Below, in pieces: positions 1 to 40,959 of a stretch of DNA of 40,959 nucleotides. Within the stretch, counting starts at the first letter, position 1. Each line of letters begins with the position of its first letter. The notes under the pieces are model-generated. The model ran no database searches. It was not told the DNA's origin and saw nothing but the letters and a program-made list of their open reading frames with translations. Source of the DNA: Chelativorans xinjiangensis (lineage in GTDB: Bacteria > Pseudomonadota > Alphaproteobacteria > Rhizobiales > Rhizobiaceae); assembly GCF_009812055.1 (NCBI RefSeq), contig NZ_WQNH01000044.1, positions 1-40,959 on the forward strand, given 5' to 3'. Both the position numbers and the translations under genes were made by a program.

Positions 1-88
1 CTACGAATACATCTGCAAATGCTGGACAAAGGAGCCCGAACGCTTCAGGCTCGATCCAATCTATCAAATGCCGGGACTAAACAACTAG
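1..88 (+). mobile_element. 3' end of an IS481-type transposase gene (partial, runs off the left edge)
   Basis: Reading from base 2, the frame gives 28 residues that end in a stop at 86-88. They contain the segments YEYICKCWTKEPERF and IYQMPGLNN. From memory, this is the typical C-terminus of DDE integrase-core transposases annotated as IS481 family, whose last residues are usually HQMPGLNT. Only the tail of the gene is in the window, so neither the catalytic residues nor the other end of the element can be seen. The stop codon lies at the junction with nnrS coding sequence, so the element end should be within a few bases of position 88. Family assignment rests on recalled C-terminal similarity only. 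Confidence 0.7.
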
Positions 89-342
89 GCGGCGGCGCCA
101 TAGGTGCCATGACGCTGTCGGTGATGGTGCGGGCGACCCTCGGCCATACGGGACGCGCGCTCGAGGCTGGCGGTGGCGCCGTGTTCATATTCGCCGCTGT
201 GTTTATCGCAGCGCTGCTGCGGATCCTGGCTGCTTTCGATCCGCAGATGGTGTGGATCCAAGCGGCAGGGGCTGCTTGGGCTCTTGCCTTCCTGGGCTTT
301 GCCGTCATCTACGGCCGTGCGCTGCTGCTGCCGCGTATTTAG
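89..342 (+). pseudogene. nnrS: 3' fragment of nnrS, truncated by an insertion sequence
   Basis: The frame immediately after the transposase stop encodes GAIGAMTLSVMVRATLGHTG, a hallmark of the C-terminal part of NnrS. NnrS is a multi-spanning membrane haem/copper protein linked to nitric oxide stress and denitrification. Two hydrophobic segments follow (about codons 32-54 and 60-82 of the fragment), then a stop at 340-342. Full NnrS is roughly 400 residues, so only about the last 80 remain. The upstream part must lie beyond the insertion sequence or be lost. The same frame stays open through the transposase tail, which explains the artefactual start at 19. The position beside nirK fits the usual nnrS neighbourhood. 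The fragment is almost certainly non-functional. Confidence 0.75.
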
Positions 343-602
343 AGTGCCAGTTCCCGCGCTCGATGGATACGGCCGGCATTCGGACAAAAGGAGGGCGGGT
401 CCGCCCGTCCCCTGTTTCCCTGCAGGTCGAGCCACAACCGGCATTCCTTTTCCGCCGGGCAGAGCATGCAACTGCGGGCAGCGGCGGCGAGGGTAAAGCC
501 CAGCCTGTCCATCACTAGCGCCGCCGGTGCCACGCCGCACCGCTCAAACATCTCACTCATGTTGCGCGCCTTCGCGCCGATCCGATCCGCTAGATTTCCC
601 AT
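339..602 (-). CDS. DUF6455 family small cysteine-motif protein
   Basis: This is an 87-residue protein with a start supported by a GGGAGAG ribosome site just upstream of the ATG. It has four cysteines spaced C45-x2-C48-x5-C54-x18-C73, the last in the motif SFCPNAGRI. This matches my memory of DUF6455 proteins found near denitrification and other redox genes in alphaproteobacteria. The cysteine pattern suggests a small metal or redox site, but the function is not known. It lies 87 nt downstream of nirK on the same strand, so co-transcription is possible. Its stop overlaps the end of the converging nnrS fragment by 4 nt. The intergenic gap holds a 5-bp CGGCG/CGCCG hairpin (646-660). Confidence 0.7.
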   Translation of the reverse strand: MGNLADRIGAKARNMSEMFERCGVAPAALVMDRLGFTLAAAARSCMLCPAEKECRLWLDLQGNRGRADPPSFCPNAGRIHRARELAL

Positions 603-689
603 TGCTCTCTCCCAGGTCGCGCGGTTTGTCCGAACAAGAGCGGCCCGGCGTTTCGCGCCGAGCCGTCACCAATTGTCCGAGCCTCCCGC

Positions 690-1793
690 TCAGTTGGTCA
701 GGATCGGCCGCGGGGCATCGATCTGCTTCATCAGATCGTCGTCCCACTCGCCCTCGACCGTGATGTGCGCCGCGGCGCCCAGCTCGATCGCCTCGATGAG
801 GTTGTGGTTGACGTAGGCATAGAGGCCAGGCTGCAGGAATGTATAGGTCGCAGCACCCGCCGAGCCGCCGCGGATGAACCAGGTCTCCAGATCCCTGGCG
901 GGGGCGTTGGCGAACTTGCCTTCTTCCCACACGTGGTCGCCATGGCCGCCGATCAGGTGGGGTCGGCTATCGCGGTTCGCCTGCGCGTGGACGAACATCA
1001 CCGTCTCGCCCACCTTTGCCGTGAGTGCGTTTTCGCCGGTAAGCGCGCCCTTGGCGCCGTTGAAGACCACGTGGGTGGGCACGAGGCCGCGCATGACCTC
1101 CACGGTGTCAGCATAGGCGTCACCGGCAGATTCGTACGTCTTGAAGGTGCCGTCCTCATTGCGCGGGACGTAGAAATCGTTCTCGCCGATGTAGTAGATG
1201 CGGTCGTAGCGGACGGGTTCGCCCTTCTCGTTCGTGAGCCCCTCACGCGGCAGCACCATGATGGTGCCGCTCATGCCCGAGACCACGTGCCAGGGGGTCA
1301 TCGGGCCGCCAGGCGCGCAGTGGTAGACGAAGACGCCGGTGCGCGTCGCCTTGAAGCGCAGCGTCGCCTGCTCGCCCGGGTTGATGAGCGTCAGCTCGCC
1401 GCCGCCCATGGCGCCCGTGGCGGCATGGAAGTCGATGTTGTGCGCCAGCCCGTTCGTCTCCGGGTTGACGAGCGTCAGCTCGACATAGTCGCCCTCGTGC
1501 ACCACCATCATCGGTCCGGGCACCGAGCCGTCGAAGGTCATGGCTTGGAACGTGGTGCCCTCGTCGTCGATCACGATCTCCTTTTCCTGGATCGTCATGG
1601 TGAACTCGACAACCTTCGGTCCGCTGCTCGCCACCTGCTCATGCGGGTGCACGAAGGGTGGGGCCACCAGCGCGACCTTCTCGCGCGGAAGGGCATCTGC
1701 CGCGTCAGCCAGCGCAGGCGCGGCCATCAGGGGCAAGGCGCTCAGCATGGCGGCCGCAGCCACGCCCAGCAGTGCTTCGCGACGCGTGAACAT
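690..1793 (-). CDS. nirK: Copper-containing nitrite reductase (NO-forming), Tat-exported
   Basis: NirK reduces nitrite to nitric oxide in the periplasm during denitrification. I start at the ATG at 1793 because GAAGGAAA precedes it and the protein then begins with a twin-arginine signal ([10 protein letters not shown] and a hydrophobic stretch to about residue 30). That gives 367 residues, normal for the family. Ligands for both copper sites are present: type 1 at H118, C159, H169 and M174; type 2 at H123, H158 and H330. The catalytic Asp is D121 and the active-site His is in the [11 protein letters not shown] motif (H279/H284). Both cupredoxin domains are complete. An FNR/FixK-type box lies about 160 nt upstream. 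A longer in-frame start at 1874 exists but would bury the Tat signal. Confidence 0.96.
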
Positions 1794-1954
1794 CTTTCGT
1801 TTTCCTTCTCGTGTTCGGTTGTCGATAAAGAAACGATACGCATCTTGCCGTGGGAATTCTTTGCTCTGGCGCAAATACGTTTGCTTTCGTTCGGCACGGG
1901 GAAAATGCCGGAAAGTACTTTTCGTATGACGCCAAGTATCTCCTTCGGCGCGAT

Positions 1955-1968
1955 TTGCGCTGGATCAA
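1955..1968 (-). promoter_or_regulatory. FNR/FixK/NnrR-type box upstream of nirK
   Basis: On the minus strand the site reads TTGATCCAGCGCAA, a 14-bp CRP/FNR-family operator with a perfect left half (TTGAT) and a diverged right half (GCGCAA). It is about 162 nt upstream of the nirK ATG, so the mRNA would have a leader of roughly 100 nt or more if the site sits near -41. An identical 14-mer occurs at 6202-6215 in front of the FixT-like gene. Likely binders are FixK (encoded at 6728) or an NnrR/FnrN protein outside the window. Confidence 0.65.
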
Positions 1969-2041
1969 GTTCAGGGCAGGCAAATGGGTTTGGATATAGG
2001 CGGGCCCATCATTGAAGGCCATGCCGGCACGCTGGTCACGC

Positions 2042-2884
2042 TCAATGCGCCATGAAGAGCGGAACCGGCACGTCGTCGAGCAGAGAGCGCGTGACGCCGC
2101 CGAGGATCGCCTGACGAAAGCGCGAATGGACGAAGGCGCCCATAACCAGCATCTCGATGGACTCATCCTTGACGAATTTGCGCAGTCTTGCAGCCGCATC
2201 GCCGTCGATGGCCGCAAGCGTCTCCAGCCTCGGCTCGCCGACGCCGTGCTGGAGAAGGTGCGTGGCAATGTCGGCGCCTGGGGCCATCCGCGAAAGATCC
2301 TTCTCGTCCGTAACAGTGACCACGAAGACGGCCTCCGCATCCTGAAGAATGGGCAGGGCGTCGGCCACGGCCCGAGCCGATCGGGCGCTCCCGTCCCAAG
2401 CGATGGCCATGCGCCGGGGGATGGCGCTTTCGCCAACCGGCGGCACAATCAGCACCGGGCGGCCACTGTCGAAGAGCACGTCTTCGATCGCGGTCTTCTG
2501 GAGGTCGTCGCCCGCGTCGGCGGCGTCCAAAATGGCGACATCGTTCACCCGCGCCAGCCGCACGAGACGGTCCGTACGAGGCTCCAAGGGCGAGAGCGTG
2601 TGCTCGGCGACGCATGAGACGCCGGCCTTGCCGACGAGTTCTGCAGCGCTGCGCGCCGTCTGGCGCGTTGTCTCCTCCAGGCGCTCGATTTCGTCCCTCA
2701 GCATTGCGGAGGCAGAACCGCCCGTCCTGGTGACCGGCACATAAAAGGCAGGTGGAAGGACGCAGACCGTGAGGCAGGCGCCGTGGTGTCTTGCGAGGGC
2801 GATGGCGTAGGTCAGAGCAGGGCTGGCAGCGAAAGCCTCGCGGGCTGCAAGCCCGACGAGAACGCATTTGGGTCGACTGGTCAT
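2042..2884 (-). CDS. Universal stress protein with two tandem Usp domains
   Basis: The protein is 280 residues and has two Usp repeats (about 5-140 and 155-280), like UspE-type tandem proteins. The second repeat carries the nucleotide-binding signature VMGAFVHSRFRQAILGG, close to the G-2x-G-9x-G(S/T) pattern; the first is degenerate. A ribosome site (AAGGAAG) lies 7 nt before the ATG. Such genes are frequently induced under low oxygen in denitrifiers and rhizobia. An FNR-type box at 2958-2971 lies about 75 nt upstream of this start, consistent with FixK/FNR control. The ligand and target are unknown; a role in anaerobic survival is inferred from context. Confidence 0.9.
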   Translation of the reverse strand: MTSRPKCVLVGLAAREAFAASPALTYAIALARHHGACLTVCVLPPAFYVPVTRTGGSASAMLRDEIERLEETTRQTARSAAELVGKAGVSCVAEHTLSPLEPRTDRLVRLARVNDVAILDAADAGDDLQKTAIEDVLFDSGRPVLIVPPVGESAIPRRMAIAWDGSARSARAVADALPILQDAEAVFVVTVTDEKDLSRMAPGADIATHLLQHGVGEPRLETLAAIDGDAAARLRKFVKDESIEMLVMGAFVHSRFRQAILGGVTRSLLDDVPVPLFMAH

Positions 2885-2957
2885 GATCGTCTTCCTTTCG
2901 CGCGATCCCGCGCGTCATCTCTGCTTTAAAGTTTGTCAGTGCTCTCGCGGCGGCGCG

Positions 2958-2971
2958 TTGACACGGATCAA
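2958..2971. promoter_or_regulatory. FNR/FixK-type box between usp and the 3094 gene
   Basis: The sequence TTGACACGGATCAA matches the TTGAT-N4-ATCAA consensus at nine of ten conserved positions. It sits in the 209-bp divergent gap, 74 nt from the usp start and 123 nt from the start at 3094. The distance fits activation of usp best (site near -41 with a leader of about 30 nt). It could also serve the divergent plus-strand pair. Confidence 0.7.
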
Positions 2972-3093
2972 TCGGCATGGCGTTGCCGCTCGCCCCGTCA
3001 CCGGCGATCGCGGGCGATGCGCAGCTTGATCTCGGTCAAGGCCGCGTGTGCCGAAAGGGCTATTGCCGATGACGTATGAGCAGGAGAAGCATC

Positions 3094-3483
3094 ATGGACA
3101 CCACCACTGCCAAACCGACCACCAAATTTCGCCACGTGCGACTCGAACTTGCGCGGGAAAAGGGCCATCCCCTTGGCGACCGGACGGACGGCTACGACCT
3201 CCTGGTTCCGCTCGACGTCGAGGGCCGTCTCGATGCGGCTGAATGGAAAAGCCATCAAGCGGCTTGCCGCGTGCGCCGCTTCCGCTCCGGTCATGAGGAC
3301 CTTATCGGGCGGCTGCGCCGCAAGCCCGGGGGGCAATGGTATTTCGACTATGCGGAAGGCGAGGAGGATGACGAGACCGGATTCCGCTTCGGCGACGAGC
3401 GCTTCGTGCCCGGCGAATACGTGTCGATCCGCAGCGGCAGCGCGATGCACACCTACCAAGTGCGGGTCGTGGATACGCCGTGA
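3094..3483 (+). CDS. Conserved hypothetical protein (129 aa)
   Basis: I do not recognise a named family. The ATG at 3094 is chosen because AGGAG lies 7 nt upstream; an earlier in-frame ATG at 3076 has no such site. The protein is soluble, charged and tryptophan-poor, with a small compact domain (FRHVRLELAREKGHPLGDR near the N-terminus, then an acidic EGEEDDE stretch around residues 91-97) and no signal peptide or membrane span. Similar small proteins occur beside FixK-regulated genes in Rhizobiales, as far as I recall. Its stop overlaps the GTG start of the next gene (GTGA), so the two are translationally coupled. Regulation by the FNR-type box upstream is possible. Confidence 0.75.
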   Translation: MDTTTAKPTTKFRHVRLELAREKGHPLGDRTDGYDLLVPLDVEGRLDAAEWKSHQAACRVRRFRSGHEDLIGRLRRKPGGQWYFDYAEGEEDDETGFRFGDERFVPGEYVSIRSGSAMHTYQVRVVDTP

Positions 3484-4064
3484 CGAGCCGCATCGTCATT
3501 ATTCAGGGGCATCCCGACGCCGATCCCCGCCGCTTCTGCCGGGCCCTCGCCGACGCTTATGCCGAGGGAGCGGAGGCGGCGGGCCACAAGGTGACGCGGA
3601 TCGACCTTGCCCGGATCGACTTTCCCTTGTTGCGGAGCCAGGAGGACTTCCTGAGCGGGTCGATGCCCGAGGCGCTCGTGCCGGCGAAGGAGGCGATCCT
3701 CGAGGCCGAACACTTGGTCTTCGTGTTCCCGCTATGGCTCGGGACGATGCCCGCGCTGGTCAAGGGTTTCCTGGAACAAGTGATGCGACCGGGCGTCGCT
3801 TTCGCTTATGGCAGCAAAGGCTTTCCAGAGGCGCTGCTTAAGGGCCGCTCGGCCCGGATCGTCGTCACCATGGGTATGCCGGCCTTCGCCTACCGTTGGT
3901 GGTTTCTCGGCCACGGGCTGCGCGGCATGCGGCGCAGCATCCTCAAATTCGTGGGGTTGAGCCCGGTGCGCGAGACCCTGTTCGGCATGATCGAGGGCGC
4001 CAGCGACGACCGCCGCCGCACATGGCTCGACCGGATGCGTGCGCTCGGCGGAAAGGCTCTCTGA
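3480..4064 (+). CDS. Flavodoxin-fold NAD(P)H dehydrogenase-like protein
   Basis: This 194-residue protein belongs to the NQO1/KefF/MdaB-like flavodoxin-2 fold. It begins with a beta strand and an FMN/FAD phosphate-loop-like segment (IVIIQGHPDADPRRF) and has the family segment FVFPLWLGTMPALVKGFLEQ at about residues 81-100, followed by GVAFAYG. Such enzymes transfer two electrons from NAD(P)H to quinones or related acceptors in the cytoplasm. The GTG start overlaps the preceding stop by 4 nt, so the pair is one operon. Its place between nirK/usp and fixLJ suggests a redox role under low oxygen. The substrate cannot be read from the sequence. Confidence 0.85.
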   Translation: MTSRIVIIQGHPDADPRRFCRALADAYAEGAEAAGHKVTRIDLARIDFPLLRSQEDFLSGSMPEALVPAKEAILEAEHLVFVFPLWLGTMPALVKGFLEQVMRPGVAFAYGSKGFPEALLKGRSARIVVTMGMPAFAYRWWFLGHGLRGMRRSILKFVGLSPVRETLFGMIEGASDDRRRTWLDRMRALGGKAL

Positions 4065-4184
4065 TTTCCCGTCTTGCTTCAGGTAGCGCGGTGGTGGGTC
4101 GCATAGCCCGCCATTGGCTATTCTCTGCAGCCGACCTACAGTGGCGGCGCGTGTGGCAATACGGTTCTGTTCTCGGGGCGGTAA

Positions 4185-5573
4185 GTGACTTTCGACGGAA
4201 TGGACGAGACGTGGCTCTTGCTGCTCCTGCCATTGGCAGTGCTCGGTGCTGCCGTTTTCGCTGGAAGGATAGCAGGGCTTGTGGCGCTGGCGCTCGCTAC
4301 CACGCTTCTTCTGGCCAGTGCGTTTACAGCCACGTCCGGTTCCTATACCGCCGCCATCGCTTTGTCCCTCTTGCTTTCTGCTGCGTTGGCGTTCGTCGGC
4401 GCGGGATATCGCGAGGTCAGGAAAGCGGTCCACGGCGCCCAAAAGCAACTCGACTCCCGCGAGGCGCATCTGCGCTCCATTCTCGATACGGTCCCCGATG
4501 CCACGATCGTCATCGACAGCCGGGGCACGATGATCTCCTTCAACCGCGCCGCCGTCCGCCAGTTCGGATATTCCGAGGCAGAGGCGGTGGGGCAGAATGT
4601 GCGCCTCCTGATGCCGGAGCCCTATGGGGGCGAGCATGACGGCTATATCCAACGATATCTGACCACCGGCGAGCGGCGGATCATCGGCATCGACCGCGTT
4701 GTCGTCGGGCGGCGGAAGGATGGCTCGACGTTTCCAATGAAGCTCGCCGTGGGCGAGATGGAGAGCGGTGGTGAGACCTTCTTCACCGGTTTCATCCGCG
4801 ATCTCACGGAAAGGGCCGAATCGGAGGCGAGGCTGGAGGAAATCCAGGCGGAACTCGCTCGCCTGGCACGGCTCAACGAGCTGGGCGAGATGGCCTCGAC
4901 GTTGGCGCATGAGCTGAACCAGCCGCTTTCGGCCATCGCCAACTATGTCCAGGGCTGCAATCGGCTCTTGAACAACATGGACGACGCGCTGTCTTCGCGT
5001 ATGCGCGAGGCACTGGAGGAGACGGCGCGCCAGTCGCTGCGCGCTGGGCAGATTATCCGTCACCTGCGCGAATTCGTCACCCGGGGCGAAACCGAAAAGC
5101 AGCCGGAAGACATCCATAAGCTCATCGAGGAAGCCGGAGCGCTGGCTCTGGTCGGCTCGCGTGAAATGGGTGTGCGGACGGTGTTCGATTTCGAGACAGG
5201 CCCGAAAAAGGTCATGGTGGATCGCGTGCAGATCCAGCAAGTCCTCATCAATCTTATGCGCAATGCCATGGATGCGATGAGGGAAAGCGAGCTTCGCGAG
5301 TTGGTGGTCAGGACCTCGCCCGGCGACGGGAACGGGGCCATGGTAGAGGTCTCGGACACTGGCTCCGGCGTGCCAGAGGAGGTAGCTGCGCAGCTCTTCA
5401 AACCGTTCATCACCACCAAGCCCGGCGGTATGGGAATAGGCCTGTCCATCTCGAAGCGGATCGTCGAAGCCCACGGGGGCGAGTTGACGATGCGGCGCAA
5501 CACAAAAGGCGGCGCTACGTTTCGCTTCACGCTGCCGGCCGTCAAGGAGCAGGAGTTGCAGGATGGCAACTGA
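4185..5573 (+). CDS. fixL: FixL oxygen-sensing haem-PAS histidine kinase
   Basis: FixL autophosphorylates when oxygen leaves its haem and passes the phosphate to FixJ. The protein has an N-terminal membrane region (hydrophobic segments about 9-27, 31-50 and 55-74), one PAS domain (about 90-210), a dimerisation/phosphoacceptor domain and an HATPase domain. The haem ligand is H151 in [10 protein letters not shown]157 and R171 (IIGIDR) match the haem-pocket arginines R206 and R220 of the Bradyrhizobium protein. The phosphoacceptor is H242 (LAHELNQPL). ATP-binding boxes include DTGSGVP and [12 protein letters not shown] keep the GTG at 4185, preceded by GGGGCGG; the ATG at 4200 is an equal alternative. 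The 3' end overlaps fixJ by 11 nt. Confidence 0.95.
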
Positions 5574-6174
5574 TGTCGTGATCCATGTCGTCGACGACGA
5601 AGAGCCGGTCAGGAAGTCGCTGGCCTTCCTCCTGACCGTCTCCGGCTACGCCGTGCGCGTACACCAATCTGCGACTGCGTTCCTGGCGGTCGCGAAGGAT
5701 CTGCACAACGCCTGCCTCATCACGGATCTGCGCATGCCGGACCTCAGCGGCGTCGATCTCTTGCGGCGGCTGCACGAGGAGGATGCGATGCTGCCGGCGA
5801 TCGTCATCACCGGCCATGGCGACGTCCCGATGGCGGTGGAGGCGATGAAGGCGGGCGCACTGGATTTCATCGAGAAGCCATTTGAGGACGACGTTCTTCT
5901 GGAGGCAGTCGGCCGTGCGGTTGCCGAGCTTGAGAAGCGGCCGCGGGATAGCGACAATGTCGCCGCGATCCGGCGGCGGCTCGATCAGCTCACCGAGCGC
6001 GAACGGCAGGTGATGGCCGGAATCGTCGCCGGTCTGCCGAACAAGACCATCGCGTACGACCTCGACATCAGCCCGCGCACCGTGGAGGTCCATCGCGCGA
6101 ACGTCATGGCCAAGATGAGCGCCAAAAACCTGCCGGAACTTGTACGGATGGTCCTGGCAGCCAGCGACGAATAG
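5563..6174 (+). CDS. fixJ: FixJ response regulator
   Basis: This 203-residue two-domain regulator is typical of FixJ. The receiver has the acidic pair D11-D12, the phosphoacceptor D55 ([10 protein letters not shown]), T83 and K105 (DFIEKPF). The C-terminal LuxR-type helix-turn-helix contains [20 protein letters not shown] and [17 protein letters not shown]. Phosphorylated FixJ activates fixK and related promoters under low oxygen. The start overlaps the end of fixL, so the two are translationally coupled. A FixJ-like binding site lies downstream at 6640-6658, in front of fixK. Confidence 0.96.
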
Positions 6175-6201
6175 CCTGAAGAGCTGATTTTCCAAGGCGA
6201 T

Positions 6202-6215
6202 TTGATCCAGCGCAA
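6202..6215 (+). promoter_or_regulatory. FNR/FixK-type box upstream of the FixT-like gene
   Basis: The site is TTGATCCAGCGCAA, identical base for base to the site upstream of nirK. It lies between the fixJ stop and the proposed start at 6258, centred 49 nt before that start. This spacing suits class II activation with a very short leader. It makes the receiver-like gene a likely FixK target. Confidence 0.7.
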
Positions 6216-6257
6216 GGTACCCGCTGCCTTTGCGGGCGAAGGCTGGCCCAAGGCGCG

Positions 6258-6647
6258 TTGACGCCGCCCAAAGAGAACCCGAAATTGCCTGTCGAAGCCA
6301 ATATACTCATCGTTGCGTCGGATCCCACCTTTCGGCAGTCCCTGCGCTTCGTCCTTGAAGCAGAAGGGTGCGATGTGCACACGGTGGAGCGACTGTCGCC
6401 GCCTGGAGCGTCGCTGGCGGGCTATGACTGCGTCGTGATCGACTACTCGAATGCCCGAAAGAACGGTGTCCCCGTGGAGCTGGCCGCCTTGGGCAGGCCC
6501 GTCATCCTTCTGGTCGACCGCCGGCAGGGCATGGCCGAAGAAGACGGGATAGTCCTGGTGGAGAAGCCACTCCTCGGCCGGACACTCATCGATACGGTGC
6601 GCGGCGCGCTGGGGCGGAACGACCTGCGCGGGTCCGCATCTAGGTAG
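6258..6647 (+). CDS. Degenerate single-domain receiver protein, FixT-like
   Basis: This 129-residue protein has a receiver fold: ILIVASDPTFRQSLRFVLEA (beta1-alpha1), VVIDYS with D62 at the phosphoacceptor place, and LVEKPLLGRTL with the conserved K103. The usual acidic pair is reduced to S21-D22 and the Thr/Ser switch position is not conserved, so normal phosphorylation is doubtful. There is no output domain. In Sinorhizobium and Caulobacter, FixT is a small receiver-like protein, induced by FixK, that inhibits FixL. The gene order fixL-fixJ-this-fixK and the FixK-type box just upstream fit that role. The start is a TTG with only a weak upstream GAAGG, so the exact start is uncertain. Function is inferred from context. 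Confidence 0.7.
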   Translation: MTPPKENPKLPVEANILIVASDPTFRQSLRFVLEAEGCDVHTVERLSPPGASLAGYDCVVIDYSNARKNGVPVELAALGRPVILLVDRRQGMAEEDGIVLVEKPLLGRTLIDTVRGALGRNDLRGSASR

Positions 6648-6658
6648 TTTCCCCTAGG
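6640..6658 (+). promoter_or_regulatory. FixJ-like binding site in the fixK promoter
   Basis: The sequence CTAGGTAGTTTCCCCTAGG overlaps the stop codon of the preceding gene and lies 70-88 nt before the fixK ATG. It resembles the FixJ sites I recall from rhizobial fixK promoters (core close to GTAMGTAG followed by TTTCC). It is also an inverted repeat, CTAGG-N8-CCTAG. The distance allows a transcription start about 50 nt downstream, just ahead of the fixK ribosome site. Confidence 0.6.
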
Positions 6659-6727
6659 GACATAACCGAATTTTCTCTGTGACCGTTCCAGGCCATTCAT
6701 ACTCCAACAGCAAGTCGGAGAATTCAG

Positions 6728-7405
6728 ATGCTTGGTCACAACGCCCTTCAGCCCTCGAAGACCGTCCGCCCCGGAATTCCCCTTGCAACCCGGCGCGGTC
6801 GCGGAGCGGATGAGACACCTGCGGTTTTTGTGCCGTCACAGCCATATCAGGTCGTCTTCTGCCAGCCGAACAAGGAGATCTACGGGCAGGGAGAGCGGGC
6901 GAACGCGCTCTACCAGGTGGAGTTCGGCGCAGTGCGCATCTACCGATTGCTGGCGGATGGCCGCCGCCAGATCAGTGCCTTCCACGTCGCAGGAGAGGTT
7001 TTCGGCTTTGAAGCGGACGGCCGACATCACTTCTTCGCGGAGGCGATCTGCAACTCGGCGATCCGCGTCTACCGCCTGCCGATCGGCATCGACCTGTCGC
7101 GCGAGATCCTTCCCGTGGCACTGCAGGCGCTGGTGCGTGCCCAGGAGCATCTCCTGGTCATCGGCCGGCAGAACGCCCCCGAGCGCGTCGCTGCCTTCCT
7201 GCTCGACCTGATGGAGCGTCAGGGCGGTCTGCCGCAGATCGAGCTTGCCATGTCACGCACCGATATCGGAGATTATCTCGGGCTGACCATAGAGACCGTG
7301 TCGCGCGTCTTCTCGAAGTTCCGCGAGAAGGGCTGTATCCGCCTCCATGGCGCGCGGGTGGTCGAGATCATGAAGCCGGAAGCCCTGCGCAACCTGTGCG
7401 TTTAA
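6728..7405 (+). CDS. fixK: FixK transcription regulator (CRP/FNR family)
   Basis: This 225-residue protein has a cyclic-nucleotide-binding-like beta-roll (about 40-130), a dimerisation helix and a winged helix (about 170-215). The recognition helix contains E189-T-V-S-R193, the ExxSR pattern that in FNR-type proteins reads TTGAT half-sites, matching the boxes at 1955, 2958 and 6202. The N-terminal cysteine cluster of FNR/FnrN is absent, so oxygen is sensed through FixLJ rather than by an iron-sulfur cluster. GGAG lies 8 nt before the ATG. Under low oxygen, FixJ would induce fixK, and FixK would induce nirK, usp and the FixT-like gene. FixK2 or NnrR naming is possible. Confidence 0.92.
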   Translation: MLGHNALQPSKTVRPGIPLATRRGRGADETPAVFVPSQPYQVVFCQPNKEIYGQGERANALYQVEFGAVRIYRLLADGRRQISAFHVAGEVFGFEADGRHHFFAEAICNSAIRVYRLPIGIDLSREILPVALQALVRAQEHLLVIGRQNAPERVAAFLLDLMERQGGLPQIELAMSRTDIGDYLGLTIETVSRVFSKFREKGCIRLHGARVVEIMKPEALRNLCV

Positions 7406-7773
7406 ACAGCTAGATGACGGATGAGGTGTTCGAGTCTCCCGCCTCGGTGATGTTCGAGCAGACGGAGAACCGCATGCATCCCATCAAGGCCACTCCCACC
7501 TCCTCCCCCACTGGTCCGTGGCTGCGAACGGGCCAGATTGCCGCGCGACGGTGCACAAGTAGCAAATTCGTTCCACAAAAAGTTCGCGTTTTCATTGAAA
7601 GGCGGCGAGTGCACTGACGACGCGAAGCAATCGCACATCTGACGTATCTCGTTGACTGAGCGAGACCACTCCGACTGGATAATGCAAGCTCCTTGGCGCC
7701 ATACGTGTGCATTGCGCCAAGGAGCGTACTCTTTAGGCTTAAATCCTCCTGACTGCGATCTTCAAGCGCGGAC
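7406..7773. other. Intergenic region between convergent units, no gene seen
   Basis: The 368-bp stretch after fixK holds only short open frames without ribosome sites or recognisable protein features. Its one clear structure is the 12-bp perfect inverted repeat at 7688-7725. It separates the end of the fix cluster from the end of the long minus-strand operon. Confidence 0.6.
7688..7725. terminator. Perfect 12-bp inverted repeat, possible bidirectional terminator
   Basis: GCTCCTTGGCGC (7688-7699) and GCGCCAAGGAGC (7714-7725) pair perfectly around a 14-nt loop. The repeat lies between two convergent transcription units (fixK and the ten-gene operon). No uniform U-tract follows on either strand, so a Rho-independent terminator is plausible but not textbook. 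It could also be an operator or an mRNA-stabilising hairpin. Confidence 0.45.
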
Positions 7774-8604
7774 TCAGCCCTCGATGAAGGCGAGCAGATC
7801 AGGGTTGATCACGTCGGCATGTGTGGTCAGCATGCCGTGCGGATAGCCTTCGTAAATCTTCAGCGCACCATTTTTCAGGAGCTTTAAGGCAAGCCGCGCG
7901 GAGTTGTCGATTGGCACGATCTGGTCGTCATCGCCGTGCATCACGAGCGTCGGCACGTCGATTTTCTTGAGGTCCTCGGTGAAGTCCGTTTCGGAGAAGG
8001 CCTTGATGCCGTCGTAATGTGCCTTGGCGCCGCCCATCATGCCCTGCCGCCACCAGTTCTGGATCATTCCGGTCGAGACCTTCGCGTCGGCCCGGTTGAA
8101 GCCATAGAAAGGTCCGCTCGCAACATCGAGGTAGAACTGTGAGCGATTGGTGGCGAGCTGTGCCCGGAAGCCGTCGAAGACCTCGATCGGAAGCCCGCCG
8201 GGGTTCGATGGCGTTCTCAGCATGATCGGTGGCACGGCGCCGACCATTACGAGCTTGGCGACGCGGCCGGCACCGTGGCGTGCTACGTAGGCCGCCGCTT
8301 CGCCACCGCCAGTCGAGTGACCGATATGGATGGCGTCACGCAGGTCAAGCTTGGCGGCAAGCGCCGCGACATCGGCGGCGTAATGGGCGATATCGTGGTC
8401 GTCGCTAACCTGCGTCGAGCGTCCGTGCCCACGACGATCGTGGGCGATGACACGGTAGCCCTTGCTTAGAAAATAAAGCAACTGCGCGTCCCAATCGTCG
8501 GAGGAAAGCGGCCAACCGTGGTGGAACACGATCGGCTGACCGGAGCCCCAGTCCTTGTAGAAGATCTCGATGCCATCCTCAGTCTTGATGAAATTTTGCA
8601 TCAT
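7774..8604 (-). CDS. Alpha/beta hydrolase, cofactor-free haloperoxidase/esterase type
   Basis: This 276-residue hydrolase resembles non-haem chloroperoxidases and aryl esterases. It has the oxyanion-side motif [11 protein letters not shown], the nucleophile elbow GHSTGG (S97), an acidic residue in [12 protein letters not shown] and the catalytic His in YPHGM. Such proteins hydrolyse esters and can form peracids in vitro; the physiological substrate is unknown. I start at the ATG-ATG pair (8604/8601), about 10 nt after AAAGGA; the track start at 8664 adds a poorly conserved extension. It is the last gene of the minus-strand operon, 138 nt after pirin, and may have its own promoter. Confidence 0.88.
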
Positions 8605-8742
8605 GGAAGTCATTCCTTTGCTTTTGGTTTGAGATGGAGGAAGGATGATGTCACGAATTACCAACTTCAGCTGTCTGCAAGCCGTTAGCCGGAAGCGGCC
8701 TGAAGACAGTAAATTTCCGCAAACCTGATTATTCTTCCGACG

Positions 8743-9687
8743 TTATTTCAGGTTATCCGGTAGCGGAATGAATTCGGCGTCATCGCCCGGGGGGAGGCGG
8801 AAGCGTCCGTGTTCCCAATCGCCTTGCCGCCAGGCTTCTTTCGCCGCATCGATCTTTTCCTGCGAAGAGGCGACGAAGTTCCAGGAGATGTAGCGGGGGC
8901 CGTTCATGGTCTCACCACCGAGCACCATCAGTCGGGCGCCCTGCTCTCCGGCGGTCAGGCTGATCCGGTCGCCGGGGCGGAATACCATCATCCGACCGGC
9001 CTCAAAGGTTTCGCCTGCCACGACAACGGCACCCTCGACGACATAGGCGCCGCGATCTTCATGATCGTCGGGCAACGGCAATTTCGCATCCGCAGCCAGC
9101 AGGACATCCGCATAGAAGGTTTCCGTGAAGGTCTTGACCGGGGCACGTTCGCCCCAGGCGGAGCCGAAGATCAGACGAATCTGCTTGCCACCTTCTTCAA
9201 GGAAGGGCAGCGCCTCGCGCCCATGGTGCTCGAAGGCGGCTTCCGTCTCTTCGTACCGCTCAGGCAGGGCAACCCAAGTCTGAATACCGTAAAGCGCGCC
9301 GGGTTGATGGCGCATCGCTTCACTCGTGCGCTCGGAATGCGTGACGCCATTGCCGGCGATCATCCAGTTCACCTCGCCAGGGTAGATCATTTGTTCGGTG
9401 CCGAGGCTGTCGCGATGCTGGAACTCGCCCTTGTAGAGATAGGTCACCGTGGCAAGGCCGATGTGCGGATGCGGGCGCACATCGATGCCGTTGCCGGTGA
9501 CGAATTCCGCTGGCCCCATCTGGTCGAAGAAGATGAATGGGCCGACCATCTGCCGGGCCGGCGCCGGCAAGGCACGCCGAACCTCGAATCCGCCAAGGTC
9601 GCGAGCGCGGGGAATAATGAGCGTTTCGATGGCGTCAATGCCACCCTGTTGCGGGCAGTCCGGGGATTGGGTGGGGTTCCAACTCAT
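8743..9687 (-). CDS. Pirin family protein (quercetinase-like bicupin)
   Basis: This 314-residue bicupin has the pirin signature PFIFFDQMGPAEF near residue 50 and metal-binding histidines in RPHPHIGLATVTYLYKG, followed by HRDSLG and VTHSERTS. The C-terminal cupin half is present (VVVAGETFEAGRMMVFRPGD and the tail GRYISW-like segment). Bacterial pirins such as YhhW oxidise quercetin-type flavonols in vitro. AAAGGAA precedes the ATG. It follows the MFS gene by 45 nt and is part of an operon that otherwise looks directed at quinone or aromatic electrophiles, which suits a flavonoid- or phenol-related role. Confidence 0.92.
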   Translation of the reverse strand: MSWNPTQSPDCPQQGGIDAIETLIIPRARDLGGFEVRRALPAPARQMVGPFIFFDQMGPAEFVTGNGIDVRPHPHIGLATVTYLYKGEFQHRDSLGTEQMIYPGEVNWMIAGNGVTHSERTSEAMRHQPGALYGIQTWVALPERYEETEAAFEHHGREALPFLEEGGKQIRLIFGSAWGERAPVKTFTETFYADVLLAADAKLPLPDDHEDRGAYVVEGAVVVAGETFEAGRMMVFRPGDRISLTAGEQGARLMVLGGETMNGPRYISWNFVASSQEKIDAAKEAWRQGDWEHGRFRLPPGDDAEFIPLPDNLK

Positions 9688-9732
9688 GTCGGGTTCCTTT
9701 GGTTATTCGTTGGTGTGCTTGGACACAGATAT

Positions 9733-11322
9733 TTAGACTGGCTTGAGCAAGTGCCGAACGATCGGCGGTTGATCCCCGACGTGGAACGCGTTCAGCGTCA
9801 CCTGATCGAGTTGGTCGGCCTGGGTCACCCGCGCATGCTGGCGCTGATGCTCGATCCAACTTTCGACAATGAAGGACTCAACCACCCGTCCCGGCTCGGC
9901 CACGTCCTCCCAGACATCCCAGCGGATGGCGCCGTCACGTTGTCGGACGGATCGAAATCGGCGAAGAGCTGTCACGAACTCCGCGAGTCGGGCCGGATCG
10001 ACCCGGTACTCGATCTCGATCAGGACCGGGCCGCGATCGCCCTCGGGCGGGACCGAAACCACGGGCTCGGCCCAATGGTGCGACGGTGTCAGATCCGTCG
10101 TGGAATCCTTCGGCAGACGCCAATAATGGGCCAGGATCAGCGCCACGGCCTGGCCAACGGCCGCCACGGTCAGTGCGGTGCCGACGCCGGTACGTGCTGC
10201 GATCGAGCCCCAAAGGACACTGCCACCCGTCATCCCTCCCTGGAACACCAGAAGATAGACGGCCAGCGCGCGGGCCTTGACCCAGCCGGGCGAGGCCATT
10301 TGCGCGGCGACATTGAGGGAGGTAAGCATCCCAATCCAGGCGAAGCCCGCAATCAACATTACGGCGCCCGCGATCCATGCGTCCGACACAAGCGCCAGTG
10401 TCAGGGTGGCGCCGGCGAACAAGAGTGTCGCGCCAATGGATATCGTATTGGCGGGAACCTGCTTGCGCAGCCGCTTGAGAAGAAGCGCACCAATGACTGC
10501 GCCGGCCCCCATGCAACCGAGAAGCGCACCATAACCGGCCGCGTCCAGCCCAAGCCCGCGCCGGGCGACCAGTGGAAGCATGGCCCAGAGCGCGCTGGCA
10601 AACACGAAAAAGCCGACCGCACGGATCAGGACGACGCGCATCGCGGCAGAGTGGCGGGCATAGCGATAGCCGGCCTTCAGCGCGCCGATGAAATGCTCGG
10701 GCGGCAAGCTGCGCATGGTTCCCGGACGCTTCCAGGTGAACAGAACCGCAAGCACCGCAACGACTGAAAGTGCGTTTAGCGCAAAAACGGCGGGCGTCCC
10801 GGCGAGTGCGACGATCACTCCACCGAGTGCCGGGCCGATGGCGCGCGAAATATTGACGCCCAGGCTGTTGAGCGCCACCGCATCCGGCAAAGCGAACCGG
10901 TCGACCAATTCCGGGACGATGGCCTGAAACACTGGAGCGCTGAGCGCTGCTGCGGTACCGAGCACAAAGGTCGCGGCCAGCAGCCCATAGGGCGTCGTAA
11001 GCCCTTGCCATGTGAGAAGAGCCAGGACTGCGGCGGCAATGAGCCCAAGGGCCTGCGCGGCCAGCAGCATACGGCGGCGGTCGATGATGTCAGCGAGCGC
11101 CCCCGCAGGAAGAGCGAACAGGAACATCGGCAATGTCGTTGCTGCCTGGACAAGAGCAACGAGCAGAGGGCTAGGCGACAGTGAAGTCATTAGCCAGCCT
11201 GCCCCCACATCGTGCATCCATGTGCCGATGTTTGAGATGATTGTCGCGATCCACAGCGCCCGGAAGACCGGGAAACTCAGCGGACCCGCGGCGCTCCCGA
11301 GTTTCGCCTCTGATGCCATCAT
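9733..11322 (-). CDS. MFS transporter (MFS_3/EntS type) with soluble C-terminal domain
   Basis: Residues about 15-410 form a 12-helix major facilitator of the MFS_3 type (early motif PVFRALWIATIISNIGTWM, then repeated hydrophobic spans). Members export siderophores, drugs or metabolites. Beyond the membrane part is a soluble domain of about 100 residues (IEIEYRVDPARLAEFV, then VVESFIVESWIEHQRQH), which looks like the dimeric alpha-beta barrel fold of antibiotic-biosynthesis-monooxygenase-like proteins. The start is at the tandem ATG (11322/11319), 5-8 nt after AGGAG; an upstream ATG at 11340 lacks a good site. It is 92 nt downstream of the amidohydrolase gene and probably exports a toxic aromatic or its product. 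Confidence 0.88.
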   Translation of the reverse strand: MMASEAKLGSAAGPLSFPVFRALWIATIISNIGTWMHDVGAGWLMTSLSPSPLLVALVQAATTLPMFLFALPAGALADIIDRRRMLLAAQALGLIAAAVLALLTWQGLTTPYGLLAATFVLGTAAALSAPVFQAIVPELVDRFALPDAVALNSLGVNISRAIGPALGGVIVALAGTPAVFALNALSVVAVLAVLFTWKRPGTMRSLPPEHFIGALKAGYRYARHSAAMRVVLIRAVGFFVFASALWAMLPLVARRGLGLDAAGYGALLGCMGAGAVIGALLLKRLRKQVPANTISIGATLLFAGATLTLALVSDAWIAGAVMLIAGFAWIGMLTSLNVAAQMASPGWVKARALAVYLLVFQGGMTGGSVLWGSIAARTGVGTALTVAAVGQAVALILAHYWRLPKDSTTDLTPSHHWAEPVVSVPPEGDRGPVLIEIEYRVDPARLAEFVTALRRFRSVRQRDGAIRWDVWEDVAEPGRVVESFIVESWIEHQRQHARVTQADQLDQVTLNAFHVGDQPPIVRHLLKPV

Positions 11323-11414
11323 CTCCGCTCCTGTCGCCATCCCGAAGGTGGTCAGCTTGGTTTGATAGGGCGACGCGTGCGTCGTTCATGCTCCGGTTCG
11401 CTTCCGCCGGCCTG

Positions 11415-13265
11415 TCAGACGGCCCAGCATCCGCAACCGAATGCACCCCAGAAAGTGCGAGCGTCGGAGACTGGAACATTTGTGCCAAGAGCGGCGGCAT
11501 GATCGTGGCCGTGAACCGCGCAGTCGTTCGTGCAGCCGCAATGCACCGAGAGCTTCTGGCGCGTCTCTGGCGTCTTGAAATATCCGCCGAAGGTTGCGAC
11601 CGGCGACCAGTCGGGCATCGGCGCGGGCAGTTCCGGCGCGAGCGGTGCATAGTCGCCGTCACCATGCACGACTTTGCCACCGAGCACTGTCAGCACCGAG
11701 CGCAGGTGCACGATATCCTTCTCGGGGACCGCGAAGTAGTCGTCGGACAGGACGGCAAGGTCGGCGAGCTGCCCCTTCTTGATCTGCCCCTTCTTGCCCT
11801 CCTCATTCGAAAACCATGTGTTGGCCTCGGTCCAGAGCCTGAGTGCTGTTTCGCGGTCGAGACGATTGGCCTGCGGATAGAGGCGCATCCCGCCTACTGT
11901 GTAAGAGGTCACGAGCCAGGAGAGCGAGACCCAGGGACTATAGCTCGCCACACGCGTTGCATCGGTGCCGGCGCCCACCGGGACGCCCGCCGACAGCATC
12001 TTCTGGATTGGTGGCGTGCGCTCGGCTGCCTTCGCCCCATACCGCTCGACGAAGTATTCGCCCTGATAAGCCATGCGGTGCTGCACGGCGATACCACCGC
12101 CAAGGGTCGCGGTCCGATCGATGCTGCGATCGCTGATCGTCTCGGCATGGTCGAAGAACCAGTTGATGCCCGAGAGGGGAATATCGCGGTTGACCTTCTC
12201 GAACACGTCGAGTGCTCGGCTGATGGTCTCATCATAGGTGGCGTGCAGGCGCCAGGGCCACTTGTTCTCCGCGAGCAGACGGATGACAGGCTCCAGATCT
12301 GTTTCCATCTCCGGTGGCATGTCTGGTCGCTCGACCCTGAAGTCCTCGAAGTCGGCGGCGGAGTAGACCAGCATTTCGCCTGCGCCATTGTGACGGTAGG
12401 TGTCGTCGCCGTGCCCGGGCGATACCTGTTTCACCCAGGACGAAAAGTCGGTCATTTCCTCTTTCGGCTTCTGGGTAAAGAGGTTGTAGCTGACGCGGAC
12501 CGTCATCTGGCCCTCGGCATGCAGCTTCTCGATGATCTCGTAATCGTCGGGATAGTTCTGGAAGCCGCCGCCGGCGTCGATCACGCTGGTGACGCCCAGG
12601 GCGTTGATCTCGCGCATGAAGTGGCGCGTCGAGTTGATCTGGTACTCGGGCAATAGCTTCGGCCCCTTTGCCAGGGTCGAATAAAGGATCGTCGCATTCG
12701 GCTGTGCGAGCAAAAGGCCGGACGGGTTGCCGGCTGCGTCTCGGACGATCTCGCCGCCCGGAGGATTGGGCGTGTCCTTGTTGTAGCCGACAACGCGCAG
12801 CGCGGCGGCGTTCAGCAAGGCCCGATCATACAGGTGAAGGATGAAAACCGGGGTATCCGGCGCAACAGCGTTCAATTCGTCTATGGTCGGCAGGCGCTTT
12901 TCGGCGAACTGGTGCTCGGTGAAACCGCCGACGACGCGCACCCATTGGGGTGCGGGCGTGCGCTCCACCTGTGCTTTCAGCATCGCCATGGCATCGGACA
13001 GGCTCGGCACCCCGTCCCAGCGAAGCTCCATATTGTAGTTTAGCCCACCACGGATGACGTGCGTATGGCTGTCAATGAGCCCCGGAATGACACGGCGCCC
13101 CTTGACATCAATGACCGTCGCATCAGGAGCCGCGGCGCGGACCTCTGCCTCGCAGCCGACAATGACAAAGCGCCCGTCACGGATCGCGATGGCCTCCGCC
13201 GCCGGTTTCTGTCGGTCGAGGGTCGTCACCTTGGCATTGACGATAATCAGGTCATTTTCAGGCAT
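11415..13265 (-). CDS. YtcJ-like amidohydrolase (Amidohydrolase_3) with Cys/His-rich tail
   Basis: This 616-residue metal hydrolase belongs to the Amidohydrolase_3/YtcJ group, which includes N-substituted formamide deformylase. The metal-binding HTH of the barrel is in GLIDSHTHVIRGG; later ligands include a His in RLHATYDE, FDHAET and the Asp in GAGTDATR. GAGGAATGT precedes the chosen ATG at 13265 (an earlier ATG at 13286 is weaker). The C-terminus has an unusual extension after about residue 570 with C-G-C, N-D-C-A-V-H-G-H-D-H and a final F-G-C-G-C-W, suggesting an extra metal site. The substrate is unknown. It sits within the putative quinone/aromatic operon between DoxX and the exporter. 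Confidence 0.88.
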   Translation of the reverse strand: MPENDLIIVNAKVTTLDRQKPAAEAIAIRDGRFVIVGCEAEVRAAAPDATVIDVKGRRVIPGLIDSHTHVIRGGLNYNMELRWDGVPSLSDAMAMLKAQVERTPAPQWVRVVGGFTEHQFAEKRLPTIDELNAVAPDTPVFILHLYDRALLNAAALRVVGYNKDTPNPPGGEIVRDAAGNPSGLLLAQPNATILYSTLAKGPKLLPEYQINSTRHFMREINALGVTSVIDAGGGFQNYPDDYEIIEKLHAEGQMTVRVSYNLFTQKPKEEMTDFSSWVKQVSPGHGDDTYRHNGAGEMLVYSAADFEDFRVERPDMPPEMETDLEPVIRLLAENKWPWRLHATYDETISRALDVFEKVNRDIPLSGINWFFDHAETISDRSIDRTATLGGGIAVQHRMAYQGEYFVERYGAKAAERTPPIQKMLSAGVPVGAGTDATRVASYSPWVSLSWLVTSYTVGGMRLYPQANRLDRETALRLWTEANTWFSNEEGKKGQIKKGQLADLAVLSDDYFAVPEKDIVHLRSVLTVLGGKVVHGDGDYAPLAPELPAPMPDWSPVATFGGYFKTPETRQKLSVHCGCTNDCAVHGHDHAAALGTNVPVSDARTFWGAFGCGCWAV

Positions 13266-13382
13266 CACATTCCTCTTCGCAGGCATGCGGGATGAAGACC
13301 GGGCTTTCGCAACGACATTTCAGCCGTCCGACGTCAGATGGGCCGACACTGGCACTTGCCGCGGCGTCCATGCGATTTAGTC

Positions 13383-13826
13383 TCACAATGCGCTCCTTTT
13401 TCTTTCAGAGGTAGCGCGAGAATTTTCTTTGAGATCGAGCCAGGCCACGAGAAGGAACCCTCCGACCAGCCCAAGATGTTCAAAGAAGGAATTGGCGGTC
13501 ATGAACCGCTCTTGTCCTGGGGGAAGTTCCCAAAACCGCAGTGCAATTGCGGTCGCGAGCAACGTGAATCCCCCAAGGGCAAGCGCCCCGAGCCACCGCA
13601 GGAATCCGGTCAGGACCATCGCCGAGCCGACGAGTTCCAGCGCGATCACCAGCGCAGCGAACAGTGCCGGTGGGTTCAGCCCAAAATCTGCCATCTCTGC
13701 CGTGGCGCCCGAGAAATCAGTGAGCTTGATCAGAGCGCCCTGAATGTAAGCGGCACACAGTCCCAGATAAGCGACGAACCGCATCGCGCCGAAGGGCTGG
13801 TTGCTCTCCTCAATTCTGAATGACAT
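13383..13826 (-). CDS. DoxX family membrane protein
   Basis: This 147-residue protein has four predicted membrane spans (roughly 16-36, 53-73, 79-99 and 117-137) and the DoxX layout, including a GALIKLTDF segment after the first helix and an RFWELPPGQERFM loop. DoxX proteins act in thiosulfate/quinone redox and oxidative-stress modules in several bacteria; the activity of this one is unknown. The ATG at 13826 lies inside the end of the preceding acetyltransferase gene (17-nt overlap), so translation is coupled. An upstream in-frame ATG at 13907 would lie deeper in that gene and is unlikely. The next gene starts 117 nt downstream. Confidence 0.88.
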   Translation of the reverse strand: MSFRIEESNQPFGAMRFVAYLGLCAAYIQGALIKLTDFSGATAEMADFGLNPPALFAALVIALELVGSAMVLTGFLRWLGALALGGFTLLATAIALRFWELPPGQERFMTANSFFEHLGLVGGFLLVAWLDLKENSRATSERKRSAL

Positions 13827-14112
13827 CGGCCCACTCGGGGTGTTTGAGCGATTGGGCGCGCACAAAAGGGCAAAGCGGAATGATGCGCTGTCGTTTTGCG
13901 CGGGCATCTCCGATCAGGCGGTTGACGAGGGCCGCGGCCGCCCCGGTGCCTCGCATGGTATCGGGGACGAAGGTGTGATCGGCGATGATCAACACATCCG
14001 ACACCTTCGAGATGGTCAGTTCCCCTTCGCCTTCCACCCCGTCGATGCGCGCGACGTAGCGCCCTTTGCGATCTTGATCTTCATAGGAAATCCGCACGGC
14101 ATTCTGGGGCAT
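13810..14112 (-). CDS. Small GNAT-like N-acetyltransferase (YjdJ/Acetyltransf_CG type)
   Basis: This 100-residue protein matches the short GCN5-related family whose members are about 90-100 residues. It carries LIIADHTFVPDTMRGTGAAA, the acetyl-CoA loop, and a C-terminal CPFVRAQSLKHPEWADVI motif typical of this group. The ATG at 14112 is preceded by GAGGAA; the longer frame to 14166 lacks a site. The acetyl acceptor is unknown. The gene overlaps doxX and follows the isochorismatase-fold gene by 66 nt. It recurs in this operon type in proteobacteria, as I recall. Confidence 0.88.
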   Translation of the reverse strand: MPQNAVRISYEDQDRKGRYVARIDGVEGEGELTISKVSDVLIIADHTFVPDTMRGTGAAAALVNRLIGDARAKRQRIIPLCPFVRAQSLKHPEWADVIQN

Positions 14113-14178
14113 CACTTGTTCCTCGGGCGAAGGGTGGAGCGGTGACCCGCCATTGAGCCAGGCCACGGTTGGCCTTGT

Positions 14179-14868
14179 TTAGGCGGGCTTCGGATCGAGG
14201 CGCGGCGCGTTGTGGATGCTGCGCGACGGCGCTTTATGTACCATCGTATAGGCGTAATCGACGCCGATACCGTAGGCGCCCGAATGCTCTTTCACGATAG
14301 CGAGCGTCGCGTCGTAAGTTTCCTTGCGGGCCCAATCACGCTGCCATTCAAGCAGCACCTGTTGCCAGGTTACCGGCACAACGCCGACTTGGATCATGCG
14401 GTCCATGGCGTATTTGTGGGCATCGACCGAGGTACCACCCGAAGCGTCGGCCACCATGTAGATCTCGTAATCGGTGTCCTTTAGGCAGGAGAGCGCGAAG
14501 GACAGATTGCAGACTTCGGTCCAGAGGCCCGAGACTACAACCTTCTTGCGTCCGTTCGCCGCGTTTGTGGCCAACGCCTCGCGCACCTTCAGATCGTCCC
14601 AGGAGTTCATCGAGGTCCGCTCCAGAAGCGGAGCCTCCGGGAAAACATCGAGCAGTTCCGGGTAGGTCGGGCCGGAGAATCCGTCGGTCTCCACCGTGGT
14701 GATGGCCACCGGCACGCCGAAGACCTTTGCTGCCTTGGCGAGCGCCACGGTGTTGTTCTTCAGCACCTGGCGGTCGATTGATTGGACGCCGAAGGCCATC
14801 TGCGGCTGATGGTCAATGAAAATAACCTGACTGTTCTGCGGGGTAAGGACTTCGAGTTTGCCGGACAT
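14179..14868 (-). CDS. Isochorismatase-fold hydrolase, YcaC-like
   Basis: This 229-residue cysteine hydrolase has the family's catalytic Asp in VIFIDHQPQM (D19) and nucleophile Cys in VVSGLWTEVC (C120), with the following cis-peptide region. It is closest to the YcaC group, proteins of unknown physiological substrate. The usual catalytic Lys region reads LLERTSMNSWDD, where I see Arg84 rather than Lys; this deserves an alignment. AGGAG precedes the ATG at 14868 by 7 nt. It lies mid-operon between the XapX and acetyltransferase genes. Confidence 0.88.
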   Translation of the reverse strand: MSGKLEVLTPQNSQVIFIDHQPQMAFGVQSIDRQVLKNNTVALAKAAKVFGVPVAITTVETDGFSGPTYPELLDVFPEAPLLERTSMNSWDDLKVREALATNAANGRKKVVVSGLWTEVCNLSFALSCLKDTDYEIYMVADASGGTSVDAHKYAMDRMIQVGVVPVTWQQVLLEWQRDWARKETYDATLAIVKEHSGAYGIGVDYAYTMVHKAPSRSIHNAPRLDPKPA

Positions 14869-14911
14869 GGTTTTCTCCTGATGCCTCGTCGGAATAATTT
14901 TTCTGATGCGG

Positions 14912-15163
14912 TCAGATCGCATCGCTGTCCTTCACCGCCTGGTCGGGCTTGTTGAGCGCGAAGGATTTTTCGTGCAGGCAGGCCTGCACGAAACTCGAAT
15001 GGCCCTTGAGCCACTGAATGCCGGCCTCGCCTGCCAGCATACCCAGCAAGCCTAGGAGGGCGATGATCGGTGGCGCCGGGGAGCGGACCGACAGCATCCC
15101 GTACACGACGCCGATCCCGAGACCCGCGAGGAGAGAGATGAGATAAGGTTGGAAGTGGCTCAT
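14912..15163 (-). CDS. XapX domain small membrane protein (DUF1427)
   Basis: This 83-residue protein has two hydrophobic helices (about 7-24 and 30-48) with the XapX pattern LLAGLGIGVVYGML, then SVRSPAPPIIALLGLLGM. XapX domain proteins are small inner-membrane proteins of unknown function. The ATG at 15163 overlaps the stop of the upstream esterase gene as ATGA, so translation is coupled. The longer frame to 15289 runs inside that esterase gene and is not real. Confidence 0.88.
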   Translation of the reverse strand: MSHFQPYLISLLAGLGIGVVYGMLSVRSPAPPIIALLGLLGMLAGEAGIQWLKGHSSFVQACLHEKSFALNKPDQAVKDSDAI

Positions 15164-15789
15164 CGGATCGTCTCCAGGGAATTTGAGGCATCCATAAAGC
15201 GATGCAGGGCGGTCACCTCGGAGGATCGGATCTCGTGTCCGCCCGCCTCGATCAGTGTTTCGACACCCGCATCCTGCGACCTGAACCACTCGATCAGCGC
15301 GACTGATTGCGGCAGCGGACTGATCGGATCGTTCAGGCTGGCACTGATGAAGATTGGCTTACCCTTGAGGCCGGGCTGCGGATCAGGCGTCCAGGGAATG
15401 AGCGGATGGAGCAGAGCCGCGCGCTCGAACATCCGGGGCTCCGCAAAGAGCATCGAGGCGAGAATATTGGCGCCGTTGGAGTAGCCGAATGCATGGATGG
15501 GCCGGCCGGTGTAGTTTGCCTGGACCTCTGCAACGAATTTTAGCATTTTCCGGGTTCGAAGCGCGAGGTCCTCCATATCGTAGACATCCTCGCCCGTACG
15601 ACGGAAAAATCGGTTTGCTCCAAACTCCGATACGTCGCCGCGTGGCGCAACAATGCCGGCGTCTGGGAGCATCTGCCGTAGCAAGTCGCGGAACTGGTAT
15701 TCGTCTCCTCCGGTTCCATGAAAGGCCATGACAACCGGTGCGCCGGGAACGCCATCGTGGCGGAAGCTGTGATAGGAACTGTCAGTCAT
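15160..15789 (-). CDS. Carboxylesterase/phospholipase-like alpha/beta hydrolase (MhqD-like)
   Basis: This 209-residue hydrolase of the phospholipase/carboxylesterase (YpfH/MhqD) group has an HGTGGDE oxyanion motif (24-30), the nucleophile elbow GYSNGA (S104), Asp154 in SLNDPI and His185 in AGGHEI. In Bacillus subtilis, mhqD lies in a quinone-induced operon with the ring-cleaving dioxygenase mhqO, the same pairing as here. A hydrolytic step after ring cleavage, or removal of quinone adducts, is plausible but unproven. It follows the dioxygenase gene by 61 nt; an AGGAGG lies rather far (about 20 nt) from this ATG. Confidence 0.88.
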   Translation of the reverse strand: MTDSSYHSFRHDGVPGAPVVMAFHGTGGDEYQFRDLLRQMLPDAGIVAPRGDVSEFGANRFFRRTGEDVYDMEDLALRTRKMLKFVAEVQANYTGRPIHAFGYSNGANILASMLFAEPRMFERAALLHPLIPWTPDPQPGLKGKPIFISASLNDPISPLPQSVALIEWFRSQDAGVETLIEAGGHEIRSSEVTALHRFMDASNSLETIR

Positions 15790-15850
15790 GATTCACGCTC
15801 GCCGAACCCCTCCTACGGCCAGCATTGGCCGAGGAGGGTATGCGGCGTCC

Positions 15851-16783
15851 TCAATCAGTGAGAGGGACAAGCTGCGCTTCGATCTTTTCGCGGTAAGGCT
15901 CGTAACGGGTCGGCAGTTTCAGGTCCGTGCCGAGATGTGCGGTATCCTCGTCGCGATCGAAGCCGGGTTCGTTGGTCGCCACCTCGAACAACACGCCGCC
16001 GGGCGTGCGGAAGTAGATTGCCCAGAAATAGTCCCGATCGATCACAGGCGTGACCTGATAGCCCGTATCCATCAGCGCCTTGCGCACCTTGAGCTGGGCT
16101 GCGCGATCTTCAACCGCAAAGGCGATGTGATGGACGGAGCCCGCTCCCTGGCGCGCGAATGCAGCCTGCGGCAATGCTTCGAGATCAATCGTGTCAGCGC
16201 CGTTGCCGCCAGGAATGACGTAACGGGTGACATTGCCTTCGGTCTCAGCTCGCTCATATCCCATGAATCCGAGCAATTCGGCTGTCGCGGCGATGTCGTG
16301 CAGGCGCAGCCTGGCACCGCTGAAGCCTCGGATGGCGGCGTTCTCGGAAACCCCGGCCCCAGTCCAGGGAGTGCGGGTGTCGTCCGGCGTTTCGATCAGG
16401 GCGAACCCATCGCCATCCGGCCCCTGGAGCCGCAGCCTGTCGCTGCCGAAGGTTGTGTCGACCTCGAGGTCGGTTGCGCCTTGGGCGGCCAGCCGCTCTT
16501 TCCAGGAAGCCAGGGATCCTTTCGGCACCGAAAACTGGGTTTCTCCGACCTCGCCGACTCCGGGTCGCCCGCGCATCATATGAGCGAAGGGGAAATAGGT
16601 CATCACCGTGCCGGGCGTGCCCACTTCATCGCCGTAGTAGAGATGATAGACACCCGGCTCGTCAAAGTTCACAGTTTTCTTCACCCGACGCAGGCCGAGA
16701 GTGTCGGTGAAGAATTTATTATTCTGTCGGGCATCCGCCGCCATAGACGTGACGTGGTGCAGGCCTTTGATCTCTTTGATCAT
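15851..16783 (-). CDS. Ring-cleaving dioxygenase of the VOC superfamily (MhqO-like)
   Basis: This 310-residue protein has two VOC modules. Metal ligands are visible as His in IKGLHHVTS (about residue 10), His in SVHHIAFAV and Glu in GGVLFEVATN. The layout matches the MhqO/LinE-like hydroquinone dioxygenases, which open the ring of hydroquinone-type compounds. The ATG at 16783 follows AAAGGC; the longer frame reaches into the divergent promoter. It is the first gene of a ten-gene operon and divergent from a LysR regulator. The exact substrate is unknown; quinone/hydroquinone detoxification is inferred from the set of neighbours. Confidence 0.88.
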   Translation of the reverse strand: MIKEIKGLHHVTSMAADARQNNKFFTDTLGLRRVKKTVNFDEPGVYHLYYGDEVGTPGTVMTYFPFAHMMRGRPGVGEVGETQFSVPKGSLASWKERLAAQGATDLEVDTTFGSDRLRLQGPDGDGFALIETPDDTRTPWTGAGVSENAAIRGFSGARLRLHDIAATAELLGFMGYERAETEGNVTRYVIPGGNGADTIDLEALPQAAFARQGAGSVHHIAFAVEDRAAQLKVRKALMDTGYQVTPVIDRDYFWAIYFRTPGGVLFEVATNEPGFDRDEDTAHLGTDLKLPTRYEPYREKIEAQLVPLTD

Positions 16784-16905
16784 GGCATTTGCCTTTCTGC
16801 GACATAGCCGCGCTGCAAATCTGCTGCTCATATATAGACCGGTTGATTATTGCGGAGAATTGCAGGAAACTTAACGACTGTATTGCGGATTGTGTAATTA
16901 TACGG
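16784..16905. promoter_or_regulatory. Divergent promoter with two direct repeats, LysR operator candidate
   Basis: This 122-bp AT-richer gap separates the LysR gene from the operon. The 9-mer TATTGCGGA occurs twice (16848-16856 and 16881-16889), starting 33 bp apart, about three helical turns on the same face. The surroundings contain T-N11-A-type motifs typical of LysR sites. Regulation of the operon and autoregulation from here are likely. Confidence 0.5.
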
Positions 16906-17799
16906 ATGAACCAGCTCAAAGCCCTTCGGACCTTTCTGCTCGCGGCCGAAAAGCGGAACTTCGCGCAGGTCGCGCGCGAACTCGATACGACCCCAGCATC
17001 CGTCACACGCGCGATTGCGGCGCTGGAGGCTGAACTCGGGGTGCAGCTTTTCGTCAGGACAACGCGGCAGGTCTCATTGACGGCCGATGGTGCGGTCTTT
17101 GCCGCTCGGATTGATCCGGCGATGCGCACGCTTGAGACCGCGCGCACGGATTTGATGAATGCTCACAAGGCAGACGAGGGACGCCTTCGGATCAATGCGC
17201 CGATGTCATTTGGGCGACGTGTATTGCCGCAGATCCTTTGCGGCTTCCGGGAGCTTTATCCAAAGATCAATGTCGAAATCACGCTGACGGATCAGTTGCT
17301 CGATATGGTGGATGAGGATTTCGATCTTGCCATCCGAATTTCGGGCCCGCCGTCGGACAAGTTCACCATCTGGCGGAAGATCTGCGCAATCAGGCGCATA
17401 CTCGTAGCCGCGCCGGGAACCCCGCATGTGACGCACCCGAATGACCTGAGCGCCGACGCCTGTCTTGGATACAGTTCGGAAAGCCGCCGTGAAGGCTGGC
17501 TGCTTTCGGACGGAAATTCCAGCGTGACGATTCCGGCGGGGCGGGCGATCAGCTCCAACAATGGTGAAGTTCTTGCACGTATGGCTGCGGATGGAGCCGG
17601 CGTTGCGCTGCTGCCGGTGTTTATTGTCGCGGAGTATCTTAGAACGGGTCGCCTGGTTCCGATCCTGCCGGAATGGTCTCCGTCGCAGATTTGGCTCATG
17701 CTCTACTATCCGCCCTATCAGAAACTGCCGCCACGAATATCCTCCTTCTCGGATTTCTTCGAGCGTCAGGTTCCGGCCCTAGTGACCGCGCTTGAATAA
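16906..17799 (+). CDS. LysR family transcription regulator
   Basis: This 297-residue protein has an N-terminal winged helix-turn-helix (FLLAAEKRNFAQVARELDTT, PASVTRAIAALEAELGVQLF) and a LysR substrate-binding domain (about 90-290). I place the start at the ATG at 16906, where the LysR domain begins; the longer frame from 16789 would cross the divergent promoter. It most likely controls the ten-gene operon, perhaps in response to a quinone or other aromatic. In Firmicutes the related operon is under the MarR-type repressor MhqR, so the regulator class differs. Confidence 0.93.
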   Translation: MNQLKALRTFLLAAEKRNFAQVARELDTTPASVTRAIAALEAELGVQLFVRTTRQVSLTADGAVFAARIDPAMRTLETARTDLMNAHKADEGRLRINAPMSFGRRVLPQILCGFRELYPKINVEITLTDQLLDMVDEDFDLAIRISGPPSDKFTIWRKICAIRRILVAAPGTPHVTHPNDLSADACLGYSSESRREGWLLSDGNSSVTIPAGRAISSNNGEVLARMAADGAGVALLPVFIVAEYLRTGRLVPILPEWSPSQIWLMLYYPPYQKLPPRISSFSDFFERQVPALVTALE

Positions 17800-18031
17800 G
17801 CCCTCGCGCCGATTTTAGTGTGTTTGCACACCATCCGCCGGGGAACGACCCTCGATGACATCGGCGATGTTGAGGGCGTCGCGCTGGGTTCCCGCTAAAC
17901 GATGCCAACTGAGATCAAAATGCGAACACGAAACGGTAGACGGATAGTGTGCTGAACTTCTCGCTTGTGTGGGAGCGGAAGTTCCTATGCCGGTGCTCAA
18001 AGCGCACCAAAGCTGCTATCGCGGCGAGGCC

Positions 18032-18913
18032 TTACTCCACCCGCCGGCGCAATCTCTCTGCGTCCTTGGACGGTGGTAGCCCGAAATGCCGAGCGTATTC
18101 CCGGCTGAACTGGGTCGGACTCTCATAGCCGACGCCGAACGCGATCGAGGTGGCATTTCCCTCGCCTGCAATGAGCAACGAACGGGCACGAAGCAGACGG
18201 ATGCGCTTCTGGTATTGCAAGGGGCTGAGCGCGGTGACTGCTTTGAAATGCCGGTGGAAGGCAGAAGCGCTGAGAGCCGCCATTTCGGCCAATGCTTCGA
18301 CACGCAGAGGCCGGGCGAAGTTCTCGCGTATCCACTGGATCGCTACCCCGATCCTTGAAAGCGCGGTGTCAGGCATTGCGGTATCGCGAAGCATCCAGCC
18401 GAGAGGCCCCTGCAGCACACGGAACAGGATTTCGCGTTCATAGGCGGGCGCAAGCGCGACGATCTCGTCGGGCCGTTCCATCAGCCGCAGCATGCGAAGC
18501 CACGCGTCCAGAAGATCGGAAGTCACGGGGGCGACCGAAAAGCCGGAACCGTACAAGCCACCGCCTGCGGGTTTTGGCAGGTCCGCAAGCAGATTGGCGA
18601 CGACCGGCGGATCGAGTGTCAGGCTGATCGCCAGATAGGGTTCTCCTGTATCCGCGGCGTGAACCGATCCGACTGCGGGCAGATCGACGGACATGACGAA
18701 ATAGGTCGCCGGATCGTAATGAAAGGTCCGGTCGCCGACGGTCATGGTCTTCGAACCCGTCAGGATAAGGTTCACCATCGGTTCGTAAACGGCAGACAGT
18801 TCGTGCTCGGGGATCTCTCCCTGCACCATGGCGACGCGCGGAATGCCGGTCTCCGTCCGGCGGTTTTCGGCACGCGACGCCAGCCGCCGCAATTCCTGGA
18901 GTTGTGTGTCCAT
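18032..18913 (-). CDS. AraC family regulator with AraC_N domain (YqhC-like)
   Basis: This 293-residue regulator has an AraC_N cupin-like sensor domain (segments EPMVNLILTGSKTMTVG and YDPATYFVMSVDLP) and a C-terminal pair of helix-turn-helix motifs (ALAEMAALSASAFHRHFKAV and ATSIAFGVGYESPTQFSREY). YqhC in E. coli, of the same architecture, activates an aldehyde reductase gene in response to aldehydes. Here it is divergent from an SDR gene 147 nt away, so it probably regulates that short-chain dehydrogenase operon. The inducer is unknown. The 232-bp gap behind it contains no convincing gene. Confidence 0.93.
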   Translation of the reverse strand: MDTQLQELRRLASRAENRRTETGIPRVAMVQGEIPEHELSAVYEPMVNLILTGSKTMTVGDRTFHYDPATYFVMSVDLPAVGSVHAADTGEPYLAISLTLDPPVVANLLADLPKPAGGGLYGSGFSVAPVTSDLLDAWLRMLRLMERPDEIVALAPAYEREILFRVLQGPLGWMLRDTAMPDTALSRIGVAIQWIRENFARPLRVEALAEMAALSASAFHRHFKAVTALSPLQYQKRIRLLRARSLLIAGEGNATSIAFGVGYESPTQFSREYARHFGLPPSKDAERLRRRVE

Positions 18914-19060
18914 CCAGTTGGTGTGTCACGTGGTGCCGACGACAACAAGCCGCTCGGTCGCACAAAAGCAGAAATAGGCAAGCCTTGAAGAGGATCGTGT
19001 GAGCAGCCGCGAGGCGCTCGGCCTATCCATCATTCCATCGCAAATGAAGGAGACAGGCAC

Positions 19061-19804
19061 ATGGACATCGTCATCATCACCGGCGGCAGCAGAGGCATCG
19101 GCGCGGCAGCCGCGCTCGAGTGCGCCAGTCGTGGCATGGGTGTGATTTTAACCTACAACAACAATCCGCAATCGGCCGAGACGGTTGTCAATGACATCGA
19201 AGCCATCGGCAGCAAGGCAGTCGCGCTTAAGCTCGATGTCGCCGACAGTGCATCCTTTCCTGCCTTTCGCGATGCTCTTGCAGTATCGCTCGATCAGGTC
19301 TTCGGACGCACCGACTTTGACTTCCTCGTCAACAACGCCGGCTACGGCCTCTACAACCCGATCGCGACCGTGACGGAGGAAGAATTCGACGGCCTGTTCA
19401 AGGTGCATCTCAGGGGGCCGTTCTTCCTGACGCAGGCCCTTCTCCCGTTGATCAAGGATGGCGGGCATATCGTCAATATCGCCAGCGCCACCAGCCGCGT
19501 TGCGACTGCGGGCGTTGCGCCCTACGCCTCGTTCAAGGGCGGGCTCGAAGTGCTGACCCGCTATATGGCCAAGGAATTCGGCGACCGGCACATCCGCGCC
19601 AATTCGATTGCGCCTGGCGCGGTCCGCACCGAACTCGGTGGTGGGCTGAATGACGAATTCGAGGCACTGCTCGCGGGCCAGACCGCGCTCGGCCGTGTCG
19701 GCGAACCGGAAGAGGTCGGGAGCGTCGTCGCCAGCCTCCTGTCCAGTGAGAACCGCTGGATCAACGCTCAGAATATCGAAGTCGCGGGCGGCTACATAGT
19801 CTGA
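19061..19804 (+). CDS. Short-chain dehydrogenase/reductase (SDR)
   Basis: This classical SDR is 247 residues. It has the NAD(P) motif TGGSRGIGAA (7-16), NNAG in FLVNNAGYG (about 90), the catalytic Ser in NIASATSRVA, and a Y-x3-K pair that reads YASFKGG, followed by the NSIAPGAVRTEL motif. A basic residue in the first loop suggests NADP(H). AAGGAG lies shortly before the ATG. The gene heads a plus-strand operon with a VOC protein and a saccharopine-dehydrogenase-like protein. Substrate unknown. Confidence 0.94.
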   Translation: MDIVIITGGSRGIGAAAALECASRGMGVILTYNNNPQSAETVVNDIEAIGSKAVALKLDVADSASFPAFRDALAVSLDQVFGRTDFDFLVNNAGYGLYNPIATVTEEEFDGLFKVHLRGPFFLTQALLPLIKDGGHIVNIASATSRVATAGVAPYASFKGGLEVLTRYMAKEFGDRHIRANSIAPGAVRTELGGGLNDEFEALLAGQTALGRVGEPEEVGSVVASLLSSENRWINAQNIEVAGGYIV

Positions 19805-19820
19805 CGCGAGGAGAAGTGAC

Positions 19821-20216
19821 ATGCTCGACCACATCTTTCTGTCGGTCAGCGACATCGCACGATCGATCACGTTCTACACGGCAGTGCTCGTGCCTCTCGG
19901 CATAACCGATCGGCTGGACTACGACGGACGAGATGGACCGCCCGGCCACCCCGACCTGAAAGGCTTCGGCGCGAATGGGCGCATGTTCTTCTGGCTGCGT
20001 GAAGGCCCGGTAGATGGCCGGGCCGTCCATGTCGGCTTCGTGGCCGCGAGCGAGGCGGAGGTGGACGCTGCCCACGCCACGGCGATGGCGGCAGGCGCAA
20101 CGGACAACGGCCCGCCCGGTGCGAGGCTTCACTACGATCCACGATACTATGCAGCCAATGTGCTGGACCCGGACGGCTACAGTCTCGAATTCGTCTACAA
20201 GAGCTGGCAGCACTGA
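19821..20216 (+). CDS. VOC family (glyoxalase/bleomycin-resistance fold) protein
   Basis: This 131-residue single VOC module begins MLDHIFLSVSDIARS and ends with the typical metal-binding strand VLDPDGYSLEFVYKS. The RMFFWLREG and GAHYDPRYYAANV-like segments match short dioxygenase-fold proteins of unknown substrate common in proteobacteria. It starts 16 nt after the SDR stop and ends 2 nt before the next gene. A related copy broken by a stop codon lies at 21222, so the operon once carried two paralogues. Confidence 0.9.
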   Translation: MLDHIFLSVSDIARSITFYTAVLVPLGITDRLDYDGRDGPPGHPDLKGFGANGRMFFWLREGPVDGRAVHVGFVAASEAEVDAAHATAMAAGATDNGPPGARLHYDPRYYAANVLDPDGYSLEFVYKSWQH

Positions 20217-20218
20217 CC

Positions 20219-21201
20219 ATGAAGACACTGATGATCTACGGAGCGAGCGGCTATACCGGGCGCATGGCCGCCGCACATGCCAAGGCTGCCGCGCTCGATC
20301 TCATCCTCGCCGGACGCGACGCGGCGCGGCTCGCACCCCTCGCCATCGAACTTAACTGCGCCAGCCGTGTGTTCGACCTGAGGGACGATGCGGCAATTGA
20401 CGCGGCGCTTGCGGATGCGGCGGTTCTCCTGAACTGCGCCGGATCCTATTTGCGTACGGCCGGACCGTTGATGAGGGCCGCGATCCGAACCGGCACCCAC
20501 TACCTCGACATCGCTGCCGAACTCAACAGCTACCATCTGGCGGAGGAACTGGACGAGAGAGCGCGGTCTGCCGGCGTGATGCTGCTGCCGGGCAGCGGTG
20601 GGAGCGTGGCCATGCTCGGCTCTCTTACCGGACGGGCAGCGCAGCGGGTCGCAGAGCCTCGCAAAGTCAGCATTGCCTTGCATGTCTCGGGCTCCATGTC
20701 ACGCGGGTCGGCCATCAGCGCGACCGAGAACCTGACGACCGAATGCCTGGGACGCGTCGAAGGCGTGCTGCAGGCGCGTCGTCCCGACGAGCTCCGGGAT
20801 TTTGATTTCGGCAATGGATTCGTGACCTGTTTCCCGGTTACGCTTCCAGACCTCATCGCGATCTGGCGGGCGACGAAGATACCGAACATCGAAACCTATG
20901 TGCATGTCTCTGCAGATGCATTTCCGCAGGTGATCTTTCCGCCTTGCCCGACGGCCCGACCGCTGAGGAGCGAAATGCCAATCGCTATCAGGCTGCGGTC
21001 GAAGTCATCGGCACCGACGGCAAGATCGTCAGGGCGCGGCTCGATACCGTCAACGGCTACACGTTCACGCCCATGGCGGCGACCGAAGCCGCAAGGCGGG
21101 TGCTTCAAGGAGAAATTCGGCCGGGTTTCCAGACTCCTGCCTCCCTGTTCGGCAACGGTTTTGCCGAGACGATCGCCGACACCAAAACCGCCGGCCTTTA
21201 A
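20219..21201 (+). pseudogene. Saccharopine-dehydrogenase-like NAD(P)-binding protein, single frameshift
   Basis: The first about 236 codons encode a Rossmann-fold protein of the saccharopine dehydrogenase-like/trans-acting enoyl reductase group (MIYGASGYTGRMAA at the N-terminus, then CAGSYLRTAGPLMRAAI and GTHYLDIAAE). Near 20926 the frame moves by one base; continuing in the other frame gives AGDLSALPDGPTAEERNANR and the rest of the domain to the stop at 21201. One missing G in CCG-CAGG would restore a single reading frame of about 327 codons. Without it, the first frame runs on as nonsense to 21403 and overlaps the next gene. This is either a real inactivating deletion or a sequencing error. 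The neighbour at 21222 is also broken. Confidence 0.8.
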
Positions 21202-21221
21202 AGCTGAAGAGGAGTTTCTCA

Positions 21222-21614
21222 ATGATCATCGACCACATCGAGTTTTCGGTCTCCGACGCGGACAAGTCCCGCCGCTTCTACGAGGCTGCGCTTGCGCCGC
21301 TCGGCGTTGCCTGCATCGTCAGCCTGAGACCCGATCAAACCCAGTCCGGTGGCATTCGTCACGGACTGGGGCGGGACGGCTAGCCGCGGCTATGGATACA
21401 TGACGGAGAGACACCGGCAGGCCCGATCCACATAGCAGTCGAGGCACGCGACCGGGCGACGGTCGATGCCTTCTTCACGGCCGCCATTGCCGCTGGCGGG
21501 CGCGATAACGGCCCGCCCGGCATCCGGTCACGCTACCACGATTCATATTACGCGGCCTATGTGCTCGATCTGGACGGCAACAACGTCGAGCTGGTCTGCC
21601 AAGTACAATATTAG
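21222..21614 (+). pseudogene. VOC family gene interrupted by an in-frame amber codon
   Basis: The frame from ATG 21222 (after AAGAGGAG) encodes MIIDHIEFSVSDADKSRRFY and reads to TAG at 21381-21383 (codon 54). The same frame continues without shift as PRLWIHDGETPAGPIHIAVE and then VLDLDGNNVELVCQVQY to a stop at 21612-21614. The region around the TAG aligns with GRDGYPRLWIHDGE-type sequences in relatives as I recall them, so a Tyr codon (TAC or TAT) probably became TAG. An intact product would be 130 residues. It is paralogous to the VOC protein at 19821. A point mutation or a base-call error explains it equally well. Confidence 0.8.
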
Positions 21615-21767
21615 CTCCTGCGATCGGATCGCCCTATCCATTGCGCTCCATCAGCCAACTCTCGGAAAAGCAGAGTGCGTGCTCGGACAATCGCTGCTCT
21701 CGCCCTGAAACGATCATCTGATCGGGTGGGAAAGACGAAAAATAATAATTTCAATGGCGTATGGTTC

Positions 21768-22320
21768 ATGGTGCCCAGGGGTGCTGCAGCCGGCGCGACC
21801 GGGTCGCTCGACCTTTTGGACCGGGAGCGCGTCTACGAGGTTTCCCGTATGGCCGCCGATCTCGGCGAGCGGTGGCTGATCACGGAGACCTATATCAAGC
21901 CCTACGCCTCCTGCCGCTACACGCACCCGGTGATCGATGCCATCCTGGACATGAAGGCGCAGGAAGGCATCGAGGCGGGCGAAATCCATCGTCTCGAAAT
22001 CCAAATCTTCCCTGAAGCCCGCGAAGATCTCCAAGACGCCGGCTCGGGTGACTATCACCGCCAGAGAACGCGCTCTCTCCAGATTCGTCGAAATCCCTCT
22101 CGGCGACTATACCAATCCATTGAGCCAGCAGGCGCTGGAGGAGAAACTGATCGACCTCGGCGAAGGTCTTCTTTCGCGAGGAAAAATGTCGGAGTTCATT
22201 CGCGCGGTCCAGCGTCTGCACCGTGGAGACGCCCGGGACCTTCTCGGGCTGCTGAGCCGCTGCGGGACGCGTCGGAACGAAGTCGTACAGCCTGGCCGTC
22301 AGGCTCAGAAGCCAGTGTAG
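21768..22320 (+). pseudogene. MmgE/PrpD family remnant (C-terminal pieces)
   Basis: Two pieces of an MmgE/PrpD-type protein lie in different frames. The first (from about 21768) contains LGERWLITETYIKPYASCRY, the conserved KPY-x-SC region of the family. The second (from about 22021 to the stop at 22318-22320) contains KTPARVTITARERALSRFVE and the terminal FIRAVQRLHRGDARDLLGLL. The N-terminal half is missing, and a stretch normally found between the two pieces appears deleted at the frame change. The family includes 2-methylcitrate dehydratase and related enzymes. This is clearly a dead gene, probably left from a rearrangement that also damaged the two genes upstream. Confidence 0.65.
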
Positions 22321-22390
22321 CCATTGCGTTCATGCTCGGATTTTGGCTGTATCCTTCAATGGAAGACGGTTGCTTGAAGGATTCCCGCAA

Positions 22391-22855
22391 ATGAGCCAGA
22401 TCGACGAGATCGGCCGCAAGATCATCGCCGCCATCCAGCAGGACGGCCGCATCACCATCCAGGAACTCGCCGACAAGGTGGGGCTGTCGCCTTCCCCTTG
22501 CGCCCGGCGCGTGCGCATGCTGGAGGAGGCCGGCATCATCAAGGGCTACAGCGCCGTCATCGATCAGGCAAAAGTGGGCCTGCCCATCAGCGCCTTCGCC
22601 TCCATCAAGCTGGAGCGCCAGCGCGAGGAATATCTCGACCGCTTCGCGCAGGCCGTCGCGCGCTGGCCGGAGGTGGTCGACTGCTATCTGATGACGGGCC
22701 AGTACGACTATCTGATGCGCGTGGTGGTGGCCGATCTCGCCGCTTACGAGAGTTTCCTGAAGACCAAGCTGACGCGCCTCGAGGGCGTGGCTTCCATCGA
22801 GACGAGCTTCGCGCTCGACCAGGTGAAGCGCTCGGAGGTGCTGCCGCTCGGCTGA
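22391..22855 (+). CDS. Lrp/AsnC family transcription regulator
   Basis: This 154-residue regulator has an N-terminal helix-turn-helix (ITIQELADKVGLSPSPCARR) and a C-terminal RAM/ACT-like ligand domain (WPEVVDCYLMTGQYDYLMRV and the closing strand SIETSFALDQVK). The ATG at 22391 is preceded by GAAGGA; the longer frame from 22343 enters the prpD remnant border. It converges on the M24 peptidase gene with only 6 nt between stops. Lrp-type proteins usually sense amino acids, in line with the amino-acid-like transport and catabolic unit next to it. Whether it regulates that unit cannot be seen. Confidence 0.94.
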   Translation: MSQIDEIGRKIIAAIQQDGRITIQELADKVGLSPSPCARRVRMLEEAGIIKGYSAVIDQAKVGLPISAFASIKLERQREEYLDRFAQAVARWPEVVDCYLMTGQYDYLMRVVVADLAAYESFLKTKLTRLEGVASIETSFALDQVKRSEVLPLG

Positions 22856-22861
22856 GCAGGG

Positions 22862-24055
22862 TCAACTCAGCACCTTGAGCGCGCCATCGGACGACATCAG
22901 GCTCTCGAGCCCGTCTTGTCGGACGACCGCCATGTCCTCGACCTGAAGTCCGCCGAACCCTAGCTCGTAATAGGGCGTCTCCACGCACAGCACCATGCCC
23001 TCCTCGAACACGTCCGCGCTGCCGGCGGTGAGGTCCGGTAGGTCGTAACCGTCGAGCCCGATGCCGTGCCCGACATGGGAACGGTCGTAGTGGGGGATAC
23101 CGGCGCGGCGGACGACGTCCACCATGCCGTGGAAGACGTCACGGGCCGTCACGCCGGGCCGGATCGCCTCATAGGCGTATTCCACCCCGTTCAGGAGCGC
23201 CTTGTGATAGGTGCGTGTCTTCGCCGTCGGCTCGCCCAGGACGGCGATGCGGGCGATGTCGGCGCGATAGTGCCGGTAGCGCCCGCCGGCGTCGAAGCGG
23301 ATGATGTCGCCCATCCGCAGCGCGCGTTCGCCCGGCTGCACGTTCATCATCGCCGAGCGGGGCCCCGCGCCGATGCACCACAGCACGGGCTCGCCACCCA
23401 GCCGCACCGTCTCCAGGTTGAAGGCGATCCCGAGTTCGGCCTCCGTGACACCTGGTGCGGCGATCTTCAGCGCCGCCTCGATGGAGCGCTCGGCGATTCC
23501 GGCGGCGCGCTTGAGGCGCGCTATCTCCTCCGGCGTCTTGACCGCCCTGACCGCGCGGAAGAGGTCTGCTGCAGGCTCGAAGGCGATGCCGGGAAAGGCG
23601 GCCCGAAGCTCGGCGAGCACGGTCGGCCACATGCCCGCCTCATCGACGCCGACGCGTCCGGAGGAAAAGCCGAGAGCCTCGAGCCCCTTGCGCAGCGCAT
23701 CGAAGGGTGTGCCGTCGTCGGGCAGGTCCTGGAGCGTGGCCTGCCGCCGCTGCATATCGGAGAGCGCGGCGCTGCGATCCACCTCGACGACGAATTTCCC
23801 GAACTTGCGCACATTGTGGACCGCGACCGGCTGGTCGATGATCAGGTCGAGGAGCCCGGCGCTCGCGACGATGAAGGGCTCTCCCGCGGAAGCGCGCGGC
23901 ATGACCACATAAGTCTGTGGTCCCCGTCGGATCCACTGCGACAGCGCCCAGTAGCCGCTTGTGTAGGTCACGTTTTCCGGGCAGGTGGCGATCACGGCGT
24001 CGAGCTTTCGCTCCTCCATCTTGCGATGGAGCCTGTCGGCGTTCAGCAGGGTCAC
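22862..24055 (-). CDS. M24 family metallopeptidase (Xaa-Pro/creatinase-like)
   Basis: This 397-residue protein has a creatinase N-terminal domain and a pita-bread catalytic domain. The five expected metal ligands are visible: D255 (RFDAGG), D266 (YRADIARI), H330 (HVGHGIGLDG), E359 (LCVETPYYE) and E373 (QVEDM). Family members cleave Xaa-Pro peptides or hydrolyse creatine or ectoine. I start at GTG 24055, 10 nt after AGGAG, which overlaps the stop of the TRAP permease gene; upstream in-frame ATGs lie inside that gene. As the last gene of the unit it may process the imported compound. Peptidase versus small-molecule hydrolase cannot be decided here. Confidence 0.9.
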   Translation of the reverse strand: MTLLNADRLHRKMEERKLDAVIATCPENVTYTSGYWALSQWIRRGPQTYVVMPRASAGEPFIVASAGLLDLIIDQPVAVHNVRKFGKFVVEVDRSAALSDMQRRQATLQDLPDDGTPFDALRKGLEALGFSSGRVGVDEAGMWPTVLAELRAAFPGIAFEPAADLFRAVRAVKTPEEIARLKRAAGIAERSIEAALKIAAPGVTEAELGIAFNLETVRLGGEPVLWCIGAGPRSAMMNVQPGERALRMGDIIRFDAGGRYRHYRADIARIAVLGEPTAKTRTYHKALLNGVEYAYEAIRPGVTARDVFHGMVDVVRRAGIPHYDRSHVGHGIGLDGYDLPDLTAGSADVFEEGMVLCVETPYYELGFGGLQVEDMAVVRQDGLESLMSSDGALKVLS

Positions 24056-24068
24056 GTGGGGTACTCTC

Positions 24069-26000
24069 CTATTGGTCTTGTTTCCGTCGCCGGCGGCGCG
24101 CCGCCAGGATGAGCGCGAGGGCGACGAGCCCGGCTCCCAGTCCTGCAAGGTCGCTCGTCCAGCCCGGCACGATCAGCGCCACAGCGGCCGCGAAGAAGAT
24201 CGCTCGTGCCCAAGGCGCGAGGGGGACGGCAAGCCAGCCGATCGCGGCGACCGACATGCAGAGGATGCCGATCAGCGCGGAGGCCGTTGCATGGACGATC
24301 TCGAACGCGCTTCCCATCCCGAGCAGCGCCGGCGCGTAGCAGAAGACGAAGGGCAGGAGGAAGACGCCCGCCGCCATGCGGGCAGCCTGCAGGCTGGTCC
24401 TCCACGGGTCGGCGTTGGCGACCGCCGCCGCCGCGAAGGAGGCGATGGCGAGCGGCGGCGTGATGTTCGACATCACGGCGCTGAAGAAGATAAACATGTG
24501 CGTGGCGAGCGGCTCGAAGCCGATCTTGATGAGCCCCGGGGCGAGGATCGCCGCCAGGACGATGTAGACGGCGGAGGTGGGCATGCCCATGCCGAGCACG
24601 ATGGAGACGACCATCGTCAGGAGGAGAAACAGGAAGGCGCTGTCGCCGGCCAGGCTCGCGATGATGGCGGTCAGCCGCACGCCGAGACCCGTCAGCGAGA
24701 TGATGCCGGCGATGAAGCCGCCGATGGCGCAGGCCACCACGACCGGCGCCAGAAGCTTGGGCGCCTCGACCGATGCCTCCCACAGGGTGCGGAGGATGTC
24801 ACGGAAGCCCTTCCGCCCCAGGACGGGCATGGCGAGGACAAAGGCGACCACGCCATAGAAGCCGGCGACGGCCGGCGTGTAGCCGCGCACAAGGAAATAG
24901 ACGATCGCCGCAAGCGGCATGAGCATGAAGACACCGTCGCGCAGGATGGCGCCGAGCTGCCTGCCAGACGCGGCCATGGCAGGTCGCAGCCCGCGGCTGC
25001 GCGCTTCCAGATCGACGGCAACGAAGATCGCCGTGAAGTAGAGGATGGCGGGCCCAAGGGCCGCGCGCATGATCTCGGCGTAGGAGACGCCCAGGAAGTC
25101 GGCCATGATGAAGGCGGCCGCCCCCATCACCGGCGGCGTGATGAGCCCGCCGGTGGAGGCCAGCGCCTCGACGCCGGCGGCGAAATCCTTGCGGTAGCCG
25201 TACGCCTTCATGGCGGGGATGGTGAAGGAGCCGGTTGTAACCACGTTGGCGGTCGAACTGCCCGAGAGCGTGCTCATCAAGGCGCTGGAAATGACCGCCG
25301 TCTTGGCCGGTCCGCCCACGAACCGGCCGGCGATCGCGTTGGCGAGGTCGCTGAAGAAGGAGCCGGCGCCGGAGGCCACCAGCAACGCGCCGAACAGCAC
25401 GAACAGGAAGATGTAGCTGGCCGACGCGCCGATGGGCGTGCCCCAGAGCCCGTCCAGGCTCAGATAGATATGCTCGATGACCTGGTCGGCTGGATATCCG
25501 CGATGCCAGAGCGGGTAGGGCAGATAGGGGCCGACCTGCGTGTAGACTGCGAACAGCACCGCGAGCACGACCAGTGGCCAGCCGAGTGTTCGCCGCGTCG
25601 CTTCGAGCACGGCGAGCACGACCGTGATGCCCAGCACCCCCTCCGTCACCGTCACCGGCGTGACATAGAGCATGCGGTTCGTCACGTAGTGCGAGAACAG
25701 GATGATGTAACCGCTCGGCACGACGACGGCAGCCAGAAGAAGGATGTCCGCAAGCGCCTGGCGCAGCGTCCTCCTCTGCGCGTCCACGGCGCCGAGGCAG
25801 AACAGGACCGAGACGCCCAGCATGAAATGCGTGGCGCGATGCACCTCCGTCACCGGCGGACCGACGACGGCGACGGCCAGATGGTACGCGGTCATGGCGA
25901 TTGCGATCGCCTTGGCGAGATGGACCAGTGCGGCCGAGAGCCGGTGTGCCTCGGCCGGAACGCCAGAATGCGATGCCGTATGCGTCATGCGTGCCGTCAT
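24069..26000 (-). CDS. TRAP transporter fused permease (DctQ-DctM fusion), TAXI type
   Basis: This 643-residue integral membrane protein combines a small four-helix DctQ-like part (about 20-190) with the large DctM-like part, the fused form paired with TAXI receptors. Family stretches such as GSSTANVVTTGSFTIPAMKA and GLITPPVMGAAAFIMADFLG (about 240-290) and the repeat GMGMPTSAVYIVLAAILAPG are present. It is an ion-driven importer in the inner membrane. The ATG at 26000 is just after AAGG; ATG 25988 is an alternative with better spacing. It lies 46 nt after the receptor gene and 13 nt before the peptidase gene. Confidence 0.95.
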   Translation of the reverse strand: MTARMTHTASHSGVPAEAHRLSAALVHLAKAIAIAMTAYHLAVAVVGPPVTEVHRATHFMLGVSVLFCLGAVDAQRRTLRQALADILLLAAVVVPSGYIILFSHYVTNRMLYVTPVTVTEGVLGITVVLAVLEATRRTLGWPLVVLAVLFAVYTQVGPYLPYPLWHRGYPADQVIEHIYLSLDGLWGTPIGASASYIFLFVLFGALLVASGAGSFFSDLANAIAGRFVGGPAKTAVISSALMSTLSGSSTANVVTTGSFTIPAMKAYGYRKDFAAGVEALASTGGLITPPVMGAAAFIMADFLGVSYAEIMRAALGPAILYFTAIFVAVDLEARSRGLRPAMAASGRQLGAILRDGVFMLMPLAAIVYFLVRGYTPAVAGFYGVVAFVLAMPVLGRKGFRDILRTLWEASVEAPKLLAPVVVACAIGGFIAGIISLTGLGVRLTAIIASLAGDSAFLFLLLTMVVSIVLGMGMPTSAVYIVLAAILAPGLIKIGFEPLATHMFIFFSAVMSNITPPLAIASFAAAAVANADPWRTSLQAARMAAGVFLLPFVFCYAPALLGMGSAFEIVHATASALIGILCMSVAAIGWLAVPLAPWARAIFFAAAVALIVPGWTSDLAGLGAGLVALALILAARRRRRKQDQ

Positions 26001-26046
26001 CCTTGAAAGGAATTGGAGGCGGAGGCGGGCAGCGCCCGCTCACGCG

Positions 26047-26991
26047 CTATTTCAGCGCCCCGACCTCACGGTAGTACCGCTCCGCACCCGGATGCAGCCC
26101 GCCGCCGGGAACATCGGCCATTTCCTCGACGGTAAGCTCGGCAAATGAGGCATGCAGCGCGCGCACCGCGTCGATGTTCTCCGCGAGTGCCCTGGCGATC
26201 CAGTAGGCCTCCTCCTCGGGGATGTCGGCGGCACTCACCACCAGCATGCTGGCGGAGAGCGTGGGCACGTCCTCGCCCTGTCCCTCGTAGCTTTCCGCCG
26301 GGATCGTCGCCCGCCCCACTGTCGGCATCTCGGCGGCCACCTTTGCAAAAGTATCGTCCGGGATCGGCACGAGCCGGATCGGCACGGTGCTTGCAAGCTC
26401 CGCAACCCAGCTCGACGGGTAGGTGGCGATGGAGACCATACCGTCGGAGCGCCGGTCCTTCATGGCCTCGGTCTGCTCGGTCAGGCTGCCCTTCGACAGA
26501 CGCAGGTCGCCCTCCGACAGGCCGTAGGCGGAAAGCACCCGGTCGAACACCACGGCCGTGATCGAGCCGGGCGGCTGCGTCACGAAGGGGCGGCCCTTCA
26601 GGTCCGCCACGGTCGAGATCTCCTCCGTGCCGTCGATGATGATGTGCATGATGCTGTCGTCGAGCCGGGCGATGACGGCGACATTCTCGATCGGCGCGTC
26701 GAAGGGCGCCTGGCCGTTCCTTGCCACGGTGACGGCCGGCGACATGGTGAAGCCCAGCTCGCCCTTGCCTGCGGCGACGTTGGCGATGTTGGAGAGGGCC
26801 GCTCCGAGTTCCGGATTCGACTGCACGCCCTTTTTCCCGAAGATCTCGGCCATGCCGGCGCCGATGCCGTACCAGCTGCTGCCGGAGACGGAGGTGAAGA
26901 TGGTGATGCTGTCGGGCTTCTCCTGTGCTGCCACCGGCAGTGACAGCGTTCCGGCAAGGAGCGCGGCGGCGAGGGCGAGCCTTCTATGCAT
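26047..26991 (-). CDS. TAXI family TRAP transporter solute receptor
   Basis: This 314-residue periplasmic binding protein has a signal peptide (MHRRLALAAALLAGTLSLPVAAQ). Family features follow: FTSVSGSSWYGIGAGMAEIF, then LGAALSNIANVAAGKGELGF and the FVTQPPGSITAVVFDRV region. TAXI receptors bind small carboxylates, often glutamate or similar acids, and hand them to a fused TRAP permease, which is the next gene. The ATG at 26991 follows GGGAGACC; the frame to 27048 overlaps the end of the preceding gene. The ligand is unknown. Confidence 0.95.
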   Translation of the reverse strand: MHRRLALAAALLAGTLSLPVAAQEKPDSITIFTSVSGSSWYGIGAGMAEIFGKKGVQSNPELGAALSNIANVAAGKGELGFTMSPAVTVARNGQAPFDAPIENVAVIARLDDSIMHIIIDGTEEISTVADLKGRPFVTQPPGSITAVVFDRVLSAYGLSEGDLRLSKGSLTEQTEAMKDRRSDGMVSIATYPSSWVAELASTVPIRLVPIPDDTFAKVAAEMPTVGRATIPAESYEGQGEDVPTLSASMLVVSAADIPEEEAYWIARALAENIDAVRALHASFAELTVEEMADVPGGGLHPGAERYYREVGALK

Positions 26992-27020
26992 GTCGGTCTC
27001 CCATTGTTGTGGCCTTCCCT

Positions 27021-28298
27021 TCAGGCCGTTGCGGTTTTGGCTGCGCACAGCGCTTCGTCACGGCTAAGATACGCCCAGGCCTCGGCGAGCGAGCGGAAGG
27101 CGGGCGGCGCATCGGCCGCATCGCTCGAGCGGTCGACGTCCTTGAGGCCGCTCGCCGTGACGAGCGCTACGACACTATCGGAGGCGGCGATGACGTTCCT
27201 CCGCCGCATTTCGGCGATGGCCGCGAAGGGCGTGACCGAGGCAAGCTCGGCGAAGATGCCTTCCCGGGCGGCAAGCCTCTCCTGGAGCGCGATGAGGCCC
27301 GAATTGTTAACCGGTACCGCCGCGCCGTTCGATTCGCGCAGGGCCTTGAGCGCTTGGAAGGTACTGCGCGTCGCGCCGATCGATACCGCGAGCGTGTCGA
27401 AACGCGCAGGCATGTCGGGGATCGGGTCTTCCTTGGCCGCCAGGGCGGCGGCAAGCGATCCGTGAACCTCGGCCGCGAGCAGCCTGGGCAGGTGGTCGAT
27501 TGTGCGCCGGCGGTGCAGCTCCTTGAAGCCTTCCCAGAGGCCGAAAAGCGCGTCGCCGTAGCAGACGGGCAGCACGCACCAGTCTGGCACCTTCCCGCCC
27601 ATTTGCTCGACGATTTCCGGGGCGAGCGTCTTGTAGCCCTCGATGCCGATCGGATGGCTGCCCACCACCGGCGCATGGAAGGGGGAGGTGGCGAACCAGC
27701 CGAGGCGCCGGACGCCTTCAGCTACCAGCGGCCACCGGTCGGCCTTCTCGGAGAGCGCCACCACCGTCGCGCCATATTTGCGGATCTGCGTCAGCATCGG
27801 TCCGGCGGTGCCGGCGAAGGTGACCACCACACAGGAGAGGCCGGCGCGCGCCGCGTAAGCCGCGAGCGAGGCCCCGGCATTGCCGGAGGAAGCCGTCGCC
27901 ACCACGCGCGCGCCCTGAAGCCGTGCCATGGAGACGGCGACGGTCGAGAACCGGTCCTTGTGCGACCAGGTGGGATTGCGCCCCTCGTCCTTGACGAGCA
28001 GATTGGGAACGCCGAGTTCCTGCCCCAGCGCGGGCACGGGAAGCAGCGGTGTCAGCCCCTCGCCAAGCGACACCGCTTCGCCGGCTGCGCAGGGAAGCAT
28101 GTCAGCGTGGTGCCAGAGGGTGGGCACGCGTGCCGAGAGGCCGCCGCCATCAGCATGCCTACCGGCCTCATCGTAGACAACCTGCAGGTTGGCCGGCGCC
28201 TTGTCGAAGCACCGCAGGCAGCCGCGCGAATCGATCGCATAATCGGCCGGGTGACGGGTGCCGCAGCGGATACACGAGTAGCCGATCATGCGGCTCAT
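27021..28298 (-). CDS. Threonine-synthase-like PLP-dependent enzyme with zinc-ribbon N-terminus
   Basis: This 425-residue fold-type II PLP enzyme has the PLP lysine in NPTWSHKDRFS (K114), the phosphate/substrate motif ATASSGNAGASLAAYAA (134-150) and a TFAGTAGPMLTQIRKYGA segment. The N-terminus has two CxxC pairs (C9/C12 and C27/C30), a small zinc ribbon seen in many threonine-synthase-like proteins. Because it lies with a TRAP importer and an AceE-like enzyme rather than with homoserine genes, a catabolic lyase or beta-replacement role is more likely than threonine biosynthesis. Its ATG overlaps the IclR stop (ATGA). A cysteate-synthase-like or diaminopropionate-type role is possible. Confidence 0.88.
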   Translation of the reverse strand: MSRMIGYSCIRCGTRHPADYAIDSRGCLRCFDKAPANLQVVYDEAGRHADGGGLSARVPTLWHHADMLPCAAGEAVSLGEGLTPLLPVPALGQELGVPNLLVKDEGRNPTWSHKDRFSTVAVSMARLQGARVVATASSGNAGASLAAYAARAGLSCVVVTFAGTAGPMLTQIRKYGATVVALSEKADRWPLVAEGVRRLGWFATSPFHAPVVGSHPIGIEGYKTLAPEIVEQMGGKVPDWCVLPVCYGDALFGLWEGFKELHRRRTIDHLPRLLAAEVHGSLAAALAAKEDPIPDMPARFDTLAVSIGATRSTFQALKALRESNGAAVPVNNSGLIALQERLAAREGIFAELASVTPFAAIAEMRRRNVIAASDSVVALVTASGLKDVDRSSDAADAPPAFRSLAEAWAYLSRDEALCAAKTATA

Positions 28299-29086
28299 GA
28301 CGGCACCTCCACAAGCGCGCCGCCCGCCTCCTGCCTGTAGCCGAGGCTTGCGGAGATGCGGCCGGCGGCGGCCATGACGGTCTCCGCCGCCTCCTCGATC
28401 TTCACCTCCGGCCCCACCGAACGCGGATAGGCCACGCTGATGCCAGCAACGACAGCGCCGGAGGCGTCGCGCAGCGGCGCGCCCACGGCGACAAGCCCGA
28501 CAAAGTTCTCGTCCACCGAGATGGCGTGTCCCCGCTCCTCGGCGGCCCCGACCTCAGCGGCCAGTGCGCCCGGGTCGGTGATGGTGGCAGGCGTGAGGCG
28601 CTCGAACGGTCCCCTGCCGAGGATGCCGGCAATGGCCTCGCGGCCGAGGCCGGAAAGCAGCACCTTGCCGAGCGCCGTGGAATGCAGGCGGAAGCTCTCG
28701 CCGGGTGCGGAGCGGATAACCACCGGACCGCTGCTTTGCACGGTGAGCAGATAGATGCCGCGGTCGCCGCGCCGCACGCCGAGGAAGGCGTTGAAGCAAT
28801 TCTCCGCCGCCAGCGCCTGCAACTCCTGCTCGGCGCGCCCCACCAGGCGGTCCTTGTGCAGGATATGCCGGGCGAGCGCGAGCACGGAGCGGCCGAGACG
28901 GTAGCGCCGGGTGTCCGGCTCCTGCTCGACATAGTTCTTGTGGGCCAGCGTGTTCACAATGCGCTGCACGGCGGGGGCGCTCAGGCCCAGGCGGCGGGCG
29001 ATCTCGCGCACGCCGAGCGCTTCGTCCGCGTTGCTCAAGACATCCAGGGCCGCCAGTCCGCGCTCCAGCGAGAGATTGCCCGACAT
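28295..29086 (-). CDS. IclR family transcription regulator
   Basis: This 263-residue regulator has an N-terminal winged helix (VREIARRLGLSAPAVQRIVN) and an IclR effector domain (about 80-250: SAPGESFRLHSTALGKVLLS, RGHAISVDENFVGLVAVGAP). It lies inside the minus-strand unit between the AceE-like gene and the PLP enzyme and overlaps the latter by 4 nt, so it is probably the local regulator. AAGGA is 9 nt before the ATG and is part of a repeated motif that may be its operator. The effector is unknown, presumably the transported compound or a metabolite of it. Confidence 0.94.
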   Translation of the reverse strand: MSGNLSLERGLAALDVLSNADEALGVREIARRLGLSAPAVQRIVNTLAHKNYVEQEPDTRRYRLGRSVLALARHILHKDRLVGRAEQELQALAAENCFNAFLGVRRGDRGIYLLTVQSSGPVVIRSAPGESFRLHSTALGKVLLSGLGREAIAGILGRGPFERLTPATITDPGALAAEVGAAEERGHAISVDENFVGLVAVGAPLRDASGAVVAGISVAYPRSVGPEVKIEEAAETVMAAAGRISASLGYRQEAGGALVEVPS

Positions 29087-29092
29087 AGGTAT

Positions 29093-29121
29093 TGTTCCTT
29101 AAAATGGAATAGTGTTCCTTA
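29093..29121 (-). promoter_or_regulatory. Repeated/palindromic motif at the IclR ribosome site, operator candidate
   Basis: On the minus strand TAAGGAACA occurs twice, with starts 20 bp apart, and the palindrome-like GGAACACTATTCC lies between them. The proximal copy contains the IclR ribosome-binding AAGGA. Binding here would block both transcription and initiation, consistent with autoregulation. The stretch is AT-rich compared with its surroundings. Confidence 0.45.
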
Positions 29122-29212
29122 TTTCGACTATAGGAGCAGCAAAGCACGCGCTCGTCAAGGGGACGGGCGCGTGGTGGAATTGTCGGGGTCCGGAAGCTGG
29201 GCGGCCGGGGCG

Positions 29213-31609
29213 TCAGCCGACCTGCGCGAGATGCCGGATCGGCTTACCTGGCGAAATGGCCTCCGCGGCCCTGACGATTGCCTGCGCGTTTATGCCGTAG
29301 TGCCGGTAGAGGTCGGCGATCGTGCCCGTCTGGCCGAAATGCTCCACGCCCAGCGCGCGCGTGCGGTGGCCATGGACGGCGCCGAGCCAGCCGAGCGTGG
29401 CGGGATGCCCGTCGACGACGGTGACGAGCCCGCAATGGGAGGGGACGTCGGCCAGGAGCCGCTCGACGTGGCTCATCGCATGCACCAGCCCGTGCTCGCG
29501 CGCCCGCTGCGCCGCCGTCCAGCCGGCATTGAGCCGGTCGGCCGAGGTGACCGCGAAAAGTCCGACGTCGCGGCGGTCCTCGGCCATCAGCCCCACCGCT
29601 TGGATGGCCTCCGGCGCCACCGCGCCACTATAGGCCACCACCACCTGCGTGTTGGGTCCCGGCGGGCGTAGCCAGTAGCCGCCGTTGATCATCGCTTCGG
29701 CCAGCCGGCCGTCGATCTCGCGCCGCGGTTGCTCGATGCCCCGCGTCGAAAGCCGCAGATAGACCGAGCCGCCCACCGCATCGCGCAGCCAGGTGACCGC
29801 GTCCGGCTCGTCCTCGCCCGAACGCTGGATGTAGTCGAAGGCGAAGCGCAGGATGACGGCGAGCTCGTCGACGAAGGCCGGCTCGAAGCTCGCCAGCCCG
29901 TCCTGCGCCATACCGATCAGGGGTGTGGCGATCGACTGATGCGCCCCGCCCTCCGGCGCGAGCGTGATGCCGGAGGGCGTGGCGGCTAGGATGAAGCGCG
30001 CGTCCTGATAGCAGGCATAGTTGAGCGCATCGAGCCCGCGCTCGATGAAGGGGTCGTAGAGCGTGCCCACCGGCAGGAGGCGCTCGCCGAAGAGCGAATG
30101 CGAGAGGCCGAGGGCGGAGAGCATGAGGAACAGGTTCATCTCGGCGATGCCGAGTTCCAGATGCTGGCCGGACGGCGAGAACGCCCAGCGGTAGGTCGAG
30201 GGGATGCGCTCGGCCTTGAAGACGTCGGCCCGGGCATCGCGCGCGAAGAGGCCGCGGCGGTTCACCCAGGCGCCGAGATTGGTCGACACGGTCACATCCG
30301 GCGATGTGGTGACGACGCGCTCGGCGAAGGTGCCGTCCTGCTTGGCGATCCCGTGCATGAGGAGCCCGAAGCCCTGCTGCGTAGACATGGTCGGTGCAAG
30401 CTGGATGTCGAGCTTTTCGGGCACCTCGACCACGGGCGCTGCGAAGCGCCTGCGGCCGCCGGCGTTGAACGGTGCCAGGGTTATGAAGTCCCTGAGCGTC
30501 TTTTCCTGCTCACGCAGGCCCTCGAAGGGCTCCCACTCGCGGCCCTCGCGGATGTTCATGGCCTCTCGAAGTGCTGCCATCTGTGCCGGCGTCATCAGGC
30601 CGGCATGGTTGTCCTTGTGGCCGGCAAGTGGCAGGCCGTAGCCCTTGACCGTGTAGGCGATGAAGCAGACCGGCCGGTCATGCTGCCGAGCCTCCTCGAA
30701 GGCGGAAAGCAGCGACGGCAGGTCGTGGCCGCCGAGATTGGCCATCAGCCGCGCCAGCTCATCGTCGCTGCGCCGATCGATCAGCCGCGAGACATCGCCC
30801 TGGTCGCCAATGTCGTCGATCAGGCGCCTGCGCCAAGCCGCCCCGCCCTGGAAGGTGAGCGCCGAATAGAGCTGGTTGGGGCAGGCGTCGATCCACGCCT
30901 TCAGCGCCTCCCCGCCGGGCTCGGCGAAGGCCGCCTGAAGCAGCGAGCCGTATTTGAGGATCACCACGTCCCAGCCGAAATTGCGGAAAATCGCCTCGAA
31001 CCGTTCCCACAGGCCCTCCCGCACCACCGCGTCGAGACTCTGGCGGTTGTAGTCGACCACCCACCAGGTGTTGCGCAGGCCATGCTTCCAGCCTTCCAGC
31101 AGCGCCTCGAAGATGTTGCCCTCGTCCATCTCCGCATCGCCGATGAGGGCGACCATGCGCCCCTCGGGGCGATCGCTGCCCCAGCCACGGGCGCGCAGAT
31201 AGTCCTGCGCAAGCGAGGCGAACAGCGTTTGCGCGGCGCCCAAGCCCACGGAGCCGGTGGAGAAGTCCACGTCGTCCGTGTCCTTGGTGCGCGAGGGATA
31301 GGATTGCGCGCCCCGGTAGCCGCGGAAGTTTTCCAGCTTCTCGCGCGTCTGGTTGCCGAAGAGATACTGGATCGCGTGGAAGACGGGGCTTGCATGCGGC
31401 TTCACCGCGGTCCGGTCCTCGGGTCTGAGCACGGCGAAGTAGAGCGCCGTCATGATCGTCGCCAGCGAGGCCGAGGAGGCCAGATGCCCGCCCACCTTCA
31501 GCCCGTCCTCGTTCGGACGGATATGGTTGGCATAGTGGATCATCCACGCGGAGAGCCACAGGACCTTCCGCTCCAGCGCGGAGAGGGGGGGCAGGCGAGT
31601 GTCGGACAT
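29213..31609 (-). CDS. AceE-like homodimeric 2-oxoacid dehydrogenase E1/transketolase family protein
   Basis: This 798-residue thiamine-diphosphate enzyme resembles AceE-type homodimeric E1 proteins but is about 90 residues shorter than AceE. The TPP/Mg motif is GDAEMDE (157-163) with the downstream Asn in WWVVDYN (N188). A middle pyrimidine-binding half (ISTNLGAWVNRRG-like segment, HLELGIAEMNLFLMLSALGL) and a C-terminal transketolase domain follow. E1 enzymes decarboxylate 2-oxoacids and pass the acyl group to a lipoyl E2; no E2 or E3 gene is in the window. It is the first gene of the unit, 126 nt upstream of iclR. A role on a 2-oxoacid made by the PLP enzyme is an inference. Confidence 0.85.
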   Translation of the reverse strand: MSDTRLPPLSALERKVLWLSAWMIHYANHIRPNEDGLKVGGHLASSASLATIMTALYFAVLRPEDRTAVKPHASPVFHAIQYLFGNQTREKLENFRGYRGAQSYPSRTKDTDDVDFSTGSVGLGAAQTLFASLAQDYLRARGWGSDRPEGRMVALIGDAEMDEGNIFEALLEGWKHGLRNTWWVVDYNRQSLDAVVREGLWERFEAIFRNFGWDVVILKYGSLLQAAFAEPGGEALKAWIDACPNQLYSALTFQGGAAWRRRLIDDIGDQGDVSRLIDRRSDDELARLMANLGGHDLPSLLSAFEEARQHDRPVCFIAYTVKGYGLPLAGHKDNHAGLMTPAQMAALREAMNIREGREWEPFEGLREQEKTLRDFITLAPFNAGGRRRFAAPVVEVPEKLDIQLAPTMSTQQGFGLLMHGIAKQDGTFAERVVTTSPDVTVSTNLGAWVNRRGLFARDARADVFKAERIPSTYRWAFSPSGQHLELGIAEMNLFLMLSALGLSHSLFGERLLPVGTLYDPFIERGLDALNYACYQDARFILAATPSGITLAPEGGAHQSIATPLIGMAQDGLASFEPAFVDELAVILRFAFDYIQRSGEDEPDAVTWLRDAVGGSVYLRLSTRGIEQPRREIDGRLAEAMINGGYWLRPPGPNTQVVVAYSGAVAPEAIQAVGLMAEDRRDVGLFAVTSADRLNAGWTAAQRAREHGLVHAMSHVERLLADVPSHCGLVTVVDGHPATLGWLGAVHGHRTRALGVEHFGQTGTIADLYRHYGINAQAIVRAAEAISPGKPIRHLAQVG

Positions 31610-32148
31610 GGAAATTCCCTCCGTTGCGACCCGACCTTAGGAGAGAGCGGCAGGCTGAAGGAGCCAATTTCCACGGTTGTTTCAGTGGCTTTTGGCTGAA
31701 TCGCTTAAAGAAAGCTCATTTCTGGAGAGTTTTCGCCAAAAAAATCAACAGCTACGGGTCCGGAGCATGCATACCGCGCGATCCATAGGTGTGAGGGGAT
31801 GCCGGCTGGAACCGGAAGTCATGACCCAATCCAGACCTCGCGCTCATCGGATCGGGGTTCTGGAAGGCGGCCGTGCTGGACCATCGCGATACCTCGAAGC
31901 GCGAGCACAGGAGTATCGTTGCGCAACGCCACACGGTTCAAGGCGCCGAGGGGATCACCCGCTTCGAGCGCACACGCCGCGGCTGTCATCAGCCATGCCA
32001 CCGAAATACCGCCACGTTTGTTACTCCCATCATTCGATTTCCGGTGCCAAATTGTCTCACGACCAACAACGAGCGGTGAGCGGAAAATGGAACCGCGCTT
32101 CAGCCACGGGGCGCGGGAGTTCGCCCAAATCAGGAGGTTTCAAAAGCC
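31610..32148. other. Intergenic region, 539 bp, with one gene remnant
   Basis: This gap separates the minus-strand catabolic unit from the DUF899 gene. The left 130 bp are AT-rich and could hold the promoter of the AceE-like gene. The middle contains the regulator remnant at 31840-32001. The right end holds the AGGAGG ribosome site of the DUF899 gene (32132-32137). Other open frames here show no protein-like features. Confidence 0.55.
31840..32001 (-). pseudogene. Possible N-terminal remnant of a helix-turn-helix/TPR-like regulator
   Basis: The minus-strand frame reads AWLMTAAACALEAGDPLGAL and then ALRNDTPVLALRGIAMVQHG before similarity fades. I recall almost the same opening in long helix-turn-helix proteins of proteobacteria that begin with a repeat-rich alpha-helical domain. 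Only about 50 residues remain, followed by an unrelated tail and stop. There is no clear ribosome site (a GTG would be the first codon). Treated as a decayed gene start; the identification is tentative and rests on memory of the family. Confidence 0.35.
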
Positions 32149-32898
32149 ATGACCACATCAACCGAGAACGGACGGAAAGGTGGACAGCCTGCCATGCACA
32201 CACCACCGGTCGTGTCGCTGCAGGAATGGGAGGCGGCCCGCCAGCAGTTGCTCGTGAAGGAGAAGGCCCAGACCCGCGCCCGTGATGCGCTTGCCGCCGA
32301 GCGCCGGCGAATGCCGTGGATGGCGGTGGAGAAGGCGTATGCGTTCGAGGGGCCTGCGGGCAAGGCCAGCCTGCTCGACCTGTTCGACGGTCGGCGCCAG
32401 CTGATCGTCTACCGCGCCTTCTTCGAGCCGGGAGTGTTCGGCTGGCCCGACCACGCCTGCCGGGGCTGCTCCGTGGTGGCCGACCAGGTCGCCCACGTCG
32501 CCCACCTGAACGCCCGTGACACCACCCTCGTCTTCGTCTCGCGTGCGCCTCAGGCGGACATCGCACGGCTGAAGGCGCGGATGGGCTGGGAGATGCCGTG
32601 GTTCACCATCACGGACAACTTCGACGCCGACTTCGGCGTGGACGAATGGCACGGCACGAACGTGTTCTACCGTGACAGCGACCGCGTGTTTCGCACCTAT
32701 TTTATCAACAACCGCGGCGACGAGCAGATGGGGAGCACCTGGAACTACCTCGACATCACGCCGCTGGGCCGGCAGGAGGTCTGGGAGGACTCGCCCGAGG
32801 GCTATCCTCAGACCCCGACCTACAAGTGGTGGAACTGGCATGACAGCTACGTACCGGACGCAGCGCCCGACAAAGCGGCTTCGGGGAACATTGCCTGA
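32149..32898 (+). CDS. DUF899 family protein (thioredoxin-like fold)
   Basis: This 249-residue protein has the DUF899 features: VSLQEWEAARQQLLVKEKA near residue 24, RRMPWMAVEKAYAFEGPAG, the cysteine pair in DHACRGCSVVADQV and the aromatic C-terminus TYKWWNWHDSY. DUF899 proteins are predicted to have a thioredoxin-like fold; their activity is not established. A strong AGGAGG lies 11 nt before the ATG. No gene follows closely on this strand, so it is probably monocistronic. A short hydrophobic frame at about 32936-33050 is not convincing as a gene. Confidence 0.92.
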   Translation: MTTSTENGRKGGQPAMHTPPVVSLQEWEAARQQLLVKEKAQTRARDALAAERRRMPWMAVEKAYAFEGPAGKASLLDLFDGRRQLIVYRAFFEPGVFGWPDHACRGCSVVADQVAHVAHLNARDTTLVFVSRAPQADIARLKARMGWEMPWFTITDNFDADFGVDEWHGTNVFYRDSDRVFRTYFINNRGDEQMGSTWNYLDITPLGRQEVWEDSPEGYPQTPTYKWWNWHDSYVPDAAPDKAASGNIA

Positions 32899-33159
32899 TC
32901 GCGAACCAGAGGGACATTGAACGGGCGACACTGAGTTGAACGATTGGAAAGGCGGACCCGGTGACGGGCTGGTCCTTGCCGCAGCGCTCACCCTTTGCAC
33001 TGCGGCGGCGGAGGCGCGCGATATCGTGTGGGCGCTACGACGACATCGATAAGCTCGATCCACACAGGGCGACGAGCACGCTTTCGCTCAATGGCGCTGG
33101 CCGCCCGGGCAGTGACGAGTGGTCCGGCACGCGGGCTTGGCGGCGGCTGAATGCTGCGA

Positions 33160-33678
33160 TTAAAGGACGGGCTTTGCAGAAGTATTCCGCGGCGATGGGG
33201 TCCAGAAGCCTTTGTGCACCTTCGCGGATTCTTCGGCGAGAAGGGGGCCGATAACCTCGACTTGCCGCTGCCCGGCGGCGAAGACATCGCGACAGGGCAG
33301 GTCCATCGTCAGGTTCTCGGGATCGGGGCCGATCAACTCCTTGAGCGCTTTCTCGCTCATCCCGTGCACGACCCGTCCCACCCCCGCCCAATAGACCGCG
33401 CCAGCGCACATCGCGCAGGGCTCGGCGCTGGTGTACATGGTGCAGCCGGCGAGGAAATCCGCGTCGTATTTCAACGAAGCTTCGGTCATCAAGTTGCGTT
33501 CCGCATGTCCGGTGCGGTCGCCCCTCGTGCCACAGGTGTTCATCGCCTCCAAGAGGATGTTGCCGTCGGGATCTGCCAGGAGCGCGCCAAAGGGATGATC
33601 GCCGCGGGCTCTCGATTGTTCGGCAAGCTCCATCGTGCGGCGGAGAAGTTCAAGTTCGCGCGTGCTTTCGATCGTCAT
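33160..33678 (-). CDS. Nucleoside/guanine deaminase-like zinc deaminase
   Basis: This 172-residue enzyme of the cytidine-deaminase-like superfamily has the zinc and proton-relay motifs GHAERNLM and SAEPCAMCAGAVYWAG. The size and the E-P-C-x-M-C-x-G-A-x-Y-W motif resemble GuaD (guanine to xanthine) more than tRNA adenosine deaminase. The ATG at 33678 is preceded by AAAGGAG; a longer frame to 33768 lacks a site. It is divergent from the riboswitch-linked transporter operon. Deamination of guanine, producing xanthine for the locus, would fit, but other amino-purines or pterins cannot be excluded. Confidence 0.88.
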   Translation of the reverse strand: MTIESTRELELLRRTMELAEQSRARGDHPFGALLADPDGNILLEAMNTCGTRGDRTGHAERNLMTEASLKYDADFLAGCTMYTSAEPCAMCAGAVYWAGVGRVVHGMSEKALKELIGPDPENLTMDLPCRDVFAAGQRQVEVIGPLLAEESAKVHKGFWTPSPRNTSAKPVL

Positions 33679-33824
33679 TGGCGGCTCCTTTCGCCGAATT
33701 CCTAATGTTCCAGCCAACCTGCAGCAAGAGATTTGCTTGCAGCGTAGGCATTTTGAATCAATGCTCATTATTTAATCACGACAAAGCCCGCTTGCTCATG
33801 GCGATGGCATTCCAGAACCCCCGG

Positions 33825-33842
33825 TCCCGGCAAAGGCCGGGA
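33825..33842. other. 7-bp perfect hairpin upstream of the first riboswitch
   Basis: TCCCGGC and GCCGGGA pair perfectly around an AAAG tetraloop. It lies about 45 nt before the riboswitch. There is no U-tract on either strand, so termination is doubtful. It may be an operator, or part of the leader of one of the divergent transcripts. Confidence 0.4.
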
Positions 33843-33886
33843 AAACAGGCATATTTCCGTTTGGCACGCTTCCTGCATGGCTGTTC

Positions 33887-33933
33887 GTGAGTAGAAGCGG
33901 TCAGGGCGAAAGGCCCGGGACATTGCTCGGCAC
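33887..33933 (+). promoter_or_regulatory. NMT1-motif (xanthine-I) riboswitch, copy 1
   Basis: The element contains GAGTAGAAGCGGTCA, then a GGGC-GAAAG-GCCC hairpin (33904-33916), then GGGACATTGCTC closing on the first strand through GAG/CTC. The second copy at 38078 has the same loop bases but different, still complementary, helices, which is the pattern of a conserved RNA. From memory it matches the NMT1 motif shown to bind xanthine and urate and found upstream of NMT1-type transporters in alphaproteobacteria. It lies 145 nt upstream of exactly such a gene. How it switches expression here is not evident; a stable hairpin follows at 34011-34045. Confidence 0.85.
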
Positions 33934-34010
33934 AAAAGCGATCCTGAGATGAGGGGCGTACATGCCGGCTTTCTTTCTGCTCTGTGTGAATTCCCTGCAA
34001 ACCGTTCATC

Positions 34011-34045
34011 GCCGGCGCCCAAGTCCTTGGGCGGGGTGCGCCGGC
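34011..34045 (+). other. Strong GC-rich hairpin in the leader of the binding-protein mRNA
   Basis: CGCCCAAG (34016-34023) pairs with CTTGGGCG (34026-34033), and GCCGGC at 34011-34016 can pair with GCCGGC at 34040-34045. The structure sits between riboswitch copy 1 and the ribosome site, 33 nt before the start codon. No U-tract follows. It could be the expression platform (Rho-dependent or ribosome-access control) or a stability element. Confidence 0.45.
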
Positions 34046-34077
34046 CATCGCAACCTGCCTGAGAGGATCATCCGAAG

Positions 34078-35076
34078 ATGAAGAGAATGATCGTGAAGAC
34101 TTTGCTTGGCGGAGCGTTCGCCGCGACTGCTGCCATCTCGGCCGCGCTGGCCGCCGACAAGGTAGTCTACCAGCTCGATTGGCTGCCGGGCGGCGATAAG
34201 GCCCCTATCTATGTCTGTATCCAGACGGGCTTCTGCGCCGAAGAGGGGCTTGAGGTAACGATCGAGGGCGGCCGCGGCTCTTCGGAGGCGATCACCAAGC
34301 TCGCCACCGGCGTCTCCGATATCGGCTCGGCAGGCATCGGTGCGCTGATGTCGGCCAAGGCAGGTGAGGGGGTGCCGGTCACCGCGGTCATGTCGCTATT
34401 CAACAAGGGCCCACATGCCTTTTACGCCCTCGTCGGAAGCGGCGTCGAAAAAATCGAGGATGTGAAGGGCAGGAGCGTGGCGACATCGCCCTTCACCGAG
34501 TCCAATATTTATCTGCCGCTTGTGCTTCAGGACATGAGCATGGCGGAAACCGACATAACACTCACCAAGGCCGATCCCGGCGCGCTCGGCCCCATGCTGA
34601 TGACTGGGGCAACGGACGTGATCATCGCCTGGCTGACCGATGTCAGCCGCTACACCGGCCAGGCGAAGGAAGCAGGCAAGGAACTCGTCATTTTCCCGTG
34701 GTCCGCGGCCGGCCTGGAGCTTTATTCGGCCTCGCTCGTCGCCTCGGACAAGTTCCTCAAGGAGCGCCCGGACGTCGCGCGGCGCTTCATCGAGGCTTAC
34801 AAGAAGTCGATCGCGTTTGCGTATGAGAACCCAAAGGAGGCTGCCGAGGCCGTCGCCGCCGCGGTGCCCGAGCTTTCGGTCGAAAATGTCGAGGGCTCGC
34901 TGAAGGACGCCATGGTGCTCGTCTTCAACGAGGTCACCGAGAAAGACGGTCTCGGCGCGTTCGAGCCGGAGCGGCTGAAAGCCACATGGGAGCGTGTCTC
35001 CAAGGCGCAGGGCCTGGATCCCACAGCGCTCGATCCCGAATCGATCGTCGACCGCAGCTTTGCAGCGGGGAGCTGA
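34078..35076 (+). CDS. NMT1/THI5-like ABC transporter substrate-binding protein
   Basis: This 332-residue periplasmic binding protein has a signal peptide (about 1-26, ending SAALAADK). The mature part begins VVYQLDWLPGGDKAPIYVC, the NMT1/THI5-like signature, followed by GLEVTIEGGRGSSEAITKLA and the DIGSAGIGALMSAKAGEG region. This family brings in thiamine pyrimidines, taurine-type compounds or other small molecules. A xanthine-type riboswitch in its leader argues for a purine or purine-like substrate. GAGAGG precedes the ATG by 12 nt. It heads a four-gene operon with the ATPase, permease and an amidohydrolase. Confidence 0.94.
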   Translation: MKRMIVKTLLGGAFAATAAISAALAADKVVYQLDWLPGGDKAPIYVCIQTGFCAEEGLEVTIEGGRGSSEAITKLATGVSDIGSAGIGALMSAKAGEGVPVTAVMSLFNKGPHAFYALVGSGVEKIEDVKGRSVATSPFTESNIYLPLVLQDMSMAETDITLTKADPGALGPMLMTGATDVIIAWLTDVSRYTGQAKEAGKELVIFPWSAAGLELYSASLVASDKFLKERPDVARRFIEAYKKSIAFAYENPKEAAEAVAAAVPELSVENVEGSLKDAMVLVFNEVTEKDGLGAFEPERLKATWERVSKAQGLDPTALDPESIVDRSFAAGS

Positions 35077-35081
35077 CGGCG

Positions 35082-35858
35082 ATGAGCACCGCGGTGCCAG
35101 CCATCCGCTTTTCCAGCATAGGACAGGTGTTCCGCACGGGGTCCGGCACGCTTGAGGCATTGCGCGGCATCGACATGACAGTCGGCCGCCACGAGTTCGT
35201 GGCGGTCCTCGGGCCATCGGGCTGCGGCAAGTCCACGTTGCTGCGTTTGACCTCCGGCCTGATCCGGCCGACGAGCGGGACGGTTGAGGTCTTCGGCCAC
35301 CCGGTCAGCGAACCGCGTGACGATATCGGCATCGTCTTCCAGAAGCCGACCCTGCTGCCTTGGGCGACGGTGGAGGACAATATCGTCTTCCCCGCGCGTC
35401 ATAAGACCGGACGCGTCGGAGGCGATGACCGCGAGAAGGGCCGCGTTCTCATAGCAAGGGTCGGACTGCAGGGTTTCGGGAAGCAACTGCCCGCCGAACT
35501 GTCGGGCGGCATGCAGCAGCGCGTAGGCATTGCCCGCGCGCTGTTCATGAACCCCGACATACTGCTCATGGATGAGCCCTTTTCCGCTCTCGATGCGCTC
35601 ACGCGTGAAGAGATGGGGTTCGAGCTTCTGCGCATCTGGGAAGCCCAGCCAAAGACGGTGATGTTCATCACCCACTCGATCGGCGAGGCGGTGCTGCTCG
35701 CCGATCGCGTTCTGGTGATGAGCGAGCGCCCCGGCCACATCGTGGAAAACCTCCGTATCGAGCTGCCGCGTCCGCGCGGCATCGACACCAGCAACAACAA
35801 GGCCATGCATGACTATGTCGGATACCTCAGAGGCCTCCTCCTTAAGCGTGCGGCCTGA
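35082..35858 (+). CDS. ABC transporter ATP-binding protein (nitrate/sulfonate/NMT1 type)
   Basis: This 258-residue ATPase has Walker A GPSGCGKS (44-51), a Q-loop Gln at 87, the signature LSGGMQQR (140-147), Walker B ILLMDEP (160-166) and the switch His198 in FITHSI. It is of the SsuB/TauB type that energises NMT1-family importers. GGGGAG lies 9 nt before the ATG at 35082, 5 nt after the binding-protein stop; the earlier frame start lies inside that gene. Its 3' end overlaps the permease start by about 50 nt. Confidence 0.95.
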   Translation: MSTAVPAIRFSSIGQVFRTGSGTLEALRGIDMTVGRHEFVAVLGPSGCGKSTLLRLTSGLIRPTSGTVEVFGHPVSEPRDDIGIVFQKPTLLPWATVEDNIVFPARHKTGRVGGDDREKGRVLIARVGLQGFGKQLPAELSGGMQQRVGIARALFMNPDILLMDEPFSALDALTREEMGFELLRIWEAQPKTVMFITHSIGEAVLLADRVLVMSERPGHIVENLRIELPRPRGIDTSNNKAMHDYVGYLRGLLLKRAA

Positions 35859-36654
35859 GCGGAGCGAGACCCGGCGCCAGGTGATGGCCCGCGCGATCCG
35901 AGCGCCGGGCGTGTTGCCCGCCGCGACCTTCGTGCTCATTCTGCTGGTCTGGGAAGCTTCCTGCCGCGTCTTTGCCATTCCTTCCTTCATTCTGCCGGCG
36001 CCGACGCGCGTCCTGGGCGGGTTTGGCGCCGTCGACACCGCGCGCTGGCTCGAACATGTGTGGGCGACACTGCGCGTGGCCATGACCGGATATTTCCTCT
36101 CGATCGCGATCTCGCTGCCGCTTTCGATCATGCTGTCGCGCTCGGAAATCCTGTCGCGCGCGATCTACCCCATTCTGGTGGTGATCCAGGCGACGCCCGT
36201 TGTCGCCATCGCACCCGTCATCATCGTCGCGCTCGGCTCGGGCGACCTGCCGAGGGTGGTCATCACGTGCCTCATCACTTTTTTCCCGCTCGTCGTCTCC
36301 ACCACCACGGGCCTGATGGCGACGCCGCCCGAACTGATAGAATTATCGCGCAGCCTGCGCGCCCCCGTCTTCAGAGAAATCACCCAGATCAGGCTTCCCT
36401 ATGCCGTTCCCTATCTCTTCTCCGCACTCAAGATCTCGATCACGCTGGCGATCATCGGCGCTGTGGTGGCCGAGTTCGTCGCGGCGGAAAAGGGCCTCGG
36501 CTACTACATCCAGTTCTCGACTTCGATGTTTCAGGTCCAACAGGCCTGGGCGGGCCTCATCGTGCTGGTGCTGCTTTCCCTGATCCTGTTCCAGATCGTC
36601 ACCGCCATCCAGCGGTTCTGGTTTCCCTGGAGTCTGCCGGGTGACCGCACATGA
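35809..36654 (+). CDS. ABC transporter permease (SsuC/TauC-like)
   Basis: This 281-residue BPD-type permease has six or so hydrophobic spans and the cytoplasmic coupling loop ELIELSRSLRAPVFREITQI, followed by RLPYAVPYLFSALKIS. It starts within the ATPase gene (ATG 35809; ATG 35815 is an alternative) and its stop overlaps the next start as ATGA. Together with the two preceding genes it forms a complete importer, presumably for a purine-related substrate judging from the riboswitch. Confidence 0.95.
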   Translation: MTMSDTSEASSLSVRPERSETRRQVMARAIRAPGVLPAATFVLILLVWEASCRVFAIPSFILPAPTRVLGGFGAVDTARWLEHVWATLRVAMTGYFLSIAISLPLSIMLSRSEILSRAIYPILVVIQATPVVAIAPVIIVALGSGDLPRVVITCLITFFPLVVSTTTGLMATPPELIELSRSLRAPVFREITQIRLPYAVPYLFSALKISITLAIIGAVVAEFVAAEKGLGYYIQFSTSMFQVQQAWAGLIVLVLLSLILFQIVTAIQRFWFPWSLPGDRT

Positions 36655-38051
36655 CGAGCTTTCTCATCAGGAACGCAGTGGGCATTCTTACCGGGCTCAA
36701 CGACACGGCAGCGCGCGCTGCCGGTGACATCCGCGTCCGCGACGGGAAGATCGCGGCCATCGGCGAACTCAGGCCGCTGCCGGGTGAGCGCATAATCGAC
36801 GCCTCCAACGCGGTTGTCACACCCGGCCTCGTCAACACCCACCACCACCTTTTCCAGAGCGTGCTCAAGGCCGTGCCTGAAGGCATGAACGAGGCGCTCG
36901 CCGCCTGGCTGCGCCTCGTCCCCTATTCCTATTGGGACAGGATCGACGAGGAAGCGCTGCGCGTCTCGGCCATGATCGGCCTTGCGGAACTGGTACTGTC
37001 CGGCGCTACGACCGTAGCCGACCACCATTATTTCTACTCCGACCGCTATGAGTATGATCCCGGCGACGTCCTCTTCGAGACCACGGCGCGTTTCGGTGTC
37101 CGCTTCGTTCTGGCGCGTGGCGGCGCCACGAAGGGCCGCAAGTTCGACGGCGACGATATCGCGCCTGTTCCCGTCGAGTCGCTCACCAAGATGATCGACG
37201 CCGTGGCCGCAACTGCTCGGCGCTGGCACGACCCTTCTCCCGATGCCATGCGCCGTGTCGCCTTCGCCCCGACGACGCCGACCTTCTCGCTCGGCGAGCC
37301 GGAATTGAAGGAGGTCGCTTCCGCCGCGCGCGCGATGGGGCTTCGCCTGCACAGCCATCTTTCCGAGAACATGGACTATGTGGCCTACACGCTCGCCAAT
37401 TACGGCAAGCGCCCGGTGCATTGGCTTGCCGAGCACGATTGGCTGGGGCCTGATGTCTGGTTCGCCCATCTGGTCGAGTGCGCGCCGGATGAGGTGCGCC
37501 TTCTGGCGGAAACGGGAACGGCCATGGCACATTGCCCGCAGGCGAATGCCAGGCTCGGCTCAGGCATCGCGCCAGCGGCCACGCTCGATGCGCTCGGCGG
37601 AACGGTGTCGCTGGCCGTCGATGGAGCGGCTGCGAACGAGGCAGCCGATATGGCTTCCGCACTCTATGCCGCCTTCGCGATCCAGCGCGCCGCAAACGGG
37701 GTGGGCGCGACGACGGCTGAATCGGTATTGCGCTGGGCGAGTGCCGAAGGGGCGAAGGCACTGGGCTTCGACGCCATCGGGACGATCGAGGTCGGCAAGC
37801 ACGCCGACATCGCCATCTTCGACTTGGGCGCGCCACGCTATTTCGGTCAGCACGACCGCGTTGTCGGCCCGATCGTCTCTGGCGGCGAGGCGCGGGTGCG
37901 TCACAGCTTCGTGGGCGGACGCGCGCTGGTGGAAAACTACAGGATACCCTGGCTCGACCTCGCTCAGCTCGATGCCGATGCCGCCCGAGTCGTCGGCAAG
38001 ATTGCAAAGAAGACGTCGGAAACGGAGGAGAAAACCCGGGCCATCGGCTGA
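36651..38051 (+). CDS. 8-oxoguanine-deaminase-like amidohydrolase
   Basis: This 466-residue TIM-barrel deaminase belongs to the AtzB/guanine-deaminase-like branch of the amidohydrolases. Metal and catalytic residues are visible: H64 and H66 in VNTHHHLFQ, H236 and E239 in LRLHSHLSEN, H273 in FAHLVE and D324 in SLAVDGAA. The N-x-HHHL-x-Q start is typical of 8-oxoguanine and isoxanthopterin deaminases. 8-Oxoguanine deaminase yields urate, which suits an operon whose leader has a xanthine/urate riboswitch. It overlaps the permease stop by 4 nt, so transport and deamination are coupled. Isoxanthopterin or another oxidised pterin is an alternative substrate. Confidence 0.88.
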   Translation: MTSFLIRNAVGILTGLNDTAARAAGDIRVRDGKIAAIGELRPLPGERIIDASNAVVTPGLVNTHHHLFQSVLKAVPEGMNEALAAWLRLVPYSYWDRIDEEALRVSAMIGLAELVLSGATTVADHHYFYSDRYEYDPGDVLFETTARFGVRFVLARGGATKGRKFDGDDIAPVPVESLTKMIDAVAATARRWHDPSPDAMRRVAFAPTTPTFSLGEPELKEVASAARAMGLRLHSHLSENMDYVAYTLANYGKRPVHWLAEHDWLGPDVWFAHLVECAPDEVRLLAETGTAMAHCPQANARLGSGIAPAATLDALGGTVSLAVDGAAANEAADMASALYAAFAIQRAANGVGATTAESVLRWASAEGAKALGFDAIGTIEVGKHADIAIFDLGAPRYFGQHDRVVGPIVSGGEARVRHSFVGGRALVENYRIPWLDLAQLDADAARVVGKIAKKTSETEEKTRAIG

Positions 38052-38077
38052 GGGAGTGGCCGTCCCAGCCATACATC

Positions 38078-38119
38078 GGAGTAGAAGCAGTCAACGCCAT
38101 CGGCGCCGGTCATTGCTCC
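38078..38119 (+). promoter_or_regulatory. NMT1-motif (xanthine-I) riboswitch, copy 2
   Basis: GGAGTAGAAGCAGTCA opens the element, then CGCC-ATC-GGCG forms the inner hairpin (38095-38105), then CCGGTCATTGCTCC closes it; P1 is GGAG/CTCC (38078-38081 with 38116-38119). The conserved loops match copy 1 while both helices have different base pairs. It lies 46 nt upstream of the dioxygenase start. The 3' strand can alternatively pair downstream: ATTGC (38112-38116) with GCAAT at 38133-38137 or 38142-38146, and CTCC with the GGAG of the ribosome site (38155-38158). Ligand-stabilised P1 would then free the ribosome site. Confidence 0.85.
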
Positions 38120-38164
38120 TCTTTGTCACGCGGCAATCGCTGCAATTTTCAAACGGAGTGAACA

Positions 38165-39166
38165 ATGGAAACCACAGCAGCAAAGAAGGACTACGCGCTC
38201 GCGGAACTCAACAAGGAAGCGACTTTCGGCGGCATGGGCCGGGTCAAAGAACGGGCCGTTCCGCAAGTCGACCTCAGTGATTTCGAGCGGCGCAAGGCGG
38301 AGATCGCCGACCAGCTCTGGGAAGCATCGACGCAGATCGGCTTTTTCCAGCTCGTCAATCACGGCATTCCCCAAGCACAGATCGACGAGGCCTTCGAGTT
38401 CACGGCCCGCTTCTTCGATCTCGCAGCCGAGGTAAAAGCGAAATATCCGCTGCGCAAAGGCACGAATGCGGGATGGGAGTACAAGGCGCAAGTTCGACCT
38501 TCCACCGGGACAGCCGACAACAAGGAAAGCTATCAGATCACCCTGCCGCGCATGGCCGATCTCTGGCCGACGGGCGAGGAACTCCCTGGCTTCAAGGCCG
38601 TCATGCTGGCTTTCGAGCGCGCCAACTGGGCGCTCGGCATGAAGGTGCTGTCCTGCTTTGCGCTCAAGCTTGGCTTTGCGCCCGATTTCTTCACCGACGC
38701 GCATGATCCGATGTCGCCGGAATACCAGAGCACGCAGCGGCTGATCCACTATTTGCCGATGCAGAACGCGAAGCCGGAAGACTTTACGGGTTGGCGAGCC
38801 GGCGCCCATACCGACTTCGATTGCTTGACCCTCCTGCACCAGCGCGTCGGCCAGGGCGGACTGCAGCTATGCCCAGGTAAGGAAGCGGGGTCGGGTGAAT
38901 TGGAGTGGACCGACGTCCCGCCACTGCCGGGCGTCGTCACCTGCAATATCGGCGACATGCTCATGCGCTGGAGCGACGATCAGCTGCAATCGACGCTGCA
39001 CCGGGTGCGCATGCCGCGGGAGGACGAATATCTCGGCCCGCGCTATTCGCTGCCCTTCTTCTGCCAGGCCAATAAGGATGCCGTGATCCAGGGACCGGGG
39101 AAGAAATATGACCCGATCACCGCGCACGATTATCTTCAGCAACGCATCGTAGCGAACAGCCTCTAG
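38165..39166 (+). CDS. Isopenicillin-N-synthase-family Fe(II)/2-oxoglutarate dioxygenase
   Basis: This 333-residue oxygenase has a DIOX_N region (VPQVDLSDFERRK, FFQLVNHGIPQAQI) and a 2OG-Fe(II) double-stranded beta helix. The iron triad is H215-x-D217 (GAHTDFDC) and H279 (STLHRV), and the 2-oxoglutarate carboxylate pair is R293/S295 (PRYSLPFF). Members hydroxylate or oxidise small molecules in the cytoplasm. Riboswitch copy 2 directly precedes it (ACGGAG ribosome site 7 nt before ATG), so xanthine or urate probably controls it. A purine-hydroxylating activity is therefore a reasonable hypothesis; the family itself does not reveal the substrate. Confidence 0.92.
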   Translation: METTAAKKDYALAELNKEATFGGMGRVKERAVPQVDLSDFERRKAEIADQLWEASTQIGFFQLVNHGIPQAQIDEAFEFTARFFDLAAEVKAKYPLRKGTNAGWEYKAQVRPSTGTADNKESYQITLPRMADLWPTGEELPGFKAVMLAFERANWALGMKVLSCFALKLGFAPDFFTDAHDPMSPEYQSTQRLIHYLPMQNAKPEDFTGWRAGAHTDFDCLTLLHQRVGQGGLQLCPGKEAGSGELEWTDVPPLPGVVTCNIGDMLMRWSDDQLQSTLHRVRMPREDEYLGPRYSLPFFCQANKDAVIQGPGKKYDPITAHDYLQQRIVANSL

Positions 39167-39189
39167 TCTTGCACTCGGGGAGGCGGCCC

Positions 39190-39963
39190 TCAGGCCCGCT
39201 TCTGGCGCGTGAGAAACGGGATCAGCGCCCCCGCGAGTTGCGCGGGGGCGCTGATGTGAGGTACGTGGCCTGCATCGAGCATTACCCGCTCGGCGCCCGG
39301 CACGAGTTCTTGCATGCGTCTTTGCAGTTCGTGCGCCACGGAGCGGTCGCGCAGGCATTCGATGTAAAGCCGCGGGAGCCTGTTGAAGCGGGAGTCCGTC
39401 CAGCGCACCGCGACGTCGCGCCCACCCTGGGGTTGCGGCGTCAGCCGGGCAAGGGCTGCAAGCGCCGCATCGTGCGCCATATCGCTCAGGAAGATCTCCG
39501 CTGCGGCTTCCGTCGGAACGGCAGTGGACTGGCGATCAGGCGACCACACGAGATGCGGGCCGATGCCGGCGAGCCCCCGGTCGGCCGCGCGCTCATCGGC
39601 CAGAAATTCCGCGAAGCGCATGCCGGACGGCAGCATCATGCCGGCGATATAGGCGACGCGGTCGACCTTCCCGGCGAGCGCTTCTGCGGCAGCGGTGGCC
39701 ACCACGCCTCCTCCAGAATGGCCGACAAGGCTCACGCAGCCTTTTGTTGCCGCGACGATCTTTTCGATGTGCTGTACATAAAGGTCGAGAGAAACGGCCT
39801 CCGGAGACGTGTCGTCGTGGCCGTTTCCCGGCAGGTCTACAGCAATTGCCGCAAGCCCTGCATCTTCGAGCAGCGGCATCAGCCTTGTCCAGACCCAGCT
39901 GCCCTGCCATGCGCCGTGGATCAGGATGACGGTGCTGGCGCCGGCTTTGTCAGGCGGCCGCAT
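39190..39963 (-). CDS. Alpha/beta hydrolase (esterase/hydroxynitrile-lyase-like)
   Basis: This 257-residue hydrolase has the oxyanion motif IHGAWQGSWVW (15-25), the nucleophile elbow GHSGGG (S83), an Asp in YIECLRDRS and His in DAGHVPHIS. It resembles the plant methylesterase/hydroxynitrile lyase group and bacterial EstC-like esterases. It overlaps the stop of the upstream dioxygenase gene by 14 nt, so the two are one operon. It converges with the other dioxygenase, with 23 nt between the stops. The substrate is unknown; hydrolysis of an oxidised purine product would suit the locus but is speculative. Its 3' coding region contains a 35-nt perfect hairpin. Confidence 0.9.
   Translation of the reverse strand: MRPPDKAGASTVILIHGAWQGSWVWTRLMPLLEDAGLAAIAVDLPGNGHDDTSPEAVSLDLYVQHIEKIVAATKGCVSLVGHSGGGVVATAAAEALAGKVDRVAYIAGMMLPSGMRFAEFLADERAADRGLAGIGPHLVWSPDRQSTAVPTEAAAEIFLSDMAHDAALAALARLTPQPQGGRDVAVRWTDSRFNRLPRLYIECLRDRSVAHELQRRMQELVPGAERVMLDAGHVPHISAPAQLAGALIPFLTRQKRA
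39221..39255. terminator. 15-bp perfect inverted repeat in the end of the hydrolase gene
   Basis: ATCAGCGCCCCCGCG (39221-39235) is followed by AGTTG and its exact reverse complement (39241-39255). It lies in the last 70 bp of the hydrolase coding sequence and 55-89 nt past the stop of the converging dioxygenase gene. It would form a very stable hairpin in both transcripts. No U-run follows, so it may act as a bidirectional block to read-through or as a 3' stability element. Confidence 0.55.
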
Positions 39964-40870
39964 AGGTCTTGCGGTACATGGCCTGCAAATGCTCCTCCAC
40001 CGTAATCGGCGGATAGCGGGGCGTTTCTCCGGGCGACAAGCAGGTGGGGATGCAGGAGACTTTATGATCGGGATTGCCGGTAAAGAAGAACGGGATCGAA
40101 TAACGCTCCCTTCCGGACCTGTTGATCACGCGGTGCAGCGTGGAGCGATAGCGGTCATTCGTCCACCGGGCGATCATATCGCCCAGGCTGACGACGAAAG
40201 TCCCCGGTATGGGTGTGGCCTCGATCCAGCTTTGCGTCGCGTTGTCGAAAACCTGCAGGCCGCCCACTTCATCCTGGAGAAGAAGGGTCAGTCCGCCGAA
40301 ATCCGTGTGCGCGCCGGCGCCGAGTTCGTCGAGCGCCGATTGGGCCGGCTGAGGCGGATAGTGCAGCAGCCGCAGGATCGCCAGCGGATCGCGCGAGAAG
40401 CCGGCGAAATGGTCCTCCTTGAGATCGAGCGATAGTGCCAGTCCGCGCATCAGCCGCTCGGCGAGATCGAGCATGGCGGCATGATAGGCGCGCATGACAG
40501 GCCGGAAGCCGGGAAGGTCTTGCGGCCACTGGTTCGGTCCGTGATTGAACTTCCGTGCCTGCACGCGGGGATCGTCTTCGGGCAACTCCAATCCAATATA
40601 GTAGCCTTCCTTCATGTCCGGCTTGGCGCCGGCCTGCAGCGTCTGGCCGCCGAGCGGCTCGTAGCCACGATTACAGAAGGAAAGGGACTTCGACACCCGC
40701 TCCTTGACCTCCGCCCGCTGGCTGAAGAAGGCGCGGGTTTCCTCGAAGGCGGCATCGATCAGGCCCTGCGGGATGCCGTGCCCGGCGCAATAGAAGAACC
40801 CCTTGTCAAGGCACGCTTCGCGCAAGGCCTGGCCGACCGCCTTGCGGGCGGCGGGATCTGAAGCGGACAA
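39950..40870 (-). CDS. Second isopenicillin-N-synthase-family Fe(II) dioxygenase; start uncertain
   Basis: This oxygenase of about 306 residues has the DIOX_N segment GFFYCAGHGIPQGLIDAAF, the iron triad H188-x-D190 (GAHTDFGG) and H246 (STLHRV), and R256/S258 (ERYSIPFF). It differs clearly from the other dioxygenase of the locus. The best reading frame begins at TTG 40870 without a visible ribosome site. The natural start should be ATG 40909, which overlaps the upstream stop as ATGA and is in the same frame, but TGA at 40886-40888 (codon 8) interrupts it. The strand normally before the DIOX_N helix (VIDLS-like) is not seen intact. The gene may be damaged at its 5' end or initiate at TTG. Confidence 0.8.
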   Translation of the reverse strand: MSASDPAARKAVGQALREACLDKGFFYCAGHGIPQGLIDAAFEETRAFFSQRAEVKERVSKSLSFCNRGYEPLGGQTLQAGAKPDMKEGYYIGLELPEDDPRVQARKFNHGPNQWPQDLPGFRPVMRAYHAAMLDLAERLMRGLALSLDLKEDHFAGFSRDPLAILRLLHYPPQPAQSALDELGAGAHTDFGGLTLLLQDEVGGLQVFDNATQSWIEATPIPGTFVVSLGDMIARWTNDRYRSTLHRVINRSGRERYSIPFFFTGNPDHKVSCIPTCLSPGETPRYPPITVEEHLQAMYRKTYAAA

Positions 40871-40905
40871 GCCTGAGTGCCTGAATCATAAAGATCGGTT
40901 GGATT

Positions 40906-40959
40906 TCATGGTCTTGCGAGCCGCCGCGTGAGCATGCGGATGCTGGCGATGAGAACCCA
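40906..40959 (-). CDS. C-terminal end of an upstream gene (partial), possibly an ABC permease
   Basis: The minus strand from the right edge reads WVLIASIRMLTRRLARP and a TGA at 40908-40906. The stop overlaps the ATG at 40909 (ATGA), which indicates an operon with the dioxygenase gene. A hydrophobic then arginine-rich end is common in ABC permeases of the nitrate/taurine type, so this may be part of another importer. Seventeen residues are too few to be sure. Confidence 0.4.
   Translation of the reverse strand, partial: WVLIASIRMLTRRLARP

Follow-up and report, generated by a model that had tools for sequence, protein, structure and literature searches.

Two xanthine-I riboswitch aptamers appear to serve one operon in the window, by which we mean the whole 40,959 nucleotides analysed: copy 1 would be an OFF switch ahead of an NMT1-type importer, and copy 2 would act on the translation of a dioxygenase. 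We give this reading as a whole a probability of about 0.7. Both copies are correctly recognised members of an already known riboswitch class, which binds xanthine, 8-azaxanthine and urate, and two copies per genome have a published precedent. New here are two aptamer subtypes, called G and W below, and the differing expression platforms of the two copies.

The window was searched using cmscan with the curated Rfam thresholds. Both elements match RF03054 (E-values of 2.6e-9 for copy 1 and 8.2e-7 for copy 2), and at 53.6 and 44.6 bits both exceed the gathering score of 36. No other family passed its own threshold in the window, and there was no third RF03054 match in the 5.69 Mb genome at E 0.001. 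An earlier note on this DNA had named the class as NMT1 (xanthine-I) and proposed the Rfam xanthine riboswitch model as a check, and that model does recover both copies. Judged by sequence and predicted fold, the two elements are almost certainly members of the xanthine-I class.

P1, P2a, P2b and the conserved bulge are found in both copies. Columns are numbered so that column 16 is crystal G12 and the pair 18-43 is crystal 14-37. The nucleotides of the crystallised RNA whose mutation abolishes binding (PMC8266621; G7 to C11, G35, A39, U40 and the pair A6-U41) are identical in the two copies, and the less conserved crystal positions G12 and C34 are different. Over columns 6-21 and 39-51 the copies differ only at 16 (G/A), 21 (G/A), 40 (G/C) and 43 (A/U). 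Copy 2 has a U.U at 18-43 in P2a, and its P2b opens with an A.C mismatch. The strings shared by the elements are as the earlier note gave them, and the pairs of the P2b inner helix are confirmed as GGGC/GCCC in copy 1 and CGCC/GGCG in copy 2. The covariation claimed for P1 fails, because P1 is GAGUA/UUGCUC in both copies and copy 2 merely gains one outermost G-C pair.

Table 1. Features of the two-aptamer locus, in window coordinates.
Feature	Position	Strand	Basis or remark
CMP/dCMP-deaminase-fold gene, TadA/guanine-deaminase-like, diverging from copy 1	33160..33678	-	profile match
Copy 1 aptamer, G-type (G16, U18-A43)	33884..33933	+	RF03054, 53.6 bits
Hairpin GGCA/UGCC abutting P1; proposed OFF platform	33929..33966	+	folding, 9/17 leaders
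Possible leader ORF, 39 codons	33962..34081	+	stop overlaps binding-protein start (ATGA)
NMT1/THI5-like ABC substrate-binding protein	34078..35076	+	PF09084, 134.7 bits
ABC transporter ATPase	35082..35858	+	PF00005; ORF opens at 34986, start by inspection
ABC transporter permease	35809..36654	+	PF00528; earliest possible start, overlaps ATPase
Amidohydrolase, NF009059/PRK12393 family	36651..38051	+	NCBIfam; closest solved relative 2paj
Copy 2 aptamer, W-type (A16, U18.U43)	38074..38123	+	RF03054, 44.6 bits
Small hairpin GCGGC/GCUGC, between aptamer 2 and ribosome site	38130..38143	+	folding
Dioxygenase ribosome site CGGAGU and start codon	38154..38167	+	complementary to aptamer 2 3' strand CAUUGCUCC
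2OG-Fe(II) dioxygenase, DIOX_N and 2OG-FeII_Oxy, 'pcbC-like'	38165..39166	+	domain matches

Domain matches bear out the gene context proposed earlier, copy 1 preceding an NMT1-type importer and copy 2 a dioxygenase (Table 1). Between aptamer 1 and the binding-protein gene lies a leader of about 145 nt, and the genes of the operon overlap or almost touch. The ORF of the deaminase-fold gene on the opposite strand reaches 33768; the start at 33678 was preferred because sequence inspection finds an AAAGGAG ribosome site there. Homologues of this gene in L050, L055, L077 (Marinomonas) and L086 (Vibrio) adjoin the importer genes and have the same orientation as these.

Copy 2 looks intra-operonic because it begins 22 nt past the stop of the amidohydrolase (deaminase) gene, and importer, deaminase and dioxygenase together look like one polycistronic operon. 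We found no promoter-like site before copy 2 when scoring the sigma-70 consensus, which alphaproteobacterial promoters may escape, and no terminator-like site immediately before or after it. The proposal of two transcripts finds no support in this arrangement, since the core of copy 2 lies 27 nt past a same-strand upstream stop with no sigma-70-like promoter found there. Among the matches listed, 18 of 41 dioxygenase-linked aptamers have a core at most 60 nt past the stop of a same-strand ORF of at least 200 aa.

Two recurring subtypes of the aptamer are defined by columns 16 and 43. G-type aptamers have G16 with a purine at 43, and W-type aptamers have A or U at 16 with U43; copy 1 is of the former type and copy 2 of the latter. 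A pattern scan of our collection yielded 80 loci among the matches listed, of 117 stretches. Because P1 and columns 17 and 44 are set in the pattern itself, the near-invariance of these positions is built in. Duplicate loci (L051, L083 and L102) were dropped, amounting to 5 of 129 rows, and 8 of the 124 aptamers among the matches listed were without a usable downstream ORF.

The rule for columns 16 and 43 is kept by 117 of 119 distinct aptamer cores among the matches listed, namely G16/A43 in 47, G16/G43 in 19, A16/U43 in 35 and U16/U43 in 16. The exceptions in this listed set are one A16/G43 and one G16/U43, the latter restoring an A18-U43 pair. Under the rule the 18-43 pair is a standard one when column 16 is G, and U.U or G.U when it is A or U. 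In these 119 listed cores the two columns have a mutual information of 0.885, with 0.291 for the next pair (Fisher 1.8e-31, kinship ignored). A held-out set of 41 loci was obtained from Infernal matches; two loci were unparsed, three had cores seen before, and 36 were counted, distinct by core sequence with lineage ignored. The rule is obeyed by 33 of these 36, and the three exceptions (L179, L183 and L185) all have U17 with C44. Inspected by eye, one of the unparsed loci keeps to the rule (L168) and the other does not (L173). We regard it as very probable that the subtypes are a real structural subdivision. In four further elements, in L048, L052, L091 and L093, columns 18 and 43 both appear by eye to be missing.

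The first downstream gene is a dioxygenase for 39 of 50 W-type and 4 of 66 G-type aptamers among the matches listed (kinship ignored), and 10 of the 50 listed W-types lie upstream of NMT1 proteins. In the held-out set a dioxygenase is found downstream of all ten W-types and of 8 of the 26 G-types. Copy 2 of L022 has switched both columns, to G16 and A43, and its dioxygenase lies inside a W-type clade with 99/94 support. Along the dioxygenase tree the U16 label changes at least four times with U43 kept. We did not find subtypes of the xanthine-I aptamer in the titles and abstract openings of the literature covered, which was largely outside subscription journals.

The subtypes bear on a reading in which both copies have the same sign and ligand and differ in affinity, so that the response is graded and the importer is turned off first, the dioxygenase later. 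The crystallised RNA is G-type (G12, U14-A37), and changing G12 to A in it makes xanthine binding 7-fold weaker (PMC8266621); copy 2 has A16, and also the lower Rfam score. As A/U16 is nearly always accompanied by U43, the value for the single mutant may not apply to copy 2, and we consider the graded response unlikely.

Occurrence of the pair was evaluated on several genome samples. In the first sample 9 of 101 genomes had RF03054 matches, the host's own included, and all nine carry exactly two, on one contig and the same strand, 2.8-4.3 kb apart. In G001, a genome of the same genus as the host, the second copy scores below the cut-off. A Chelativorans alearense record bears the same aptamers. 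With class, order and phylum samples added, the distinct genomes with a match at E 0.001 number 35; two or more such matches are present in 25 of these, and two or more over the cut-off in 20; in searches over 40 genomes the filters were stricter and weak matches were lost. Two aptamers are present in 37 and one in 50 of the 87 tallied loci among the matches listed, many of these loci being bounded at 8 kb. The two-aptamer loci listed comprise 14 tandem G+W, 13 divergent G+W, 9 divergent G+G and 1 tandem G+G, and in 14 of the 15 tandem loci listed, that of the window included, a G-type first copy is followed by a W-type second copy. Eleven further divergent aptamer-like elements lie outside the 87-locus tally.

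The platform of copy 1 was examined in 17 listed alphaproteobacterial copy-1 leaders. In all of them an ATG or GTG lies 26-39 nt past P1, unremarkable in itself, and in 13 this start is preceded by a ribosome-site match at least as good as -4 kcal/mol. Nine leaders, several of them of one genus, have GGCA behind P1, and in all nine it is matched by UGCC at the start. A match of this type is found in at most 0.108 of control genes with any flank tested. The resulting hairpin abuts P1, encloses the ribosome site and reaches the start codon of the leader ORF. Because a hairpin abutting P1 hides the leader ribosome site in the model, we read copy 1 as probably an OFF switch at the leader start. 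The folding model leaves the site hidden with or without P1 (mean quantiles of 0.68 and 0.69), so that no switching is seen in it.

With ligand bound to copy 1 the leader ribosome site would be hidden, and import and deamination would be shut down. OFF control at the leader ORF would be relayed to the binding protein by translational coupling. That the two are coupled is suggestive only: 12 of 16 leader ORFs are coupled or in frame, against 7.0 expected (p 0.009, with starts set by hand and kinship ignored). The leaders of binding-protein genes are near the controls, with 0.79 vs 0.21 and a mean quantile of 0.55 for G-types (n=20), and 0.81 vs 0.42 for W-types (n=8).

For copy 2 we used a folding comparison in which P1 was barred by blocking its 5' strand alone and GGAG-matched genes served as controls. 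The folding set held 97 of 116 leaders, 14-150 nt long, including 59 dioxygenase and amidohydrolase leaders. Sixteen copy-2-type leaders were grouped as kin; the group takes in the G-type L022 and, from another order, G140. With P1 formed, opening the ribosome site in these sixteen takes 2.05 kcal/mol, against 4.34 in controls (p 6e-4, kinship ignored). Barring the P1 5' strand adds 2.55, against 0.59 in controls (p 5e-4, kinship ignored), and the site is then about as hidden as in controls (4.60 vs 4.93, p 0.78). Within the model the effect stems from low structure in the folded state. In the other 24 dioxygenase leaders, which include the G-types L066 and L073, the site is no freer with P1 formed (3.98 vs 4.19, p 0.61) and the shift is weaker (p 0.02).

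Copy 2 of the window is by itself unremarkable (quantile 0.78). In the minimum free energy structure of its leader, CAUUG and CUCC pair with the start codon and the ribosome site, and P1 is absent; the ensemble with P1 formed and the free one differ by no more than 0.3 kcal/mol. All these platform energies come from secondary structure, with neither ligand nor coaxial stacking in the model, and do not settle the regulatory sign. The exposed ribosome site of the copy-2-type leaders, as modelled, argues against simple OFF control and allows ON control, which for copy 2 itself we put at somewhat under even odds.

Two ideas about the copy 2 platform were rejected. One was ON control through exceptionally tight pairing between the ribosome site and the 3' strand of P1; in 37 W-type dioxygenase leaders this pairing is no stronger than in controls (on a scale with 0 as the strongest, the mean quantile is 0.60, GGAG-matched 0.73). 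In 16 amidohydrolase leaders the pairing is stronger (median quantile 0.05), but GGAG-matched folding of 19 gave only p 0.08. The small hairpin behind aptamer 2 was also discarded as a separately conserved element, the linkers showing no gain in stability over mononucleotide shuffles (z -1.9 to +0.9). It is present in most of the 15 related copy-2 leaders folded, with differing sequences.

The nearest competitor is that both copies are ordinary OFF switches, xanthine or urate repressing the importer and deaminase and, separately, the dioxygenase, all of which would raise the ligand supply. This view agrees with a reporter carrying the Hydrogenophaga intermedia leader, in which a conserved-nucleotide (pocket) mutation raises expression, hence OFF (PMC7373994), and with the authors placing the regulated genes before xanthine and urate (PMC7373994). 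The sixteen kin leaders, with no hidden ribosome site when folded, speak against it, as does the lack of a terminator-like site just before or after copy 2. We rate it as credible, at somewhat under even odds.

In our preferred reading, with copy 1 OFF and copy 2 on the dioxygenase, copy 2 would control the dioxygenase only, at the level of translation. The ribosome site there would be free with the aptamer folded and would pair with the aptamer 3' strand once P1 is lost, for which reason copy 2 would be either ligand-activated or weakly ligand-repressed. The net outcome would be that the supply of a xanthine- or urate-like ligand falls and a dioxygenase that may consume the ligand stays on. 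A stronger version, in which the signs are opposite (G-type import off, W-type dioxygenase on) and the W-type is an unexamined subclass with a 16/18-43 tertiary covariation in alpha-, beta- and gammaproteobacteria, we regard as doubtful.

The enzymes of the locus were assigned by family models and by comparison with solved structures. The amidohydrolase passes the PRK12393 model NF009059 (631.8 bits, cut-off 543) and falls below the 8-oxoguanine deaminase model NF006055 (392 bits, cut-off 532). Its best solved relative is 2paj (411 bits), which we take to be an isoxanthopterin deaminase, ahead of 3hpa (261 bits), presumably an 8-oxoguanine deaminase. On these scores the earlier description of the enzyme as 8-oxoguanine-deaminase-like is not borne out. 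Among solved structures, 9ovh, 3oox and the thymine dioxygenase 5c3p match the dioxygenase about equally well, each at about 100 bits. As to its substrate, xanthine is the obvious guess and a pteridine-dione a remote one. Xanthine dehydrogenase and urate oxidase score above their model cut-offs elsewhere in all ten riboswitch-carrying genomes checked, the host included, so the operon is not the sole route onward from xanthine.

These assignments bear on the idea that the natural ligand is a relative of xanthine, for instance a pteridine-dione that the amidohydrolase produces, with xanthine as a mimic. The closeness of the amidohydrolase to 2paj, the presumed isoxanthopterin deaminase, fits this idea. 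Xanthine dehydrogenase and urate oxidase elsewhere in the genomes also fit, but their presence says little, as all ten genomes are riboswitch carriers. The function of the riboswitch-linked dioxygenases is not established according to the authors of PMC7373994, which again leaves room for a pteridine. Against it, all of the purine but C8 is enclosed by the pocket (PMC8266621), so that a six-six ring system would have little space. Isoxanthopterin had been purchased for the original study, yet it is not among the binders given in the available parts of PMC7373994. We consider a pteridine ligand very improbable.

That the two copies coordinate uptake and breakdown, as the earlier note had it, is plausible. 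The published view of the locus is purine transport and oxidation under OFF control (PMC7373994). Yu and Breaker remark that genes for the breakdown of oxidised purines are absent from the riboswitch-linked set and that activation of such genes could have been expected (PMC7373994). Should copy 2 prove to be ON and the ligand be used by the dioxygenase, this gap would be filled and the function of an uncharacterised dioxygenase family would become testable. For this small aptamer, whose structure is solved, the joint change at columns 16 and 43 amounts to a specific structural prediction. The two natural leaders of this operon also offer a ready test of how one aptamer can be wired to two outputs.

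Xanthine-II, a variant of the guanine riboswitch, likewise senses xanthine and has dioxygenase, allantoinase and xanthine dehydrogenase genes nearby (PMC9295807), and its architecture suggests ON control (PMC9295807). Its fold is a three-stem junction (PMC9295807), unlike that of the elements of the window, where no purine-riboswitch match was found at curated thresholds. The elements agree with xanthine-I (NMT1 motif; Yu and Breaker 2020; Xu et al. 2021) in sequence, in the P1/P2a/P2b fold and in the binding nucleotides. The neighbours are also those published for xanthine-I, namely an NMT1 protein, a PRK12393 amidohydrolase, a pcbC-like dioxygenase and a tadA-like gene (PMC7373994). The two adjacent copies published for H. 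intermedia are opposing (PMC7373994), whereas those of the window are on the same strand with copy 2 inside the operon. In contrast to the crystallised xanthine-I RNA, which is G-type (PMC8266621), copy 2 is W-type with A16 and U43, and its modelled platform when folded is unlike the ribosome-site sequestration of the published xanthine-I OFF switch.

The rule that columns 16 and 43 of the aptamer alignment change together is broken in three held-out loci found by Infernal (L179, L183 and L185), where G16 occurs with U43, and each of the three aptamers carries U17 and C44. Further aptamer-like elements in four loci (L048, L052, L091 and L093) appear to lack both columns 18 and 43, which amounts to the loss of both partners of one P2a pair. 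Two such elements, in L052 and L091, are placed between the W-type aptamer (A or U16 with U43) and the dioxygenase gene. The Tardiphaga locus looks like a collapsed operon retaining both aptamers, with the G-type (G16 with a purine at 43) and W-type aptamers spaced 213 nt apart and the importer genes between them absent.

In five amidohydrolase leaders (L053, L059, L068, L071 and L110), the ribosome site (AAAGGAGC or AGAGGAGC) is complementary to the P1 3' strand GCUC and the next bases, more strongly than in control genes (quantiles 0.00-0.05, where 0 is the strongest pairing). Such complementarity is difficult to reconcile with a simple OFF mechanism, in which the ligand represses by hiding the ribosome site.

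Positions of the features discussed; minus-strand positions in L048 and L060 are numbered along the reverse complement.
Feature	Location	Strand	Remark
Aptamer-like element	L048 6315	-	apparently without columns 18 and 43
Aptamer-like element	L052 4046	+	apparently without columns 18 and 43
Aptamer-like element	L091 1254	+	apparently without columns 18 and 43
Aptamer-like element	L093 1636	+	apparently without columns 18 and 43
Tandem G-type and W-type aptamers	L060 476 and 689	-	Tardiphaga, ahead of dioxygenase
Second NMT1-like (NMT1_3) binding protein	window 26050-27048	-	
Alpha/beta hydrolase and second 2OG-Fe(II) oxygenase	window 39193-40870	-	strand opposite to dioxygenase

The NMT1_3 binding-protein gene adjoins a PLP enzyme and an IclR regulator, and the Rfam scan of the window at curated thresholds gave no riboswitch match there. 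Homologues of the alpha/beta hydrolase and the second oxygenase both lie downstream of the dioxygenase, on the same strand, in L057, L081 and L107, which suggests a longer pathway.
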